The notes under the pieces: generated by a model | What the model was told of the DNA's origin: nothing | Database searches by the model: none | What the model saw: the letters and a program-made list of their open reading frames with translations, nothing else | Shown: positions 1 through 64,000 of the stretch, in pieces | How positions within the stretch are numbered: the stretch's first letter is position 1 | Layout of the letters: the number at the start of each line of letters is the position of its first letter | Source: Streptomyces antimycoticus | GTDB taxonomy: Bacteria > Actinomycetota > Actinomycetes > Streptomycetales > Streptomycetaceae | Assembly: GCF_005405925.1 (NCBI RefSeq) | Contig: NZ_BJHV01000001.1 | Coordinates: 2,232,001-2,296,000, forward strand | Direction: 5' to 3' | DNA: 64,000 bases | Translations under genes and position numbers: made by a program

Positions 1-2
1 GG

Positions 3-809
3 ACCCAGGACATCTGCCGCGAGTACGCCGCGCGCGACTCACGCATCCGGTACCTCCGCCAGCCCCGGAACATCGGCGCCACGCCGAACCACAACCAGGT
101 GTTCGCCGAATGCCGCGGCGAGCTGTTCAAGTGGGCCTCGCACGACGACCTGTACGGCCGCGACCTGCTGCGGCGCTGCGTGGAGGCGCTGGACGAGCGG
201 CCGGAGGTCATCCTCGCGCACGCCGACCAGGCGGTCGTCGACGGCGACGGCCAGGTGAAGGTCCCCTATGAGTACACGCTCGCCACCGACTCGCCCCACC
301 CGCCGGAGCGCTTCCGGAGCCTGCTGTTCGAGCCGGGTGGCGACGACTTCTACGGGGTGATGCGGGCCGACATGCTGCGCCGGGTGAAGCCGATGGACAG
401 CTACCACCACGCGGACCGCACGTTCGTCGCCGAGATCACCCTGCACGGGCGCTTCCACCAGGTGCCGGAGCTGCTGTACTTCCGCCGCGACCACCCCACC
501 CGCGCCGAGCGGGCGAACCCGTCCAAGCGCTCCCGGTGCGTCAACCTGGACCCGCGCCGGGCGGGCCCGCTGCACCCGACGCCCCGGCTACTCGCCGAGT
601 ACATCTGGGGCTTCGCCTCGGCGATCCGGCGGGCGCCGTTGTCCCCGGCCGACCGGCGCGCGTGCTACCGCCACCTGGCCGCGTGGCTGACCAGCCGGGT
701 CCGGCCGGGCACCGGCGAGCGGGTCGAGGACCGCGCCCCGGTCGACCCGGCCCTGCACACGGTCTCCGTCGACGCCCTCGTCGCCGGCCGCGAGGGGAGG
801 CAGCCATGA
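3..809 (+). CDS. Family 2 glycosyltransferase, 5' end outside window
   Basis: The reading frame is open from the window edge, so the N-terminus (nucleotide-binding beta strands) is missing. The visible part has the GT2 (GT-A fold) pattern: RYLRQPRNIGATPNHN, then a KWASHDDL segment at the place of the metal-binding DxD-like motif, then a C-terminal helical part. It probably transfers a sugar from a nucleotide sugar to a growing surface glycan on the cytoplasmic face of the membrane. Its stop overlaps the start of the pyruvyl transferase gene by ATGA, so the two are translationally coupled. The first in-frame GTG at 99 lies inside the conserved fold and is not taken as the start. The sugar donor and acceptor cannot be told. 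Confidence 0.85.
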   Translation, partial: TQDICREYAARDSRIRYLRQPRNIGATPNHNQVFAECRGELFKWASHDDLYGRDLLRRCVEALDERPEVILAHADQAVVDGDGQVKVPYEYTLATDSPHPPERFRSLLFEPGGDDFYGVMRADMLRRVKPMDSYHHADRTFVAEITLHGRFHQVPELLYFRRDHPTRAERANPSKRSRCVNLDPRRAGPLHPTPRLLAEYIWGFASAIRRAPLSPADRRACYRHLAAWLTSRVRPGTGERVEDRAPVDPALHTVSVDALVAGREGRQP

Positions 810-2083
810 CGTCCGCGGACGGAACTCCGGTGCGCGTCGGGGTGTTCGGCCTGCTCGGCTCCGGCAACCTCGGCAACGACGGTTCGCTGGAGGCCGTCCT
901 CGGGTACCTCCGCGCCGAGCACCCGGAGGCGGTCGTGGACGCGCTGTGCGGCGGGCCCGAGGCCGTGACGACCCGGTTCCAGATCCCCGCGACACGGCTG
1001 CACTGGTACCGCGGGGAGTACCGGACCGCGTCCCGTGCGGGCGCGATCGCGGGGAAGGGCCTGGGCAAACTCGTCGATGTCTTCCGCACCGCCGCCTGGG
1101 TGCGTCGGCACGACGTGGTGATCGTGCCGGGCATGGGTGTCCTGGAGGCCACACTGCCGCTGCGGCCGTGGGGCTTCCCGTACGCGCTGTTCCTGCTCTG
1201 CGCCAGCGGCCGGCTGCTGGGCACCCGGGTCGCGCTGGTCAGCGTCGGCGCCGCCGAGATCGGCAACCGGCCCACCCGGGCCCTGGTGCGCTGGTCGGCG
1301 CGGCTGGCCGCGTACCGCTCGTACCGGGATGCCCAGTCCCGTGACGCGATGCGGGCGATGGGCGTGGACACCGCGCGCGACGAGGTCTACCCGGACCTGG
1401 CATTCTCCCTGCCGACCCCGCCGGACTGGGGTATCCCCCGCCCGGAGCTTGTCGGAGAGCTTGGGGAAGCGCCCTCGGGCCCGCCCGGCCCGGTCTGCGT
1501 CGGTGTCATGGACTTCCACGGCGGCAACGACGACCGTGCCCGGGCCGATGAGATATACCGGCGCTACCTCGACGGGACGATCCGGTTCGTCCGTGCGCTG
1601 GTCGAGGAGGGCAGGCCGGTCCGGCTGCTCACCGGAGACGAGTGCGATGCGTCGGTGGTCGCCGCGATCCTCGACGCGGTTGACTCATCGCTGGTCACCG
1701 CTGCCCAGCCGACCTCACTGGCCGACCTGATGAAGGAGATGGCGGCCGCCGACACCGTGGTGGCGGTCCGGTACCACAACCTGATCTGCGCGCTGAAGAC
1801 CGGCACGCCGGTGCTCGCCCTCAGCTATGCGGCGAAGAGCGACGCGCTCATGGACCGGATGGGCCTCGGCGCGTACTGCCACCCGGCCCGCGAGGTCGAC
1901 GCCGACCGGCTGCTCGAGCAGTTCCGGGCGTTGGAGAAGCGATCGGCCGAGCTGCGGCAGACCCTCACCGAGCGGAACCTGGCCGCCGCCCGGCAACTCG
2001 AGCATCAGTTCACCGCCTTGACCGCGGCCCTGTTCCCGGCGCCCGACCATGCCCACGCCCACGCCCGCCAGGAGGCTCCATGA
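806..2083 (+). CDS. Polysaccharide pyruvyl transferase family protein
   Basis: This protein of 425 residues starts at ATG 806, overlapping the upstream stop. The N-terminus VGVFGLLGSGNLGNDG and the C-terminal VAVRYHNLICALKTGTPVLAL region are typical of the polysaccharide pyruvyl transferase family (CsaB/WcaK type), which adds ketal pyruvate from phosphoenolpyruvate to sugars of cell-wall or exopolysaccharides. The RYHN His is the family's conserved catalytic-region residue. No membrane segment is seen. A proline/glycine-rich stretch near residues 213-232 is encoded by DNA sharing a 15-base word with the neighbouring aminotransferase gene and looks like a small insertion. The gene sits between a glycosyltransferase and an epimerase, which supports a glycan-decorating role; the sugar it modifies is unknown. 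Confidence 0.85.
   Translation: MTSADGTPVRVGVFGLLGSGNLGNDGSLEAVLGYLRAEHPEAVVDALCGGPEAVTTRFQIPATRLHWYRGEYRTASRAGAIAGKGLGKLVDVFRTAAWVRRHDVVIVPGMGVLEATLPLRPWGFPYALFLLCASGRLLGTRVALVSVGAAEIGNRPTRALVRWSARLAAYRSYRDAQSRDAMRAMGVDTARDEVYPDLAFSLPTPPDWGIPRPELVGELGEAPSGPPGPVCVGVMDFHGGNDDRARADEIYRRYLDGTIRFVRALVEEGRPVRLLTGDECDASVVAAILDAVDSSLVTAAQPTSLADLMKEMAAADTVVAVRYHNLICALKTGTPVLALSYAAKSDALMDRMGLGAYCHPAREVDADRLLEQFRALEKRSAELRQTLTERNLAAARQLEHQFTALTAALFPAPDHAHAHARQEAP
1455..1469 (+). repeat. 15-base word shared with the aminotransferase insert
   Basis: GAGAGCTTGGGGAAG lies inside the pyruvyl transferase gene. The exact reverse complement occurs at 3270-3284 within the insert in the HemL-like gene. Both sit in Pro/Gly/Ser-rich, non-conserved protein segments, as expected for a small mobile or repetitive element that entered coding sequence in frame. 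Confidence 0.6.
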
Positions 2084-2631
2084 AAGCGATCGAAGTCCCG
2101 GCGATCACGGGTGCGTACCTGTTCGAGCCGACGCCGTACGTCGACGAACGTGGCTTCTTCTGCCGCACCTTCGACACCGACGTGGTCCGCTCGGTGGGCC
2201 TCGACCCGGACGCCTTCGTCCAGGACAGCCTGTCCCGCTCGGTCCGGGGCGTACTGCGCGGCCTGCACCTGCGCTCCGGCGCCGGCGAGGCCAAGCTGGT
2301 GCGGTGCTCGTACGGGAAGATCTTCGACGTCGTCGTGGACCTGCGGCCGGACTCGCCGACCTACCGCAACCGGGCCGTCTTCGAGCTGTCCGGCGAGACG
2401 CAGACGAGCCTGTACATCCCGGCGGGGTGCGCGCACGGTTTCCAGGCGTTGACCGAAACCGCCGACACCTCCTACCGGATCGACCGCCCGCACGACCCGG
2501 CCGAGGACGTGACGATCGCCTTCGACGACCCGGAGCTCGCCATTCCCTGGCCGCTGCCGATCACATCGATGTCCCAGCGGGACCGGGAGGCGCCGAGCCT
2601 CGCCGAGGTCCTGAAGCACCGAGAAAGTTGA
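2080..2631 (+). CDS. dTDP-4-dehydrorhamnose 3,5-epimerase-like protein
   Basis: 183 residues, the usual RmlC length, starting at an ATGA overlap with the pyruvyl transferase gene. It is a cupin with RGVLRGLHLRSG (the His of the catalytic dyad), FDVVVDLRPDSPTY, and IPAGCAHGFQ. RmlC enzymes epimerise C3 and C5 of a 4-keto-6-deoxy dTDP-sugar. The region where RmlC normally carries a Tyr pair (consensus YKxTxYY) reads TSYRIDRPHDP, so the proton-donating tyrosine is not evident; such variants may epimerise only one carbon or act on another NDP-sugar. It probably supplies an activated sugar to the glycosyltransferase encoded upstream. Confidence 0.82.
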   Translation: MKAIEVPAITGAYLFEPTPYVDERGFFCRTFDTDVVRSVGLDPDAFVQDSLSRSVRGVLRGLHLRSGAGEAKLVRCSYGKIFDVVVDLRPDSPTYRNRAVFELSGETQTSLYIPAGCAHGFQALTETADTSYRIDRPHDPAEDVTIAFDDPELAIPWPLPITSMSQRDREAPSLAEVLKHRES

Positions 2632-2638
2632 GGTCCCC

Positions 2639-4030
2639 GTGGACGCCGAAGAGCTGCACCTGCCCCTGTCCCGGACGGCGAACGAGCGGCTGCACGCCAT
2701 GATCCCCGGGGGCGCGCACACCTACGCCAAGGGCGACGACCAGTACCCCGAGAACCTGGCTCCGGTCATCAGCCACGGCCGCGGTGCCCACGTGTGGGAC
2801 ATCGACGGCAACCGCTACCTCGAGTACGGCTCCGGCCTGCGATCGGTCAGCCTCGGCCACGCCCACCCACGCGTGACCGAGGCGGTGCGGCGGGAACTCG
2901 ACCGCGGCAGCAACTTCGTCCGGCCGTCCATCGTGGAGGTCGAGGCCGCGGAACGCTTCCTGGCCACGGTGCCGACGGCCGAGATGGTGAAGTTCGCGAA
3001 GAACGGCTCCGACGCCACCACCGCCGCGGTGCGCCTCGCTCGCGCCGCCACCGGGCGCCCGCGGGTGGGCATCTGCGCCGACCATCCGTTCTTCTCCGTC
3101 GACGATTGGTTCATCGGCACCACGCCGATGTCCGCCGGTGTTCCGGCGGCGACCACCGAGCTCACCGTGGCCTTCCCTTACGGGGACCTGGCCGCCACGG
3201 AGGAGCTGCTCACCCGGTACCAGGACGAGGTCGCCTGCCTGATCCTCGAACCCGCCACCCACACCGAGCCTTCCCCAAGCTCTCAACTTCTCCCCCAGCC
3301 CTCGGCCGGGCGGTGCCCCCAGAGCAGTGGAGACCCCACCCCCGGATACCTCGCGGGCTTGCGCGAACTGGCCGACCGGCACGGCTGCGTACTGATCTTC
3401 GATGAGATGATCACCGGCTTCCGCTGGTCCGAGGCGGGCGCCCAGGGCCTGTACGGCGTCGTCCCCGACCTCTCCACGTTCGGCAAGGCGCTGGGCAACG
3501 GATTCGCCGTCTCCGCGCTGGCCGGGCGCCGCGACCTGATGGAGCGGGGCGGACTGCGTCACTCCGGCGAGCGGGTGTTCCTGCTGTCCACCACGCATGG
3601 CGCGGAGACGCACTCCCTGGCCGCCGCGATGGCCGTGCAGACCACCTATGCCGAGGAAGCCATCACCGCCCAACTGCACGCCCTCGGCGAGCGGTTGGCG
3701 GCGGGTGTCCGGGAGGCCGCGGCCGCCATGGGCGTCGGCGACCACGTCGTCGTCCGGGGCCGAGCCAGCAACCTGGTCTTCGCCACCCTCGACGAGAACC
3801 GGCAACCGTCTCAGCAGTACCGCACCCTGTTCCTGCGCCGGCTCCTCGCGGGCGGGGTGCTGGCCCCGTCGTTCGTGGTGAGCAGTGCGCTCGGCGACGC
3901 CGACATCGACCACACCGTCGACGTGGTGGCCCAGGCGTGTGCGGTGTACCGGAAGGCACTGGAGGCCGCTGACCCCACCCCCTGGCTGGCCGGACGACCG
4001 GTGAAGCCCGTATTCCGCCGCCTGGCGTGA
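2639..4030 (+). CDS. HemL-like class III aminotransferase (glutamate-1-semialdehyde aminomutase family)
   Basis: 463 residues from GTG 2639, seven bases after the epimerase stop. It has the PLP fold of glutamate-1-semialdehyde aminomutases: EYGSGLRSVSLGHAHP, KNGSDATTAAVRLARAATG, IFDEMITGFR with the PLP Asp, and STFGKALGNG with the Schiff-base Lys. In a polysaccharide operon it more likely transaminates or isomerises an amino-sugar or amino-acid substituent than serves haem synthesis (inference from context). A stretch of about 26 Pro/Ser-rich residues between LILEPA and PGYLAGLREL is absent from the family and interrupts the core strand order. The insert keeps the frame, so the protein may still be made, but its activity is uncertain. 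Confidence 0.83.
   Translation: MDAEELHLPLSRTANERLHAMIPGGAHTYAKGDDQYPENLAPVISHGRGAHVWDIDGNRYLEYGSGLRSVSLGHAHPRVTEAVRRELDRGSNFVRPSIVEVEAAERFLATVPTAEMVKFAKNGSDATTAAVRLARAATGRPRVGICADHPFFSVDDWFIGTTPMSAGVPAATTELTVAFPYGDLAATEELLTRYQDEVACLILEPATHTEPSPSSQLLPQPSAGRCPQSSGDPTPGYLAGLRELADRHGCVLIFDEMITGFRWSEAGAQGLYGVVPDLSTFGKALGNGFAVSALAGRRDLMERGGLRHSGERVFLLSTTHGAETHSLAAAMAVQTTYAEEAITAQLHALGERLAAGVREAAAAMGVGDHVVVRGRASNLVFATLDENRQPSQQYRTLFLRRLLAGGVLAPSFVVSSALGDADIDHTVDVVAQACAVYRKALEAADPTPWLAGRPVKPVFRRLA
3265..3340 (-). repeat. In-frame repeat-like insertion within the HemL-like gene
   Basis: The DNA between the codons for LILEPA and PGYL reads, on the minus strand, as a G-run-rich sequence containing CTGGGGGAGAAGTTGAGAG and GAGCTTGGGGAAGG. 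It adds about 26 residues that the aminotransferase family lacks and shares 15 bases with 1455-1469 in opposite orientation. No terminal inverted repeats or target duplication are obvious. Confidence 0.55.
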
Positions 4031-4037
4031 CGTGACG

Positions 4038-4676
4038 TCAGTGGCGCTCCCGCCGACCGGCGTCGACCATCCGATCGACCAGCCGGTCGGCCATCCGGTC
4101 GACCAGCCACGCGGTCGCCGGTGTCACCGCCAGCGCGGTGCACCAGCCGCCGAGGACATCGGTCGGGTAGTGCGCGCCCAGGGCGACCTGCGCCCAGCCC
4201 ATGGCGGCGCCGGCAACCAGCGCCGCGGCGAGCACGAGTGACGTGCCGGCCGTCCTGCCGAGGCCGAGCCGGCCGGTCGCGAGCAGCGCCACCACGAGGG
4301 CGAGCGTGGTGAGGAAGGCGGTGTGCCCGCTCGGGTAGGAAAGGTTGTCGGCGCCGTGGATGGTGCGTCCCACCAGGGACTTGAGCAGGGTCGCGGTCCC
4401 CACGGTCATACCGGCGCCGACCACGACGAGCACCGCCGCGCGAGGACGCCGAAGCAGCAAACAGCCCGTCACGGTGGCCACGACCAGCGTCGCCGCTCCC
4501 ACCGGCTCCCCCAAGAAGTCCGTGGCCAGAGCGACATGCCGCCACGGCGACCCCATACCGTCCACCGCCGCCCAGATCCGCGCGTCCACCATGCCGGGCC
4601 TGCTGTCGCCGGCATACCGGACCCCGAGCACGACGACCATCAGCGCGGCGAGGGCCGCGATCGGCCCGAGCCACAC
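4038..4676 (-). CDS. PAP2-family membrane phosphatase
   Basis: 212 residues starting at GTG 4676, with about five hydrophobic helices. The acid-phosphatase motifs are recognisable: KSLVGRT (KX6R), NLSYPSGHTAF (PSGH) and GAHYPTDVLGG (HxxxD). The third motif normally begins with Ser-Arg or Ala-Arg; here the residues before the helix are WAQVAL, with Gln in the usual Arg place. PAP2 proteins dephosphorylate lipid or undecaprenyl pyrophosphates on the outer membrane face. It converges on the polysaccharide operon, so lipid-carrier recycling is possible but inferred. The last residues repeat VDRMADRLVDRMVD, a small internal duplication. Confidence 0.8.
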   Translation of the reverse strand: MWLGPIAALAALMVVVLGVRYAGDSRPGMVDARIWAAVDGMGSPWRHVALATDFLGEPVGAATLVVATVTGCLLLRRPRAAVLVVVGAGMTVGTATLLKSLVGRTIHGADNLSYPSGHTAFLTTLALVVALLATGRLGLGRTAGTSLVLAAALVAGAAMGWAQVALGAHYPTDVLGGWCTALAVTPATAWLVDRMADRLVDRMVDAGRRERH

Positions 4677-4810
4677 GCGCAGCGATGGGGCAGCACCGCA
4701 GGCGCCGACCGGCCGGTCACCCGCCCACCACGTCCGGTCGACCCGCTCCCGCCAGGCGATCCAACGCGAGCCCCCCGTCGTGTACGACCCACCCTCAAGC
4801 CGCCGTCATC

Positions 4811-5377
4811 CTAACCAACCATCCGGTCGCGGCAACCGCCGTCGGATTCCGTGTCCTTGCGCCTGCCGTGAGCCGACTGCCGGGTCGCCGCCGCGGCCAG
4901 CAGCCCGATGCTGCCGCCGCCCACGACTGCCACCCGCTCCCCCGGCGTGAGCGCCGCGCTGCGGACACCGTGCCAGGCCACTGACGCCGGCTCCACGAGG
5001 CAGGCGTCGCGTACGTCCAGGCCGTCCGGAAGCGGGACAAGCATGCTCTCGGAGACCGTCACGGCATCGCACATGCCGCCGTCCCGGAATATCCCGAGCG
5101 TTCCGTGCTCCGGGGCGACGCACCGCTGGACATGGCCGGCGCGGCATTGGTCGCACCCTCCGCAGTACACCGTGGGCTCGACGGCGTAGCACCGGCCGTC
5201 GGCGGCCGTGCCGGCGAACTCGTGACCATAGGTGTAGCCCTGAACGCCACCGGTCGCGAAGTTCACGTCGGTCCCGCAGATGCCCGCCGAGGCGACGGTG
5301 AGGCGTACCCCGGGCGCTTCCGGTTCGTCGGCCTCGGTCACGAGGATGCCCTGATCGGTGTTGCGTACTGCGCGCAT
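4811..5377 (-). pseudogene. Zinc alcohol dehydrogenase, truncated after the start of the Rossmann fold
   Basis: 188 residues. The N-terminal half is a good medium-chain dehydrogenase: catalytic zinc region ICGTDVNF and YGHEFAGTA, structural zinc cysteines in YCGGCDQCRAGHVQRC, and the nucleotide-fold start VAVVGGGSIGLLAAA. After that the sequence turns into unrelated basic residues and stops, about 150 residues short of a full enzyme, so the cofactor domain and C-terminus are gone. The gene start (ATG 5377) and the divergent TetR gene are intact. The deletion end lies near 4870, beside the PAP2 gene. An active enzyme is not expected. Confidence 0.8.
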
Positions 5378-5411
5378 GGTGACCCCTTCGACCTTCCGCT
5401 ATGCGAACGCC

Positions 5412-5446
5412 GTTAGCTTATGTTAAGTGATCGGAGTTCGCCTAAC
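5412..5446. promoter_or_regulatory. Possible TetR operator between divergent genes
   Basis: The short divergent space between the dehydrogenase remnant and the TetR gene contains the interrupted inverted repeat GTTAG(N25)CTAAC and, inside it, CTTA-TGT-TAAG at 5417-5427. TetR-family genes commonly bind such palindromes in the promoter shared with a divergent target. Assignment is by position and symmetry only. Confidence 0.4.
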
Positions 5447-5473
5447 ACCTATCCTTGTCCGGTGCATGAACCG

Positions 5474-6247
5474 ATGACGAAAGCCACGGCAGGCGAGCCG
5501 CCGCCGGAGGATCCGCGGAAGAACCAGCGGGCGGAACCGAGGCCGGGCACGGCGGCCTGGTGGCTTGCCCGGGAGAACGAACCCGCGCGGCAGCGGCGGC
5601 GCAGATCACTGACCCTCGATGCCGTCCTCGACGCGGCCATGGCCCTGCTCGACACGCGTGGGGCGGCCGCGCTGACGATGCGCAACATCGCCGATGCGCT
5701 GGGCTGCACGCAGGCGTCCCTCTACCGCCATGTGCGCAACCGTGAGGAACTGGTGACTCTACTCGTCGACCGCGCCCTCGACGTGGCGAGCTCGGTTCCG
5801 CCCGACGGCGGGGACTGGGCCGAGAAGGCGGCGTGGTCCGCGCGCCTGTTCCGCGAGCACCTGCTCCGGCACCCCGGCGTGGCCTCGCTCCTTCGCGGGA
5901 CCGAGCGGCTCGGTCCCAACTCGCTGGCCGGGGTGCAATACTCCCTCGAACTGTTCATCGGCGCCGGCCTCAGCCCCCGCCTCGCGTCCGCCGCCGCATC
6001 GTCGCTGGCCACCTTCATCATCGGCTCGGTGCACCTCAACCTCGGCCTGGACATGTCGGATCCCGAAGAGAGCCGTCACCGACGCCTGCTGTACCGCTCC
6101 CGAGACGCCGCGGCCTTCCCCCTGCTCGTCCAGCACGCCGACACCCTCGCGGAGGTCAGCAGCGACGACGAGTTCGAAGTCGGCCTCAACGCCTTGTTGA
6201 CCGGATTCCGCACCCTGATCCATAACTCGGACCTCACACGCGACTAG
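5474..6247 (+). CDS. TetR/AcrR family transcriptional regulator
   Basis: 257 residues from ATG 5474. An upstream in-frame ATG at 5420 falls inside the palindromic promoter region and GTG 5462 is also possible. Residues about 45-95 form the DNA-binding domain (DAVLDAAMALLDTRG, then LTMRNIADALGCTQASLYRHVRNREEL). The C-terminal half is a TetR_C-like helical ligand domain. It is divergent from the truncated alcohol dehydrogenase, its likely former target, and probably represses itself through the palindromes between the genes. With the target broken, the regulator may now be orphaned. Confidence 0.85.
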   Translation: MTKATAGEPPPEDPRKNQRAEPRPGTAAWWLARENEPARQRRRRSLTLDAVLDAAMALLDTRGAAALTMRNIADALGCTQASLYRHVRNREELVTLLVDRALDVASSVPPDGGDWAEKAAWSARLFREHLLRHPGVASLLRGTERLGPNSLAGVQYSLELFIGAGLSPRLASAAASSLATFIIGSVHLNLGLDMSDPEESRHRRLLYRSRDAAAFPLLVQHADTLAEVSSDDEFEVGLNALLTGFRTLIHNSDLTRD

Positions 6248-6425
6248 GGCGCGTTTACGGGGCCTGTGAACGGCGCGCTCCCGCACCACCGCGCTGAGCC
6301 TGAGACATCGACACCAGGATCGACGACGTCACATACTGACCCTCGTCGAAATCTGACAACGGGCCCTTCTGCGTCCGGGCCTTCCAGGACAGCGACTTCT
6401 GCCGCAACCACGATGAGGAATCGCA

Positions 6426-9400
6426 GTGAACGCACCTACGTCACCGGCGGTTTGGGTGACCGGCGAGACCGTCGACGGCCGGTACCGGGTGATCGGCGAG
6501 CTTGGCCGGGGCGGGATGGGCGTCGTGCACCGGGTACGGCACCTCGGCTGGGGCATCGACATGGCGGTGAAGAGCTCGCGGCCCGAGCTGTTCCGGAGCC
6601 CCGGCGATCAGGAGCTGTTCGTCAGGGAGGCCGAGGCGTGGGTGTCCCTCGGGCTCCATCCCAACGTCTGCGCCTGCCATTACGTGCGGGTGATCGACGG
6701 TGTCCCCCGCGTGTTCGCCGAGTACGTCGACGGCGGCAGCCTGGCCGAGTGGATCGGCGACGGGCGCCTCCACGCCGGGGATGCGCGCCAGGCCCTCGCC
6801 CGTGTTCTCGACACGGCAGTCCAAGCGGCCCGTGGGCTCGAGCACGCCCATCGCGCAGACCTGGTGCACCAGGACGTGAAGCCGGCCAACATTCTGCTCG
6901 ACGGCACGGGCGCCGCGAAGATCACCGACTTCGGTCTCGCCCGGTCCAAGGCCGCCACGGCCCCGACTGACCTCCAAGCGGCGCCGGGCGTCAGCGTGTT
7001 GGTGCCGTTCGGCGGTATGACGGTCGGCTACGCGTCCCCGGAGCAGCTCGCGGGCGAGCCCGTCGGCCGGCGCAGCGATGTCTACAGTTTCGCGGTCTCG
7101 GTCCTGGAGATGTTCACCGGCGGTGTGCATTGGGCGGCTGGTTCGGTCGCCGGTCTCGCCCTGGAGGAATACCTGGCCGACCCCTCGAATCCGGTCGCGG
7201 CGCCACCGGAAGTGGCCCACTTGCTCCGGCGCTGCCTGCGGCAGCACCCGGCCCACCGGCCGGCCTCGATGGCGGACATCGCGGATGTACTGGCCGGGAT
7301 CTACGAGCAGACGACCGGCTCGGCGTATCCGCGTCCCGCGTCGCAGGCCGCCGATCTGCGCGCCGACGAGCTCAACAACCGTGGCCTGTCGCTCCTCGAC
7401 CTGGACCGGACCGCCGACGCCGAGCATGCCTTCGACCAGGCGCTCGCGGTCGACCCGCACCACGTCGGGGCCGTGTACAACGGTGGCCTGTTCCGGTGGC
7501 GTACGGGGGCGATCACCGATGACGAACTCGTCGCCCGGTTGGAGGCGATCCCACGTGGGTCCGGCGCGTCCTCCTGGCAGGTGCGGCTGTTTCTGGCCCG
7601 GGTCCACCTCGAACGCGGCGACCTCGCGGCGGCACACGACCTGCTCGACGCCCTCGCGCGCGAACGGCCCGACGACACCGACGTACGGGCGGCGCTGCGG
7701 GTGGCGGCCTCCGGAACCGTGGTCGATGCCCGTCACACCGGCACCCGCATGTTTGGCGAGCCGTTCGCGCTGCCGTTCGCGCCGGTGGAACTACTCGCCC
7801 GGCACGAGGTGATGGGCTACCTGCCGATCCGGTTCACTCCCGACGGGCGCCGCGCGCTGAGCGGCCACTGGGACGGCGTGCTCCGGCTGTGGGACACGGC
7901 GACCGGCGCGCAGCGGTTGGCGGTCGAGGGCCACCGCACGCAGGTGCTCGGCGTCGACCTCACCCCTGACGGCTCGTACGCACTGTCCACGAGCCGCGAC
8001 GGCACGGTGCAGTTCTGGGATCTCAGGGCAGGCAGGTGTACCCGCGTCATCCGCTCCGCCGCACGCGCCACGGGGTGCCCGGTCAGGTTGAGTGCCGACG
8101 GGCGCATCGGTGTGTGGCAGGGCGTGGACGGGCGCGTCCAGGTCTGGGAACCGCGGACCGGGAGCCACCGGTGGTCGCTCGGGGCAGCGCTCGAGGACGG
8201 CGCCCTGGACGGCTCGCAGTACGAGGTGAGCGCCGACGGGCGCCATGTGCTCACCGCCGAGGAGGACGGGGCGCGGCTGTGGAACGTGGCCGATGGCCGG
8301 TGCCGGGTGCTGGCCGCCGGCTCGGCGACGCATGCGCTGTGCTTCAGTCCCGACGGGCGGATGGTCGCGGTGGCCGGCAAGGACCGGGTGATCCGGTTGT
8401 GGGATGTGGGGAACGGCCGGCAGGTCGGTACATCGCGTACGTTGACGGGGCTGACCGCCGCGGCCGGTCACCTGGCCTTCGCCGACAGTGGGCGGCTGCT
8501 GCTGTCCGGAACCACCGGCGACCACACGGTTCAGATCTGGGAGCTGAGCAGCGGACGGTGTCTGCGGACCTTCACCGCCCACGCGTACGGGATGCACCAC
8601 GTCGGGTTCCCCGACGGCGACGATCGGTTCGGCTGCTCCGTCGGGGGGCATCCCGAACTGCCCCTGCATCGCTGGCGGTTGCCCGACACCGCATACGCCG
8701 CCGAGCCGCATGTGATCAAGCCGCGCGAGTACGCGGAGGTCAGCCGGCTCGGCGGACTGGCCGAGGGACTGCTCGCCGAAGCGCGCCAGGCGATGTCGAA
8801 CGGCCGACACCGGTCGGCCTTCGACCTGTTGACCCGCGCACGGGAGATACCGGGGTACGAGCGCGCGCCCCAGGTCCTGGCCGCCTGGCACGAACTGGGA
8901 CGCTCGGCGCACCACGTACGGCTGCGCTCCGCCTGGTCGCGGCCCCTGGACGCCGGCCACCTGTCCTTCGGCGCCATCACGGCGATCGGTGTCGCCGCGG
9001 GCGTCCGGCTCGCCGTCAGCGGGCAGAGCGACGGCACGGTACGGATCTGGGATCTGGACAGCGGCGCGTGCACGCACGTCCTCGACGATCACCCGGGCAG
9101 GGTGGGCGGAGTGGCGTTGAGCGACGACGGTCGGCACGTCCTGTGCGAGGGCACCAAACCACTCGCGATCATCCGGCGGCGACTGGCAGACGGCGAGTGC
9201 CGTCGGCTGACTCCGGACTGGGACATGAGGCGGACCATCATGTTCACCGGCGACGGAAGGTACGCCTGGCTCGGCAGCGGCGACGGTGTCCTGCGCCGAT
9301 GGGACCTGGACGACGACCGCTGCGTCACGACGATCACCGGAAACGGCCCGGTCAACGTGATCTCCACGGCCGCGGACGGGCGGCTCGCGGCGGTCGGCGA

Positions 9401-9851
9401 CTCAGGCGGCGTGGTCCGGCTGCGAGATCTTGACACCGGAGCCTGCCTGCGGACCTGGACCGGCCCCCGGGAACCGATCCTGTCGGCGTGCCTGAGCGCC
9501 GACGGCCGCCTGGCCATGTCCACACACCAGGTCATGTCCTCGGGCGCCGAGGACGAACCGATCCGGCTGTGGGACGCCGGTTCCGGGAGATGCGTACGCG
9601 AGTTCGCGGGGCACGAGGGCTGGGTCTCCGCCGTGCGGTTCACACCCGACGCCCGGTTCGCCTTCTCGGCCGGCCACGACAGAACCGTACGGATGTGGGA
9701 GGTCGCCACCGGCCGATGCCTGCACGTGCTCGAAGGGCACCAACAACGCATCCGGCACCTCGAACTCACCCCCGACCTGCGCAACTTGGTCTCGGCGGGA
9801 GACGACGGCATCCGGCTCTGGGACCTCGACTGGGAGCTGGCGGCCGACTGA
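6426..9851 (+). CDS. Ser/Thr protein kinase with TPR-like linker and split WD40 array
   Basis: 1141 residues from GTG 6426 with GAGGA eight bases upstream. Residues 20-290 are a Hanks-type kinase: GRGGMG loop, Lys49 in AVK, catalytic loop HQDVKPAN (148-155, Gln replacing the usual Arg), and DFG at 168-170. A TPR-like helical pair follows (residues about 315-400). Two WD40 blocks lie at about 455-770 and 855-1140, recognisable by repeated RLWD/RIWD ends and SADGR/TPDGR turns, separated by a short helical insert. No transmembrane segment is seen, so it is cytosolic. The propeller probably recruits substrates or senses partners. It lies just upstream of an FHA-kinase gene, suggesting a phospho-relay pair. 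Confidence 0.9.
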   Translation: MNAPTSPAVWVTGETVDGRYRVIGELGRGGMGVVHRVRHLGWGIDMAVKSSRPELFRSPGDQELFVREAEAWVSLGLHPNVCACHYVRVIDGVPRVFAEYVDGGSLAEWIGDGRLHAGDARQALARVLDTAVQAARGLEHAHRADLVHQDVKPANILLDGTGAAKITDFGLARSKAATAPTDLQAAPGVSVLVPFGGMTVGYASPEQLAGEPVGRRSDVYSFAVSVLEMFTGGVHWAAGSVAGLALEEYLADPSNPVAAPPEVAHLLRRCLRQHPAHRPASMADIADVLAGIYEQTTGSAYPRPASQAADLRADELNNRGLSLLDLDRTADAEHAFDQALAVDPHHVGAVYNGGLFRWRTGAITDDELVARLEAIPRGSGASSWQVRLFLARVHLERGDLAAAHDLLDALARERPDDTDVRAALRVAASGTVVDARHTGTRMFGEPFALPFAPVELLARHEVMGYLPIRFTPDGRRALSGHWDGVLRLWDTATGAQRLAVEGHRTQVLGVDLTPDGSYALSTSRDGTVQFWDLRAGRCTRVIRSAARATGCPVRLSADGRIGVWQGVDGRVQVWEPRTGSHRWSLGAALEDGALDGSQYEVSADGRHVLTAEEDGARLWNVADGRCRVLAAGSATHALCFSPDGRMVAVAGKDRVIRLWDVGNGRQVGTSRTLTGLTAAAGHLAFADSGRLLLSGTTGDHTVQIWELSSGRCLRTFTAHAYGMHHVGFPDGDDRFGCSVGGHPELPLHRWRLPDTAYAAEPHVIKPREYAEVSRLGGLAEGLLAEARQAMSNGRHRSAFDLLTRAREIPGYERAPQVLAAWHELGRSAHHVRLRSAWSRPLDAGHLSFGAITAIGVAAGVRLAVSGQSDGTVRIWDLDSGACTHVLDDHPGRVGGVALSDDGRHVLCEGTKPLAIIRRRLADGECRRLTPDWDMRRTIMFTGDGRYAWLGSGDGVLRRWDLDDDRCVTTITGNGPVNVISTAADGRLAAVGDSGGVVRLRDLDTGACLRTWTGPREPILSACLSADGRLAMSTHQVMSSGAEDEPIRLWDAGSGRCVREFAGHEGWVSAVRFTPDARFAFSAGHDRTVRMWEVATGRCLHVLEGHQQRIRHLELTPDLRNLVSAGDDGIRLWDLDWELAAD

Positions 9852-9932
9852 GCGGAGCGGGATGCGTACGGTCCGACGCCGCAGACAGCACGCGCACCTT
9901 CACCGTCTCGCCCCCGAAGCACTCCCCCCTCC

Positions 9933-9992
9933 CCCACACCCACACCCACACCCACACCCACACCCACACCCACACCCACACCCACACCCACA
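9933..9992 (+). repeat. Ten perfect tandem CCCACA hexamers
   Basis: Sixty bases made of exactly ten CCCACA units lie between the two kinase genes and end one base before the Shine-Dalgarno core of the second. Perfect microsatellites of this length are unusual in actinomycete DNA and are prone to slippage. Copy-number change would alter the distance between promoter and start codon or the leader structure, without changing the protein. Confidence 0.95.
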
Positions 9993-10007
9993 AGGAGACG
10001 ATCCTCT

Positions 10008-11375
10008 GTGACGCCCTCGGCCACCATCAGGCTCACCCTTGTCGAGGGCCGGGTGAAGCCCGGCGTGTACGTCTTCGAGGAGCGCACCACCTGCGTCCTC
10101 GGCCGCTCCACCGACTGTTCGCCACAACTGCCCGACGACCCCGACCACAAGACCGTCTCCCGCCACCACTGCCTGCTCGACATCAACCCGCCGGACATCC
10201 GCATCCGCGACTTCGGCAGCCTCAACGGCACGTACGTCAACGGCGAGAAGATCGGCCAGCGGCGCCGCGGCCTCACTCCCGAGGAGGCCGTCGGGGATTC
10301 CTACCCCGAGCACGACCTCAAGGACGGCGACCGGATCCGCCTCGGTGACACGGTGTTCCGCGTCGACATCACGCGGCCGCAGGTCGCCACGCTGAGGCTC
10401 GAGCGCTGCGCCAAGTGCGAGCGCGAGCTGGGCGACGAGGCGGGCGGCCGCCCCGGCGAGTTGTTGTGCGCCGCCTGTCAGGCCCGGCCCGACGCCGTGC
10501 TCAAGCTGCTGCTCGAGCTGGCGCACGGCGGCCGCGCCGACCTCAAGGCCATCCGCGGCTACTCGATGATCCGGGAGCTCGGCCGTGGCGGCATGGGCGC
10601 GGTGTACCTGGCCCGGCACGAGGCCACCGGTGTCGAGGTGGCACTGAAGGTGATGCTGCCGAAGGTGGCGGCGAGCGAGACGGCGCGCGCCCGGTTCCTG
10701 CGCGAGGTGGCGCTCACCCGGGCAATGAAGCATCCGCACGTCGTCGCGCTGCACGACGCGGGCTTCGGATACGGAACCTTCTATCTGACAACCGAGTTCT
10801 GCACCGGCGGCAGCCTGGACCGGCTCGTCGCCGAACGCGGCGGGCGACTCCCGGTCGAGGAAGCGGTGCCCCTCGCGGTGCAGGCGCTCAAGGGCCTGGA
10901 ACACGCGCACGGGCAGGGGGTCGTCCACCGCGACCTGAGCCCCTCCAACATCCTGCTGCACAGGGAGACCGACGGCTCGACGACGGCGAAGATCGCGGAC
11001 TTCGGCATCGGAAAGGCCTTTGACCAGGCGGGCCTGAGCGGGCTGACACGTACCGGCACCACCGTGGGCAAACCGATGTTCATGCCGCGCCAACAGGTCA
11101 TCGACTTCCGCAAGGCCACCCCTGCCGTGGACATCTGGGCATTTGCCGCCTGCCTGTACCACACGCTGACCGGAAGGACCCCGCGCGAGTTCCCGCGCGC
11201 CAAGGACCCCTGGCAGGTCGTCCTGCAGGAGCCCGCGATCCCGATCCGCCGCCGCGACCCGGCCATCCCACGACGCCTCGCGGAGGTCATCGACACGGCG
11301 CTGCGGGAGCACCCCGAGATCGGCTACGCGAGCGCGGCGGAACTGCGCGTGGCGCTGGAGCAGGCGGTCCGCTGA
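10008..11375 (+). CDS. FHA domain - zinc ribbon - Ser/Thr protein kinase
   Basis: 455 residues from GTG 10008, with AAGGAG ten bases upstream directly after the hexamer repeat. Residues 20-118 are an FHA phosphothreonine-binding domain (LGRSTDC, SRHH at 51-54, DFGSLNGTYVNG). Cys134, Cys137, Cys154 and Cys157 form a C-x2-C pair typical of a zinc ribbon. Residues 185-450 are a Hanks kinase: GRGGMG, Lys214, HRDLSPSN at 307-314, DFG at 331-333. No membrane helix. The FHA domain probably binds its own or the upstream kinase's phosphothreonines. FHA and ribbon on the N-terminal side of a bacterial kinase is an uncommon order. Confidence 0.9.
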   Translation: MTPSATIRLTLVEGRVKPGVYVFEERTTCVLGRSTDCSPQLPDDPDHKTVSRHHCLLDINPPDIRIRDFGSLNGTYVNGEKIGQRRRGLTPEEAVGDSYPEHDLKDGDRIRLGDTVFRVDITRPQVATLRLERCAKCERELGDEAGGRPGELLCAACQARPDAVLKLLLELAHGGRADLKAIRGYSMIRELGRGGMGAVYLARHEATGVEVALKVMLPKVAASETARARFLREVALTRAMKHPHVVALHDAGFGYGTFYLTTEFCTGGSLDRLVAERGGRLPVEEAVPLAVQALKGLEHAHGQGVVHRDLSPSNILLHRETDGSTTAKIADFGIGKAFDQAGLSGLTRTGTTVGKPMFMPRQQVIDFRKATPAVDIWAFAACLYHTLTGRTPREFPRAKDPWQVVLQEPAIPIRRRDPAIPRRLAEVIDTALREHPEIGYASAAELRVALEQAVR

Positions 11376-11441
11376 GCCCTGACCGCGGCAGTTACGCGGG
11401 AGAAACCGGCCGCTTGTCCGACAGGACTGTCTCAGGCGTTC

Positions 11442-12014
11442 TCAGACGTCCGTGATGTGAACTCGTTCGCCTTGCTGCCCGTAGAGCACGATGGTCTCCG
11501 CCGACATATCGTCCCGAGCGTTGCCGATCCAGTGAGGCGCGTTCGTATCGAACTCCGCCGCTTCGCCCGCCGTCAGTTCCGTCCGGGTACCGGTGAGGAC
11601 CAGGTGGACCGCCCCATGGAGCACGTAGAACCACTCTCGGCCGGGATGCCTATGAAATTTCGGCGGCGGGAGTCGCGAAACCGGCGGATAGATCACCTTG
11701 TACGCCTGCAAGCCGCCTGTTTTCATGCCCAGCGGCACGAATGTCAGCCCATGTTTGCGAAAGGGGCGCAAGTGGACCCGCGGATCGGCAGTGGCGGGCG
11801 CGGCAACCAGTTCATCGAGCGGCACAGCGTAGGCGCGGGCCAGCGGCAATAGCTGTTCCAGAGTCGGACGAATGTGTCCGCGTTCGAGCCGAGAGATGGT
11901 GCTCGGTGTGAGCCCCGTGCGTTCCGCCAGATCGGTGAGGGTGACGCCGAGAGCCTTGCGGAAGCCCCGCAGCCTCGGACCGACGTTCTGCAATACCGCT
12001 TCGTCTTCCGTCAC
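11442..12014 (-). CDS. XRE-family regulator with C-terminal cupin domain
   Basis: 190 residues from GTG 12014, with GGAGG upstream. The frame stays open further upstream but without a credible start. Residues about 8-65 are a helix-turn-helix (LRGFRKALGVTLTDLAERTG, STISRLERGHIRPTLEQL). Residues about 110-185 are a cupin with HRHPGREWFYVLHG and HWIGNARDD, where a small effector would bind. XRE-cupin regulators commonly control an adjacent catabolic or stress gene. A perfect inverted repeat lies between this gene and the divergent alpha/beta hydrolase, so mutual control is likely (inference). Confidence 0.88.
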   Translation of the reverse strand: MTEDEAVLQNVGPRLRGFRKALGVTLTDLAERTGLTPSTISRLERGHIRPTLEQLLPLARAYAVPLDELVAAPATADPRVHLRPFRKHGLTFVPLGMKTGGLQAYKVIYPPVSRLPPPKFHRHPGREWFYVLHGAVHLVLTGTRTELTAGEAAEFDTNAPHWIGNARDDMSAETIVLYGQQGERVHITDV

Positions 12015-12049
12015 TGGCCGGCTCCTCCACTCGGATCCACCCGGGGCCA

Positions 12050-12069
12050 TTTTTGCAATCCTGCAAAAA
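12050..12069. promoter_or_regulatory. Perfect inverted repeat, probable XRE-cupin operator
   Basis: TTTTTGCA-ATCC-TGCAAAAA is an 8+4+8 perfect palindrome in the 94-base gap between the divergent XRE-cupin and hydrolase genes. It is strikingly AT-rich for this DNA. A further CTGCAG and CCGCAA follow at once, so more than one regulator dimer might bind. Confidence 0.6.
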
Positions 12070-12108
12070 AGTCTGCAGAACCGCAAGGTCGCACCTGAGG
12101 ATCGCGGC

Positions 12109-13188
12109 ATGAACCTGACTCGCGACCACAGGCGCCCTCCCGGCCGACGCCTCCTCCTCGGAGCCGGTGCGCTGGCCCTCTCACTCGCCGTGGGCAGTAC
12201 TGCCGGGTGCGATGGGCACGACGGGGCCGCCGCATCACCTCCCGCTACCGTCTCGACGGCCGGGCCGGCGGCGTCGTACGACGCCGCGACGAAGCATGAC
12301 GCAGAGTTCAACGCGACGTTCAAGCACAAGTTCTCGACCATCCGCGGTGTGCGCATGCACTACGTCACCGGCGGCAAGGGCCCGGCACTGGTGCTGCTGC
12401 ACGGCTGGCCGCAGACGTGGTACGAGTGGCGGAAGATCATGCCGGCTCTCGCCAAGCATCACACCGTATACGCTCTCGATCTCCCCGGCCTCGGCGACAG
12501 CAAGGGAAGCCCGGAGAGCTTCGACAAAAAGACCCTGGCGCGTTACGTCCACGGTCTCCTGCGTGACCAGATCGGACTCGGCAGGTTCGACCTGGTCGCA
12601 CACGACCTCGGCGGTGGCGTCGGATTCCAGTACGTCTCGCAGTTCCCCGGACAGGTGAACTCTTATGTACACATGGACTATCCGCTCCCCGGGCGGAAGC
12701 TCCCCGCCGCGCAGTACCGGACCTTCTCCTGGCACATGGCCTTCAACAGTCAGCAGGCGATCCCCGAGAAACTCGTCGACAACCCGAGCGACGTGCGCGA
12801 GTACCTCACGGCGTTCTATCCGCAAGTCGCCTACGGCGGAACGTCATTCGGCGGCAAGAGGACACGGTCCCCCTTCACCGAGGCGGAAATCAACGAGTAC
12901 GTCCGCACCTACAGCCGCCCGGACGTACTGCACGCGGGATTCGAGCTCTACCGAAGCCTGGACAAAGACGAACGTGACAACACCGCGGCCGCCGGTATCA
13001 ACACCCGCACCCTCCTCCTCACGGCAACCGGCTCACTCGCCTCCACCCGCCCCACTCTGACGCCGACGCTGCGCAACATCACACGCGCAGTCGAGATTCC
13101 CACATCGGGCCACTGGCTCGCGGAGGAAAACCCCGAGGCCATCGTGCGTGAGATCCTCTCGTTCATCAGCAAGACTGGAACGAAGTAG
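12109..13188 (+). CDS. Secreted (lipoprotein) alpha/beta hydrolase, epoxide hydrolase/haloalkane dehalogenase type
   Basis: 359 residues from ATG 12109. The N-terminus RRPPGRRLLLG followed by a hydrophobic run and STAGC (Cys34) looks like a lipoprotein signal, possibly exported by the Tat route because of the paired arginines. The hydrolase fold has the oxyanion motif HGWPQTWYEW, the nucleophile elbow AHDLGGG with Asp, and a late GHWLAEENPE with the catalytic His. An Asp nucleophile fits epoxide hydrolases or dehalogenases rather than Ser esterases. It is divergent from the XRE-cupin regulator and shares its palindrome. Substrate unknown. Confidence 0.85.
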   Translation: MNLTRDHRRPPGRRLLLGAGALALSLAVGSTAGCDGHDGAAASPPATVSTAGPAASYDAATKHDAEFNATFKHKFSTIRGVRMHYVTGGKGPALVLLHGWPQTWYEWRKIMPALAKHHTVYALDLPGLGDSKGSPESFDKKTLARYVHGLLRDQIGLGRFDLVAHDLGGGVGFQYVSQFPGQVNSYVHMDYPLPGRKLPAAQYRTFSWHMAFNSQQAIPEKLVDNPSDVREYLTAFYPQVAYGGTSFGGKRTRSPFTEAEINEYVRTYSRPDVLHAGFELYRSLDKDERDNTAAAGINTRTLLLTATGSLASTRPTLTPTLRNITRAVEIPTSGHWLAEENPEAIVREILSFISKTGTK

Positions 13189-13208
13189 TACTCAAACTCG
13201 GCCACGAG

Positions 13209-13388
13209 CACCTGAGCCGCCACGACCTGGGCCGCACCGGCCTGACCTGAATGGCAGACGCCGGAGTCCCCGTCCACGTTCTGCGAAGAATCGCCGGACA
13301 CGGCTCGCCGGCCACCACCCAGCGCCACCTCCACCCGAGCAGAAGGTCGATCCACCTCGCCGGAGCAGCACTGAGCAGCTACCTGACG
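13209..13388 (+). pseudogene. C-terminal remnant of a tyrosine recombinase
   Basis: The translated segment HDLGRTGLT-stop-MADAGVPVHVLRRIAGHGSP and TTQRHLHPSRRS matches the C-terminal catalytic region of actinomycete phage/ICE integrases, which normally read HDLRHTGLTWMADAG and end with the tyrosine segment TTQRYLH. Here a TGA replaces the Trp codon and the catalytic Tyr is His. The N-terminal two thirds are missing. It is the scar of an integrated element. Confidence 0.7.
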
Positions 13389-13648
13389 CGAAACGACCCG
13401 CTGACCAGGAACGTCTTCCTGGCTAGCAGGTCGTCTCGGCACCGTCGGGACGACAGGATGTGAACCTGCGGCCCCTGACCGCTCACACTCCCGCCGACGC
13501 CACTGCCCTGGCTGCGCGTGCCGTGGCAGACATCGACATCCGCGCGTCCCCTCCCAGGACCGGGGCCGCTCTCATGAACGCCGGTCCGGCCGGCCCAAGG
13601 CCACCGGATACAGTGCGCGAGACGGCAGCCTGGTCAGGGAGGGGAAGC

Positions 13649-14869
13649 ATGACCGACACCAGCAACACCCGGCCCGCCGAGGGTGAAGCGCAAGCGCAAC
13701 GGCAGAGCCGACTGCGCCGACTGACGCACTACATCCCCCTGATCGCCCCCGTCCTGCTGTGGGCCGTGCCCTGCTGGGTGCTCCTGCACACCGGCCAGCA
13801 CTGGCCACTGCCCGTCACGCTGGTCGGCACCGCCCTGTTCGCCCTCGGTCTCATCGGCATGCCGCTCGCGATGGTGCGCGGCCACGGCCGGCGCCAGCAG
13901 GATCGGGCGGCGATCATCGGCGACACCCTGCTGGGCACCAGCTGGACTCTGTTCACCTGGTCCGTTCTGCTCGGCGTCCTCTTGCGGCTCGCCCTGACCG
14001 TGGCCGGCGTCGGCGAGAGCCAGGACCGGGCCCGAATCGTCACCTGGGCCGTCCTCGGCATCACCGCCGTACTGCTCGGCTGGGGGTACGCCGAGGCCCG
14101 ACGCGTGCCACGCGTGCGCCAACTCGACGTGCAACTCCCACGGCTGGGAGCCGGGTTGGACGGCATCCGCGTCGTCCTCATCACCGACACCCACTACGGC
14201 CCGCTCGATCGCACTCGCTGGTCGGCGCGGGTATGCGAGACGGTGAACACTCTGGAAGCCGACCTGGTCTGCCACACCGGCGACATCGCGGACGGCACGG
14301 CCGAACGCCGCCGCGCCCAGGCCGCCCCGCTCGGTACCGTGCGGGCCACCCGGGCCCGGGTATACGTCACCGGCAACCACGAGTACTACAGCGAGGCCCA
14401 GGGCTGGGTCGACCTGATGGACGAGCTGGGCTGGGAGCCGCTGAGCAACCGCCATCTGCTACTCGAACGCGGAGGCGACACCCTCGTGGTCGCCGGAGTG
14501 GATGACGTCACCGCCGAGTCCTCCGGCCTGGCAGGCCACCGCGCCCACCTCGCCCAAGCCTTGAACGGCGCCGACCCCGACCTACCCGTCCTGCTCCTGG
14601 CACACCAGCCCAAGTTCATCGACCGGGCAGCAGCCGCCGGCATCGACCTCCAACTCTCCGGCCACACCCACGGCGGCCAGATCTGGCCCTTCCACCACCT
14701 CGTCCGCATCGACCAGCCCGCCCTCGCCGGCCTCAGCCACCACGGCCCCCGCACCCTCCTCTACACCAGCCGCGGCACCGGCTTCTGGGGCCCGCCATTC
14801 CGCGTCTTCGCCCCCAGCGAGATCACCCTGCTCGTACTCCGCTCCCCGCACCTGCTCCCCTCGACATAG
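13649..14869 (+). CDS. Membrane-anchored metallophosphoesterase
   Basis: 406 residues from ATG 13649, preceded by GGGAGGGGA; the longer open frame upstream lacks a good start. Four hydrophobic helices occupy roughly residues 28-155. The catalytic domain follows with all calcineurin-like metal motifs: LITDTHYG (DxH), CHTGDIADG (GDxxD), VTGNHEYY (GNHE), LAHQPKF, and SGHTHGGQIWPF. Related membrane proteins (YkuE/YaeI type) hydrolyse lipid-linked or nucleotide phosphodiesters outside the cytoplasm. It stands alone between integrase and transposase scars. Substrate not inferable. Confidence 0.88.
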   Translation: MTDTSNTRPAEGEAQAQRQSRLRRLTHYIPLIAPVLLWAVPCWVLLHTGQHWPLPVTLVGTALFALGLIGMPLAMVRGHGRRQQDRAAIIGDTLLGTSWTLFTWSVLLGVLLRLALTVAGVGESQDRARIVTWAVLGITAVLLGWGYAEARRVPRVRQLDVQLPRLGAGLDGIRVVLITDTHYGPLDRTRWSARVCETVNTLEADLVCHTGDIADGTAERRRAQAAPLGTVRATRARVYVTGNHEYYSEAQGWVDLMDELGWEPLSNRHLLLERGGDTLVVAGVDDVTAESSGLAGHRAHLAQALNGADPDLPVLLLAHQPKFIDRAAAAGIDLQLSGHTHGGQIWPFHHLVRIDQPALAGLSHHGPRTLLYTSRGTGFWGPPFRVFAPSEITLLVLRSPHLLPST

Positions 14870-14978
14870 CACTCGACGGGCCGACACAACCGCCTGGAGC
14901 AGTCCACGAGGCGAGGGATGCGGCGTCGACGGATGACCGGGCCCGTCTCGCTGCCGACAAGATACGGACCATTCCCGG

Positions 14979-15091
14979 GCCGAACTTGAGGCCGAGTGCG
15001 CACGACTGGTCGCGCTCGGGGCGGTCCACGTGCGAACGCTGTTTGCCGACGAGGACAACGAGTCGTGCATCCCGATGCTGGACATCGGGGC
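14979..15091 (+). pseudogene. Fragment of a VOC (glyoxalase-like) domain protein
   Basis: The frame reads ECARLVALGAVHVRTLFADE then DNESCIPMLDIG, resembling the second half of a small VOC-superfamily protein in which an EGNEFC-like metal region would follow. It has no start, no end and is cut by a transposase fragment. Confidence 0.35.
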
Positions 15092-15230
15092 AACGGGCTG
15101 GTGCCCCCGGTAACCGCCGTCCGCGATGACCGTGGTCCGGCCGACGGCGGCATCCGGACTGCCCTCCTCGTCGGCGTCTCGTCCGGAAACGCCCACGACA
15201 GCGAAGGGCCGCAGCCCATGAGCGACTCGT
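15085..15230 (-). pseudogene. IS5-type transposase fragment
   Basis: Minus-strand translation gives GVSGRDADEEGSPDAAV and VIADGGYRGHQP, the middle of an IS5/IS1647-like DDE transposase where the second catalytic Asp sits in the DGGYRG motif. Both ends are missing and flanking pieces are in other frames. It marks a decayed insertion sequence between the phosphoesterase and the serine hydrolase. From here to 15558 nothing else coding is supported. Confidence 0.6.
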
Positions 15231-15573
15231 CCGCCTCACCACATAGGAGACGGTCTGACCCCCGCCACCGCGACATCCTGGCCGTCGAAGGTAAGGACGC
15301 GCCGGTTCCCGGCCCATGACGGTCAGTCCCCAGGCGAGCGCCCGGCTGCTGGCTGAAGCTCCGAAGCTCCCATCCTTGCCGTCAGCCGTCACTGCCAAGG
15401 GGATCGCCCCCTTGCGCCTCCACGACCAGGCGTTTCCTCGTGCCTCAACCTTTGCCGTAGATACCCCATGGGGGTATTCTCCTGCTGTTCCAAGAACGCA
15501 TCCCTGAGTAAACGGCAAAGTTGTCCGAGTTGCTCGGCTGACAGCTACCTGATCAGACATGGAGGCGGGTGCA

Positions 15574-16689
15574 ATGAACGTTGAGGGCTTCGCTGAGGAC
15601 GGGTATGACGCGGTGCGTCAGGTCTTCCAGCGGCTGGTGGACAGCGGCCTGGAAACAGGGGCAGGCGTCTCGGTCTGGCGGGAGGGCCGCGAGGTCGTAC
15701 GGCTGAACGCGGGGTGGGTTGATGCGGGACGGAGCCGTCCCTGGCGTGGCGACACTCTGGTCCAGCCATACTCGCTGTCGAAGTCGTTCGTCACACTCGC
15801 CGCCCTGGTGGCGGTTCGCGACGGTGCGCTGGGACTGGACGAGCCGATCGCCAGGTACTGGAGCGAGTACGGGGTCCGGGGCAAGGACCGGACCACCCTC
15901 CGTCACGTGCTCACACACCGGGCGGGTCAGCCGCGCTTCGCGCCCGAAGCCGCAGGTCTTGACCTGCTGGATGACAGCGGGCTGCGGGCAAGCTTGGCAC
16001 AGGCGGCGCCGGAGTACGTTCCCGGGACTTTACTCGGGGAACACGCACTGACCTACGGCCACCTAGTCGACGGCATCCTGCGCGCGGGCGCCGGGGCCAC
16101 ACTGGGAGAGATATTCAACGATACGGTGCGGCCCGCGCTGAACCTCGACGCCTGGTTCGGCGTGCCGGATCACGCGCTGAACCGCGTCGCCGACCTGGAG
16201 TACGCGGATGTGAGCTGGCCGCAGCTACTCCACGCGGCACCGTGGCTTCAGATCCCCGCCGGAGCCCTGGACACGGAGCGGGCCAACTCCCGGGCCTGGC
16301 GGCAATCGGTCTTCGGAGCGGTCAACCTGCACACGACCGCGACGGCAATGGCTGCGTTCTTCTCCCACCTCACCAACGAGGACGGACCAGTACGAGAACT
16401 GCTCGGGAGTCGGCTGCACACCGAGTTCCTCGCCCCCCAAGTCACTGACTACGACGAGGTCTTCGGCACCGAGATCACCTGGACACTGGGCTTCGTACGC
16501 GACAAGGGCAAGATCGCCAAAGGTGGGATCGGCGGCTCCGTGGCCTGGTGGTCACTCCGGCATCACCACGCCTGCGCCTACCTGACGCGCCGATTGGACG
16601 ATCACTGCCGGGCCGCCGAAATCGCCGCAGCCTTGGGCGATGACCTGACCGTGGTGGGCGAGGATTCGGCATTTGAGCCGCGCCCGTAG
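15574..16689 (+). CDS. Beta-lactamase-family serine hydrolase
   Basis: 371 residues from ATG 15574, chosen over ATG 15559 because GGAGG lies eight bases before it. The class C beta-lactamase/esterase fold shows SLSK (SxxK nucleophile), LRHVLTHRAG, a YGH triad in place of YxN, and GGIGGSVAWW in the KTG position. No signal peptide is visible, so it is probably a cytoplasmic esterase or amidase (EstB type) rather than a drug-inactivating beta-lactamase. It is flanked by an IS scar upstream and a convergent DUF305 gene downstream. Confidence 0.87.
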   Translation: MNVEGFAEDGYDAVRQVFQRLVDSGLETGAGVSVWREGREVVRLNAGWVDAGRSRPWRGDTLVQPYSLSKSFVTLAALVAVRDGALGLDEPIARYWSEYGVRGKDRTTLRHVLTHRAGQPRFAPEAAGLDLLDDSGLRASLAQAAPEYVPGTLLGEHALTYGHLVDGILRAGAGATLGEIFNDTVRPALNLDAWFGVPDHALNRVADLEYADVSWPQLLHAAPWLQIPAGALDTERANSRAWRQSVFGAVNLHTTATAMAAFFSHLTNEDGPVRELLGSRLHTEFLAPQVTDYDEVFGTEITWTLGFVRDKGKIAKGGIGGSVAWWSLRHHHACAYLTRRLDDHCRAAEIAAALGDDLTVVGEDSAFEPRP

Positions 16690-16763
16690 GGTCCGCTGCG
16701 TGTCGAGGAGGGCCAGCGGGTGCGGCTGGACTTCGTGAGCGATCAGCGGCCCGGCCGATCGGG

Positions 16764-17390
16764 TCAGCTTGTCCGGAGCATCTTCCGCATCTGGGCGATT
16801 TCAGCGGTCTGGGTGATGACGATGCGGTTGGCGAGTGCCTTGGCCGGACCATAGGAACCGTGCTTTTTCTCGGCTTTCGCCATCTGGACCGCGCCTCCGT
16901 GGTGCTTGATCATCATGGTCAGGAACATGGTGTCGAAGGACTTGCCGGAGGCGCGGTTCAGTGCGTGCATCTCCTTCCTGTTCATCATGCGCGCCATGCC
17001 CGAGGGATGGCCGTGGCGCATGCCGTACATGCCTCGTGGGACCTTTTCACCCCATGCATTCAGCCAGCCGGCCATGGTCCGGATCTCTGACGCCTGCTCC
17101 TTCTTGATCTTCACCGCGAGGGCCTTGACATCACTGGAGGAGGCGCGCGTCCGGGCCATTTCCGCCATCGCGATGGCCTGGCGGTGGTGCAGGATCATCG
17201 TCTGGGCGAACGTGACGTCGGCCTGATTGTGTTTGTCGGCATGGGTTTCCACTTCGGCGGAGGCAGGGGCGCCGAGAGTGGCAGTGGCCCTGGTGGTGTG
17301 GTAGCCGCCGAAGGCGGACACGAGAAGCGCGGCCGCCGCTGTTGCAGCCACCGCTGCGGCGCGAACGGGGAGGGACCGGGCTGCGTTCAT
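16764..17390 (-). CDS. DUF305 secreted protein
   Basis: 208 residues from ATG 17390 with AGGAGGT upstream. A hydrophobic N-terminal segment (about residues 10-30) looks like a signal or anchor without a lipobox Cys. Two DUF305 half-repeats follow, each with a paired-His motif: MILHHRQAIAMAEMA and MMIKHHGGAVQMAKAE. DUF305 proteins are ferritin-like, Met/His-rich extracytoplasmic proteins usually found with copper genes. The broken copper ATPase next door fits this. Function by association only. Confidence 0.85.
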   Translation of the reverse strand: MNAARSLPVRAAAVAATAAAALLVSAFGGYHTTRATATLGAPASAEVETHADKHNQADVTFAQTMILHHRQAIAMAEMARTRASSSDVKALAVKIKKEQASEIRTMAGWLNAWGEKVPRGMYGMRHGHPSGMARMMNRKEMHALNRASGKSFDTMFLTMMIKHHGGAVQMAKAEKKHGSYGPAKALANRIVITQTAEIAQMRKMLRTS

Positions 17391-17504
17391 GATCGGAGAC
17401 CTCCTGCTCTGGCTGACGGAAAGTGCCGGGACATGGCGAGTACCCGTGCAGCCGTTCAGCATCGTTCGCCTCCGAATCCCGCAGGCCGAGTCGTCGCCAC
17501 TCGC

Positions 17505-17866
17505 TCCGGTGCTCGTCGGGCGCGAGAAGCTCCTGCGGCAGTGGGCGATCGAGCTGCCCCGGGAGCTGGCCGAGGCCAAGGCCGCCGCGGAGGCCGAGGG
17601 GCGTACGGCGGTCGCCGTCGCCTGGGACGGCGAGGCGCGGGGAGTGCTCACCGTCGCCGACGCGGGTGGCCGCGGACGCGATCCGGCTCGCCCGGAAAAC
17701 CCTGGGCACCATCAGGGGCAACCTCTTCTGGGCCTTCGGCTACAACCTCGCCGCTCTGCCCCTGGCCGCGGCCGGCATGCTCAACCCGTTGATCGCGGGT
17801 GCCGCGATGGCGTTCTCTTCGGTCTTCGTGGTGATCAACAGCCTGCGGCTGCGGTCCTTCAAGTGA
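17505..17866 (+). pseudogene. Copper-type P-ATPase, internally deleted and frameshifted
   Basis: The first part, [15 protein letters not shown] to [11 protein letters not shown], is the nucleotide-binding domain of a CopA-like ATPase. It jumps in another frame to [36 protein letters not shown] and [11 protein letters not shown], the final transmembrane pair and C-terminus. The phosphorylation-domain part between (TGDN and GDGxND motifs) and the whole N-terminal half are absent. It is a clear remnant of a copper exporter that once stood beside the DUF305 gene. Confidence 0.8.
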
Positions 17867-18020
17867 GTTGTGGCCACTACGCATACCAAGGTGCGCCTCT
17901 CTGCCGTGACGATTACTGCTAAATGACTTAGTAGATTACTCCCGTGCCCGACCTGCCCAGCATGATCCGATCCGCTTCGGTACTGTCGGAGAGCGGAGCG
18001 TCCACAGATGGAGTCACGAC

Positions 18021-18473
18021 GTGCATGTGAGCCGATACACACGAACAGGAGGTGCCCTCGGGCACCTGCTGCTCGTCGTCGCGCTCGCATTGGGCGTCTT
18101 CGTGATGCACTCGATGGGCCATCCCGAGAGCGCCTCCGACACGAGCATGGGAGCGGCTCACGCATCGGCCACGGCCGCTCACCCAAGCGGTGGCATGTCC
18201 TCGCCGCAGGACGTTGTCGTCTCCCCGCACTCTTCGGATTCCCATCAGGACAGCAAGGCGTCCTCCCACTCCCCGGCGATGGGGATGGACATGGCCTCGC
18301 TGTGCGTGGCCGTGCTCGGCACGTGGATTCTTGCCGGTCTTCTCCGCGCGGTGCTGAGCCACAGGACCGACTGGCTGGCGCGGCTTCGCGATGGCGCCAT
18401 GGCGGCCCTGCGCCCCAATCCCCCTCCGCGCAGACCGCCTGACCTCGCTCAGTTGTCAGTCCTGCGGATCTAG
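18021..18473 (+). CDS. DUF6153-type small membrane protein
   Basis: 150 residues from GTG 18021. It has an N-terminal hydrophobic helix (LGHLLLVVALALGVFVMHS), a middle section rich in His, Met and Ser, and a second hydrophobic helix near residue 95-115 (SLCVAVLGTWILAGLL). This pattern matches small Streptomyces membrane proteins (DUF6153) that accompany DUF305 and copper genes. The His/Met-rich loop is probably extracellular and could bind copper. It is followed 89 bases later by a DUF305 lipoprotein and is likely co-transcribed with it. Confidence 0.7.
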   Translation: MHVSRYTRTGGALGHLLLVVALALGVFVMHSMGHPESASDTSMGAAHASATAAHPSGGMSSPQDVVVSPHSSDSHQDSKASSHSPAMGMDMASLCVAVLGTWILAGLLRAVLSHRTDWLARLRDGAMAALRPNPPPRRPPDLAQLSVLRI

Positions 18474-18562
18474 GCCGAACGCCACCGTGGGCGGTCTGTA
18501 CTGCCCGCGCACCCCGTTCGACCCCGACTTTCCGCAGAACAGACAACCACGAGGTTTTCGAC

Positions 18563-19234
18563 ATGACTGCCATCAAACGCAGCACGCCGCGCCCGCGCGC
18601 CCGCCGCATCGCTCTCGTCAGCACCGTCGCCATCGCAGGCTTGGTCCTCGCCGCCTGTGGCAACGACGACGACATGAGCAGCATGGATCACGGGAGCAAA
18701 AGCTCCGCCTCGGCGAGTGCGACCTCCGGGGAGAACCCCGCACCGGGCACGTTCAACGACACGGACGTGAAATTCGCACAGATGATGATCCCCCACCACG
18801 AGCAGGCCGTCGAGATGTCCAAGCTCGCCGATGAGCGGGCGGAGGACGCCAAGATCAAGACCCTCGCCGGGGACATCGAGCAGGCGCAGGATCCCGAGAT
18901 CAAGAAGATGAGGTCCTGGCTCAAGGCATGGGGCAAGCCCGAGTCGGGCGGCAGCATGCCCGGTATGAACCACGGTTCCGGCGGCTCCGACAACTCGGGC
19001 ATGGCCGGGATGATGTCCGACAAGGACATGAAGGAGTTGAAGGCCGCCAATGGCACGGACTTCGACAAGATGTTCGCGCAGATGATGATCGGCCACCACA
19101 ACGGGGCGATCGACATGGCCAAGGACGAGCAGAAGAACGGTAAGAACGCCACCGCGAAGAAGCTCGCCGACGCTGTCGTCAAGAACCAGACCGTTGAGGT
19201 CAAGGAGCTCCAGGGCATCCTCGACAAGCTCTGA
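18563..19234 (+). CDS. DUF305 lipoprotein
   Basis: 223 residues from ATG 18563. The signal ends in LVLAAC, a good lipobox with Cys at about residue 32. A Ser/Met/His-rich linker (MSSMDHGSKSS) precedes two DUF305 half-repeats: MMIPHHEQAVEMSKLA and MMIGHHNGAIDMAKDE. It should sit on the outer membrane face, probably binding metal through the HH pairs. It is the second DUF305 gene in 2.5 kb; with DUF6153 and the copper ATPase remnant it forms a metal-handling cluster. Confidence 0.88.
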   Translation: MTAIKRSTPRPRARRIALVSTVAIAGLVLAACGNDDDMSSMDHGSKSSASASATSGENPAPGTFNDTDVKFAQMMIPHHEQAVEMSKLADERAEDAKIKTLAGDIEQAQDPEIKKMRSWLKAWGKPESGGSMPGMNHGSGGSDNSGMAGMMSDKDMKELKAANGTDFDKMFAQMMIGHHNGAIDMAKDEQKNGKNATAKKLADAVVKNQTVEVKELQGILDKL

Positions 19235-19369
19235 TCCGAGCACACGCTGACCGCTCCGGGCTCAGCCGGTCACTCCGAGGAGCCTGGGGCGGTCACCGCC
19301 CCCACACTCGTTACTTGGGCCGCGCCCGGGCATGTCGCGGCCCGCCTCCACGATTCCTGAGGGGACCAG

Positions 19370-19695
19370 GCAGCCACCTCCGCCGAGCGGCTCGAAGCAG
19401 TGCTCAGCGCGTATGCGTTCATCTCCCACCACCGTGGGCGCACCGGCTCCACCGAGCTGCCCGGCCTGCTGCACCGCAGCGAGCACATCGGCCCGGCGCA
19501 GCAGCAGCTCACCGAACTGTTCACGGGCCTGCCGGCCGATGCCGCGGCCGACGGGGAGGTGACCTCCCGTCCGACGAGCTGGCGGCCGCGGCGTACTGCC
19601 CGCACGCCCTCACCGTCGCTGCCGACCTGCCCTCCGCGACCGCTGTCCACCGGCTCGTTGCGGTCACCCTGGCCGGGTTGCGTCCCCCTCAGTGA
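19370..19695 (+). pseudogene. TetR-family regulator remnant (C-terminal domain, frameshifted)
   Basis: In one frame the DNA reads AERLEAVLSAYAFISHHRG, LLHRSEHIGPAQQQLTELF and GLPADAAADGEV. The match then continues in another frame as PDELAAAAYCPHALTVAADL and RLVAVTLAGLRPPQ before a stop. Together these look like the ligand-binding half of a TetR regulator with a frameshift near 19560. The helix-turn-helix part is missing. It may once have controlled the metal cluster upstream. Confidence 0.55.
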
Positions 19696-20242
19696 TGGGT
19701 GCGCCGTCGTGCGTGCCGGCCGGGTCGTTTTGCGGTCGGAGCCGGACAAGACTCCGCAGCGACCTGCCGCCTCGGCATCCGCTCGGGTCCGGGCTTGAGA
19801 GCATCAGATGCCATAGCCAAGCATTGCCGGCGGGGTTCGGCACCGAGGAGAGCTCGGCGTGTTCGCGGTGTCTCGCGGCACGGCCCCGGGCAAATTCCTC
19901 CCCCGCGGGTGGAAGCCGCCTCTTCCTCTTCAGTGGTGGTGCCCGCCGTGGGCGTCACCCGTTTAGTGCGGGTGCTGCGTGTGGCCTGGGCGGTCGTGGC
20001 CCACGTCGGGTGAGCCGCCCACCATGCGGAGCATGGACAGTCCGCCGGTCCTGCAAAAGCTCACCAGGAGGGCTGCGGCCAGGGCGAGGAAGGCGATGTT
20101 GAGCCAGTGGTGTAGTTCCGGCTGATGCCTTCCATGGGGATTTCGCGTCGGCTAGGTCGGGGATCAGCGCGCGCCATCCGTGATCTGGGGGACGGCCGCG
20201 TCGTAGGGCTGGCCGTACGATTCGAACGACCGTAGGGCGCGC
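19696..20242. other. Non-coding stretch
   Basis: No reading frame here resembles a known protein on either strand. I see no clear palindromes apart from short GC-rich hairpins. It separates the TetR scar from the end of the FG-GAP gene. Confidence 0.5.
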
Positions 20243-21724
20243 TCAGTGGCTGCTCAGTGGCTTGCCGTACTTCTGAGCCGTGGACAGGTACGGGAGGCCG
20301 AGCGTGCGGGGCGAGAGGGCCGTCGAGCCGGCGGCCGAGCCGCTGCGGAAGAGCCATGCGGCGCCCAGGGAGGCGTTCTCGCCAGGGGATCCGACCGTGA
20401 CATCCGGTACGCCGTCGGCGTTGCAGTCACCCGAGGCGACCGCCGCGCCGAAGGTGTCGCCCGCCTCGGCGACGCCCGGGACACCGGACGTGTCCTGGTT
20501 CCAGGCGACGGATGTGGCAGTGCCACCTGCGTCGAGCAGGCCCTGAGCGCTGCCGGAGAGCAGCCAGGCGGCGCCCGCCCCCGCTTTGCTTCCGATGGCC
20601 TCACCAGGAGCGCCCACGATCAGGTCGTCGCGGCCGTCGCGGTTGACGTCGGCGACGGCAAGGGCGGCGCCGAAGCGGTCGCCGTCCTCGGCCACGCCCG
20701 GGACACCCTCCGTGTCCTGGTTGAGAGTCTGGGCGCGGCTGCCGAACGAGCCGCTCGCGGGGCTTCCGTAGTGGAGGTGGATGCCGCCCCCCTCGGCGAG
20801 CTCTTCGGGGCCGCACGGGTCGTCGATGTTCTCGTCGGCGATCTCACGGCACTCGCCGAGGGCCAGGTCGTCGTGGCCGTCGCCGTCGAAGTCGCCGGCG
20901 GCCAGGGCGGTCACGCCGGCGTTGTCCGTGTTCCAGAAGTTGGCCATCTCGGACCGGTCGGCGTCCCACCTCCACAGGCGCACGTGAGACTGCGTATTGG
21001 GGTTGCCCGCGGTCCAGTACGCCACGGCCAGGTCCGCCGTGCCGTCGCTGTCGAAGTCGCCGGTGGTCAGGACGGGGGCGCGGCCGCCCATGGGGGCGGC
21101 GACGACGGTGGTGATCATGCTGTCTTCACCCTGGATGACACGAGCGACGACCTTGTCCGTGCCGCCGATCACGATCTCCTTGTTGTCATCGCCGGTCAGC
21201 TCGGCTGCCGCGACCGATGTGCCGTACGCGGCCGACGGCGACGGCCCGGTCAGGACTGTCGCCCCCGGTCCCGGCTCGTCCGTCGAGCCGCCTACGGCGA
21301 TGACCATGCCTGCGTCCGTACCGCGGTCGATGACATCCTCGCCGGGGACACCGGCGAGCAGTTCCGCGATGCCGTCGCCGTTGAGGTCCACCAGGGCCAC
21401 GGATGCGCCGAAGCGGTCACCCGCCTCCGGGGTCCCGGGAACCTCGGGAGTGGCCTGGGTGACACGGATGCTTCCGTAGGCGCCGACACCCTTCGGCCCA
21501 CCCCAGACGATGTTCACGTATCCGGCCTTGGCCTGGCCGCCGACGGTCCCGTCCGGGACGCCGACGGCGAGGTCCGCGTAGCCGTCCCCGTTGAAGTCGC
21601 TCGTGGCGGTACGGGGTGCGGCAGCGGTGGCGCCAGACGGGCACACGAGCCCGGCGGTGGCCACAGCGCCGGCTGCGATGGCGTATGTCAGGATGCCGCA
21701 TCTGTGTGGCACGGAGGCTCCCAC
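20243..21724 (-). CDS. Secreted FG-GAP repeat protein
   Basis: 493 residues from GTG 21724. A signal peptide occupies about residues 1-36 (hydrophobic core, then GATAAAP). At least six FG-GAP/integrin-alpha blades follow, shown by repeats of DFNGDGYADLAVGVP, DLNGDGIAELLAGVPGE, DVNRDGRDDLIVGAPGE and DCNADGVPDVTVGSPGE, each with a DxNxDG calcium loop, plus spaced RFGA and TFGAAVA elements. It should fold as a beta-propeller outside the cell. Streptomyces carry several such proteins; their ligands are mostly unknown. No neighbour gives a further clue. Confidence 0.88.
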   Translation of the reverse strand: MGASVPHRCGILTYAIAAGAVATAGLVCPSGATAAAPRTATSDFNGDGYADLAVGVPDGTVGGQAKAGYVNIVWGGPKGVGAYGSIRVTQATPEVPGTPEAGDRFGASVALVDLNGDGIAELLAGVPGEDVIDRGTDAGMVIAVGGSTDEPGPGATVLTGPSPSAAYGTSVAAAELTGDDNKEIVIGGTDKVVARVIQGEDSMITTVVAAPMGGRAPVLTTGDFDSDGTADLAVAYWTAGNPNTQSHVRLWRWDADRSEMANFWNTDNAGVTALAAGDFDGDGHDDLALGECREIADENIDDPCGPEELAEGGGIHLHYGSPASGSFGSRAQTLNQDTEGVPGVAEDGDRFGAALAVADVNRDGRDDLIVGAPGEAIGSKAGAGAAWLLSGSAQGLLDAGGTATSVAWNQDTSGVPGVAEAGDTFGAAVASGDCNADGVPDVTVGSPGENASLGAAWLFRSGSAAGSTALSPRTLGLPYLSTAQKYGKPLSSH

Positions 21725-22147
21725 TCGGTCGACGGGTGCGGGTTATCCGGTGTGACCCTCGAAGGGCGGTGCTGGTTGTACGGAGTTCACCGGTGGTTGG
21801 TGCGGGGTTAACGGTAGGCGGGCCTCGGTCCGAGCGGACACGGACGGCGTAGCCGATGGCTCTTCGGCCGCGTGGACGCGGACGGCCGCGAAGGCTTCGC
21901 GTCCGTCACTCATCTCTGTCCGCCGCCCGGGCACCGAGGCCGGCGAAGACCCGTGGCTGACCGGCGCGATCGAACAGAGCATGATCCCTACCGGTACGGG
22001 CCCTGGGACCCCGTCAAGCCAACCTGAACCTGACCGAGGAGCTCACCGACATCGCCACCGTCGCGCTGCGCTTGCGGATCAGCGAGGCGGAAGCCGAGCT
22101 CGCCCGCATCTTTGACGCCGCCGCGGCCGAGGCCGCTTCCGTCTCCC

Positions 22148-22172
22148 GCCTAGAAGACTGATGAAGATCTTG
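22148..22172 (+). repeat. Left terminal inverted repeat of the IS1182-type element
   Basis: Twenty-five bases beginning GCCTAGAAGACTGATG, an exact reverse complement of 23822-23846. Confidence 0.93.
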
Positions 22173-22222
22173 AGGTTCTGGCCTTGCGGTGTGAGTGGCA
22201 GGCCCAGACTCGTGTCGTGGCG

Positions 22223-23800
22223 ATGGGTGAGTGGGTCGGGGAGACGGTCGGGCCGGACGTGTGGGAGACGTGTCGGGGTTTGATCCCAGTCGGGAGTGTG
22301 TTCGCGTTTCTGGCCGAGCATCGGGGGAGGCTGTTTCCGGCTCAGATGTTCGCGGACATGTATCCGTCGGCGAACGGGCGGCCGAGTATGCCGCCGCAGA
22401 TCCTGGCCGCTGCGATCACTCTGCAGGCCCTGCACGGGCTGTCGGATTACCAGACCGTGCAGGAATTGCGGTGTGACCTGCGGTGGAAGGCCGCGTGCGG
22501 GCTGGGCCTTTACGACATGGCGTTCGACCCGTCGCTGCTGGCCTACTTCCGCCGCCGGCTGGCCCGCTCCGCCCGTCCGAACCGGATCTTCGAGACCGTA
22601 CGCGAAGTCGTGAAGAGCACCGGAGTACTGAAAGGCAAGCACCGTCGGGCGCTGGACTCCACCGTGCTGGACGACGCGGTCGCCACCCAGGACACGGTCA
22701 CCCAGATCATCGCCGCCATCAGGACAGTCATCCGTGAGGTCCCACACGCGGCCGAACAAGCAGCAATCCAGTGCACCGCCCACGATTACACCGACCCGGG
22801 CAAACCCCGCATCGCCTGGAACGACGAGCAGGCCCGAGCCGACCTCATCGACGCACTGGTCACCGACGCGGTGCGGCTGCTGGGCCACCTGCCCGACCAA
22901 CAGCTCGGGGAGAAAGCCGCGAACGCGCTCGGCCTGCTGGCCCTGGTCGCAGGACAGGACGTCGAACCCGCCGAGGACTCCAACGGCCGTGACGGGCGTT
23001 GGCGCATCACTCAGGGCACCGCCTACGACCGGATGATCTCCACCGTCGACCCCGAAGCCCGCCACGTCCACAAGACCCGCACCCACCGGCAGGACGGCTT
23101 CAAGGCCCACCTGGCCGTCGAGCCCGAGACCGGCTTATACACCGCCCTCGCTCTGCGGCCGGCAACCGGAACCGAGCACCACGAGGCCACTGTCGGCATC
23201 GACTTGCTCGCCGACGAAGACAGCCCGGTGGACGTCTTCGGCGACAGCGCCTACTCCACTGGCGACACCTGCCAGATCCTGCACCGAGCAGGACACCGAC
23301 TCTTCCTCAAGCCCGCCCCGCTGAAGACGGCTGTCCTTGGCGGGTTCAGCCTCGACGACTTCGCCATCAACACCGCGGGCAGCACGGTGACCTGCCCCGC
23401 CGGACACACCGTCCCGCTCAGCGAGCCGTCCGGGCGGCACATGCAACGCAAAGCGCTCTTCACCGACCAGTGCGCCAGCTGCCCCCTGCGCAAGCAGTGC
23501 ACCACCGCCAAGACCGGCCGGATCGTCACCATCCGCCCCCACCACGACCTGCTCACCGCTGCCCGCCACCAGGCCAGCACCGACCCCGACTGGCAAGCCG
23601 CCTACCGACGATGGAGACCACCCGTCGAACGCGCCGTCGCCTGGCTCGTCGCCCACGGCAACCGCAGACTCCGCTACCGCGGCACCATCAAGAACAACGC
23701 CTGGCTCCACACCCGTGCCGCAGCCCTCAACCTGCGAACCCTGATCAACCTCGGACTCAACCACAACGGCGACACCTGGCACACCCCCGCTATCACCTGA
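22223..23800 (+). CDS. IS1182-family transposase
   Basis: 525 residues from ATG 22223; the frame extends to TTG 22184 and the start is uncertain. The N-terminal part FPAQMFADMYPSANGRPSMPP and LQALHGLSDYQTVQELR is typical of IS1182/IS5-group DDE transposases. The DDE core has ALDSTVLDDAV (first Asp), VFGDSAYSTGD (second Asp) and a C-terminal PPVERAVAWLVAHGNRR with the Glu. A zinc-ribbon insert with CASCPLRKQC lies before it. No frameshift or stop is present, so it is probably functional. Confidence 0.92.
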   Translation: MGEWVGETVGPDVWETCRGLIPVGSVFAFLAEHRGRLFPAQMFADMYPSANGRPSMPPQILAAAITLQALHGLSDYQTVQELRCDLRWKAACGLGLYDMAFDPSLLAYFRRRLARSARPNRIFETVREVVKSTGVLKGKHRRALDSTVLDDAVATQDTVTQIIAAIRTVIREVPHAAEQAAIQCTAHDYTDPGKPRIAWNDEQARADLIDALVTDAVRLLGHLPDQQLGEKAANALGLLALVAGQDVEPAEDSNGRDGRWRITQGTAYDRMISTVDPEARHVHKTRTHRQDGFKAHLAVEPETGLYTALALRPATGTEHHEATVGIDLLADEDSPVDVFGDSAYSTGDTCQILHRAGHRLFLKPAPLKTAVLGGFSLDDFAINTAGSTVTCPAGHTVPLSEPSGRHMQRKALFTDQCASCPLRKQCTTAKTGRIVTIRPHHDLLTAARHQASTDPDWQAAYRRWRPPVERAVAWLVAHGNRRLRYRGTIKNNAWLHTRAAALNLRTLINLGLNHNGDTWHTPAIT

Positions 23801-23821
23801 CCACGGCAACCAGAATCACAC

Positions 23822-23846
23822 CAAGATCTTCATCAGTCTTCTAGGC
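23822..23846 (-). repeat. Right terminal inverted repeat of the IS1182-type element
   Basis: Twenty-five bases ending CATCAGTCTTCTAGGC, an exact reverse complement of 22148-22172. The TAG inside it acts as the stop codon of the MerR gene. Confidence 0.93.
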
Positions 23847-24764
23847 CGGGTTTTGGGTAGCGGGTGAGTCTTGGGCGGATAGCTCTTCGGCCAGTTCCAT
23901 ACAGCGCAGGCGGGCTGGGGAGAAGTCGTAGGGCATCTTGCCGGTGGCTTCGAGCACGCTCATGGAGTCAGCCTCCCGCCCGCCAGAGCTGAGGTCGGCC
24001 TCGTCCTCGCCGTCATCGGCGGTAGCAGGGTGCACAGTGTCCCAGGCGTCGCAGAGGGCATCGTCGTCCTTGTCCAGGCCGGACTCCTCGATGACGGCCT
24101 GCAGGGCGCATTCGAAGGCGTGCCGCTCGACGGCCACTTGAGCCACCCGTGGATCATCGACGGCGACGCTGTCATCGAGTGCCTCCTCGGCGTCATCGAT
24201 GCGGTCGGAATCCTCCCGCAGAGTGGGATGCGTGGCCAGGACGACGAAGCGGGTGGCCTGGACGGCCGCGCCGAGCGGGCCGAAGATCCGCTCAGTGACC
24301 AGCAGACTGTCCAAGTCCGCCTGACGCAGGGAGCCCTCGGGCAGGCTCTTGAGGCGTTCGGTGACGACGTCGGAGAGCAGGCCCATCCGGCTGCCTTCGG
24401 TGCGCATCCGCTGCACGGCGGTCCGTTGCCGCCGCAATTCCGCCTCCTGCTCTGCGAGGGTTTCCTCCAACCGCTCCAGGATGCCCGCGATGCCCTCTCC
24501 GCTGTCCGCACCGGCGGAAGCCATGTCGGTGGTAAAGGCGTCACGGATGTCGTCCAGGGCGATCCCGGCGTCGGCCATCTTGCGAATCCACAGCAGGCGG
24601 ATCATGTCCTCGTACCCGTAGCGGCGGCGGTCATCGCCGCCCCGCTCAGGCTCGGGGAGCAGGCCGATCGCGTGGTAATGGCGAATCGCCCGCGGCGTGC
24701 TGCCGGCGAAGGCCGCCGCGTCACCGATCTTGACCTGGCGGGGTGGCATGAAAGACGAATGCAT
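23841..24764 (-). CDS. MerR-family regulator, 3' end supplied by an insertion sequence
   Basis: 307 residues from ATG 24764 with AAAGG upstream. Residues about 10-80 are a MerR winged helix (VKIGDAAAFAGSTPRAIRHYHAIGLLPEP, RYGYEDMIRLLWIRKMADAGI). A coiled coil follows (LERLEETLAEQEAELRRQR), then a long acidic C-terminal region of unknown role. The final codons and the stop come from the inverted repeat of the adjacent IS, so a few C-terminal residues have been lost or replaced. The DNA-binding and dimer parts are complete. Target genes are not evident. Confidence 0.82.
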   Translation of the reverse strand: MHSSFMPPRQVKIGDAAAFAGSTPRAIRHYHAIGLLPEPERGGDDRRRYGYEDMIRLLWIRKMADAGIALDDIRDAFTTDMASAGADSGEGIAGILERLEETLAEQEAELRRQRTAVQRMRTEGSRMGLLSDVVTERLKSLPEGSLRQADLDSLLVTERIFGPLGAAVQATRFVVLATHPTLREDSDRIDDAEEALDDSVAVDDPRVAQVAVERHAFECALQAVIEESGLDKDDDALCDAWDTVHPATADDGEDEADLSSGGREADSMSVLEATGKMPYDFSPARLRCMELAEELSAQDSPATQNPA

Positions 24765-24981
24765 GAGCAGGGACCTTTACTCGAGGGATCGGGACGTAAG
24801 TCCACCGGACCACATGCCGCTACGGAAGGTGCAACCCCATACACGATCTACCTGCTCGCCTGCCAGAAGTTCGGATGGTTTGCGCTGCTCGCCCGCTCGG
24901 GTTCCTCGTAAGACATAGAGATCTTGATGCTCACACAAGCAGCATGCCCACGTTCGATACGTGTCCTGGCACCCCCTCAAG

Positions 24982-25806
24982 TCACCGGCCGGCCCGCGCA
25001 GGAGACCGGCGGCCGGGGTCAAAGACACGGGCCGCCATCAGCGCGTTACGGCGTCGGCTCATGAACCGGCCTATGAGTACACCGAGTTGGTTGAAGCGCC
25101 CGTCGATGACGGTCGGCCCGGGGTTGCGGCGTTCGAGGTGGCGCAGGGCGGTGGTGACGACGTCCTCGGGCCTACGCAGCTTCCCGGCGGTCAGTACCCC
25201 GGCGTCCGGTCCCATCCCGGTGGTGAAGTCGGTGGCGGTAGCACCGGGGGAGACGGCGAACGCGGTCAGGCCCGTGCCGCGCAGCTCGGTCCACAGCGAT
25301 TCGGAGAAGCTGAGCACGAACGCTTTCGTGGCGCCGTAGACGGCCATCCGGGGAGACGGGAAGTAGGCGGAGACGCTGGAGAGGTTGATGATGAAGCCGT
25401 TGCCGGCGTCCACGATCTGAGGCAGGAACGCCGCGGTCAGCTGCACCGGCGCCAGGGCGTCCACGGCGATCTCGGCGGCGATCTGTTCGGGGTCCGCGCC
25501 CGGGAACAGGGCGAACGAGCCGACCCCGGCATTGTTGATCAGGCTCGTGACACGCAGGCCCCGGTCGGTGATCTCCCGGTGAAGATCGCGTGCGGCGGCC
25601 GGGTGGGAGAGGTCGGCCGGGATCGCCTCGATCCGGGCCCCGGTGGTGCGGCGCAGCGCGTCCGCCATCGAGGCCAGCCGCTCGGCGCGCCGGGCGACGA
25701 GCACGAGGTTCGCACCGCGTGCGGCCAGGGCTTCGGCGAAGGCGGCTCCGATCCCGGAGCTGGCCCCGGTGAGCAGGACGGTCTGTGCGCGGTAGTCGAC
25801 GGTCAT
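24982..25806 (-). CDS. Short-chain dehydrogenase/reductase
   Basis: 274 residues from ATG 25806. Classic SDR signature: TGASSGIG cofactor loop near residue 12, LINNAGVGSF, the catalytic Ser in INLSSVSAYF and YGATK (YxxxK). The basic residue after the first strand (VARRAERL) favours NADP(H). The nearest related groups are the SDR enzymes annotated as ketoacyl reductases or dehydrogenases; the substrate is unknown. It runs in the same direction as the LysR gene to its right, 133 bases away, and may be controlled by it. Confidence 0.88.
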   Translation of the reverse strand: MTVDYRAQTVLLTGASSGIGAAFAEALAARGANLVLVARRAERLASMADALRRTTGARIEAIPADLSHPAAARDLHREITDRGLRVTSLINNAGVGSFALFPGADPEQIAAEIAVDALAPVQLTAAFLPQIVDAGNGFIINLSSVSAYFPSPRMAVYGATKAFVLSFSESLWTELRGTGLTAFAVSPGATATDFTTGMGPDAGVLTAGKLRRPEDVVTTALRHLERRNPGPTVIDGRFNQLGVLIGRFMSRRRNALMAARVFDPGRRSPARAGR

Positions 25807-25901
25807 GTGACCAGCCAACGGTCTGCCGGCGGTCCCGTCCAAGACCCGTTCCGCAACCCGTCATGTGGAAAACGCATCACGGAGGGATCGGCGATGAGGT
25901 C

Positions 25902-25937
25902 GGCCGGGTCGGCCGGGTCGGCCGGGTCGGCCGGGTC
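25902..25937 (+). repeat. Four tandem copies of the 9-mer GGCCGGGTC
   Basis: Four perfect tandem 9-base units sit immediately downstream of the LysR stop codon (gene on the minus strand), in the gap before the SDR gene. They could form alternative slipped structures in the LysR-SDR intergenic RNA. No coding role. Confidence 0.9.
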
Positions 25938-25939
25938 GA

Positions 25940-26830
25940 TCAAGTGGGGCGGACGAGCAACTTCACCGCCGACTTGACGAACTCCGCGATGAGAGGCCCG
26001 GTGTCGTCGGTACGGGTGGCGACGACGACCTGGCACGGTTCGGCCCCGTCGACGGGAACGGCGACGAGGCCGGGGCGGAGAGCGAAGCGCCGGTCACCGG
26101 CGGGGACAACGGCGATGGCGGTGCCGTCGGCGATGGCTTCGAGCTTGTCGTCGTAGGTGTCGGCAAGGGTAGGGCCGAGCGGGGCAGGACGGCCGTCCGG
26201 TCGGGGTTCGAGGCGCCAGAAGGCGGTCCAGTCGGCGCTCATTCCGGTGCAGCCGACGAGTGGTTCCGCGGCGATGTCGGCGGCGGTGACCGATTCCTTG
26301 CCGGCGAGGCGGTGGGATGCGGACACGAGCAGGACCCGGGGCTCGGTGTAGAGGACCGTCGTGTCGAGTCCGTCGTCCGGGATTGGCAGCGGTGCGCGCA
26401 CGACCAGGGCGTCGACCTGTCGATCGGGCAGGGCGCCGGCGTCCTGGGAGCCGAGGTGCCGGGTGCGGACATGAGCGTCGGGATGCCGGTGGCGCAGGTC
26501 GCGTATGGCGGGGGTGACGATCAGATCGTCGACGTAGCCGATGGTGATCGTGCGTGCCGGTGCCGCGGCGCGCACGGTGGACACCGCCTGCCGGGCCTCG
26601 TGCAGCAATTGCTGCGCCCGGGGGACGAACGCCGCGCCGGCGGCGGTGAGCCGGCTGCCCTGGGTGGTGCGTTCCAGCAGGCGCACGCCGAGGATGTTCT
26701 CCAGCCGCTGGATCTGACGGCTCAAGGACGGCTGGGCGACCCGCAGCTCCTCGGCCGCACGGGCGAAGTTCAGGTGCTCGGCGACAACCGTGAAGTACCG
26801 GACCAGCCGCAGATCCAGGTCGGGAAGCAT
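25940..26830 (-). CDS. LysR-family transcriptional regulator
   Basis: 296 residues from ATG 26830. N-terminal winged helix-turn-helix (LVRYFTVVAEHLNFARAAEEL, QPSLSRQIQRLENILGVRLLERT), then a two-lobed effector domain from about residue 90. Divergent from an alpha/beta hydrolase gene, with a long perfect palindrome between them that is the natural LysR binding site. Its effector is unknown. The SDR gene downstream on the same strand may be a second target. Confidence 0.9.
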   Translation of the reverse strand: MLPDLDLRLVRYFTVVAEHLNFARAAEELRVAQPSLSRQIQRLENILGVRLLERTTQGSRLTAAGAAFVPRAQQLLHEARQAVSTVRAAAPARTITIGYVDDLIVTPAIRDLRHRHPDAHVRTRHLGSQDAGALPDRQVDALVVRAPLPIPDDGLDTTVLYTEPRVLLVSASHRLAGKESVTAADIAAEPLVGCTGMSADWTAFWRLEPRPDGRPAPLGPTLADTYDDKLEAIADGTAIAVVPAGDRRFALRPGLVAVPVDGAEPCQVVVATRTDDTGPLIAEFVKSAVKLLVRPT

Positions 26831-26844
26831 GCCCGCACTCTACG

Positions 26845-26867
26845 CGTCATGCAGCTCCTGCATGACG
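26845..26867. promoter_or_regulatory. Perfect 10+3+10 palindrome, probable LysR operator
   Basis: CGTCATGCAG-CTC-CTGCATGACG lies in the 89-base gap between the divergent LysR and hydrolase genes. Length, symmetry and position fit a LysR recognition site used for both autoregulation and activation of the hydrolase gene. Confidence 0.65.
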
Positions 26868-26919
26868 AGGTGCGCAACGGGTCTTGGACGTCCGCGTCGA
26901 CCGCTGCTGTCATCCCACC

Positions 26920-27672
26920 ATGACCTTTGTCTTCGTCAACGGCGTTCCCGTGACCTCCGCGGTGTGGACCCCGCTGATCAACGAGTTGTCCGCGTCCCAG
27001 CGGCGGGACACGGTCCTGCTCTCCCCTCCTGGCTTCGGCGCGCCGCTCCCCCCGGACTTCGGGGCCACCTTCACCGACTACCGGGACTGGCTCATCGACG
27101 AGCTGTCACGGTTCGAGGCACCCGTGGACGTCGTCGGCCACGACTTCGGCGGTGGCTACGCCCTGGAGGTGGCGATGACCCGTCCCGACCTGCTCCGCAG
27201 CTGGGCCAGCGACACCATCGGCGGTTACGAGCCGGACTTCGTCTGGCACGAGATCGCCAGGCTCTGGCAGACGCCGGGCGAGGGCGAGCGCCATATCGAG
27301 TGGATCTTCTCGGGAGACGTCGAGGAACGGGCAGCGCGCATGGTCGACTGGGGCATCCCCGAGCCGACGGCCGGCGAGGTGGCGCTCGGCCAGGGTCCGC
27401 AGATGGGCAGGGCCATCCTCGCGCTATACCGGTCCGCGCCCCCGGCGGTGCTGATCGAACGCGGCCGCGATCTGCCCGCGGCGGCCGCCAGGCCCGGTCT
27501 GGTCCCCATCGCGACAGAGGACCACACGGTCGGCAGCACCGCCCTCCGCCGTCGCGCCGCCCGGCGCGCCAGCGCCCGAACCGCCGAACTCGACGGGCTC
27601 GGCCACTGGTGGATGCTCCAGGACCCGGCACGAACGGCCCGCATGCTGTCGGACTTCTGGAGCACCCTGTGA
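26920..27672 (+). CDS. Alpha/beta hydrolase
   Basis: 250 residues from ATG 26920. The fold shows VFVNGVPVTSAVW (oxyanion region), the nucleophile elbow VGHDFGGGYALE with Asp as nucleophile, and the late catalytic His in LDGLGHWWMLQDP. An Asp nucleophile suggests epoxide hydrolase or dehalogenase-type chemistry. No signal peptide, so cytoplasmic. Expression is probably controlled by the divergent LysR protein through the palindrome at 26845-26867. The stop lies only a few bases from the remnant of a P-type ATPase on the other strand. Confidence 0.85.
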   Translation: MTFVFVNGVPVTSAVWTPLINELSASQRRDTVLLSPPGFGAPLPPDFGATFTDYRDWLIDELSRFEAPVDVVGHDFGGGYALEVAMTRPDLLRSWASDTIGGYEPDFVWHEIARLWQTPGEGERHIEWIFSGDVEERAARMVDWGIPEPTAGEVALGQGPQMGRAILALYRSAPPAVLIERGRDLPAAAARPGLVPIATEDHTVGSTALRRRAARRASARTAELDGLGHWWMLQDPARTARMLSDFWSTL

Positions 27673-27676
27673 CGGG

Positions 27677-28195
27677 TGGGCGCTCCGGGAAGAGGAAGAG
27701 CTGCCTCTGTACGCGCACGACGACGTGCCCGAGTCCGGAGAGCGCGCAGGCGATCGCGAGGTCGACGAGGGGCAGTGGTTCCGTTCCCAACAGGGCGCGC
27801 AGGGGCGGGAGATAGACGCCGGCCGCCTGCAGTGCCAGGGCTGTGCCCACGGCGAACAGCAGAAACGGGTTGGTGAGGCTGCCCGGGCGGGCTCGGGAGC
27901 CCAGTGCGACGCCGAGTTGGGTGGCGCCGAGCACCAGGAACATCATGGACTGCCAGGGGCGGCCGGTCTCCCGCCCAGACCCCGGCCACCAGGGTGACGT
28001 GGCGACGAACGCTCCCATGGCCAGGATCCGGGGCCACAGGCCGGCGCCGAGCACGCTCTCCTCGGGAGGTCTCGGCGGGTGGCGCATCACGTCCGGGGCG
28101 CCCGGTTCGGCTCCGAGCGCCACGCCGGGGAGGCCGCGGGTGAGCCGGTTGATCCACAGGATCTGGGCCGCGCGCCGTCCGCGCACATCGGCCAC
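27677..28195 (-). pseudogene. Cation-translocating P-type ATPase, C-terminal remnant
   Basis: Minus-strand translation AAQILWINRLTRGLPGVALG, then PPRPPEESVLGAGLWPRILA, PWQSMMFLVLGATQLGVALG and LALQAAGVYLPPLRALL is the last membrane domain of a CtpF/calcium-type P-ATPase. All catalytic domains are missing, and after the final helix the frame runs on into unrelated sequence, so the natural stop is lost as well. A CtpF-type ATPase belongs to the mycobacterial DosR regulon, which fits the neighbouring genes. Confidence 0.75.
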
Positions 28196-28324
28196 CTCGC
28201 CGGCGTCGGCCTTCGGCTCGCAGCCACCGCCCGGCGAGTCTGCCCTCCCCGGTGGTCGCTGAGACGTAGGGTCATGTCAGGCCGCACTCGGGCAACGCGC
28301 CGAACAGCGCCGTGGGAGACGCGC

Positions 28325-29197
28325 ATGGAGTGGTTGGTCTCGTTGACCGGGGCCGGGCTGGTCATGGCCGCACTGCGAGACCTGTTCCATACACTCTGGC
28401 ATCCGACTCGTCGGGGAGGCTTGAGCCGCCTGATCATGTCCGGATTGTGGAGAGCGTCCCAGCGTGTCCCCGCTCGCAAGCGGGTGGCAGGGCTCGTCGG
28501 ACCGCTGGCCATGGTCACGGTGGTCGTGATGTGGGCCTGCACCATCATCCTCGGATGGGCCATCATCTACTGGCCCCACATGCCGGAAGCGTTCTCCTTC
28601 GGAAGCGGCCTGAAACCTGCCCAGCATGCGGACCTGCTGGACGCCCTCTACGTCTCACTCGTCACGATCGCCACCCTCGGGCTCGGCGACATCGTGCCGA
28701 CCGAGGACTGGCTGCGCATCGTAGCGCCGTTGGAAGCCCTTCTCGGCTTCGCCCTGCTGACGGCCACGGTCACCTGGGTACTCGAGATCTACCCGGCACT
28801 CGCTCGGAGGAGGGTCCTGGCGATCCGCTTGGCGCTGCTGCGCCGAGCGGACCCTTCGGCCCACCAGATGGATGGCCCTCTGGGGGCCTCGCTGCTGGAG
28901 AGTGTGGCCACCGAAGTGGTACGCGTCCGCGTCGACTTCACCCAGTACGCCGAGGCGTACTACTTCCACGACGATCAAAACCACGCGCCCCTGGCCTCCA
29001 GCGTCGGCTATGCCGCTGAGCTCGCCCAGCGCGGGCAGGCTGCAGCTCGTCCCGATGTGCGTCTGGCGGCGACCATACTCGCCGGTGCTCTGGAGGCCCT
29101 TGCCACGGTCCTGGACGAGCAGTTCCTGCACACCGGCGGAACACCGGTGGAGGTCTTCGCCGCGTACGAAGCCGACCACGGCCGCAGCCTGTCCTGA
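28325..29197 (+). CDS. Two-TM ion channel protein with TLGLGD filter
   Basis: 290 residues from ATG 28325 with GGAG upstream; a longer open frame exists but lacks support. One helix at the N-terminus (WLVSLTGAGLVMAALRDLF), a second near residues 58-82, a pore segment SLVTIATLGLGDIVPTEDWL and a third helix after it form a KcsA-like pore unit. The filter reads TLGLGD rather than TVGYGD, so potassium selectivity is not assured. The C-terminal 120 residues are cytosolic. Such channel proteins are found among Streptomyces stress genes. It is the first intact member of the putative dormancy block. Confidence 0.8.
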   Translation: MEWLVSLTGAGLVMAALRDLFHTLWHPTRRGGLSRLIMSGLWRASQRVPARKRVAGLVGPLAMVTVVVMWACTIILGWAIIYWPHMPEAFSFGSGLKPAQHADLLDALYVSLVTIATLGLGDIVPTEDWLRIVAPLEALLGFALLTATVTWVLEIYPALARRRVLAIRLALLRRADPSAHQMDGPLGASLLESVATEVVRVRVDFTQYAEAYYFHDDQNHAPLASSVGYAAELAQRGQAAARPDVRLAATILAGALEALATVLDEQFLHTGGTPVEVFAAYEADHGRSLS

Positions 29198-29289
29198 CGT
29201 CTTGCGGCCGCTACCGCGTGCCCACCCTCGGCGGCTCCAGGATCCGCGACAGCTGAGGCGCCGCATGAGCCTGATCGTGACGGCGCCGT

Positions 29290-29965
29290 CCCGCACCGTG
29301 GCGGCACCCGACGTGGACCCGCGCGCCCGCAGGAACATCCGCCAGGACGCTCAGCCGTCCTCCGATGGCGGCGCCAGCAGCCACATGGCCAGTCAGCGCG
29401 ATAGGGCCGAGCACTTCCGTGTTCCGCGGCCGGAGCAGGACCGGCGTGGGACCGTCCGGCAGGTCGTGCTCGGGGTCGGCGACCTCACACAGGACTCGGC
29501 GGCCGTACGGATCGCCTACCGCGAGGCGCAGGTGCGGGGCGGCGCGAACTCCCCCGCCTCGTGCGGCGGCGGCCGTGGCGAACGTGAACTCGATCGGGGC
29601 GGCCGACTCAGGCGGGTCCTGGATGCCCCCCACCACATCTCCCCCGGCGGCCCCGGGCGCCTCGCCGCCCCTGTGCCGCACCAGCACGACCGGGCACGTG
29701 GCCCGGCCGAGCACCTGCAACCCGATCGAGCCGAGCAGAAACCGGGCAACGGCGCCACGGCCCCGCGAGCCCAGCACCAGCATCTCCGAGCCCGCGTCGT
29801 GGGCCACCGGAGCCGGGACGGCGGTCTCCGACGCCAGCTCGGTGGAGACCGACACATCCGGGCAGCGGGCGGCGAGATCGGCTTCCGCATCGTCCAGGAC
29901 CTTCTCTGCCCACTCCTTGCGGACCTCGGGAGCCTGAGCGGTCCGCGTCGTCGACAGACGCACAT
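29290..29965 (-). pseudogene. Universal stress protein, decayed
   Basis: Recognisable USP pieces are EWAEKVLDDAEADLAARCPD, the ATP-binding loop region MLVLGSRGRGAVARFLLGSI with CPVVLVRHRG, and the start of a second domain (IEFTFATAAAARG, VGDPYGRR). The first third of domain one is missing and domain two drifts out of frame. It was a two-domain USP of the type common in OsdR/DosR regulons. Confidence 0.7.
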
Positions 29966-30024
29966 AAGCACGCAGACCGGGTCGCAGACCGGGTCGTCTC
30001 GCACCGGGGCGACCGGAGCCGGAA

Positions 30025-30395
30025 GCCCCTTGTTGCGCCCCTCCGACCGGCTGCAGTTCCGGCTCTCCATCCTGCTGCTGTTCGTACTGCTGATTGGCCT
30101 GCCGACTGCCTCGCTGGGTGCCGGATGGGCCGCGTACACGTCTGAGATGCACACGCCCGCGTCCAGGCGGCGGAACGCACCACGTGACGGCGCCTGACCG
30201 CGGACAGCGAGGGGACTGCTGCCGCCCGGCAGTGGGCGCAGGTCAGCTGGACGGATCGGGACGGGTCGAAGCGGACGGGCGCCCCCCGCGGGGCCACAGA
30301 CACTCCCAAAGGCACCATCGCGCGGATCTCGGTGGACGGCGAGGGGATCTCGCTCACCGGTCACGGGACTGCCCGATGCAATCCCGAGAATGACG
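30025..30395 (+). pseudogene. Rv1733c-like membrane protein remnant
   Basis: One frame gives LLRPSDRLQFRLSILLLFVL and GAGWAAYTSEMH, a hydrophobic N-terminal region. After a stop another stretch reads QWAQVSWTDRDGSKRTG, then DTPKGTIARISVDGEG. This order (charged start, helix, soluble domain with a TAxWTDxDG-like strand) resembles the Rv1733c family, a DosR-regulon membrane protein. Interrupted by a stop and a frameshift and lacking the second helix. Confidence 0.5.
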
Positions 30396-30601
30396 ACGTG
30401 CCCGAGATCGGCGACGAGCTGGCGGCCGGGCGGGCACTGCACGATCCGGGTGACCAACTGCTGGGTGCCGCGGAGCGCGATATCAAGGGCGGCGGTGGGT
30501 CGCCCCGTGCCCGGACACACGCGGCGGCGTGGGGGTGGCCTGCCTGAAGCGCTTGTACCGCGGCCTCGGACCTACGTACCCCACCGCATGTCGGAGGCAT
30601 C

Positions 30602-31276
30602 TCAGGCCGCGGTGGCGGAACCCTCCGTGTCATCGGTTCCGTAGGCGATGTGCTCGGTGACCGAGACAACCCCGTCCACGCCCCGGCACAGCCGCACGAT
30701 GACCGGGACCAGGCTCCTGGCCTGGACCGATCCTTCCAGCGTGACCTCGCCCTCCCGTACCTCGACCGTCACGGCCGAGGGCGCCAGACGCAGGGTCCGA
30801 CGCAGTAGATCCCCTTGGATCTCGTCGCGAATCGCGTCGTCGTGGCGCAGGAATACCCGCAGCAGATCGCCACGGCTGATAATGCCGAGCAGCTGGTCGG
30901 TCTCGTCCACCACGGGAAGCCGCTTGATGCTCCGGGCCGACATCACGCGAGCCGCCTCGACAACCGTCCACTCCGGACGCGCGCACACCGCGGGCGCCGA
31001 CATCAGCTCCTCCGCCCTCGCCCCCTCCGCCTTCGCGCGCTCCCACGCCTCCAGACGCGGGAGGGGCAGCCGACCGGACGGGTCGGTCTGCCCAGACGAC
31101 TTGCGCAGCAGATCGGCCTCGGACACCACGCCGATCGGGCGCCCGGAACCGTCCACGACCGGCACGGCTGTGACGTCGTACTCAGTGAGGAGCCGCACGA
31201 GTTCCTTGAATGGCAATGCGCGTGGTGCCTGGACCACCGGACGCGTCATGAGCTCTCCGACCGTTCTGTGGTGCAT
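30602..31276 (-). CDS. CBS-pair and BON domain protein
   Basis: 224 residues from ATG 31276 with AAAGGAG upstream. CBS 1 begins TVGELMTRPVVQAPRALPFK and contains VTAVPVVDGSGRPIGVVSEADLL. CBS 2 contains RSIKRLPVVDETDQLLGIISRGDLL. Residues about 155-215 form a BON domain (VEVREGEVTLEGSV, GVDGVVSVTEHIAY). CBS pairs bind adenine nucleotides and BON domains often contact membranes, so this is probably an energy-state sensor or adaptor. Divergent from the nitroreductase gene with two Dev-box-like palindromes between. Two paralogues lie at 32755 and 53218. Confidence 0.88.
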   Translation of the reverse strand: MHHRTVGELMTRPVVQAPRALPFKELVRLLTEYDVTAVPVVDGSGRPIGVVSEADLLRKSSGQTDPSGRLPLPRLEAWERAKAEGARAEELMSAPAVCARPEWTVVEAARVMSARSIKRLPVVDETDQLLGIISRGDLLRVFLRHDDAIRDEIQGDLLRRTLRLAPSAVTVEVREGEVTLEGSVQARSLVPVIVRLCRGVDGVVSVTEHIAYGTDDTEGSATAA

Positions 31277-31399
31277 GTCCCGACTCCTTTCGGAGACTCG
31301 CGGCGGGGTCGGCCGGTGTTCCCTTATCGATCCTGCCAGCTCGTCCCCACCGCCGGATGAGCCTCATGGCTCCCCCTCCCGGCCGCACGGCCCCCAACG

Positions 31400-31413
31400 G
31401 GGCCATCCGGCCC
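31400..31413. promoter_or_regulatory. Dev-box-like palindrome, GGGCC-ATCC-GGCCC
   Basis: A perfect 5+4+5 inverted repeat of the DevR/OsdR pattern GGGnC-N4-GnCCC, in the divergent promoter of the CBS-BON and nitroreductase genes. Its centre is 22 bases from the next box. The pattern is common by chance in GC-rich DNA, so position is the main support. Confidence 0.45.
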
Positions 31414-31421
31414 TGGCTCAA

Positions 31422-31435
31422 GGGCTGGCCGTCCC
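31422..31435. promoter_or_regulatory. Second Dev-box-like site, GGGCT-GGCC-GTCCC
   Basis: It matches the right half-site exactly and the left with one change. It lies two helical turns (22 bases centre to centre) from the box at 31400-31413, so both would face the same side of the DNA, 52 bases before the nitroreductase start. Confidence 0.4.
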
Positions 31436-31486
31436 AGGACACCGCTCGCCGACCGTGCCACGTTGGAGGTGAGGCAGAGAGGCGGG

Positions 31487-32725
31487 ATGTCGATGCGTGC
31501 CCAAGTCGGCGACCAACTGATTGTCGAAAGCCCCACCACCGGTGCCACCCAGCGGGACGGTGAGATCGTCGGACTCCGCCATGACGACGGAACACCTCCC
31601 TATGACGTGCGGTGGTCGGACTCGGACCAGGTCACCCTCGTGTTCCCCGGACCGGACGCACACATTCACCACATCGAGCACGGGCCCGAAGGACACCTGG
31701 AGGAGACCGGCCATCGAGGAACGGGAACAGCGCCCAGGACCACTCAAGCGCTCTCCGAAGCGGTGGTCATGGCTCTGGTGCAGGACGCCACGGCCGCCCC
31801 GTCGATGCACAACACCCAGCCCTGGCGATTCCAGTACTCCCGCCGCAACCGCGTCTTCCATCTGCGGGCCGACCTCCGGGGCGCTCTGCCGCACAGCGAC
31901 CCCGTACTCCGGTCCCTGCACATCGGCTGTGGCGCCGCCCTGATGAACCTGCGGGTCGCGGTCGCGCACGAGGGCTGGCAGGCGACCACCCGGGTACTGC
32001 CCGACCCCAACGACCCGATGCTGCTGGCCTCCGTGACACTCACCGGCCCGCTCGGCGACGAGGACGATCCGGCCACCCTGTACCCCGCCGTGCACGCCCG
32101 GCACACCAGCCGGTACCCCTTCGCCGAGACCCCGCTGCCCGATGCGGTGCTGACCGCCCTCGCCGAGGCCGCACACCGGGAGTACGTTTCGCTGTCCTTC
32201 GCCTCCGGCTTGCATTTGCAGTCCGTCATGGACCTGGCGCTGGAGGCCGAGGCTCGCAACCTCACCGACGCCGGCGCCGCAGCGGACCTGGCCCGCTTCA
32301 CCCGCCGGGCGGACGATACGCGGCCGGCCACCGAAGGAGTCCCGGAATACGCCTTCGGGCCCCGCCGCCGCATCGGCAAGGCCCCCATGCGTGACTTCGC
32401 CGGCGGCAAACCGATCCCCGGCCGCCCGACCGTCGATTTCGAAACCGCACCCCACCTGGCGCTGCTGAGCACCTCACGCGACCGGCCCCTGGACTGGCTG
32501 CGCGCCGGCCAGGCGATGGAACGGGTCCTGCTGCGCGCCACCATCGAGGGAGTCTCGACCTCGTTCATCACCCAGGCCCTCGAATGGCACGACCTGCGCT
32601 GGCCGCTGCGCGACCCCATGTCGGGCAACGCGTATGTGCAGATGGTGCTTCGGCTGGGATATGGCCGACCCGGCTCCCAGACCCCCAGGCGGCCGGTCCA
32701 CGATGTGCTGGACCTCGAGCCATAG
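31487..32725 (+). CDS. DUF1918 domain fused to an Acg-type nitroreductase
   Basis: 412 residues from ATG 31487 (ATG 31493 is an equal candidate). Residues 1-70 are a DUF1918 domain (RAQVGDQLIVESPTTGA, RDGEIVGLRHDDGTPPYDVRW, VFPGPDAHIHH), normally a free-standing protein of about 60 residues. The rest is an Acg/Rv3131-type nitroreductase: ATAAPSMHNTQPWRF, HIGCGAALMNLRVAVAHEGW, HTSRYPF and RAGQAMERVLL. Acg proteins carry or sequester FMN and are DosR-induced in mycobacteria. The fusion suggests that the two domains work together, or that a deletion joined two adjacent regulon genes. Confidence 0.87.
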   Translation: MSMRAQVGDQLIVESPTTGATQRDGEIVGLRHDDGTPPYDVRWSDSDQVTLVFPGPDAHIHHIEHGPEGHLEETGHRGTGTAPRTTQALSEAVVMALVQDATAAPSMHNTQPWRFQYSRRNRVFHLRADLRGALPHSDPVLRSLHIGCGAALMNLRVAVAHEGWQATTRVLPDPNDPMLLASVTLTGPLGDEDDPATLYPAVHARHTSRYPFAETPLPDAVLTALAEAAHREYVSLSFASGLHLQSVMDLALEAEARNLTDAGAAADLARFTRRADDTRPATEGVPEYAFGPRRRIGKAPMRDFAGGKPIPGRPTVDFETAPHLALLSTSRDRPLDWLRAGQAMERVLLRATIEGVSTSFITQALEWHDLRWPLRDPMSGNAYVQMVLRLGYGRPGSQTPRRPVHDVLDLEP

Positions 32726-32754
32726 CCACACCCGCACGATCAGGAGCACCCCCT

Positions 32755-33426
32755 TCAGAAGGTGCCCGCCGTCGTCTCCCCGCGTCCGACACCCCGGAAA
32801 TGGCACTCGACATCCACCACGCCCTCCACGGCCCGGGCGAGGCGCGCGGCCACAGGGATCGGGGCGGTGTCGCGGAGCTGCCCGCTGAGCGTGACAACTC
32901 CCTCATCCACCCCGACATGGATGCCGCTGTCGCCAGGAAAGAGATAGGCCACCACCGTGCGGCGGACCTCCTCCTCGATGTCCTCGTCCGGACGAAGGAA
33001 GACCTTCAGCAGATCACCCCGGCTGACAATTCCCAGCAGCATCCCCTCGGCATCGACCACGGGAAGCCGTTTGACCCCTCTGACGGCCATAATCCGGGCC
33101 GCCTCGGCCAACGTGGCATCCGTGTGCACGCTCACCGCCGGGGAACTCATCAGCTCCTCCGCCGTCACCGCTCCCGCTTTGGCGAGGTCAGGGAGGTGCC
33201 GCAGTTGCTCGAAGCGGTCCGGGTCGCTGTCCCGGAGTTCCTCCTTGGGCAGCAGATCCGCCTCGGAAACGACGCCGATAACACGCCCATCACCCTCCAG
33301 CACCGGCATGGCGCTCACCCGCCACTGCCTCAGCGTCTGCACCATCTCCTTGAACTGCGCGTCACGCCCGACAGCCACCACCGTCCGGGTCATCACATCA
33401 CTCACGATGTGCGGAGTCTCGGACAC
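32755..33426 (-). CDS. CBS-pair and BON domain protein
   Basis: 223 residues from GTG 33426, preceded by GGAGGACGG. CBS 1: IVSDVMTRTVVAVGRD and VSAMPVLEGDGRVIGVVSEADLL. CBS 2: RGVKRLPVVDAEGMLLGIVSRGDLL. The C-terminal BON part contains VDEGVVTLSGQLRD and AVEGVVDVECHF. Same architecture as the proteins at 30602 and 53218. It converges on the nitroreductase gene, and a Dev-box-like palindrome lies 31 bases upstream. Probably a nucleotide-sensing stress protein. Confidence 0.88.
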   Translation of the reverse strand: MSETPHIVSDVMTRTVVAVGRDAQFKEMVQTLRQWRVSAMPVLEGDGRVIGVVSEADLLPKEELRDSDPDRFEQLRHLPDLAKAGAVTAEELMSSPAVSVHTDATLAEAARIMAVRGVKRLPVVDAEGMLLGIVSRGDLLKVFLRPDEDIEEEVRRTVVAYLFPGDSGIHVGVDEGVVTLSGQLRDTAPIPVAARLARAVEGVVDVECHFRGVGRGETTAGTF

Positions 33427-33456
33427 ACGACCGTCCTCCTTCTGCTTCTGCCTCGT

Positions 33457-33470
33457 CGGCCCCACGGCCC
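33457..33470. promoter_or_regulatory. Dev-box-like site upstream of a CBS-BON gene
   Basis: Read on the minus strand it is GGGCC-GTGG-GGCCG, one base off the GGGnC-N4-GnCCC pattern, close to the start of the minus-strand CBS-BON gene. Confidence 0.35.
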
Positions 33471-33544
33471 ACCACTTCCAGTCTCCGGCCGGGGAGTGTC
33501 CTCCGGCCACCGGAGAGCGCATCGTTCGGCGAATCAGTCCCTGT

Positions 33545-33865
33545 ATGTGCGGGCGCGGCCGTTACGGTCGCCCTGAACTCAGTCTTCGAGGTCATCGCGT
33601 TCTGCCTGCTGAGCGGTTCTACGTCGACCTGCCGCCTGGCTGGCTCGGTGTCATTTGCCTCGGCATCCCGCTGCTCGCCAGGTTCTCACCCGCCGCATGG
33701 GCGAGACCGAGCTCGGCCACGAGCGGTACGAGAACGACGTCCTGCCGAAGATCTGCCCGTTCGCCCTCTACGGGCTGCTGTTCACGATCACCACCCTCTT
33801 CGCCCTGCAGGGGAAAAGGATCACCTCACAGCCGCTGGACGTCGTCCGTATCGCCATCGCGCTGC
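33545..33865 (+). pseudogene. ACR3-type arsenite efflux pump remnant
   Basis: Pieces in alternating frames read VTVALNSVFEVIAFCLLS, VDLPPGWLGV, GETELGHERYENDVLPKI and FALYGLLFTITTLFALQGKR, matching a central part of ACR3-family arsenite permeases. There is no start, at least two frame changes, and the 3' end merges into the SulP remnant on the other strand. Nonfunctional. Confidence 0.65.
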
Positions 33866-33919
33866 AATGGCCGCCTGGGCTGCTGTGCTGCCGAGGCAGC
33901 CTTTCGGGGTGGGAGGGTT

Positions 33920-35089
33920 GCGGTCGGCGGCTGGGTGTGAGTTCGCCACTGAGCTTGCCGTGGAGGTAAGCGCTGGGCCCGTTCAGACCGGTGATCTGGA
34001 CGGTCTTGCCGCGCTGGGTGTACTTGGTCTCGATCGCGTCGAGGGCTGCGACGGAGGAGGCGTCCCAGATGTGGGCGGCGGACAGGTCGATGACGACCTT
34101 GTCGGGGTCGGTCGTGTAGTCGAACTGGCCGACGAGATCGTTGGAGGAAGCGAAGAACAGCTCGCCGGTGACCCGGTGGACCACGATGGCGTGGGCGGGG
34201 TCCGTGACGGCGGTGACCTGGGCGAGGTGGGCGACGCGGTTGGCGAAGACGACCATGGCGGTGATCGAGCCGACGACGACACCGATGGCCAGGTTGTGGG
34301 TGGCCACGACGACCGCGACGTTGATCGCCATGACGGTGAGCTCCCCGGCGGGCATCCGCTTGAGCGTCTTCGGGGCGATGGAGTGCCAGTCGAAGGTCAC
34401 GAACGACACCATGACCATGACGGCGACCAGGGCGCCTATGGGAATATCCGAGACGGCCGGGCCGAAGACGATGCACAGCACCATCAGGAACGAGCCCGCC
34501 AGGAACGTCGAGAAGCGGGCGCGGGCACCGGAGACCCTCACGTTGATCATCGTCTGGCCGATCATGGCGCAGCCGCCCACGCCACCGAAGAAGCCGGTGA
34601 CGATATTGGCGATGCCCTGACCGATGGACTCACGGGTCTTGCTGGAGCGGGTGTCGGTGATCTCATCCACCAGCTTGGCCGTCATCAGCGACTCCATCAG
34701 ACCGACCGGCGCCATCGCGAAGGCGCACGGCGCGATGGTGGTCAGCGTGTCCAGGGTGAACGGCACATCGGCAGGCCGGAACCGGCAGGGAGGACGGCAA
34801 CTCGCACGGTGGCGACCAGGTAGCCCAGGCCGTGTTCGCGGTTCATCGGCGCGGTCACGAGCGCGACGGCGCCGGCCGCGGCGGAGATCATCGCTCGGCG
34901 CCCGCCGACGATCGCGATGGTGGCGGCCACGGTGAAGGAGGCGAACAGGCCGATGGCCGGATCGACCCCGACGATGATCGAGAACGAGATCGCCTCGGGG
35001 ATCAGCGCGAGCGCAACCGCCAGGCCGCCCAGGACCTCGGTGCGGGAGGACGGTCTGCTGCGGCTCTTCCGCTGGTGTGAGGCTTGCAT
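33920..35089 (-). pseudogene. SulP-family anion transporter, internally deleted
   Basis: The N-terminus ([40 protein letters not shown]) is joined out of frame, near 34770, to the second half (PFTLDTLTTIAPCAFAMAPV, FFGGVGGCAMIGQTMINVRV, then a STAS domain with VIDLSAAHIWDASSVAALD). About 100-150 residues covering the middle helices are missing, and the original stop after GKLSGELT is lost. SulP/STAS transporters carry sulfate or bicarbonate. It overlaps the ACR3 scar, showing repeated deletion here. Confidence 0.75.
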
Positions 35090-35919
35090 GCTCTCAACGA
35101 AGTCTCCAAGTGATCGGGCAGTAGATCGAGGACGAGATCCGGCGCATGGGGTCGCAGATGAGGCTGGTTCGTAGAAGGCGGGCGGTGTCCGTGACCGGAG
35201 CTGCCATAGGGACAGTGGGTGCTCTGCTGGGATCCCCTACGTCAGCTGGCCGCGGCCCAGAGCATCACCGTGGACGAGCTGGTCACCGAACAGCTGGCCA
35301 AACTCGTCGCACCACGCCCCGTCCGGGCCTTCCGTGGTACAACGTGCTGCACGCCGACAATCGCACCCACACACCCGGCCTCAAGCCTCATGTGCGGTGA
35401 AGCCGACGACGCGTGATGCTGATTGTTGGCGCATGCCTCGTCTTCGCCTCCAGACCCGGGTCAAGCGCACCGTCGGCGCCAAGAAAGCGGCCGAGACCGG
35501 GCTCGCCCTCATCGACATCTCCACAGGCGCCATCGAGCCGAACCTGTCGAAGAGCGGACCCGGCCCCGGATCAGCGAGGTCGTCGGCCGCTACCACCACG
35601 GGCCTGCTCCGCATCGCCGACGCCTCGTGCGCGATGGCGAACCGCGACCACTACAACAGACACCGGCAGCACCGATCCCTCGGACAACTCCGCGAATACG
35701 CGCAGATCGCATAGGGTGACACAGATTCCGGCACCCACAGGCCGCGATCTGACCGGATCGGCGACCGCCCGCACGCTGCGGTCACTCACAGAGTAGAGAG
35801 CTGGGACAGCGAGGCTCGACCCCCGCGCGCGGCCGGCCAGGGTGAGCCTGCGGCGTTTGCGAGGCTGATGCGACTGCCGGCACCGGTGACCACGGCGATC
35901 GCGCTGCTCAGGACAGCGG
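35090..35919. other. Remnant-rich non-coding stretch
   Basis: No intact gene. Around 35630-35714 the plus strand reads HYNRHRQHRSLGQLREY, like the end of an IS3/IS481-type integrase core. Around 35820-35920 the minus strand reads SSAIAVVTGAGSRISLA, resembling the first strand of an SDR enzyme without the rest. Both are fragments. Confidence 0.4.
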
Positions 35920-37017
35920 TCACGAGAGGACTTCCCCCAGGCAGGGGTAGTCGGTGTAGCCGCGGTGGTCGCCGCGGTAGAACGTGGTCTCGTCGGCCTC
36001 GGCGAGCGGCGCGCCCAGGCGGAGGCGGTGCACGAGGTCGGGGTTGGAGATGAACAGCGTCCCGAACGAGAGGATGTCCGCCAGCCCGTCGTCGACCAGG
36101 CGCAGTTGCCGGGGGTCGGCGGGCCAGTCGTGGTGGGTCTCGTGCGGATTGAGCATGAACACTCCTGCCCAGTGCTCCCGCAGTTTCACCGTGAGGTCGC
36201 GGTGGCCCGGAAACTCGAATACGTGCAGGTAGGCCAGGCCGCGTGGCAGACCGTCGACCAGGGTCGGGTAGAGCTCGTGCAGATCCGGCTCTTCGAGGCC
36301 GAACGCGGTGCAGCCAGGGGAGATCCGCAGTGCGAGCCGCTCGGCTCCGATGCGCGCGGCGACGGCATCGACGAGGTCGAGCGGGAACCGGACGCGCCCG
36401 GCGACGCTGCCGCCGTAGCGGTCGGTGCGGCGGTTGGCGTTGCCGGAGAGGAACTGCTGAATGAGGTAACCGTAGGCTCCATGCAGTTCGACACCGTCGA
36501 ACCCGGCGTCGATCGCGTTCGCGGCCGCATCGGCGAAGTCGGCGATGGTATCCGCGATGCCCTGCATGGTCAGGGCTTGCGGTATCGGGTACGGCTTGCG
36601 CACGGCCGGTTCGCCGCCGTGGACGCGCACGACGCCTTCGGCGGCACACGCGGACGGCGCGAGCGGGTGCAGCCCGCCACCGAGGAGTTCGGGGTGGCTG
36701 TTACGACCGGCGTGCATGAGCTGTGCGTAGATCCGGCCGCCCGCGTCGTGCACGGCGTCGGTGACCGGGCGCCAGGACGCGACCTGCGCCGTGTCGTGCA
36801 GGCCGGGGGTGTCGGTATAGCCCTGGCCGACACGACTGGGTTGGGCGGCTTCGGCGACGATCAGCCCGGCCGTCGCGCGCTGCCGGTAGTACTCGGCCAT
36901 GAGCGGGGTCGCTGACAGGCCGTCGCCATAAGCGCGGCGGCGGGTCAGCGGGGCCATGGCGACACGGTTGGGCAGGGTAAGCGGTCCGATGGTGATCGGG
37001 TCGAATGCGTTGGGCAT
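35920..37017 (-). CDS. Old yellow enzyme-type ene-reductase
   Basis: 365 residues from ATG 37017. FMN-dependent TIM barrel of the OYE/NemA group: PITIGPLTLPNRVAMAPLTR, IYAQLMHAGRNSHPELL, DAGFDGVELHGAYGYLIQQF, RTDRYGGSVAGRVRFPLDLV. These enzymes reduce activated C=C bonds with NADPH. In the HGAYGYL motif the second substrate-binding residue, normally Asn or His, is Tyr, while the catalytic Tyr of GYL is kept. This should alter ligand hydrogen bonding. An Lrp-family gene lies directly upstream on the same strand with repeated sequences between. Confidence 0.88.
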   Translation of the reverse strand: MPNAFDPITIGPLTLPNRVAMAPLTRRRAYGDGLSATPLMAEYYRQRATAGLIVAEAAQPSRVGQGYTDTPGLHDTAQVASWRPVTDAVHDAGGRIYAQLMHAGRNSHPELLGGGLHPLAPSACAAEGVVRVHGGEPAVRKPYPIPQALTMQGIADTIADFADAAANAIDAGFDGVELHGAYGYLIQQFLSGNANRRTDRYGGSVAGRVRFPLDLVDAVAARIGAERLALRISPGCTAFGLEEPDLHELYPTLVDGLPRGLAYLHVFEFPGHRDLTVKLREHWAGVFMLNPHETHHDWPADPRQLRLVDDGLADILSFGTLFISNPDLVHRLRLGAPLAEADETTFYRGDHRGYTDYPCLGEVLS

Positions 37018-37105
37018 CGGGAGTTCTTTCTCGAAGGGATGTGTTCTCGTGCCCCGCCACAATCCCCTCGCGCTGAGCCCCGCGGCAGGAACACCGTTTC
37101 ACTGG

Positions 37106-37149
37106 GCGCTATCCGACACGAAGGGCCTCGTACGCAGCGCTATCCGACA
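37106..37149. promoter_or_regulatory. Two direct 13-base repeats between lrp-like and ene-reductase genes
   Basis: GCGCTATCCGACA occurs at 37106-37118 and again at 37137-37149, 31 bases apart (three helical turns). The second overlaps the stop of the Lrp-like gene. In front of the ene-reductase gene they could be binding sites for that regulator. Repeats are certain, role inferred. Confidence 0.45.
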
Positions 37150-38102
37150 ATCGGAGACGCCCCCTTGACCACCCGCATACTCGGCGCGGTCTCCACCGAC
37201 AGCAGCCCGGGCAATGCCGCCACCGAGCCCGTCAGATACTCGTACAGCGCCGTGCCAGTGGGGCACTGCACGCTCGCGTACAGGTTGGACACACCGGTGG
37301 TGGCAGCCGCGAAGCTCACCTGCGGATGCTCCGCCAGCGCCGCACCCGCGGCCGCCAGCTCACCCGGCGCGACCGTCAGCCACAACCCCGCCGACGTCCG
37401 CGACCCCAGCAACGCCGGGTCGACATCGACATCGAAGTACACCACCCCGCCCGAGCGCAGCTCCGCCAGCCGCCGCCGCACAATCGTCTGCGACCAGCCC
37501 GTCGCCGTGGCCAGCGACCGGAACCCGGCCCGCCCGTCCAGCGCGAGCGCCTCCAGCAACGCGTTGTCCTCCGTCGACAGTTCCACCGGCCCGATCACGC
37601 GTTTCGCCGCCGGCGGCGACAACTGCGCGCACTGCTCCGCCGTGAGCGGCCCGTTCTTCGTCAGCGGACTCTCACTTCCGCCGAAGAACAGGTGCAGCGC
37701 GCGGTGCGCACTCACCCCGGTGACCCGGGGCGTGCGGGGCAGGCGAGACAGCACGGTCGACTCCGCGGCCGGCGTGTCCGTCACCGCCTGAACCATGCAC
37801 AGGACCTCCGCGCCGCCCGAGGCGATCTGCACCCACGACGTCTCCGCCTGCTTCGCCAGCGCTCGCGCGAGCCCCGCCACCGCCTCCGGTACGCACCGCA
37901 CCCGCACCAGCCACAACTGCCGCCCCACCGCCTCCGGCCACACCGCACCGGTCACCCGAACGCCCGCCTCGTTCCGCAGCCGCGCGTACCGGCGCGCCAC
38001 TGTCTGGTCCGAAACCCCCAGCACCGCACCGACCAGCGAGAACGCGACCCGCCCATCGATCTGGAGCGCCTGCAGCAGCCCACGTTCAACCGCGTCCAAC
38101 AT
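37140..38102 (-). CDS. Double-domain Lrp/AsnC-family regulator
   Basis: 320 residues from ATG 38102 (ATG 38129 is possible). It contains two Lrp units: HTH 1 (LDAVERGLLQALQIDGRVAF, VSDQTVARRYARLRNEAGV) with its ligand domain, then HTH 2 (TEDNALLEALALDGRAGFRS, WSQTIVRRRLAELRSGGVV) with a second ligand domain. Streptomyces carry several such tandem Lrp proteins. Same strand as the ene-reductase, 122 bases apart, so it may control it through the direct repeats between. Effector unknown. Confidence 0.85.
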   Translation of the reverse strand: MLDAVERGLLQALQIDGRVAFSLVGAVLGVSDQTVARRYARLRNEAGVRVTGAVWPEAVGRQLWLVRVRCVPEAVAGLARALAKQAETSWVQIASGGAEVLCMVQAVTDTPAAESTVLSRLPRTPRVTGVSAHRALHLFFGGSESPLTKNGPLTAEQCAQLSPPAAKRVIGPVELSTEDNALLEALALDGRAGFRSLATATGWSQTIVRRRLAELRSGGVVYFDVDVDPALLGSRTSAGLWLTVAPGELAAAGAALAEHPQVSFAAATTGVSNLYASVQCPTGTALYEYLTGSVAALPGLLSVETAPSMRVVKGASPIVG

Positions 38103-38224
38103 GTGTCCCGTCCTACCGATCCGACTCATCCGGCGCGCCCCGTGGGCTCCCCGTACCGGCCACGCCTGATGGGCTCCGCTAACTACGTATCAGGGTTGAT
38201 GCTCCAGTCTCGACCGCCGTTGAG

Positions 38225-38320
38225 ACTGGCCTGGCCTTATACGACAGACCGCTGGCCGACGGGGGTGCTGTGCGTCGATGAGTTCGGCCCGCAACTCGGC
38301 CAAGGGTGGTTGACAAAGCC
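38225..38320 (+). pseudogene. IS630-type transposase scrap
   Basis: The frame VLCVDEFGPQLG matches the conserved VxCVDEFGP motif around the second catalytic Asp of IS630-family transposases. Nothing else of the gene is recognisable. Confidence 0.3.
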
Positions 38321-38407
38321 CAGCGACGGCGATCTTCGCGGGGGGTACGTGGGTCCGACGCGTCACGGTTACGGCCTGATCGACGGGGGCCGCATCCGAG
38401 GGTCAGG

Positions 38408-39144
38408 TCACCAGGGGACGACCCCGTTGTCGTCGAAGAGCTGGCCGGTCGGGCCGTCGTCCGGCAGGGTCGCCAGCCGGATGGCGATCGCCGCGCCCTG
38501 CTCGGGGTCTGGGTCCCGCTGAATCCGTTGAGGTCGGTGGCCACGTAACCAGGGCAGGCGTTGTTGATCAGGATGCCGGTGCCGCTCAGCTCCTTGGCGT
38601 ACTGGATGGTGATGGCGTTGAGGTAGGTCTTCGTCGGCGCGTAGGCCCCGCTGATCCCCCCGAGGTCGACACCGGGCGTGGTCTGCAGGGTCAGGGAGCC
38701 GACATGGCTGGACTGGTTGACGATCCGCGGGTGCGCCGAACGGCGCAGCAACGGCAGCATCGCATTGGTGACCCTGATGACGCCGATGCCGTTGGTCTCC
38801 ACCAGCCGCCGCACGGTGTCGAGGTCGAGGGTCGAGGGTTCCTCCGGCCAGCCGCCGGCCACGCCGGCGTTGTTGACCAGTACGTCCAGCCGCCCCGCAC
38901 GCTCCTCGATCAGTTGCACCGCGGCGATCACGCTCTCGTCGTCGGTCACGTCCAGAGGCACGCCGAAGGCGTCGGCACCAGCCGCGCGCAACTTCGCCAC
39001 GGCGTCCTCCCGGCGCTGCTCGTCCCGGGCGCCGACGCCGACACTCCAGCCCCGCGCACCGAGCCCGGCCGCGATCTCGTACCCGATTCCCTTGTTCGCG
39101 CCAGTGACCAGCGCGATCGTTTTCTCGTTCACGACAGCGAGCAT
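38408..39144 (-). pseudogene. SDR oxidoreductase with a 3' frameshift
   Basis: Good SDR sequence from ATG 39144: IALVTGANKGIGYEIAAGLG, DVLVNNAGVAGG, YAPTKTYLNAITIQYA, NNACPGYVATDLNGF. After that the reading frame slips; the expected end continues in another frame as QGAAIAIRLATLPDDGPTG and FDDNGVVPW followed by a stop at 38408. A single indel near 38520 explains it, so the gene is either recently broken or contains a sequencing error. Divergent from a LysR gene, its probable regulator. Confidence 0.75.
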
Positions 39145-39237
39145 GCCCGCGCTGCGGCCGGGCACCAACACCTACTCGGTCGTGCAGAAATACCCGAACG
39201 ATATCGATCAGCCGTGAGCCGTCATTAGCCTGGGCGC

Positions 39238-40077
39238 ATGGAAATACGCGAGCTGCGGTACTTCGTCGCCGTCGCCGAGGAGCTGCACTTCGGCAAGGCT
39301 GCCCAGCGCCTTGGGATAGCCCAGCCGCCCCTGTCCCGCACGATCACCCAGCTCGAACGGCGGCTCGGAATCGCACTGCTGGAACGCACCAGCCGCAAGG
39401 TCACGCTCACCGAGGCCGGAGCCGTGCTGCTGGCCGAAGGACACGCGATCCTCAGCGCGGTGACCGCGGCTGAGCGGCATACTCAACAGGCCGCGACAGC
39501 ACACCCCAGCCTCGTCCTCGCCGTCAAAACCGGCACCGCCGGCGAGCTGCTGACCAAACTGCTCGACGCCTACGCCGCGGAACCCGGCGCAGCCACCGTC
39601 GATCTGCTGCTCTGCGAGGCACACCAGCACCAGCAGCTGCTGCAGGACGGGCAAGCCGACGTGGCGCTGCTCCACCTGCCCTTCGACTCAGCAGCCGGGC
39701 TCGACACCGAAACCCTGTACACAGAGGGACAGGTTGCGATCCTGCCGGCCGCACACCCGCTCGCCGGCCGCTCCCAGGTCCGGATGGCCGACATCACCAC
39801 CCTGCCAACCCTCCCGATGGCCCGCTGGCCCGGCCCCGGCGGCAGCTACCCAGAAGGACCGGGCGCAGAGGTACGGAACCTGACGCAGCTCTTTCAGCTG
39901 ATCGCGCTTGGCCGTACCACCGTGGTCATTCCCGAGTCCGCCGCCGCCGACCTGCGCCGGGACCTCGCCGCCGTGCCGGTCCTGGATGCCCCGCCCGTGA
40001 CAACGGTGATCGCCTGGCCGCCGCGCAGCCGCCTTCGTGCAGTTGCCGACCTGATCCGCGTGGCAACACGTCTTTGA
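39238..40077 (+). CDS. LysR-family transcriptional regulator
   Basis: 279 residues from ATG 39238. Winged helix-turn-helix at residues 1-60 (MEIRELRYFVAVAEELHFGK, QPPLSRTITQLERRLGIALLERT), then a shortened periplasmic-binding-type effector domain. It is divergent from the frameshifted SDR gene, so that enzyme was probably its target. The 93-base gap contains no palindrome as clear as the one at 26845. Effector unknown. Confidence 0.9.
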   Translation: MEIRELRYFVAVAEELHFGKAAQRLGIAQPPLSRTITQLERRLGIALLERTSRKVTLTEAGAVLLAEGHAILSAVTAAERHTQQAATAHPSLVLAVKTGTAGELLTKLLDAYAAEPGAATVDLLLCEAHQHQQLLQDGQADVALLHLPFDSAAGLDTETLYTEGQVAILPAAHPLAGRSQVRMADITTLPTLPMARWPGPGGSYPEGPGAEVRNLTQLFQLIALGRTTVVIPESAAADLRRDLAAVPVLDAPPVTTVIAWPPRSRLRAVADLIRVATRL

Positions 40078-40470
40078 ACCCGGACGAGGAGGGCGGGAGC
40101 CGGATTGCCCAGGATGTCCCGGGCCTGGAGGTGCGTGCGGATGGACCCGGCGAAGGTGGGGGCCTGGGCCGCGGCGTGGATCGCTCCCGGCCGGCCCTGA
40201 GATTCCGGTTCCGGCGGCGAGTTCGTCGTGGAGGGTGGTGAGGGTGTCGGCGGTAGCCCGGGCGGTTTCGATGTCGAGTAGCTCGTGGATGCCGCCGCGG
40301 CCGCGGGCTCATGGTGGAGTCGGGTATGGGAACTGTCCGAATGCCTGCTGCATCAAGGCTCACGCGTCGGCCGGTCCACGGCATAGGCGGCCCAGTCGTT
40401 GGCTGATGCTTTGTGAGCGACCGGGAAACCCATGCGACCGCTGTCGGCGGGCGGTGCGAGACTCAGCCCC
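40078..40470. other. Region without a recognised gene
   Basis: The minus strand contains a short helical-looking frame (HELLDIETARATADTLTTLH) and the phrase RTHLQARDILGNPAP, but I cannot link these to a family and there is no intact start or end. Probably the residue of another gene. Confidence 0.4.
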
Positions 40471-41064
40471 ATGAAGCCCAATGACCCTAAAGATGACCTG
40501 CACCGCTACCTCAAGGCAGCCCGCGAAGCCGTCGTCTGGAAGCTGGACGGACTGTCCGAGTACGACGTCCGCCGCCCCCTGACACCGACCGGCACCAACC
40601 TTCTCGGCCTCGTCAAGCACCTCGCCAGCGTCGAACTCGGGTACTTCGGCCCAACCTTCGGCCGCCCGCACAACGAATCCCTCCCCTGGCACGAGGAGAA
40701 CGCCGAGCCCAACTCGGACATGTGGGCACCCGCCGACGAGTCGCGCGAGGATATCCTCAGCCTCTACCACCGCGCCTGGGCGCACGCGGACGCGACGATC
40801 GAGGCGCTGCCACTCGATGCGATGGGCCACGTCGCGTGGTGGGGCGACAACGACGGCGTGACGCTTCAGCGGATCATGCTGCATATGACGGCCGAGACGA
40901 ACCGTCACGCCGGCCACGCCGACATCGTCCGCGAACTGATCGACGGCAAGGTTGGCATGCGGGAAACCAACAGCAACATGGATGGTGGCGACGCGGCCTG
41001 GTACGAGGAGTACTGGAACAAGCTGGAGGCGTCTGCCAAGGAGGCGCAGGCCAAGCCGAGCTGA
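40471..41064 (+). CDS. DinB/DUF664-family protein
   Basis: 197 residues from ATG 40471. Four-helix bundle with the spaced metal ligands of the DinB superfamily: LGLVKHLASVELGYFG (first His), ADATIEALPL, and MLHMTAETNRHAGHADIVRE (two His on the third helix). Family members bind a divalent metal and include mycothiol- or bacillithiol-dependent transferases. A thiol transferase role is plausible in an actinomycete but not shown. It is complete, and no operon partner is evident. Confidence 0.85.
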   Translation: MKPNDPKDDLHRYLKAAREAVVWKLDGLSEYDVRRPLTPTGTNLLGLVKHLASVELGYFGPTFGRPHNESLPWHEENAEPNSDMWAPADESREDILSLYHRAWAHADATIEALPLDAMGHVAWWGDNDGVTLQRIMLHMTAETNRHAGHADIVRELIDGKVGMRETNSNMDGGDAAWYEEYWNKLEASAKEAQAKPS

Positions 41065-41139
41065 ACGGAGTTCGTTCGGGGAGGTGGGGGCTTGCTTTGG
41101 CAGCTCGCGTTGTTGCCACCTCCCCACCCCCATCTCATG

Positions 41140-41500
41140 TCGAGCATCCGGGCGAGGATCGCGGCGGGCACTTCCGTTCTCGCTGTCGATGGTGCTGAGC
41201 GGGCCGGTCCAGCGGACGGTGGCGTAGGTCAGGTCACGGGAATGCCGCTGCTGTACCGACCAGCGGACGAAGCGGCCGGTCTCGTCGCGGTAGCTGACCG
41301 TGGGGTCGGCCATCCAGCGTTCCAGGTCCGTCTGGGTGCAGGTCCCCAGTGTGAGCCCTCCGCCGCCGGGCCAGTCGAGGAGGTTTGTCGCCCCCGGCGA
41401 CGCGCGCCGCTGACCCGGCTGCCACAGCCGTGCCCTGCCGTGGAACCACACCACGGCCAGACGCGTACCGCTGCCCGCCACCGCTCCGGGCGCCCACGCC
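41140..41500 (-). pseudogene. XerC/D-like site-specific recombinase fragment
   Basis: Minus-strand frames read GATNLLDWPGGGGLTLGTCT then QTDLERWMADPTVSYRDETG, RFVRWSVQQRHSRDLTY, VRWTGPLSTIDSEN, matching the N-terminal core-binding region of a Streptomyces tyrosine recombinase. The catalytic domain is gone. It ends about 35 bases before the leader peptide described next. Confidence 0.6.
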
Positions 41501-41522
41501 GCCCGGGGCACAGTCGGTCCGC

Positions 41523-41528
41523 TATTAT
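41523..41528 (+). promoter_or_regulatory. Possible -10 box for a leaderless leader peptide
   Basis: TATTAT, unusual in this GC-rich DNA, lies six to seven bases before the ATG of the short leader ORF, so transcription could begin at or next to the start codon. No good -35 element is visible. Confidence 0.35.
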
Positions 41529-41534
41529 CAAGGC

Positions 41535-41573
41535 ATGTGCTGCTGTGCTCCCATGACAACAACCGCCGCTTAG
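41535..41573 (+). CDS. Twelve-residue Cys-rich leader peptide
   Basis: ATG TGC TGC TGT GCT CCC ATG ACA ACA ACC GCC GCT TAG encodes MCCCAPMTTTAA. Three consecutive Cys codons, a run of Thr codons and a stop inside the loop of the first of three hairpins make it look like an attenuator leader. Actinobacteria are known to use poly-Cys upstream ORFs for cysteine-responsive attenuation, and leader ORFs with hairpins also control drug-resistance genes by ribosome stalling. It precedes a P-loop kinase gene by 143 bases. Too short for homology; called from context only. Confidence 0.5.
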   Translation: MCCCAPMTTTAA

Positions 41574-41628
41574 CGGCGGTACCGCGGTTCCTGTAACCGC
41601 GGCCATTGCCTGCCCCCGCATGGGGCAG
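41562..41628 (+). promoter_or_regulatory. Three consecutive hairpins, probable attenuator
   Basis: Hairpin 1: ACCGCCGC-TTA-GCGGCGGT (41562-41580), overlapping the end of the leader ORF. Hairpin 2: CCGCGGTT-CCTGT-AACCGCGG (41582-41602). Hairpin 3: CTGCCCC-CGCAT-GGGGCAG (41610-41628). The 3' arm of hairpin 1 (GCGGT) can also pair with the 3' arm of hairpin 2 (ACCGC), so the structures compete. A ribosome finishing the leader would melt hairpin 1; one stalled on the Cys codons would not. All stems are perfect. Confidence 0.6.
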
Positions 41629-41715
41629 TGCCAGGACGTACCGCCGGATCAGTGTCCTGCCGGCAGTCACTCGTATTCCTGTGACGCCGGGTCGTCCTGC
41701 CTGATCAGGGAAGTC

Positions 41716-42318
41716 ATGTCTCAGTCGCAGCGTTTCGATTCACAGCATCCGCATGCAGCCGGACCCAGCGTTACGCAACACCCACGTGCTGCCATCCTGC
41801 TCCTGATGGTCGGTCTCCCCGGCGCTGGGAAAACCACCCGCGCCAAAGAGCTCGCCGCAACCCACCGGGCGCTGCGGCTGACCCCAGATCACTGGATGAT
41901 CCCGCTGTTCGGCGATTCGATGGCCGACGGCAAGCGCTGGGTGCTCGAAGGGCGGCTCATCTCGGTCGCCCTACAGGCGCTGAGGCTGGGGACCAGCGTC
42001 GTGCTCGACTTCGGGCTCTGGAGCCGCGATGAACGGTCGGCGCTGCGCTGGCTGGCCCGGTCGGTCGGGGCATCATGCCAGGTGGTGTATCTGCCCGTGG
42101 ACAAGGACGTCCAGCTCGCCCGCGTCGCGCACCGCCAGGACACAACACCGCATCAAACGTTCCCGATGAGCGAGGCCGACCTGGATGCCTGGCGGGAGCA
42201 GTTCCAGGTGCCTGACGCCGCCGAACTCGACGGCGGCGAGATTCCCGCCCCACCGGCGGGCTGGCCGGGCTGGCCGGAGTGGGCGGCAGACAAATGGCCC
42301 TCGTGTACCGACAGCTAA
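41716..42318 (+). CDS. P-loop kinase-like ATP-binding protein
   Basis: 200 residues from ATG 41716 (AGGG upstream); the open frame reaches back to 41620 but through the hairpins. Walker A MVGLPGAGKTT (residues 31-41), a DHWMIPLFGD lid-type segment, Walker-B-like VVLDFGLWSRDERSALRWLA, then VVYLPVDKDVQLARV and RVAHRQDTTPHQTF. This is the compact AAA_33/zeta-toxin-like kinase fold that includes small-molecule phosphotransferases such as chloramphenicol phosphotransferase. With an attenuator-like leader, antibiotic modification is a reasonable but unproven idea. Substrate unknown. Confidence 0.75.
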   Translation: MSQSQRFDSQHPHAAGPSVTQHPRAAILLLMVGLPGAGKTTRAKELAATHRALRLTPDHWMIPLFGDSMADGKRWVLEGRLISVALQALRLGTSVVLDFGLWSRDERSALRWLARSVGASCQVVYLPVDKDVQLARVAHRQDTTPHQTFPMSEADLDAWREQFQVPDAAELDGGEIPAPPAGWPGWPEWAADKWPSCTDS

Positions 42319-42724
42319 CCTGGCCGGGCCGCCAATCGGTCACCGACCTTCGGTGATCACGCTCAACCCGCTGCGACTGGCCGGAGACTCGCTTCCGCCT
42401 CGCGGCTTCCGGTCCGAGAAGTACCCGATAGCGTCGCAGGCAGGCGTCACACGGTGACGCCTGCTGAACGCGAACGCCTCCGCCACACCCTCGTGCGGCT
42501 CCGGGGCGAGCAGTACCGGATGTCCGAGCGTTTCCGGTTACCGAGCGGGCTGTCGCCGGCGTACCAGACAGCCCCGTACTCCGGACAGCGGAACCGGAGC
42601 CACGGGTGCCTCCGGCCCTCGACCAGAGCCGGGTATGCCTCCCCGGTTATGTTCTTCGCGGTCCGGCAAGAGGGCCGCTGGCCTCCGGCCCGGCATGACT
42701 GTTCCCCCCTGTCGAAGGGATGAC

Positions 42725-43335
42725 CTGGGAGCCGTCTTCGACAAGCTGGCCGCAGAGTTCGGCACCGTCCAGGTCATCGTGGACCAGCCCGCCTCGATCG
42801 GCGCCCTGCCCTGACCGTCGCCCGGGACGCGGGCTGCAAGGTCGCCTACCTACCCGGGCTCGCGATGCGGCGGATCGCCGACCTCTACCCGGGTGAGGCG
42901 AAGACCGACGCGAAGGACGCCGCGGTGATCGCGGACGCCGCCCGGACGATGCCACACACCCCGCGCTCGCTGGAACCGACCGACGAGATCACCGCCGAGC
43001 TGACTGTGCTGGTGGGCTTCGACCAGGATCTCGCGGCCGAGGCCACCCGCACCTCCAAACGGATACGAGGCCTGCTCACCCAGTTCCACCCCAGCCTGGA
43101 GCGGGTCCTCGGCCCGCGTCTGGGCCATCAGCCCGTGACCTGGCTGCTGGAACGCTACGGATCCCCGGCCGCCCTGCGAAAGGCCGGCCGACGCAGGCCG
43201 GCTGAGGTGATCCGGCCCAAGGCCCCACGCATCACACAAGCTCTTCTCCGCCTGGCCCGACACCGCATCAGCGTGCTGTTCGCCATGCTCCGCGGCGGCA
43301 TCTTCTACCAACCCGGACCACCCCGCCTCATTTGA
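42725..43335 (+). pseudogene. IS110-family transposase remnant
   Basis: Frames read VFDKLAAEFGTVQVIVDQPA, then after a frame change VARDAGCKVAYLPGLAMRRI and ADLYPGEAKTDAKDAAVIAD, the DEDD-type IS110 catalytic domain. The C-terminus ITQALLRLARHRISVLFAML and RGGIFYQP is joined directly after RPKAP, so most of the Transposase_20 domain is deleted. The first Asp and the N-terminus are also missing. Confidence 0.75.
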
Positions 43336-43469
43336 CGAAAGACGGAGGGGGTGGCTGGTACCGGAGTGGTGACCCTGCACCCGCCGATCCACCGCACGGG
43401 TACCGGATCACTCCGGGCAGGGAGGCTTCGGGCATGTGTTTCTCACTCACGCCGTGATGGGTTCCTAGC

Positions 43470-43755
43470 TCAGAGCGCCCGCAGGCCGTGCTCCCTGAAC
43501 TGCTCGCGCACCCGTTCCGTCAGGTCCGGGGGCGGCGCGGGTGTGTCGCGCAGGGGGAAGGGGATCCCCAGCGCGTCGTACTTATGGGCGCCCAGCTTGT
43601 GGAACGGCAGGATGTCCACCCGGTCGAGGTTGCCCAGACCGGCGAGGAACCCGCCGAGCCCGTCGACGGCCAACGAGTCGTCGGTCCAGCCGGGCACGAG
43701 GACATAGCGGATCCACACCGGAACGCCGAGCCGGTCCAGGCGGGTGGCGAAGCTG
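43470..43755 (-). pseudogene. Pyruvate formate-lyase activating enzyme, C-terminal fragment
   Basis: The frame WIRYVLVPGWTDDSLAVDGL, then LGNLDRVDILPFHKLGAHKY and ALGIPFPLRDTPAPPPD matches the C-terminal third of the radical-SAM activase PflA, with its natural stop at 43470. The iron-sulfur CxxxCxxC motif and N-terminus are missing. Upstream it is joined directly, out of frame, to the N-terminus of pyruvate formate-lyase, so a single deletion removed the space between. Confidence 0.75.
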
Positions 43756-43756
43756 A

Positions 43757-44076
43757 GGGTCGGTCTGAAGGCCGACGATCAGCTCCCGGTCGCGGTCGAT
43801 GAAGCCAGGGGCGTGCGAGATGATCGTGGACGGGGTGGCGGTGTCCACGTCGTAGACGCCCCGTCGCCGCTCCTCGGGGAACGGGGCGGCCACCTTGCCC
43901 CAGACGGCTAGCGTGCGCTCGGTCGGCCCGGCCAGGAACGTGGAATCGCCGTCGTACGGGGTGTAGTTGGCCTGGATGAAGTCACGCACGTCGACCTGGC
44001 CCCGCCAGCGCGTACCGCTGAAGCCTCGCCATGCCTCGGTCGCCGCCCGGTGCCCGTCTGTCACCGTCACCGTCAT
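43757..44076 (-). pseudogene. Pyruvate formate-lyase, N-terminal fragment
   Basis: From ATG 44076: DGHRAATEAWRGFSGTRWRG, VDVRDFIQANYTPYDGD, FLAGPTERTLAVWGKV, GVYDVDTATPSTIISHAPGF, IDRDRELIVGLQTD. This is the start of formate acetyltransferase (PflB). After GLQTD the sequence enters the PflA C-terminus in another frame. Some 650 residues, including the glycyl-radical site, are gone. A Dev-box-like palindrome remains 121 bases upstream, so it was probably an OsdR target. Confidence 0.78.
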
Positions 44077-44196
44077 CGCCGGTCTCTCCCTCACTCCGCC
44101 CGCGGAACTTCTGCGCTTCGCATGCTCGTCGCTCGCGATGGCCGCCTGGAGGGCCTCTCGGCGCACCTGTGGCGCGCCATCCGTCCCTCTTATGCC

Positions 44197-44210
44197 GGGC
44201 TGCAGGTCCC
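44197..44210. promoter_or_regulatory. Dev-box-like site upstream of the broken pflB
   Basis: GGGCT-GCAG-GTCCC, one base off GGGnC-N4-GnCCC, lies upstream of the minus-strand pflB fragment. The same imperfect left half occurs at 31422. Confidence 0.35.
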
Positions 44211-44298
44211 TGCCGGGACGGCCCCCCTTCCCATCGCCTGCCCTCAGGACGCGCCCATGGGCTGCTCCGCAGCCTGGTCTGTGGCAGCGCAAACGGCC

Positions 44299-44330
44299 GG
44301 GGCACCTCCGCCAACGAGCGGAGGTGCCCC
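44299..44330 (-). terminator. Strong hairpin terminator
   Basis: GGGGCACCTCCGC-CAACGA-GCGGAGGTGCCCC, a perfect 13-bp stem with a 6-base loop, lies 22 bases beyond the stop of the minus-strand DoxX gene. No U-run, as is usual for Streptomyces. Confidence 0.7.
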
Positions 44331-44351
44331 GGTCCGAGGAGCATCCGGCCC

Positions 44352-45025
44352 TCAGAGGAGCCAGCGGTTGCGGCTGACGAAGGGCAGCCGCGCCCACACC
44401 CCGCCCAGCCCCCAGGTTGCGCCGGCGCCCGCGGCTGCGAGTGCGATGAGGACGACGGCATAGATGAGGTGGTAGTCGGCGAATGGGTTGGTCGACGCGC
44501 TCGCCGTGCCGTCGGACAGGTGCTTGGCCGGCGGCCACTCGGCGAGCCACATCAATCCCATCATCGCGGTGCCGCCCACCGCGGCGAGCCGCAGGCCGAT
44601 GCCCGCGATCAGGGCGAGGCCGACGCCGAGCATGCCGAGCATGAACAGCCAGTCCGCCCAGGCGGCCCCAGCCGCCTGGGCGGACTCCATGGGGCCGGCC
44701 AGGCGGCCCCAGCCCAATCATGAAAGGTGGACTCCATGGGGCCGGCCGCGACGCCGCTGAGGAAGCCCTTGGTGGGCGAGCCGCCGTCGATCCAGCCCTC
44801 GCCGGAGCCGGTGGCGTAGCCGAAGCCGAAAGTCTTGTCCAGGAACGCCCACAGGAAGACAAACCCGGTCAGGAAACGCAGCCCGGCGAACGCGTACGCA
44901 CCGGTCGCCGTCGCGGCGGCGATCGTCTCCTCGCCGGGGGCGGGGGCAGTCCCGGCCTTGTGCAGGAAGGGGAAGCGGAATCCGCGGTACCGGTGGGGGT
45001 GGCCATGCAGTGCCATAATGCTCAT
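44352..45025 (-). pseudogene. DoxX-family protein broken by a 41-bp templated insertion
   Basis: From ATG 45025 the frame encodes a DoxX-like membrane protein: FAGLRFLTGFVFLWAFLDKT, GSGEGWIDGGSPTKGFLSG, GPMESTFHDWAGAAW. It then shifts; the rest continues in another frame as AAWADWLFMLGMLGVGLALI, MMGLMWLAEWPPAKHLSDG and PFADYHLIYAVVLIALA up to the stop at 44352. The break is exactly a 41-base insertion at 44672-44712. The intact paralogue at 47601 shows the original order. It should have four helices; DoxX proteins are linked to redox and thiol stress. Confidence 0.85.
44672..44712 (-). repeat. 41-bp templated insertion with a 15-bp inverted copy
   Basis: The inserted DNA makes the perfect inverted repeat GTCCGCCCAGGCGGC-CCCA-GCCGCCTGGGCGGAC (44652-44685), then repeats TCCATGGGGCCGGCC from 44731-44745, then repeats AGGCGGCCCCAG from 44660-44671. 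All parts are copies of sequence within 60 bases, as expected from polymerase template switching. Length 41 is not a multiple of three and breaks the DoxX frame. Confidence 0.8.
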
Positions 45026-45129
45026 CCCTTTCGAGGGCTGTGACGCGCAGGATGTCGACGACTCTCGTTGCTCCTTCAATGTCCCGCGTCGTCCACGCGC
45101 GCCGGAGGGGGCTGTGGGTCCCGGGCGAC

Positions 45130-45143
45130 GGACCGAACGTCCC
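45130..45143. promoter_or_regulatory. Dev-box-like site upstream of the broken doxX-like gene
   Basis: GGACC-GAAC-GTCCC, one base off GGGnC-N4-GnCCC, 105 bases upstream of the minus-strand DoxX start. Confidence 0.35.
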
Positions 45144-45149
45144 GCTCCT

Positions 45150-45610
45150 CGGGTCCACTTGGAGCCGCTCCACTGTCCCGGACCGCTAGTTCCAGCACGT
45201 GGTCGGCGATGCAACTGTGCGGCGGCTGGCACCCCCGGGTGAGCAGATCGCCTACGCAGGCGAGGACCACGTCCGGTTCACGGCTGCCGTCCCGGATGCC
45301 GGCCCAGCCCCAGATGCCGACGTCACACGCGCGCGGCGGACATTGGCCTGTTCCATGGACAGCCAGTCGAATCAGGGCTTCCATCCCGCCATGATCCCGG
45401 CTGCGCGGCACATGGCCGGCCACCGACAACGAGGAGATGACGCCCGGCAGACCCCGGGTCCCGGTGGGGAAGAAGCCGTTGCGGTCCCGGCGCCACACGC
45501 GCGAGGTCAGCACACATGGCTGACCATCGAGTGACGATGTGCGCGAGTGCCTCGTAGCAGGAGGACAGCCCGGGCCGGTCGAGGTGCGCGTCCAGAGCCG
45601 ACCGGGCCAT
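45150..45610 (-). pseudogene. Phosphoketolase C-terminal remnant
   Basis: Pieces in three frames follow the order of xylulose-5-phosphate phosphoketolase: SCYEALAHIVT, LTSRVWRRDRNGF, GVISSLSVAGHVPRSRDHGG, CPWNRPMSAARV (in-frame equivalent SMEQANVRRA), and DVGIWGWAG followed by REPDVVLACVGDLLT. These match the XFP region just before and within its last domain. Multiple frameshifts, no N-terminus and no end. It was an acetyl-phosphate-forming enzyme of sugar fermentation. Confidence 0.65.
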
Positions 45611-45632
45611 CCGCTCAACCGCGGTGCCCGCA

Positions 45633-46475
45633 TCAGGCCGTCGGCACCAGGACCACCGGGCAGTGGGAGTGGTGCAACAGGGTGTGCGCGACCGGACCGA
45701 GCCGACCCGCCCGGCGGTGCGCACCGATGATCACGACACCGGCCCCGCTGCTGGCCGCCAGCAGGGCATGGGCCAGGCCGGTGCGGACCGCGCGGCTGTC
45801 GACGTCGACCTCGGGGCACTCCTCCCGCAATCGGGCGATACTGAACCGCTCGACGGCTTCCTCCGCCCGGTGATTGCGCGCCTTGCGCTGCCGGTCGGGG
45901 CTCACCACGGGTACCAGCGAGGGCGGTTCGGATGTGATGTGCCGGTGCGTTTCGGATGTGATGTGCCGGTGCGTTGCGGAGTGCAGGACGCGTAGCCGGG
46001 TCCCGCGACGCTCGGCCTCCTGGAAGGCGTAGGCGGCTGCGTCCGCGTCGGCGTTGCTTTCCAGGCCGAGCAGTACCTCGCGCCCGTTGACGCAGGGGTG
46101 GTCCCCTCGGACGACGAGCAGCGGACCGTGCGCGTGTGCGGCCAGCCGCAGACTCACCGAGCCGACCAGCAGGCCGGTGACACCGCCGAGCCCCCTGGTG
46201 CCCACGACGGTGAGGACGGCCCTCTCGCTCTCCCGCGCCATCGCCCGCACGGTGCCGCCCTCCACCGCCCGGGTCTCCACGGGAAGATCGGGATGACGCT
46301 GGTGGACCCGTGCGGCGGCCGAGGCCAGAACCGGCCCAGCCTCGTCTCGGTCGGTCACGGCGTACACGATGCGCAACGCGGTGCCGCGGCGCAACGCTTC
46401 CTCGGTGGCCCAGTCCAGCGCCCGTACAGCAACCACCGAGCCGTCGACACCGACGGCCACATGACGGAAAGTCAC
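45633..46475 (-). CDS. Two-domain universal stress protein
   Basis: 280 residues from ATG 46475. Domain 1: VAVGVDGSVVAVRALDWATE and the ATP-loop LTVVGTRGLGGVTGLLVGSV. Domain 2: VLLGLESNADADAAAYAFQE and VVIIGAHRRAGRLGPVAHTL ending CPVVLVPTA. This tandem form is typical of OsdR/DosR regulons and binds ATP in the cytosol. A perfect 24-base duplication adds a second THRHITSE early in domain 2, lengthening a surface region without breaking the frame. A Dev-box-like site lies 190 bases upstream. Confidence 0.85.
   Translation of the reverse strand: MTFRHVAVGVDGSVVAVRALDWATEEALRRGTALRIVYAVTDRDEAGPVLASAAARVHQRHPDLPVETRAVEGGTVRAMARESERAVLTVVGTRGLGGVTGLLVGSVSLRLAAHAHGPLLVVRGDHPCVNGREVLLGLESNADADAAAYAFQEAERRGTRLRVLHSATHRHITSETHRHITSEPPSLVPVVSPDRQRKARNHRAEEAVERFSIARLREECPEVDVDSRAVRTGLAHALLAASSGAGVVIIGAHRRAGRLGPVAHTLLHHSHCPVVLVPTA
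45927..45974 (-). repeat. Perfect 24-bp tandem duplication inside the stress-protein gene
   Basis: Two identical 24-base units beginning TTCGGATGTGATGTGCC encode THRHITSE twice in a row. The length preserves the frame. Confidence 0.93.
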
Positions 46476-46663
46476 GGTCTTGTTCCCTTCTCTTCATACG
46501 CGGGGTATGCAGCCCTCGTGGAACGAAGGGCCGTGGGCAGGCTCGCCGTCGGCCGACTGGGCGTCGATCCCGCGGCGGCTCCACAGCGATGTTCGTCGTC
46601 CACGACTCCTCCGGGCAGGGGCCGACAGAGCCCATCGATACGCCGTACGGCCCACGTGTTGCC

Positions 46664-46677
46664 GGGTCGACCGGTCC
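46664..46677. promoter_or_regulatory. Dev-box-like site upstream of the stress-protein gene
   Basis: Read on the minus strand: GGACC-GGTC-GACCC, one base off GGGnC-N4-GnCCC, the same left half as the site at 45130. Confidence 0.35.
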
Positions 46678-46747
46678 GGCCGGCCGACCAGTCCAGGGCC
46701 CGGATCCGGACGGGAGGAGAGGAGACGGGAAGGATGAAAGGGGACGT

Positions 46748-47176
46748 TCAGACGGTGGGGTCCACTCCGTACAGGGTGCCTCCGCCGCCGAGTTCACGCC
46801 CAGTGGCCGGTCGGGGCTCGACACGGGCGAAGGCCTCCTGGGGTTGAGAGCACCCCGGAGGCCAGAACGGTGCGGGCCAGACGTTCGTCCTCGGCGGGTC
46901 GATCACCACCGTGGCCGTGCCGGTGACGACGACGCCCAAGCCGGAGTGCCGGACCGCATCGACGTCGTCGACCTCGAAGGCAACCATCGCGCCGTCGATC
47001 GCGCGGTGTCGGGACACCAGAGACGCGCGCCTTCCGCTCATCGGCCGCCGGTCGGCACCCCGCACAGAGCGGGCTCGTCAGCCGCCCGCCAAGTCAACGG
47101 CCCGCAGACTCGGCTCGGAGCCGTCCACCTCCCCGGCCAACGGGAGTTCCATAGTGCCGCGCTGTGCCTCGTTCAT
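46748..47176 (-). pseudogene. Pyridoxamine-5'-phosphate-oxidase-like protein, frameshifted
   Basis: From ATG 47176 the start MNEAQRGTMELPLAGEVDGS stops at 47078, while the following part RASLVSRHRAIDGAMVAFEV, then DDVDAVRHSGLGVVVTGTAT and FARVEPRPATGRELGGGGTL lies in another frame. Together they match the small FMN/F420-binding PNPOx-like proteins that are common in DosR-type regulons. A short deletion plus a frameshift removed the first beta strands. Confidence 0.6.
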
Positions 47177-47208
47177 GATGGCTTCAGCTAGAGGGAATCG
47201 GGAGAGCG

Positions 47209-47530
47209 TCAGTCGTGCGCGACGACAGCGACGGGGGCGGTGGCGGTGGCGGTGGCGTGATGCAGCATGGCCTGTGTGACAGGGCCGATGTGACCGCCGA
47301 GCGGGCTGCGGCGGCCGACAACGACCAGGGACGCCTCTTGGTAGGCGTCGGCCAGGTGGACGGCGGAACTGCAGGAACGGGACTCCTCCATGACCTCGAC
47401 GGCCGGGTACTTCTCCTTCCAGCGGTGCAGCACCTCGGCCAGCGTGGCAGCGTCCTGCTTGCCGAGCACAACGTCGAGCTCGGGGTCGCTGGGCACGCCG
47501 TGGGCGAAGTACGGCGGGGGGTCCAGGCGT
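47209..47530 (-). pseudogene. Universal stress protein, C-terminal half only
   Basis: The frame PPPYFAHGVPSDPELDVVLG, then LHRWKEKYPAVEVMEESRSC and VVVGRRSPLGGHIGPVTQAM ending APVAVVAHD is the second domain of a tandem USP, with its natural stop. The first domain and start are missing, replaced by the terminator of the DoxX gene. Confidence 0.75.
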
Positions 47531-47553
47531 GGATGACCCGGAGTGGTGTGACA

Positions 47554-47589
47554 CGGCGGGCCTACCGCACCGGTGCGGTAGGCCCGCCG
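47554..47589. terminator. Perfect 36-base palindrome, probable terminator
   Basis: CGGCGGGCCTACCGCA-CCGG-TGCGGTAGGCCCGCCG, fully self-complementary, sits 12 bases beyond the stop of the minus-strand DoxX gene. It works equally in both directions. Confidence 0.75.
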
Positions 47590-47600
47590 CACGGCGGTGT

Positions 47601-48230
47601 TCAGCGCAACCATCCGTTGCCACGGACGAACGGGAGCCGGGCCCAAAGCCGTCCGAGGCCGAGAGTGTCGCCGGCGGATGCGACAGCGAGGGCGAGGAGC
47701 ACCGCGGCGTAGACGAGGTGGTAGTCGGCGAACGGGTTCGTCGACATGCTCGGGGAGCCGTCCGACAGGTGCTGGGCCGGTGGCCACTCGGCCATCCACA
47801 TCAGCGCCATCATCACGGTGCCCGCGAATGCCGCCAGGCGCAGGGCCACCCCGGCGGTCAGCGCGAGGCCAATGCCGAGCAGACCCAGCATGAACATCCA
47901 GTCCGCCCAGGCGGCGCCGGCCCATCCGTGGAAGGTGGACTCCATCGGTCCGACTGCGACGTGTCCGAGGAAGCCCCCGGTGGGCGAGCCGCCGTCGATC
48001 CAGCCCTTGCCGGAGACGGTGGAGTAGCCGAGGCCGAAGGTCTTGTCGAGGAAGGCCCACAGGAAGACGAAGCCCATCAGCAGGCGCGCCGAGGCGAAGA
48101 CGTAGGCCCGTGCGGTGCGGATGCCGCTGTGCGCCCACGCGGCGGACTCGGCCGCGGCAGCAGCCCGGTTCCCGCGGAAAAATGGCAGGTGGGAACCCGC
48201 ACTACGGTGGGAGTGCTCGTGCACGGCCAT
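47601..48230 (-). CDS. DoxX-family membrane protein
   Basis: 209 residues from ATG 48230 (AAGGGA upstream). Four hydrophobic helices: AYVFASARLLMGFVFLWAFL, AAWADWMFMLGLLGIGLALT, RLAAFAGTVMMALMWMAEW and HLVYAAVLLALAVASAGD. The N-terminal 40 residues are His-rich (VHEHSHRSAGSH) and may bind metal. It is the intact paralogue of the broken copy at 44352. DoxX-like proteins are tied to oxidative and thiol stress. A Dev-box-like palindrome lies 124 bases upstream, and a strong palindromic terminator follows the gene. Confidence 0.85.
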   Translation of the reverse strand: MAVHEHSHRSAGSHLPFFRGNRAAAAAESAAWAHSGIRTARAYVFASARLLMGFVFLWAFLDKTFGLGYSTVSGKGWIDGGSPTGGFLGHVAVGPMESTFHGWAGAAWADWMFMLGLLGIGLALTAGVALRLAAFAGTVMMALMWMAEWPPAQHLSDGSPSMSTNPFADYHLVYAAVLLALAVASAGDTLGLGRLWARLPFVRGNGWLR

Positions 48231-48353
48231 GATGGTGATCCCTTCGGGGACTGTCCGGGGTAGCTCCTGACACCACTCACTCTGGTTCAGGAGCCGATCG
48301 CGCGCCGGGGGCCGACGGGCCGTGATCGCGGGGCTGAACGGGCCCTCCGTAGA

Positions 48354-48367
48354 GGGACGTTCGTCCA
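48354..48367. promoter_or_regulatory. Dev-box-like site GGGAC-GTTC-GTCCA
   Basis: It differs from GGGnC-N4-GnCCC only in the last base and has the same GGGAC left half as the mycobacterial DosR box. Located upstream of the intact DoxX gene. Confidence 0.4.
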
Positions 48368-49201
48368 CACCCGGGGAAGAGGCCGTCCGGATCCTCGTCG
48401 GGCCCTGGAGCCCCTCCCCGGCTGCCCGTCCCGGGGGTCTGAGGCGGTCATCCACCAGCCTCAGCTGCCTCGGGCGCGGGGCGGGAAGGCGGTTGCCGTG
48501 ATCACCGTGCCGCTTGCCGCACCGGCGCTGAACACCTGGTCGCCGCGGCCGTGGCCGTGCCGTCCGTGCACACACCCGGCCCGGGTGCTTCCAACTCGAT
48601 GCGGAGACCGCACCGCGCGGGATCCGGGCCGCGGTGGACCGTGGACTCCGTCACGCCGATCCGACAGATCGCGCCCTGCGCCTGTTGGTGAGCTACGGAC
48701 GTGGCCCTCAATTTCGCGGATCGCCACGTCCCGCCACGGCCACTTCCCTGTGCCGACCGGCCACTGTTGGGGCACCTGCTCACCGAGTTGGCCGCGGCGG
48801 CCCACAAGGGAGGGGCATTCCTGTTCTTCCCCGGGCCGCGGCAGGTCGGCCTGGTGCTGTGTACCACCTGAGAGGCCGAGGACCGCGGCAGGGCGACAGC
48901 CCGAACAGCCACGTCCAGATGACGATCCGTTGGGCCACGGCCCGGGGGCCCGCCTCACCTCGCCGGACAGTTCGGGGCATCGTCGTGGAGGATGCCTGAT
49001 CACGTCCCCGCCGACCGGCACAACGCGTGCGAACCGTCGACGGGTGTGCGGCTGTGAGCGAGCACCGCGGCGGAATGCGGAACCGTTCTCCACCCATGTT
49101 CCGCTGTGTTCTCCACCCCGGGGTGCGAACGTGAACGGGCCGTCAGGAGCAAGGGCGTCCGGCGCCCGTTCGCATCGCCGTGACCGGGGACGGGGGCCTG
49201 T
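48368..49201. other. Long stretch without a recognised gene
   Basis: No frame on either strand gives a protein family I recognise. Short plus-strand pieces such as ELAAAAHKGGAFLFFPG hint at a decayed gene, but they lack start, end and conserved context. Confidence 0.4.
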
Positions 49202-50989
<1,788 letters not shown>

Positions 50990-51068
50990 TCACTCGCCAC
51001 GGTAGCGGCTCGGATCCGAGGACGATACGGGATCAATGTCACGGCGGGAGCGCGGACCGGCCGGGCCC

Positions 51069-51082
51069 GGGTCTTCAGTCCC
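51069..51082. promoter_or_regulatory. Dev-box-like palindrome upstream of the histidine kinase
   Basis: GGGTC-TTCA-GTCCC fits GGGnC-N4-GnCCC at every fixed position. It is 122 bases upstream of the kinase start, so autoregulation is possible. Confidence 0.45.
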
Positions 51083-51109
51083 CGGTAACCGGGACGCGAC
51101 GAGGTGGTG

Positions 51110-51219
51110 GCCATCAGCCCCTTGCGGGAGGCGTTGGAGCTCACGTAGTGCGGTTCCGCCTCGTACGTGCCCTCGTTGACACCCATGACGATGGTGGCGT
51201 CGACGCCCTTGCCCGACAC
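51110..51219 (-). pseudogene. Glyceraldehyde-3-phosphate dehydrogenase scrap
   Basis: The frame GKGVDATIVMGVNEGTYEAE then PHYVSSNAS matches the stretch of GAPDH leading to the catalytic SNASCTTN; here the Cys and everything after it are replaced. Only about 35 residues remain. Confidence 0.55.
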
Positions 51220-51550
51220 GGACGCCAGCAGCGGCCGTGGGCACCACCGTGCGCCTGGGACAGGGGTAGAGGCACCGGGCCGTCGACGCGGGCGTACGCA
51301 AACCCGACGCCCTACGTGGCACGGCGCGGCGGACTCTCATCTCGTCGCCGAAACCGTGCGCGGTTCCGGTGGGGTCGAGACGGGTGGCAAAGTTTCCCGC
51401 CGTGCACGGTCTCGCCGTGCCTACCGGCCGTACACGATGTCGTGGGCTACCGCGAGGCCATCGACAGCCGTCGGTCCCCCGGGCTTTGGACGAAGCCGGC
51501 GGCCGCCGATCCGACCATCGGCGAGCAGGCTCGGTCGTGAGGGCAGACTC

Positions 51551-51990
51551 AGGCGTGAGCGACGACGGCGACGGGGCAGCCGAGGTGGTGCAGGGCCGCG
51601 TGCACGACGGGACCCGCGTGGGCACCGATCCTGCGCCCGTTCGTGCGACGGCCCACCGAGCAGTCCGGCGTCCCGCGCCGCGTGCACCAGCGTGACGGCG
51701 GCCCGGCCTTCGGCGACCGTCTCGGTCACGGGGACGGTGGGATACCTCTCCCGCCAAGGGCGCAGCACCACCGTCAGGATGCCCTCCGCGACGGCAGGCG
51801 CCCGCACCGGCGGCTGCGGGTCGGATGCCGGAGCTTCGGGAGCCGCGGACCGAAGGGGCACCGACGGACCGGGCGTGGGCCGGAGCGGTGTCCGAAGGCA
51901 TGGATCACTCGCAGACCGGTACCGCGCTGCCGGGCGGCATCGAAGGCATCCAGATCTCTTCGAGCATCCCCTCGAGATGAGTGAAGGCAC
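51551..51990 (-). pseudogene. Universal stress protein remnant
   Basis: The frame LRPWRERYPTVPVTETVAEG, then RAAVTLVHAARDAGLL is the second domain of a tandem USP. It continues in another frame as GRRTNGRRIGAHAGPVVHAA and CPVAVVAHA to a natural stop at 51551. The first domain is unrecognisable. Third decayed USP of this block. Confidence 0.65.
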
Positions 51991-52118
51991 AGGGGCCGTC
52001 CAGCTCAGGTACGGGACCGGCCGGATCCCTGGGAGGGGCTGCCGGCACCTCGCGGGGAGCACGGCCCGGCCCGACGCTGAATCCACCACGCACCGCGGAT
52101 GAGGAGGGCGGCGTCCTG

Positions 52119-52480
52119 GCTCGTCACATGTGCGACGTCACCGAGGGCGGCCGCGTGGCCGGCTCGGCGGCAGGGGGCGCGAACCTGTCCGAGATGACCC
52201 GGCTCGGGCTGCCGATACCGCCGGGCCGGGTCGACGCCTCACCCTTCGAGCGGGACATCACCCCGCTCCAGGAGTTGCGCGGTGTCCTGCTCGCGTACAT
52301 GGAGACCCTGGGGCGGGCGCTACCGGGCTGTGCGATATCGAGTGCACCATCGAGCACGGCACCCCGTGGGCGCTACAGACCCGGGTGGGCAAGCGCACCG
52401 CCCAGGTCGCCTTCACCACCGCCGCCGAACTGGCCGACCGGGGGTCTCGCCCGGGTGAGCGGCGAGAGACTGGCTGATGC
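52119..52480 (+). pseudogene. Pyruvate phosphate dikinase remnant
   Basis: Frame one reads GGANLSEMTRLGLPIPPG, the N-terminal ATP-grasp start of PPDK. After a deletion, frame two reads CDIECTIEHGTPWALQTRVG, then KRTAQVAFTTAAELADRG, which is the region about 300 residues later (consensus WxLQTRxGKRT). The swivelling His domain and PEP domain are missing. A PPDK gene belongs to the S. coelicolor OsdR neighbourhood, so this fits the regulon idea. Confidence 0.7.
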
Positions 52481-52641
52481 TCCCACCCTTCGACTCCTCC
52501 GCGACAGGCGAGCCACTCGTCCACGGCCTCCTGACCTCGCCGGGTGCGACTTGCTTCCCCTTCCGCGAAAAATTCCGGTCGCCCGCCTGGAAGCCGGACG
52601 GCCCGCGCTGAGGAAACCGAGGTGAGCGACAGCCGGTGACC

Positions 52642-52655
52642 GGGCCCCGTGGCCC
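52642..52655. promoter_or_regulatory. Dev-box-like palindrome GGGCC-CCGT-GGCCC
   Basis: A perfect match to GGGnC-N4-GnCCC, extended by flanking ACC/GGT, about 90 bases before the HPF-like gene. A weaker copy (GGGCC-GGAT-GGGTC) is centred 22 bases downstream. Confidence 0.45.
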
Positions 52656-52745
52656 CGGTTCAGGGGCCGGATGGGTCCTGGAAGCAGCGGCAGTAGACGC
52701 AGCAGCCTTGAGGCATCGTCGGAACGATCACAAGGAGTCGGACAC

Positions 52746-53127
52746 ATGACCGCCGAGGACATCGACATCGAGGGTGTCGGCGCAGCCGTGCGGGTGCGGA
52801 CCGAGGGCGACGTGGACGAGGTCGCTCGCGTACCTGCGGCAGAAGGCCGGCGCCGTCCTCGACCGTCCCGGACTTCCGCCCGTCAACGGTGAGGTGCACC
52901 TCACCAAGGCAGCAGCCCACCACGACGAGTTCCCCTGGGCCGCCGTCACCGAGATCCAGGTGGGCGCCGACCTCGTCGTCGTGCACGCCCACGAGGCGAG
53001 CGCCCGGGAACTCGCCGACCGGCTGCACGATCGGCTGCGCAACCGCATGGAAGGCGCCGTGCACCGCCGGAACGTGGCCCGCAGGACGGTCACGCCACCC
53101 CCGTGGCGCGGCGGCCCGCAGCAGTAG
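52746..53127 (+). pseudogene. HPF/RaiA-like ribosome hibernation protein, frameshifted
   Basis: From ATG 52746 (AAGGAG upstream) the frame DIDIEGVGAAVRVRTEGDVD shifts near 52815, and the rest continues in another frame as AYLRQKAGAVLDRPGLPPVN, VHLTKAAAHHDEFPWAAVTE and VVVHAHEASARELADRLHD to a stop at 53127. The whole resembles small HPF/sigma-54-modulation proteins; the mycobacterial DosR regulon includes a comparable one. A one-base indel explains the break, so a sequencing error is possible. Confidence 0.6.
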
Positions 53128-53217
53128 TAGAGCCACCCGGCGTCCGCACCCGATCCGGCGGGGAGCGGGGCCGGCCCGATCCCCGTTCCCCGCCGTACTG
53201 GTGAAGGAGGAACCGCC

Positions 53218-53865
53218 GTGACACCTCACAATGTCGGCCAGATGATGACCAGCGAAGTCGTCCAGGTCCGCCGGACGGCCCCGTTCAGGGAGGTCGTCCA
53301 GCTGCTCGACCACCACCGCATCAGCGGGATGCCCGTGGTCGACGAGGACGACAAGGTGCTCGGCGTGGTCTCCGGGACCGACCTGGTGCGGGCACAGGCG
53401 AAACGGGCGGGCCGGGGCCGCGCCCGAGCCGTCATTGCGCAGGACTTGATGTCGACGCCCGCGGTCACCGTGCATCCGGAACAATCCGTCCCGGACGCCG
53501 CCCGGCTGATGGAGCGCCGCGGAGTCGGGCGGCTGCCCGTGGTCGACGAGGAGGACCGCCTCATCGGCATCGCGACCCGCCGGGACCTGCTCCGGGTCTT
53601 CCTGCGCACGGACGATGACATCCGCCACCAGGTGACCGAGGAAGTACTCGTCGGCGGCCTCGAACTGCCTCCCGAAGCCGTCCTCGTCTCCGTCCGAGAC
53701 GGTGTCGTCACCCTCGACGGCAGCGTGGAACTGCGCAGCCAGGTTCCGGAGGCCATCCACTCGGTATGGCGGCTGGACGGGGTGGTCGGCGTGGTGAACG
53801 GTCTGGCGTTCCGCTTCGACGACTACACACCGCCTCGCACATCTGGTCACGCCGAGACCACGTGA
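53218..53865 (+). CDS. CBS-pair and BON domain protein
   Basis: 215 residues from GTG 53218 with GAAGGAGG upstream. CBS 1: NVGQMMTSEVVQVRRTAPFR and ISGMPVVDEDDKVLGVVSGTDLV. CBS 2: DLMSTPAVTVHPEQSVPDAA and GVGRLPVVDEEDRLIGIATRRDLL. The BON domain contains VSVRDGVVTLDGSVEL and RLDGVVGVVNGLAF. Third member of this architecture in the window, with the shortest linker between the CBS repeats. It probably senses adenine nucleotides. It follows the broken HPF-like gene and could share its promoter. Confidence 0.88.
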   Translation: MTPHNVGQMMTSEVVQVRRTAPFREVVQLLDHHRISGMPVVDEDDKVLGVVSGTDLVRAQAKRAGRGRARAVIAQDLMSTPAVTVHPEQSVPDAARLMERRGVGRLPVVDEEDRLIGIATRRDLLRVFLRTDDDIRHQVTEEVLVGGLELPPEAVLVSVRDGVVTLDGSVELRSQVPEAIHSVWRLDGVVGVVNGLAFRFDDYTPPRTSGHAETT

Positions 53866-54323
53866 CGCCCTCGACGGCGGGACACGAGGAGTTGCCGGGG
53901 GCCGAGGGCCGACAACCCCTGCCACCCCGGGCTGGACGGCCCCGCGGAGGGTGCTTCGGTGCCTGGCCCGGCGGCAGCGGGTTCGACACGACAGTGGAGT
54001 CAAGAAGCGACGCCCCCGCGGCGTCGCTCCGGCTCAGCGCCGCCCTACATTCACGGCGGTTGTTCGCGTGTGAGCACCTCACTCACGGCATAGGCCCCAT
54101 GAAGACTCTCGGGGTCGGCTCAGAGTTGGGGGGACGTCGGAATACGCCTCGTCCCACAGCGGTGGGGTGCCCGAGCGGAAACCCGGTAAAGGGGCCTGGT
54201 CACCGAACCCGAATACTGTTCGTTCACAGCTCGTTCGTCGTGAGCTTCGTTCTCATCGCAGCTCATACGCGGCCGTTCCGGGCTGCCGGTGCGACGGCTG
54301 CGGTCACGTACCGCAGCGCCACG
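53866..54323. other. Non-coding stretch between converging genes
   Basis: No protein family is recognised. The piece TGCCCGAGCGG near 54168 resembles a tRNA D-arm, but no T-arm or acceptor stem follows. It separates the CBS-BON gene from the end of the response regulator. Confidence 0.45.
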
Positions 54324-55019
54324 TCAGTGACCCGGATCGCGCAGTCGGTCGCGGGCCTGGGTGGCGATGACCGCGGCCTGGACGCGACGTTCCACCCCGA
54401 GCTTGGCGAGCAGACGTGAGATGTGGTTCTTCACCGTTTTCTCTGCGAGATACAACCGCTGACCGATCTGACGGTTCGTCAGGCCCTCTCCGATCAGGTC
54501 CAGGATGTCCCGCTCCCGCTCGGTCAGACCCGGCAGGACGTCCGGCTCCTCCGCCGGCTGCTGGTCTCCCCGCAGCCGCGCCATCAGCTTGGTGGTGGCA
54601 CTCGCGTCCAGCAGTGACTGGCCGCCCGCCACCGTACGCACCGCCGAGACCAGGTCGGAACCCTGAATCTGCTTCAGCACATACCCGGACGCACCCGCCA
54701 TGATCGAATCCAGCAGGGCCTCCTCGTCGTCGAACGACGTCAGCATCAGACAGGCCAGACCAGGCATTCCCGAACGCAGTTCCCTGCATACGGTCACCCC
54801 GTCACCGTCCGGCAGACGCACGTCGAGGACCGCCACGTCGGGACGCAGGGCCGGGACTCGTACCAGGGCCTGGCCGACCGTCGCCGCCTCTCCCACCACC
54901 GTGATGTCGGGCTCGTCGTCCAGCAGGTCGTGCACCCCGCGCCGCACCACCTCATGGTCATCGAGGAGGAAGACACGGATCGGGCTCTCCACGCTACCGC
55001 CCTGCTCACTGTGCGTCAT
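54324..55019 (-). CDS. osdR: OsdR/DevR-type response regulator
   Basis: 231 residues from ATG 55019 with GGGAG upstream. Receiver domain: [20 protein letters not shown] (Asp20/Asp21), phospho-acceptor Asp66 in [13 protein letters not shown], Thr94 in [15 protein letters not shown] and Lys116 in [11 protein letters not shown]. LuxR-type HTH at about 160-220: [21 protein letters not shown] then [20 protein letters not shown]. The wording of both domains is very close to mycobacterial DevR. It should bind Dev boxes when phosphorylated by the kinase at 49202; the two genes are usually adjacent but are here separated by 3.4 kb of remnants. Confidence 0.9.
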
Positions 55020-55088
55020 CGGTCAACTCCCTTAGCCTCGCTCGGGACTTCACCGACCATCGTGCCCCGCCACAGGGTCCAGCCGCGA

Positions 55089-55102
55089 GGGCCGACCGGT
55101 CC
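55089..55102. promoter_or_regulatory. Dev-box-like site upstream of the response regulator
   Basis: GGGCC-GACC-GGTCC, one base off GGGnC-N4-GnCCC, 70 bases before the start. A looser GGGACTTCACCGACC lies at 55044. Suggests autoregulation. Confidence 0.4.
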
Positions 55103-55479
55103 TCTTCGCCCGCAGCGGCACTCGCGCACGTCCGAACACGGAGACTTCGAGCCGGTAGAGGCAAACACACGGTCGGCGACGACGGCTGCGGCCGTCCGGC
55201 CCACACGTCCGGTGGCTCCCAGCCGACGGCCAAGGCCCACAATGGGTTCCCGACCTCCCGCAGACGGCGCTCGCAGCGGCCGCTGGACGTTCGCCTCCTG
55301 GACGCTCGCGCCGGACGCGACCACGGCCGCACGCCTGCCCGCGCGGACACCGTCGCGGACCGCCTGCCGAAGGCCTGAAGGTGTCAATATTCCGATCATG
55401 CTGCTGAGCTGGGTATTCCCTGCGGACGATGAGGCAGCCAGGGTGGCCTCGGGTAGGACTCGTCCGGCGTTGTAGCCAT

Positions 55480-55740
55480 GAGCAGGTTGCGGGCCAGTTG
55501 GGTGACCCGTGCGCCGGTCGGGTGGGCGGTGACGCCCAGGACATGGACGCGCCGGCTGGCGATCTCCATGACGAAGAAGACATCGAGACGCCTGAGGAAG
55601 ACGGTGTCCACGTGCATGAAGTCGCAGGCGAGCAGCGTGCGGGCCTGGGCGCGGAGGAAGGAGCGCCAGGTCTGGTGGGAGGCGTCGTTGCGGTGCGGGC
55701 GGTAGACCGGAGCGGCGCGGGACGCCGGGGGCCTGGTCAG
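55480..55740 (-). pseudogene. Integrase-core transposase fragment
   Basis: The frame [20 protein letters not shown], then [20 protein letters not shown] and [19 protein letters not shown] is the rve core of an IS3/IS481-like transposase with the first catalytic Asp (CDFMHVDT). The HTH part and the last Glu are missing. It abuts the end of the RsbW-like gene. Confidence 0.7.
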
Positions 55741-55748
55741 GGCGTGGG

Positions 55749-56192
55749 CTATTGGATTTCCGCCCATCGAGTGGTCCCGCCTTGGTGGGTCGTGGTTCCG
55801 GAGCGCGCGGACAGTGCGGCGACGATGACGCTCCCGCGGCCGCTCTCCTCGGGCTGCCGAGGACTGCCGCCGTGGTGGCGCAGCAGCGCCGGGCCCGCGT
55901 CAGTGACCTCGATGCGGACAGCGCACGCAGCCGGGACACCCTGCCGGGACAAGCAGAGCGACGCAGGGGGAAGGGCATGAACGACCGCATTGGTGATCAG
56001 TTCGGAGACGACCAGAAGCGCATCGTCGGCCAGGTCCGAGGGGATGCGCCACTGTTGCATAGCGCGGGCGGCACGGCGGCGGATGGCGGCAAGACCTTCT
56101 GGAATTTGAGGCAGAGGGAAGACCACATCTGTCCGAGCGGATGAGACTGTCTCAAGGCTGTTGCTGAGCTTCACGGGCAGGTCGTGAGTCAT
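55749..56192 (-). CDS. RsbW-like ATP-binding anti-sigma/regulatory protein
   Basis: 147 residues from ATG 56192. It is a stand-alone GHKL ATPase domain: N-box [19 protein letters not shown]1-type [14 protein letters not shown] and [15 protein letters not shown], ending TTRWAEIQ. Streptomyces encode dozens of these small HATPase_c_2 proteins, some of which bind sigma factors or anti-anti-sigma proteins. No partner gene is adjacent. Its last bases lie directly against a transposase fragment, but the C-terminal WAEI motif is complete. Confidence 0.85.
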
Positions 56193-56628
56193 GGTGCTGT
56201 CCTGGGGGTGTTCCCGGTGGGGCGGGAGGCGACGAGGCCGGAGAGGAACGTGTCGGGCGCGGTGTGGCGGCGCCAGGCCACTGGGATCCGGCGGGGGTGG
56301 CCCCTCAGCCATGGCGACGATGTCCGTACCGACTCTTCCGTCGTTATTGGCGACTAACGTTATGGACGATTCACATTCAACGTATGTCCTGATATCCGGG
56401 CAGTCAAGGCATGAGCGAAAGAGAAAAAGGTTAATACGCAGTAATATGCCCGCGACGTCAGGCTTCGATCTGCCACCTCCTCGCGCGGCTGCCAGCCGAC
56501 GGCACCACCAGGGAGGACGTACCGGCTGATCAAGTGCCGGAGAGGATGCGTGGGCTTCGCCTGCCTGAACGCCACAGCCGACCTACGACAGGAGGACCAA
56601 GGCGGGTGGCGACCTACATCACGTACAG
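56193..56628. other. Non-coding upstream region
   Basis: No recognised gene. It includes a relatively AT-rich patch near 56395-56455 (AAAGAGAAAAAGG, TTAATACGCAGTAATA), possibly promoter DNA for the RsbW-like or GntR gene. Confidence 0.4.
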
Positions 56629-56639
56629 ATGTCAGACAT
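56629..56639. promoter_or_regulatory. GntR operator candidate ATGTC-A-GACAT
   Basis: A perfect 5+1+5 palindrome 20 bases before the GntR start. It resembles the FadR-subfamily core TnGTnnnACnA, so the regulator probably represses its own operon. Confidence 0.55.
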
Positions 56640-56658
56640 TCGGTGTTAGGGTCGCCTT

Positions 56659-57351
56659 ATGAACGAACTTCATGCGCCGCGCCGTGTCGCGAGCTTGTCG
56701 GCGCAACTGGTGGACACCCTTCGCGAGCAGATCACATCCGGCGCCTGGCCCGTAGGGATGCGGATTCCGCCCGAACATGATCTGGTCGAGCAACTCGGTG
56801 TCGGCCGTACAACGGTGCGCGAGGCGCTCGGCGCGCTGGTACATCTGGGCCTGCTGGAGGCTCGGAAGGGTGACGGGACGTACGTCCGGACATCGAGCGA
56901 AATGCACTCGGTACTGATGAGACGCGCCAACACCTCGAGGTGGAGCGACGTGCTGGAACTGCGCGCAGTGCTGGAAGAGTACGCCTCGGGCTTGGCCGCG
57001 TTGCGGCGTACCGAAGACGACCTGAATAGCCTGCGGCACCTCCTCGACGAGGCCGAGGCGACAGCGGATTCAGCGGAGATGGCCGCCAGCGCGGAGATCG
57101 ATACCCGCTTCCACCAGGCCGTGGTGAGTGCCAGCGGGAACACCCTTCTCACCGAGGTGTACGACGTCCTCAGCACCGCGGTCACCGAACAGATCGGCGG
57201 CACGCTCTGGCCCAGCGCGACGGCCGCAGAGCACAGCCTTCTGCACAGGCGTCTCGTTGAGGCGATCGCTGCCCAAGACGAGGTCGGTGCACGCTACTGC
57301 GCCACCGAGATCGTGAAGCTCACCCAGACCGGAACGGAACGACAGAAGTGA
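56659..57351 (+). CDS. GntR-family (FadR/FCD) regulator
   Basis: 230 residues from ATG 56659. The winged helix occupies residues 10-75 (QLVDTLREQITSGAWPVGMR, LGVGRTTVREALGALVHLGL, YVRTSS). An all-helical FCD ligand domain with a metal-binding His in EIDTRFHQAVVSASGN fills the rest. The start is only a short distance from a -10-like TTAGGGT, so the message may have little or no leader. Its stop overlaps the MFS transporter start by GTGA, so it probably controls that exporter or importer. Confidence 0.9.
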   Translation: MNELHAPRRVASLSAQLVDTLREQITSGAWPVGMRIPPEHDLVEQLGVGRTTVREALGALVHLGLLEARKGDGTYVRTSSEMHSVLMRRANTSRWSDVLELRAVLEEYASGLAALRRTEDDLNSLRHLLDEAEATADSAEMAASAEIDTRFHQAVVSASGNTLLTEVYDVLSTAVTEQIGGTLWPSATAAEHSLLHRRLVEAIAAQDEVGARYCATEIVKLTQTGTERQK

Positions 57352-58622
57352 CCACCTCGAGGAACTCCCGCGCCGGCCTCACCACGGCCACGAAGGCCGA
57401 CCGGATCACAACCTCGAAGACGCCGGTTACTACGCCCGCCCTTTCGGCCGGCCTCTTGATCGCGATCCTTTTGGTGGCGGCCAACCTACGCGTGACCTTG
57501 ACGGGTGTGGGCACACTGCTGCCGGCCATCGAGCACGACACCGGGTTGACTGCGTCAGAGGGTGGCGTACTGAGCACCCTGCCGCTGTTTGTGTTTGCTG
57601 TGACTTCGCCCTTTGTCGGGCGCACCTCGCACCGGGTCGGCACCACTCGCCTCCTCGTAGCTGCCCTCGCAGTGCTGGCAGCGGGCACCGTGGTCCGGTC
57701 CTTGCCTTCGCTTGCCTGTTTGTTCGCCGGAACCGTGATCCTCTCGGTGGCGATCGCGGTTGGCAACGTCCTGCTGCCCACGGTGATTCGCACCCACGTG
57801 CCCGGCTCGCGGGTTCATACCGTCAGCGCTCTCTACGTCACCGCTATGGGAGTGGTCGCCGCTCTGTCGTCCGGCATCTCCGTCCCGCTTGCCGAGGTCC
57901 TACCCGGAACCTGGCATTCCGCCCTGGCCTGGGGAGTAGTCGTCGCCGTCGCCGCTCTCGCCGTGTGGCTGCCTCGGCTACGCGGGTCCCGCCCGGACGG
58001 CGGCGTACGGTCTCGTGGGACACACGCTCGAACCCCATGGCGATCCTGGCTGGCGTGGCAGGTGTCCTTCTTCATGGGCCTGCAATCCCTTGCCTTCTAC
58101 ACCGCCGTCGCTTGGCTGCCCAGCATCCTCAGTCAGCAGGGCATGTCCACCACAGCTGCCGGCTGGATGCTGTTCTATTACCAGCTCGTCGCACTGGTCA
58201 CGAGCATGTTGCTGCCTTTGATCACTCGAGGCCGCCACGACCAGCGCTTCGCTGCGGCCGCGGGCTCAGCGATCGTCGCCGCAGGCTTCGGGCTTCTGCT
58301 CCTCTTTCCAGCGCGCGCACTCGCGGCGTGCACTCTTCTCGGGTTGGGCGCCGGTGTCTGTCTTGTGCTCGCCCTGAGCTTCCAAAGCCAACGTGCCACT
58401 GGTCCCAGCGAGACCACAGCCCTGGCCGGGATGGCTCAGTCCATCGGCTATCTCGTCGCCGCGGCCGGACCCCTTCTTCTGGGCGTCCTCCACGACACCA
58501 CCGGCAGCTGGACTGGTGCTCTCCTTCTCCTCACCGCATTGAGCCTGGTCATGGCCGCTGCCGGTTATGGCGCTGGACGCGACCGCCACGTTCGCACCCG
58601 ACCTGACCGCCAGGCAGACTAA
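57348..58622 (+). CDS. MFS transporter, CynX/NimT (cyanate) family
   Basis: 424 residues from GTG 57348, translationally coupled to the GntR gene. Twelve hydrophobic segments are visible, the first near residue 35 (LLIAILLVAANLRVTLTGVG), with the family motif LLPAIEHDTGLTASEGGVLS and PFVGRTSHRVGTTRLL. The CynX/NimT group includes cyanate and nitroimidazole transporters. The substrate is not predictable. The FCD-type regulator suggests an organic acid-like inducer. Confidence 0.88.
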   Translation: MTTSRNSRAGLTTATKADRITTSKTPVTTPALSAGLLIAILLVAANLRVTLTGVGTLLPAIEHDTGLTASEGGVLSTLPLFVFAVTSPFVGRTSHRVGTTRLLVAALAVLAAGTVVRSLPSLACLFAGTVILSVAIAVGNVLLPTVIRTHVPGSRVHTVSALYVTAMGVVAALSSGISVPLAEVLPGTWHSALAWGVVVAVAALAVWLPRLRGSRPDGGVRSRGTHARTPWRSWLAWQVSFFMGLQSLAFYTAVAWLPSILSQQGMSTTAAGWMLFYYQLVALVTSMLLPLITRGRHDQRFAAAAGSAIVAAGFGLLLLFPARALAACTLLGLGAGVCLVLALSFQSQRATGPSETTALAGMAQSIGYLVAAAGPLLLGVLHDTTGSWTGALLLLTALSLVMAAAGYGAGRDRHVRTRPDRQAD

Positions 58623-58734
58623 CGCCGTCCAGAACGCATCGGACCGGTGCAGAGAACGCGGAGTCGGCCTCCCTGAGCCGCTGCGGGAAAGCTGCGGCTC
58701 AGCAGGCACCCCTCCTCCCGCGGTGGACGGGTCT

Positions 58735-59017
58735 CAGACGCCGCCGCGGTGGGCGAGGAGGCCCGCTTCCCGCAGGAGGCCCTCGAGGCCCTCGTCGCGA
58801 ATGACCTGCACGCGGTGCACATGCCCGAGGAGTACGGCGGGGCGGGCGCGGACGCCCTCGCCACCGTGATCGTGGACGCCGGCTCCGGTCTACCTGGACG
58901 ACGTCCGCATCCCCGCGGACCGCATGATCGATGAGGAGGGCACCGGCTTCGCCGCCGCGATGAAGACGCTGGACCACACCCGGTCCTCCATCTGGTGGAA
59001 CCGGTCCCCTCCCAGGT
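58735..59017 (+). pseudogene. Acyl-CoA dehydrogenase with internal deletion
   Basis: The first part EEARFPQEALEALVANDLHA, then VHMPEEYGGAGADALATVI is the N-terminal domain; it jumps to VYLDDVRIPADRMIDEEGTG and AAMKTLDHTRSSI from the middle domain. The FAD-binding core and C-terminus are absent. From 59018 to 59190 nothing else is recognised. Confidence 0.7.
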
Positions 59018-59190
59018 GAGACTTGCGGGAAGGCCCAGATGCCGTTGGCGGAGCCGGGTGCGCCCAGCCATCCCTCGATGGATGCTTTGCGACGTTCTTG
59101 CCGGTCAGGTCTCCTCGGACGGCAAAGGGCACTCCGCTCTGGGCATACGCCCGCCGCCGCCATTTTTGGTGGTGGAAGACGTGCTGGCGG

Positions 59191-59853
59191 CTACTTGCCG
59201 TCGTCCTCGCGCTCGAGGGCTTCCAGCGCCCGCCGCGTGACCTCGTCCACCGGGCCCAGGGAAGGGATCGTGACCGCCAGGCCCTGCGTCTTGTAGTACT
59301 CGATGATCGGCTCGGTCTGTGTGTGGTAGACCTCGAGCCGCTTGCGGACGGTCTCCTCGGAGTCGTCGTCGCGCTGGTAGAGCTCACCGCCGCAGACGTC
59401 GCACACGCCCTGTTTCTTCGGCGGGCTGTACGACACGTGGAACACGTGTGCCGACCCGCTGCGGCAGATGCGCCGGCCGGCGATGCGCTTGATGACCTCT
59501 CCCTCGGGGACTTCGAGGTCAAGAACCGCGTCCAGCGTGATGGCCTCGGTCTTCAGCAGCTCGTCGAGCGCCTCGGCCTGCGAGACGTTGCGCGGGAAAC
59601 CGTCGAGCAGGAAGCCGCTCTCGGCATCCGGCTGTTGCATGCGGTCCTTCGCCATCGCGATGGTGAGCTCGTCGGGGAGGAGGTTGCCGGCGTCCATGGA
59701 GACCTTCGCAAGTTTCCCGAGCTCGGTCTGCCGGCTGATGTTGGCCCGGAACAGATCGCCCGTAGAGATGTGCGGGATCGACAGCTTCCCGGCCAGGCGT
59801 GTGGCCTGAGTGCCCTTTCCAGCACCCGGCGGCCCGACGAGGACGATGCGCAT
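59191..59853 (-). CDS. Adenylate kinase, accessory copy
   Basis: 220 residues from ATG 59853, complete: P-loop VGPPGAGKGTQATRLAG, ISTGDLFRANI, GFLLDGFPRNVSQAEAL, and a long LID with GRRICRSGSAHVFHV and GVCDVCGGELYQRDDD. The LID zinc site has one Cys pair visible (CDVC). It catalyses AMP + ATP = 2 ADP. The housekeeping adk of Streptomyces lies in the ribosomal-protein operon between secY and map; neither neighbour is here, so this is probably a second, accessory copy that may buffer adenylates during stress. Confidence 0.9.
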   Translation of the reverse strand: MRIVLVGPPGAGKGTQATRLAGKLSIPHISTGDLFRANISRQTELGKLAKVSMDAGNLLPDELTIAMAKDRMQQPDAESGFLLDGFPRNVSQAEALDELLKTEAITLDAVLDLEVPEGEVIKRIAGRRICRSGSAHVFHVSYSPPKKQGVCDVCGGELYQRDDDSEETVRKRLEVYHTQTEPIIEYYKTQGLAVTIPSLGPVDEVTRRALEALEREDDGK

Positions 59854-60488
59854 CAGCGGAGGAACCCTTCGTCCTCGCGCTGCTGGAGCTCATCGGCGGC
59901 GGAGGCGCTTGCCGACGGCTTGGAGACGACCTCGCCGATCCTGCCACCCACGGCCAGATACGGACGACTGGCTGACGGTGCGGCTGGTCGGGGAATGGCC
60001 GGAGCCCCGGACCACTTTCGTTCGATTCCGCTCAGAGCCTTCATCACATGTCCAATCGTCTGGGTGGTGCGTCCGCTCGGCTCGCCGTGGGAAGGGCCGA
60101 CAGGTTGGTTGACCGTCCAGCGGCACGGCGCGGCTTGTCAGCGCGGGTGCCGCGCCGTGCCGCCGGACGGAGTGGGTGGGGAGCTGTTGCCCCATGGGGT
60201 GGTGGTACGGGTCGGCTGCGGTGGGACCGTCCGGCGGTACGTCTTTTCGGCAGGACAGGGGCGTGCCGCCGGACGGGGTATGAGAGGCGAATCCCCGCGA
60301 GGGGACGGTGCGGCGGACCGGTTGTGCATGGTGGCTGCCGCGGTCAACTCCTGGTGCGATCCAGCACGGTGTTGTCGAGGGGCGACGTCGATGGTGTGGG
60401 ACGCGGTCGGCGCGGACGGTGAGTGCGGTTGGCTCTTGTACCGGCCCCTGCACGCGGAGGCTGCACGCGGAGGCTGCCGGGTTCTTCC
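59854..60488. other. Gene-free region with short repeats
   Basis: No protein family is recognised. GTGCCGCCGGACGG occurs at 60157-60170 and 60263-60276, and its inverse CCGTCCGGCGG at 60227-60237. These could form hairpins or be binding sites; nothing else stands out. Confidence 0.5.
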
Positions 60489-62831
60489 TCAATCGATGAG
60501 GTCGAGGGCGGTGGCGACGATGCTGTCTGTGTCGATGCCGTGGTAGCGGTAGACATCCTCGATCGCCCCGGACTGGCCGAACCGGGTCACGCCGAGGGTG
60601 CTGACGGGAACGTTCTGGATCGTGCTCAGGAAAGCCAAGGTGTGGGGATGTCCGTCCAGGACGGTGACCAGCGGGGTGGCCCGGTCGAGGGGGAAGACCT
60701 GGTCGAGAATCCAGGCCGGGTCGTCCGACAGGCCGCGACGGGCCTGGAGCGCGCGGAAGAGTAGGTCCGGGCTGGTCACGCACACAACGTCGGCGCCATG
60801 CCCGAGGGCGGCGAGCCGGTCGGCGGCGGCCAGTGCCTCCGGGACCAAAGCGCCCATCGCGGCGAATGTCACTACGGGCTTCTCGTGCTGCCGCAGCCGG
60901 TAGGCCCCGGCGGTCACATGTCGGCGACGGCGTTCGCGAGCGGCCGGGTCGCTGGGCACGGCCGCTGTCGACTGGTCGATGGGTCGGGTCGACAGCCGCA
61001 GATAGGCCGACCTGCCCCCTGGACTGGCCAAGTTGCCGAGTGCGGCGAGCAGGCACCATTCGGTGTCGATGGCGAACGCCGGCTCATAGGTGACGCAGCC
61101 GGGCTGTTCAATGCCCAGCGAGGGGGTGGTGATCGACTGATGTGCACCGCCTTCCGGGGCGAGCGTGACACCGGAAGGGGTGCCGACCAGGATCGACTGG
61201 CCACCGGCATAGATGCCGAACGACCAAGGCTCCAGTGCCCGGTTGACGAAGGGATCGTAGACGACGCCGATCGGCAGCAGCGGCTGGCCCCACCGGCTCC
61301 AGGTGGCGCCCAGCTCGCCGAGGAGACCGACCAGGTTGGTCTCCGCGATGCCCAGCTCCACGTGCTGACCGGCCGGCTGCTCGCGCCAGTGCAGGATGGT
61401 CTCGGCGTCGTCGGCAAACCAGTCGGTGCGCTCGGTGGGCGACCACACGCCCACCTTGTTGAGCCAGCCGCCCAGGTTGGTGGAGGAGCTGACGTCCGGG
61501 CTGACGGTGACGATCCGGGCGGCCGCCTCCGGCGCCCGCCGGGTGAGATCCAGCAGGACGCGGCCGAGAGCCTGCTGGGTGTTCCCGATGCCGGTGGGGG
61601 CCGGGCGCACTAGGTCGGCGGGGACCGCAGGGGGCTTTTGGGGCGCCTGTTCGGGGCGGCGCAGCCGCTGGGCGGCCGCCGCGCACAGGGCCGCTTCCGC
61701 CGAGCCCTCGCCGAAACGCGTCCACGGGTGGTCGAGATCGGTTCCCAGGCGGTCGGCCAGTGCACTCATCTGGTCGGCCGTCAGGAGCGAGGAGTGGTTT
61801 TGCGGGTGGCCCTCGACAGGGAGCCCGTAGCCCTTGACCGTGTAGGCGAAGATCACGGTCGGGCGGGTGTCGTCGACACCGGCGAACGCATCCGACAGCG
61901 CGCCGATGTCGTGGCCGCCCAGGTTGCGCAGCGCCGCCAGGAGCGAGGCGTCGTCCAGGGGGGCGATGAGGTCGGCGATCGGCCCGGCGGTCGAGCCGGT
62001 GCCGGGCAAGCGCTCGCGCAGTTCGTCGGCGGCGCAGCGCAGCAGGCGCTGGTATTCGGGGTTGCCCATGGCATCGATACGAGCGCGCAGGGCCTCGCCG
62101 CCGGGCCGGGTGAACAACTCCTGTAGGAGACGCCCGTACTTGAGGGAGATCACCTGCCAGCCGGCCGCGGCGAACATGCCCTGCAGCTTGTCCGCGGCGA
62201 TGCCGGGGATGACTCGGTCGAGAGACTGCCGGTTGAGGTCGACGACCCACACCACTTCGCCCAGACCCGGCACCATCGGATCCTGGAGGGCTTCCCAGAT
62301 CGCGCCTTCGTCCAGCTCGGCGTCGCCGAGCAGGGAGTACTGGCGCCCCCTCCCGGCGCCGCCGAAGCGCCCCTCCACGTAGCGCCGGGCGAGAGCGCCC
62401 CACAGGGGAGCGGTGGCGCCGATACCGACCGAACCGGTGGAGTAGTCGACCGGGTCGGGGTCCTTGGAACGACTGGGGTAACTCTGCAGACCGCCGAAGG
62501 CACGCAGCGTGGTCAGATAGGACTCGTCCAGCTCGCCCAGCAAGTAGTTGATCGCATGCAACACCGGTGAGGCGTGAGGCTTGACCGACACCCGGTCCTC
62601 GGCAGTCAGTGCATGAAACCACAGCGCCGTCATGATCGAGGTCATCGAGGCACTGGACGCCTGGTGACCGCCCACCTTCAACCCCGAAGGGTTCGGCCGC
62701 ACCCGGTTGGCGTGGTGGATGATCGCGGTGGACAGCCACAGCACCCGCTGTTCGACCGACTCCAGCGCGGCAAGCTCCTCCGCCTGGGCAGGACCGCCGT
62801 TGCCGCCGGCCGACCTCAGTTCCGCGACCAT
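60489..62831 (-). CDS. AceE/transketolase-like thiamine-diphosphate enzyme
   Basis: 780 residues from ATG 62831, with GGAGGT eight bases upstream (ATG 62849 also in frame). N-terminal domain: GHQASSASMTSIMTALWFHA, the ThDP motif GDAELDEGAIWEAL followed by VDLNRQSLD. Middle domain: VSPDVSSSTNLGGWLN, ELGIAETNLVGLLGELGATW and EGGAHQSITTPSLGIEQPG. C-terminal transketolase domain: VVCVTSPDLLFRA, VSTLGVTRFGQSGAIED. The overall order fits the homodimeric pyruvate dehydrogenase E1 (AceE), about 100 residues shorter than usual. It probably decarboxylates a 2-oxoacid; no E2 or E3 gene is near. Confidence 0.82.
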   Translation of the reverse strand: MVAELRSAGGNGGPAQAEELAALESVEQRVLWLSTAIIHHANRVRPNPSGLKVGGHQASSASMTSIMTALWFHALTAEDRVSVKPHASPVLHAINYLLGELDESYLTTLRAFGGLQSYPSRSKDPDPVDYSTGSVGIGATAPLWGALARRYVEGRFGGAGRGRQYSLLGDAELDEGAIWEALQDPMVPGLGEVVWVVDLNRQSLDRVIPGIAADKLQGMFAAAGWQVISLKYGRLLQELFTRPGGEALRARIDAMGNPEYQRLLRCAADELRERLPGTGSTAGPIADLIAPLDDASLLAALRNLGGHDIGALSDAFAGVDDTRPTVIFAYTVKGYGLPVEGHPQNHSSLLTADQMSALADRLGTDLDHPWTRFGEGSAEAALCAAAAQRLRRPEQAPQKPPAVPADLVRPAPTGIGNTQQALGRVLLDLTRRAPEAAARIVTVSPDVSSSTNLGGWLNKVGVWSPTERTDWFADDAETILHWREQPAGQHVELGIAETNLVGLLGELGATWSRWGQPLLPIGVVYDPFVNRALEPWSFGIYAGGQSILVGTPSGVTLAPEGGAHQSITTPSLGIEQPGCVTYEPAFAIDTEWCLLAALGNLASPGGRSAYLRLSTRPIDQSTAAVPSDPAARERRRRHVTAGAYRLRQHEKPVVTFAAMGALVPEALAAADRLAALGHGADVVCVTSPDLLFRALQARRGLSDDPAWILDQVFPLDRATPLVTVLDGHPHTLAFLSTIQNVPVSTLGVTRFGQSGAIEDVYRYHGIDTDSIVATALDLID

Positions 62832-63002
62832 CACAGACCACCTCCGCATTCGGCACCATGCCTTAGGAATTTCGCGTTATGCTCCGCCAGACGACGGGTA
62901 ACTCTGCGACTGCACAAGATGTTTCTTATAGATCGAGCATTCTGCTCGGATTCGGGCCACCTGATCGGCTGGCTCGGGGCGATGGACCGGTTCGCACCGG
63001 CC

Positions 63003-63563
63003 TTAAGACGCGACACCGTCACGCGCCTTGGCTGACGGCAGAGAGTCGACTGCGCGCAGGACATCTGTCAGCCATGCGACCTGCCCGTCGAACTGTGCCA
63101 GCTTCCAAGGCCGTACCCACCGGTATGCCTTGTGCTCCCAGTTGAGAGTGAGCCGGCGTTGACTGGTGCAGGCCAAAAAAGTGTGCACGATCCAGTCCGG
63201 CCCGCCACGAGGGTCGGCCAGACGCAGCGTGGGGCCCGCAGTCAGCTGCTCCAGAGCGCGGACGGGGAGCAGAGTCTCCTCCCAGATCTCCTGGATGGCT
63301 TGCCGTACCGGGTCGCTGTCAGCGTCCAGGTATCCGGTGATGCAGTGCCACAAGCCCGCATCATGCTGGACAGATTCACTGCGCTTGAACAACCCGATGC
63401 GGCCCCGCCACATGAGGATGACAGCGACTACCTGCCGCGGGCCCTGAGACCTGGGGCGACCGGACTCATTCAGGGAGTGGGCCCCTGGTGAAGCCCGGGA
63501 GACCACCCCGCGACCACCGCCTTCGGTACGGACACCCGGGGAGGACCCGACGCGCTTCTTCAT
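63003..63563 (-). CDS. Nudix-fold protein with degenerate Nudix box
   Basis: 186 residues from ATG 63563; the first 45 residues are low-complexity and a later start cannot be excluded. The fold begins VVAVILMWRGRIGLFKRSES. The box reads GYLDADSDPVRQAIQEIWEETLL against GX5EX7REUXEEXGU: the first Glu, the Arg and the second Gly are changed, while EIWEE is kept. Related IPP-isomerase-like Nudix proteins tolerate changes, so activity on a nucleotide or other pyrophosphate is uncertain. Upstream of it lies the acyl-CoA synthetase end. Confidence 0.7.
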   Translation of the reverse strand: MKKRVGSSPGVRTEGGGRGVVSRASPGAHSLNESGRPRSQGPRQVVAVILMWRGRIGLFKRSESVQHDAGLWHCITGYLDADSDPVRQAIQEIWEETLLPVRALEQLTAGPTLRLADPRGGPDWIVHTFLACTSQRRLTLNWEHKAYRWVRPWKLAQFDGQVAWLTDVLRAVDSLPSAKARDGVAS

Positions 63564-63724
63564 CTGGTGCCTCCTTCATGTGACGGCCTGGCCGAGGAAA
63601 AGTCCCCTTGCGGGCAGGAGCTCTTCGTGTTCCCGAACACCCGCCGGACGCCCTGCCGTGTGGAAGCACGAGGTTTGGCACTCCCTGACGACGACGTCGC
63701 GTGCCGCCGGTCCGTTCACGTCGT

Positions 63725-64000
63725 TCACCGGATGCGGCTCTCGCTCCCGGCCCATGCCGTGTCCCGCAACACAAACTTCTGGATCTTCCCGGTGGAGGTC
63801 TTCGGCAACTCGGTGAACGTGACCGTCTTCGGCGCTTTGAACCGGGCCAGCCTGCCCCGCACATGCTCGATGATCTCCGCCTCGGTGGCTGTAGCGCCTT
63901 CCCGCAGGCTCACATAGGCGGCAGGGACCTCACCCCAGCGCTCGTCCGGTACCGCGATCACCGCCACCTCCAGTACCGCCGGATGATCCATGATCGCCTG
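63725..64000 (-). CDS. Acyl-CoA synthetase, C-terminal part (runs off the window)
   Basis: The reading frame enters from beyond 64000 and ends at 63725. Visible: MDHPAVLEVAVIAVPDERWG, VPAAYVSLREGATATEAEI, EHVRGRLARFKAPKTVTFTE and LPKTSTGKIQKFVLR. The last motif holds the catalytic Lys of the ANL-superfamily C-terminal domain, which activates a carboxylate as acyl-AMP and transfers it to CoA. Medium- or short-chain fatty acids are likely substrates, but the specificity part lies outside. Confidence 0.88.
   Translation of the reverse strand, partial: QAIMDHPAVLEVAVIAVPDERWGEVPAAYVSLREGATATEAEIIEHVRGRLARFKAPKTVTFTELPKTSTGKIQKFVLRDTAWAGSESRIR

Follow-up and report, generated by a model that had tools for sequence, protein, structure and literature searches.

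A leader-switch-kinase cassette in Streptomyces antimycoticus and other actinobacteria: an apparently mobile unit that most likely works like an erm-type attenuator

In Streptomyces antimycoticus, a cysteine-rich reading frame of 12 codons, followed by a series of hairpins, precedes the gene for a small P-loop kinase. The question raised by this locus is what the short frame and the folded RNA behind it control, and which signal they may read. The original prediction was an attenuator responding either to Cys-tRNA or to ribosomes stalled by an antibiotic. The stretch analysed, referred to here as the window, comprises 64,000 nucleotides of a genome of 11,174,199 bases in 3 contigs. Comparison of positions 36001-48000 with related loci by blastn delimits a free-standing cassette on the forward strand (41517-42326; all cassette features lie on this strand) that consists of a promoter, a leader ORF, an RNA switch and the kinase gene, the block of leader, switch and kinase being about 0.8 kb long. 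The -10 box, TATTAT (41523-41528), lies 6 nt 5' of the leader ATG, and the leader ORF (41535-41573) follows it directly, as had been described. Across 43 aligned rows, the box has the form TAnnnT, with the first T, the A and the final T invariant, and its spacing to the leader start is 6 nt, or 7 nt in four rows. In actinobacteria, such a spacing suggests that the transcript begins at the ATG. Because the box lies only 6 nt before the ATG, the leader mRNA is probably leaderless, its start being placed by this spacing.

The leader ORF (ATG TGC TGC TGT GCT CCC ATG ACA ACA ACC GCC GCT TAG) encodes MCCCAPMTTTAA, and its stop codon begins in the loop of hairpin 1 and ends in the 3' arm. Coordinates and base pairs bear out the earlier description of a 12-codon ORF ending inside the first of three perfect hairpins. 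Conservation of this arrangement upstream of the kinase in other actinomycetes had been named as a check, and the leader ORF and hairpin 1 do recur. An open leader ORF precedes the switch in 40 of 65 related loci, distributed over ten actinobacterial families whose members include Streptomyces, Nonomuraea, Frankia, Kutzneria, Actinoplanes, Amnibacterium and others, and a profile of the upstream region, itself seeded with 22 of the 65 kinase loci, matches 46 of the 65 in whole or in part. The distance from the leader ATG to the first arm of hairpin 1 is a multiple of three in all 42 open leaders, and runs of gaps in the leader alignment span 3, 6 or 9 columns. The pN/pS ratio is 0.33, compared with a mean of 0.99 (sd 0.40) in column-shuffled alignments, and none of 60 shuffles is as low. 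Because the frame is kept in 42/42 leaders, the gaps are in frame and pN/pS is low, the leader is very probably a translated peptide, and a translated ORF ahead of the target gene is also what erm/cat-type attenuators possess. The 42 leaders encode 22 distinct peptides, among them MCCCAPMTTTAA, MCCCAAMTTRTAA, MCCCAAMNIRTAA, MCCPMTTRTAA, MCCCAMNIRTAA, MGCFAAMTTRTAA, MGCFALMAAPTAL, MGCSAMNIRTAA and MGCFACMEIRTAA.

The hairpins of the window are perfect. Hairpin 1 (41562-41580) has 8 pairs and a 3-nt loop, with arm 1 (41562-41569) formed by leader codons 10-12 and arm 2 at 41573-41580; hairpin 2 (41582-41602) has 8 pairs and a 5-nt loop, and hairpin 3 (41610-41628) 7 pairs and a 5-nt loop. Since a 12-codon ORF is by itself unremarkable, it may be asked whether ORF and hairpins are by-products of a GC-rich intergenic stretch, devoid of regulatory function. 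Dinucleotide-preserving shuffles of 41535-41715 contain at least two 8-bp hairpins (loop 3-5) in 2 of 2000 cases and at least three hairpins of at least 7 bp in 0 of 2000, while the folding z-score of 41530-41730 is -4.23, with none of 200 shuffles as stable. Because shuffles rarely match the number of hairpins or the folding stability, chance is a poor explanation of the hairpin content. Together with the conservation, the in-frame indels and the covariation described below, this excess contradicts the by-product reading, whose likelihood is close to negligible.

Conservation is nevertheless uneven among the three hairpins that had been proposed as a set. Hairpin 1 has 96.2% of its cells paired over 43 rows, with weak covariation (2 doubly changed cells compared with 0.7 in shuffles, 85 of 500 as high). 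Hairpins 2 and 3, in contrast, are poorly conserved: 269 of 327 and 191 of 231 cells are paired, every pair is intact in 13 and 7 of the 43 rows, respectively, and hairpin 3, which is absent from some relatives, is perhaps dispensable. The alternative pairing originally suggested between arms of hairpins 1 and 2 (AACCGC with GCGGTT) exists in the window, but all 6 pairs occur in only 11 of the 43 rows. The conserved alternative instead joins the 3' arm of hairpin 1 to 41638-41646. Region 2 (CGGCGGTAC, 41574-41582) can pair either with arm 1 or with region 3 (GTACCGCCG, 41638-41646; 95.3% of cells paired), and hairpin 2 lies inside the loop that the latter helix closes; hairpins 2 and 3 may serve only to bring region 2 and region 3 together. 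RNAalifold, applied to the 43 rows, picks the region 2-region 3 helix plus hairpin P3 (41660-41690), a conserved hairpin between region 3 and the kinase ribosome-binding site with double changes at 4 pairs. In these two elements 92.7% of cells pair, and 13 cells are doubly changed (5 in region 2-region 3 and 8 in P3), compared with 2.7 in shuffles, none of 500 being as high. Sliding the partners lowers every measure, and four rows have U-A in place of C-G at the outer pair of the region 2-region 3 helix. The two pairings exclude each other, and one of the arms involved belongs to the leader ORF, as in attenuators of the erm/cat type.

The consensus also links this pairing to the start of the kinase gene. 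When folded without region 2, region 3 extends into a helix (CC.GGATCAG with CTGATC.AGG) that takes in G residues of the Shine-Dalgarno sequence AGGGAAG (41707-41713). Its 5' strand (CCGGATCAG, 41644-41652) has 93.2% of cells paired, and its 3' strand (CTGATCAGG, 41701-41709) overlaps the Shine-Dalgarno sequence; covariation is weak (2 cells compared with 0.8, 92 of 500 shuffles as high). A helix that joins CATGAC, in the leader around Met7, to GTCATG at the kinase start has 8 doubly changed cells compared with 2.1, with 0 of 500 shuffles as high, in an alignment that is uncertain near the kinase start codon in divergent rows, and is suggestive only. The helix CAGGACG with CGTCCTG (41632-41638 with 41693-41699), seen in the window's best fold, was rejected, with 233 of 289 cells paired and all pairs present in 6 of 43 rows. 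No Rfam 15 family reached its gathering score in 41000-42000, where two CRISPR-DR20 matches to hairpin 1 scored 17.5 and 15.8 compared with 42 bits.

The effect of a halted ribosome was approximated by masking parts of the leader. When the leader is free, the RNAalifold consensus contains the region 2-region 3 helix and not hairpin 1, both for all 43 rows and for a 27-row group with longer leaders; in single-sequence ensembles, mean pair probabilities are 0.82 for hairpin 1 and 0.10 for region 2-region 3. On stalling, with arm 1 masked, the former falls from 0.82 to 0 and the latter rises from 0.10 to 0.40. Because the unpaired probability of the Shine-Dalgarno sequence (7-nt mean) changed little, from 0.31 in the free state to 0.35-0.41 in the stalled state, the analysis turned to opening energies. 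At 30 °C, the mean cost of opening the kinase ribosome-binding site is 12.2 kcal/mol when the whole RNA is free and 5.9 kcal/mol when the leader is masked through arm 1, the measured site being approximate in divergent rows, where the start codon is shifted. Masking makes opening easier by more than 0.5 kcal/mol in 40 and harder in 2 of the 42 rows, which are related, so that these counts are not independent. When region 2 is masked as well, the mean cost is 7.9 kcal/mol. The narrower comparison, between hairpin 1 able to form and arm 1 masked, gives 7.4 and 5.9 kcal/mol, with opening easier by more than 0.5 kcal/mol in 23 and harder by more than 0.5 in 9 of the same 42 related rows. Shuffling region 2 raises the masked cost from 5.9 to 7.2 kcal/mol, and shuffling arm 1 lowers the unmasked cost from 7.4 to 6.5 kcal/mol. 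The window's copy goes the wrong way, at 3.5 kcal/mol with hairpin 1 able to form and 4.3 kcal/mol with arm 1 masked. Because the energies favour the switch on average but not in the window's copy, it is supported for the family and equivocal for this copy.

The energies of the window's copy, which do not show start-site control, also speak for a reading in which the switch acts by transcription attenuation or Rho-coupled termination and decides whether RNA polymerase passes, not whether a ribosome starts; ABCF resistance genes are often attenuated transcriptionally, according to PMC12421871. Hairpin P3, conserved and GC-rich, would suit such a role. Region 3, on the other hand, continues into the helix with the Shine-Dalgarno sequence, and no hairpin followed by a T run is found in 41400-42450; terminators of Streptomyces can lack a T run. 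Control of transcription is considered unlikely, and translation of the kinase would more probably be the regulated step.

The position at which a ribosome must halt was derived from an assumed coverage reaching 15 nt past the first base of the P-site codon, and a masking position was defined as one that covers at least 4 bases of arm 1 and leaves region 2 free. With this footprint, the masking P-site codons are 6-8 in 16 leaders (the window's included), 7-9 in 23, 5-7 in 2 and 10-12 in 1. The residues they encode are Met-x-x (26 leaders), Pro-Met-Thr (12) or Val/Leu/Thr-x-x (4). Leader length varies, yet in 39 of 42 cases the first base of the stop codon lies 2 nt 5' of arm 2; the remaining three have lost this stop. 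In L055, L067 and L088, where the usual stop is lost, the reading frame would continue across hairpin 1 and region 2, and the switch may be broken or altered.

These positions bear directly on the cysteine half of the original prediction, namely that ribosomes short of Cys-tRNA halt at the Cys run and thereby induce the kinase. In its favour, 28 of 42 leaders have Cys at all of codons 2, 3 and 4, TGC is the third codon in 42/42, and leaderless poly-Cys ORFs of mycobacteria act as cysteine attenuators (Canestrari 2020, as cited in PMC9031893). However, in none of the 42 leaders would a ribosome waiting with a Cys codon in its A site stand at a masking position: with the Cys codons at 2-4, it would halt before reaching hairpin 1, which would stay folded. 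Thirteen of the 42 leaders have one (7) or two (6) Cys codons only. The leaders of actinobacterial cys operons have their Cys run near the stop codon, as described in PMC1262725, and here it lies at codons 2-4. The downstream gene encodes an AAA_33 kinase without a match to the cysteine-gene models of Pfam and NCBIfam. Cysteine control is unlikely on this geometry, and as an account of the locus the cysteine attenuator retains a very small probability.

Other causes of stalling were compared with the residues at the masking positions. Threonine starvation, the state associated with borrelidin (PMC13410324), was considered as a trigger. Many leaders carry Thr at codons 8-9, but others have Asn-Ile, Glu-Ile, Gln-Ile or Ala-Ala, and because of these leaders threonine starvation is doubtful as a general cause. 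In 41 of 42 leaders, Ala, Ser or Thr precedes a masking P-site codon. Chloramphenicol arrest requires an Ala/Ser/Thr context (PMC8066774), and such a context would fit a chloramphenicol-like drug, but it is common in peptides of this kind and constitutes no proof. A single uORF is able to respond to several drug classes (PMC12121999). Stall-dependent attenuation of the drug type is proposed, from sequence, as the best reading of the leader switch. Of the original model, the translated leader and the conserved, mutually exclusive pairing before a P-loop kinase are retained, while Cys-tRNA control is not supported and the pairing partner it had named is not the conserved one.

The gene behind the switch (41716-42318, with its start at ATG 41716) encodes a small P-loop kinase of 200 aa, assigned to AAA_33 (Pfam PF13671, E 6.6e-28; 98.2 bits compared with a cut-off of 27 bits). 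A Walker A motif is present, and G33, G38, K39, T40 and D58 are invariant in 29 rows. The assignment as a P-loop kinase holds; its proposed kinship with antibiotic phosphotransferases does not extend to the classical aminoglycoside phosphotransferase fold. The kinase occurs in 65 loci of named genomes and also in 25 of 41 related genomes at E ≤0.001. No match to a named resistance family was found in NCBIfam or Pfam: four Pfam families matched, none of them a resistance family, and the sole NCBIfam match was a sub-threshold homoserine kinase model. PADLOC returned one weak match, TRIP13 (E 0.0087). The predicted model has a mean pLDDT of 86, with residues 1-22 below 50, and its fold resembles PSTK and polynucleotide kinases; chloramphenicol phosphotransferase was not seen among the fold matches listed.

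To judge from this model, the nearest folds act on RNA or metabolites; like the lack of a match to any named resistance family, this counts against the drug-resistance reading. The same switch might serve a kinase that repairs or modifies RNA (the 5'-OH of cleaved tRNA or rRNA, or tRNA) in a response to RNA damage or translation stress. This role is given a low probability: the matched folds represent the general P-loop kinase group, in which sugar and sulfate kinases rank close, and no repair partner recurs alongside among ORFs of at least 120 aa. A Zeta-like toxin, or another selfish one-gene element that failing translation would switch on, was also considered. The Pfam Zeta_toxin match lies just above its cut-off (24.3 compared with 22.3 bits), and a drug-sensing uORF controls a toxin-antitoxin pair in E. 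coli (PMC12121999). AAA_33 is a far better fit at 98.2 bits, however, and no partner gene recurs among ORFs of at least 120 aa, which makes a toxin highly improbable.

Comparison of loci indicates how the cassette is distributed. In close relatives, similarity to the window mostly begins at 41515-41532 and ends at 42303-42382 (blastn); it reaches upstream to about 41390-41403 in L037, L042, L048, L100 and L101, runs from 41556 to 42511 in L032, and begins later in divergent or leader-losing copies. The block is 94.7% identical in DNA to that of Nonomuraea cypriaca and 94.0% to that of Actinopolymorpha pittospori, two loci that have no DNA match to 36001-48000 outside it. Among ORFs of at least 120 aa within 5 kb, no family other than the kinase recurs in more than 6 of 65 loci. 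Relatives at 60-80% identity were found on nine Streptomyces plasmid records, none of them closer, and phage origin was rejected after no match was obtained in 50,697 phage records.

Among 394 genomes of the window's family, 9 contain a 28-base signature of the switch. In 7 of the 9, the genome of the window included, it goes with leader plus kinase, which amounts to about 2% of the genomes scanned. The two other sites, L107 and L108, have no kinase in the examined 3 kb. L107, a match with 3 mismatches, was rejected as probably due to chance; L108 (at about 1500), with one mismatch and without a leader, is a probable remnant. In a scan of the class, whose 394 genomes are partly the same, the signature occurs in 6 genomes including the window's; the remaining 5 copies all lie ahead of kinase sequence, which is partial in one case. 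No match to the reversed control pattern was obtained in these scans. As regards a switch before other genes, the two pattern scans thus found kinase-linked copies and otherwise L107 and L108 alone. A covariance-model scan of 396 genomes, a weak test with 5 candidates scored per genome, recovered the window's copy, a leader copy at a contig end (L098) and a weak hit, L099 (E 5.8e-4), which was rejected as probably due to chance. Applied to 22 chosen loci, most of which are kinases without the switch, the model placed L032, L050, L091 and L098 below E 1e-3 and gave E 0.24 and 0.4 for L092 and L015, with the other 16 unmatched.

In a tree of 62 kinases, 11 that lack the switch group together with good support (100/99), and L050, L058 and L061, which lost the leader and kept the start-site stretch, sit among leader-bearing relatives (96/87). 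Because of these placements, the switch is taken to travel with the kinase and to be lost occasionally. The cassette is real, conserved and apparently mobile, and actinobacteria seem to pass a short gene with a built-in switch between each other.

Several individual copies deserve mention. L050, L058, L061 and L091 keep the start-site stretch alone, without leader and hairpins, and are perhaps natural constitutive forms, while L032 has lost the first half of the leader and kept the hairpins. Streptomyces sp. GQFP carries two oppositely oriented cassettes (L053, L054), which are separated by about 1 Mb and do not differ in switch or kinase core. In a genome of the same genus, copy L106 is identical, over the compared stretch, to that of S. 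coeruleorubidus (L040). The sister group of kinases without the switch comprises L074, L075, L078-L083, L086, L087 and L089; several of these have in common a different conserved stretch upstream, TTGTCCTCC..GTTTCC..GAACGAT, whose placement suggests that the kinase GTG itself might be leaderless. Around the cassette, the window holds a mycothiol-S-transferase / DinB-like gene upstream (40432-41064), with no DNA match among the related loci compared, and, downstream of the kinase, a stretch that is 85% identical to one in L074 (42642-42729) and a fragment of an IS110-type transposase (42865-43335, profile positions 81-155 only).

Attenuators of the erm/cat type combine a leader ORF, an arm of the first hairpin within this ORF, an alternative between region 2 and region 3, and a helix at the ribosome-binding site of the target. 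The cassette shares the first three features and has a predicted, weakly covarying helix for the fourth; it differs in its apparently leaderless leader, in its peptide and in its target, which is a P-loop kinase instead of a methyltransferase or acetyltransferase. Judged from sequence, it most likely works like an erm-type attenuator. In Streptomyces, the uORFs before the resistance or regulator genes are5sc, tiaA, lmrC and wblC are likewise inhibited by ribosome drugs (PMC12421871), although those of are5sc and tiaA are described as stalling at the start codon and control ABCF proteins, whereas masking in the cassette needs codons 6-9. The mycobacterial poly-Cys attenuators resemble the cassette in their short Cys-rich ORF, leaderless there and probably so here, but the cassette, as compared with their description, has its Cys run at the N-terminus (reduced to one Cys in 7 of 42 leaders), is not linked to a cysteine gene, and has the conserved alternative pairing as its own feature. 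In the LEU element of actinobacterial leuA, leader codons pair with the Shine-Dalgarno region of the target (PMC1262725), much as the cassette leader may pair with the kinase start; a run of Leu codons, a pseudoknot and a biosynthetic gene are features described for LEU. For the toiL uORF of topAI, stalling by several drug classes is proposed to refold the next ribosome-binding site (PMC12121999), although its target is a toxin-antitoxin system in E. coli. On the side of the kinase, the closest parallel is GAR, the garosamine-specific aminoglycoside resistance protein, a horizontally spread small P-loop NTPase with kinase features and a fold other than that of classical phosphotransferases, which confers resistance when expressed in E. 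coli (PMC7085159). GAR, compared here by its description in that source, has an AAA_18 domain (pfam13238) and is integron-borne, with no leader switch described there. Among the matches listed from the openly licensed PMC literature, no paper names the leader or the kinase in its title or at the start of its abstract.

The reading held to be somewhat better than even is that of a mobile, self-contained cassette in which an erm-type, stall-sensing switch controls a kinase that blunts drug stress. From the sequence features, we infer the following order of events. Transcription would start at or near the leader ATG, and a ribosome that is not delayed would end at the TAG inside hairpin 1 and leave. 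Hairpin 1 would then hold region 2, so that region 3 would be free to pair toward the Shine-Dalgarno sequence, and little kinase would be translated. If a ribosome instead halts with codon 6, 7 or 8 (Pro-Met-Thr) in its P site, or in many relatives at Met-x-x (codons 7-9), it would cover arm 1 but not region 2. The freed region 2 would take region 3, the helix over the ribosome-binding site would loosen, and the kinase would be made; the halted ribosome would also cover the leader stretch able to pair with the kinase start codon. As trigger, an antibiotic made by soil competitors that acts on the peptidyl-transferase centre or the exit tunnel would be likeliest; the kinase would most likely serve to blunt the drug stress, most simply by phosphorylating the drug. 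A bolder version, falling short of even likelihood, is that of a new mobile family of inducible resistance kinases in actinobacteria, each with its own drug sensor in the form of a leaderless peptide whose Met-x-x would read a natural product aimed at the ribosome and release translation of the kinase that inactivates it. Peptide variants such as MCCCAAMTTRTAA, MGCFAAMTTRTAA and MGCFALMAAPTAL might then report different drugs of one class.

If the reading as a mobile, stall-sensing cassette is true, the leaderless regulatory ORF combined with a start-site switch would be a useful case for leaderless translation in attenuation. Leader peptides of this type can serve as drug detectors, and the inducer would name candidates for the substrate of the kinase; the cassette could thereby point to resistance that is missed by every current family model. 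For the organisms that carry it, the cassette would represent a portable sensor-plus-response unit for a translation inhibitor, spread over ten actinobacterial families but, within the window's own family, carried by about 2% of genomes.
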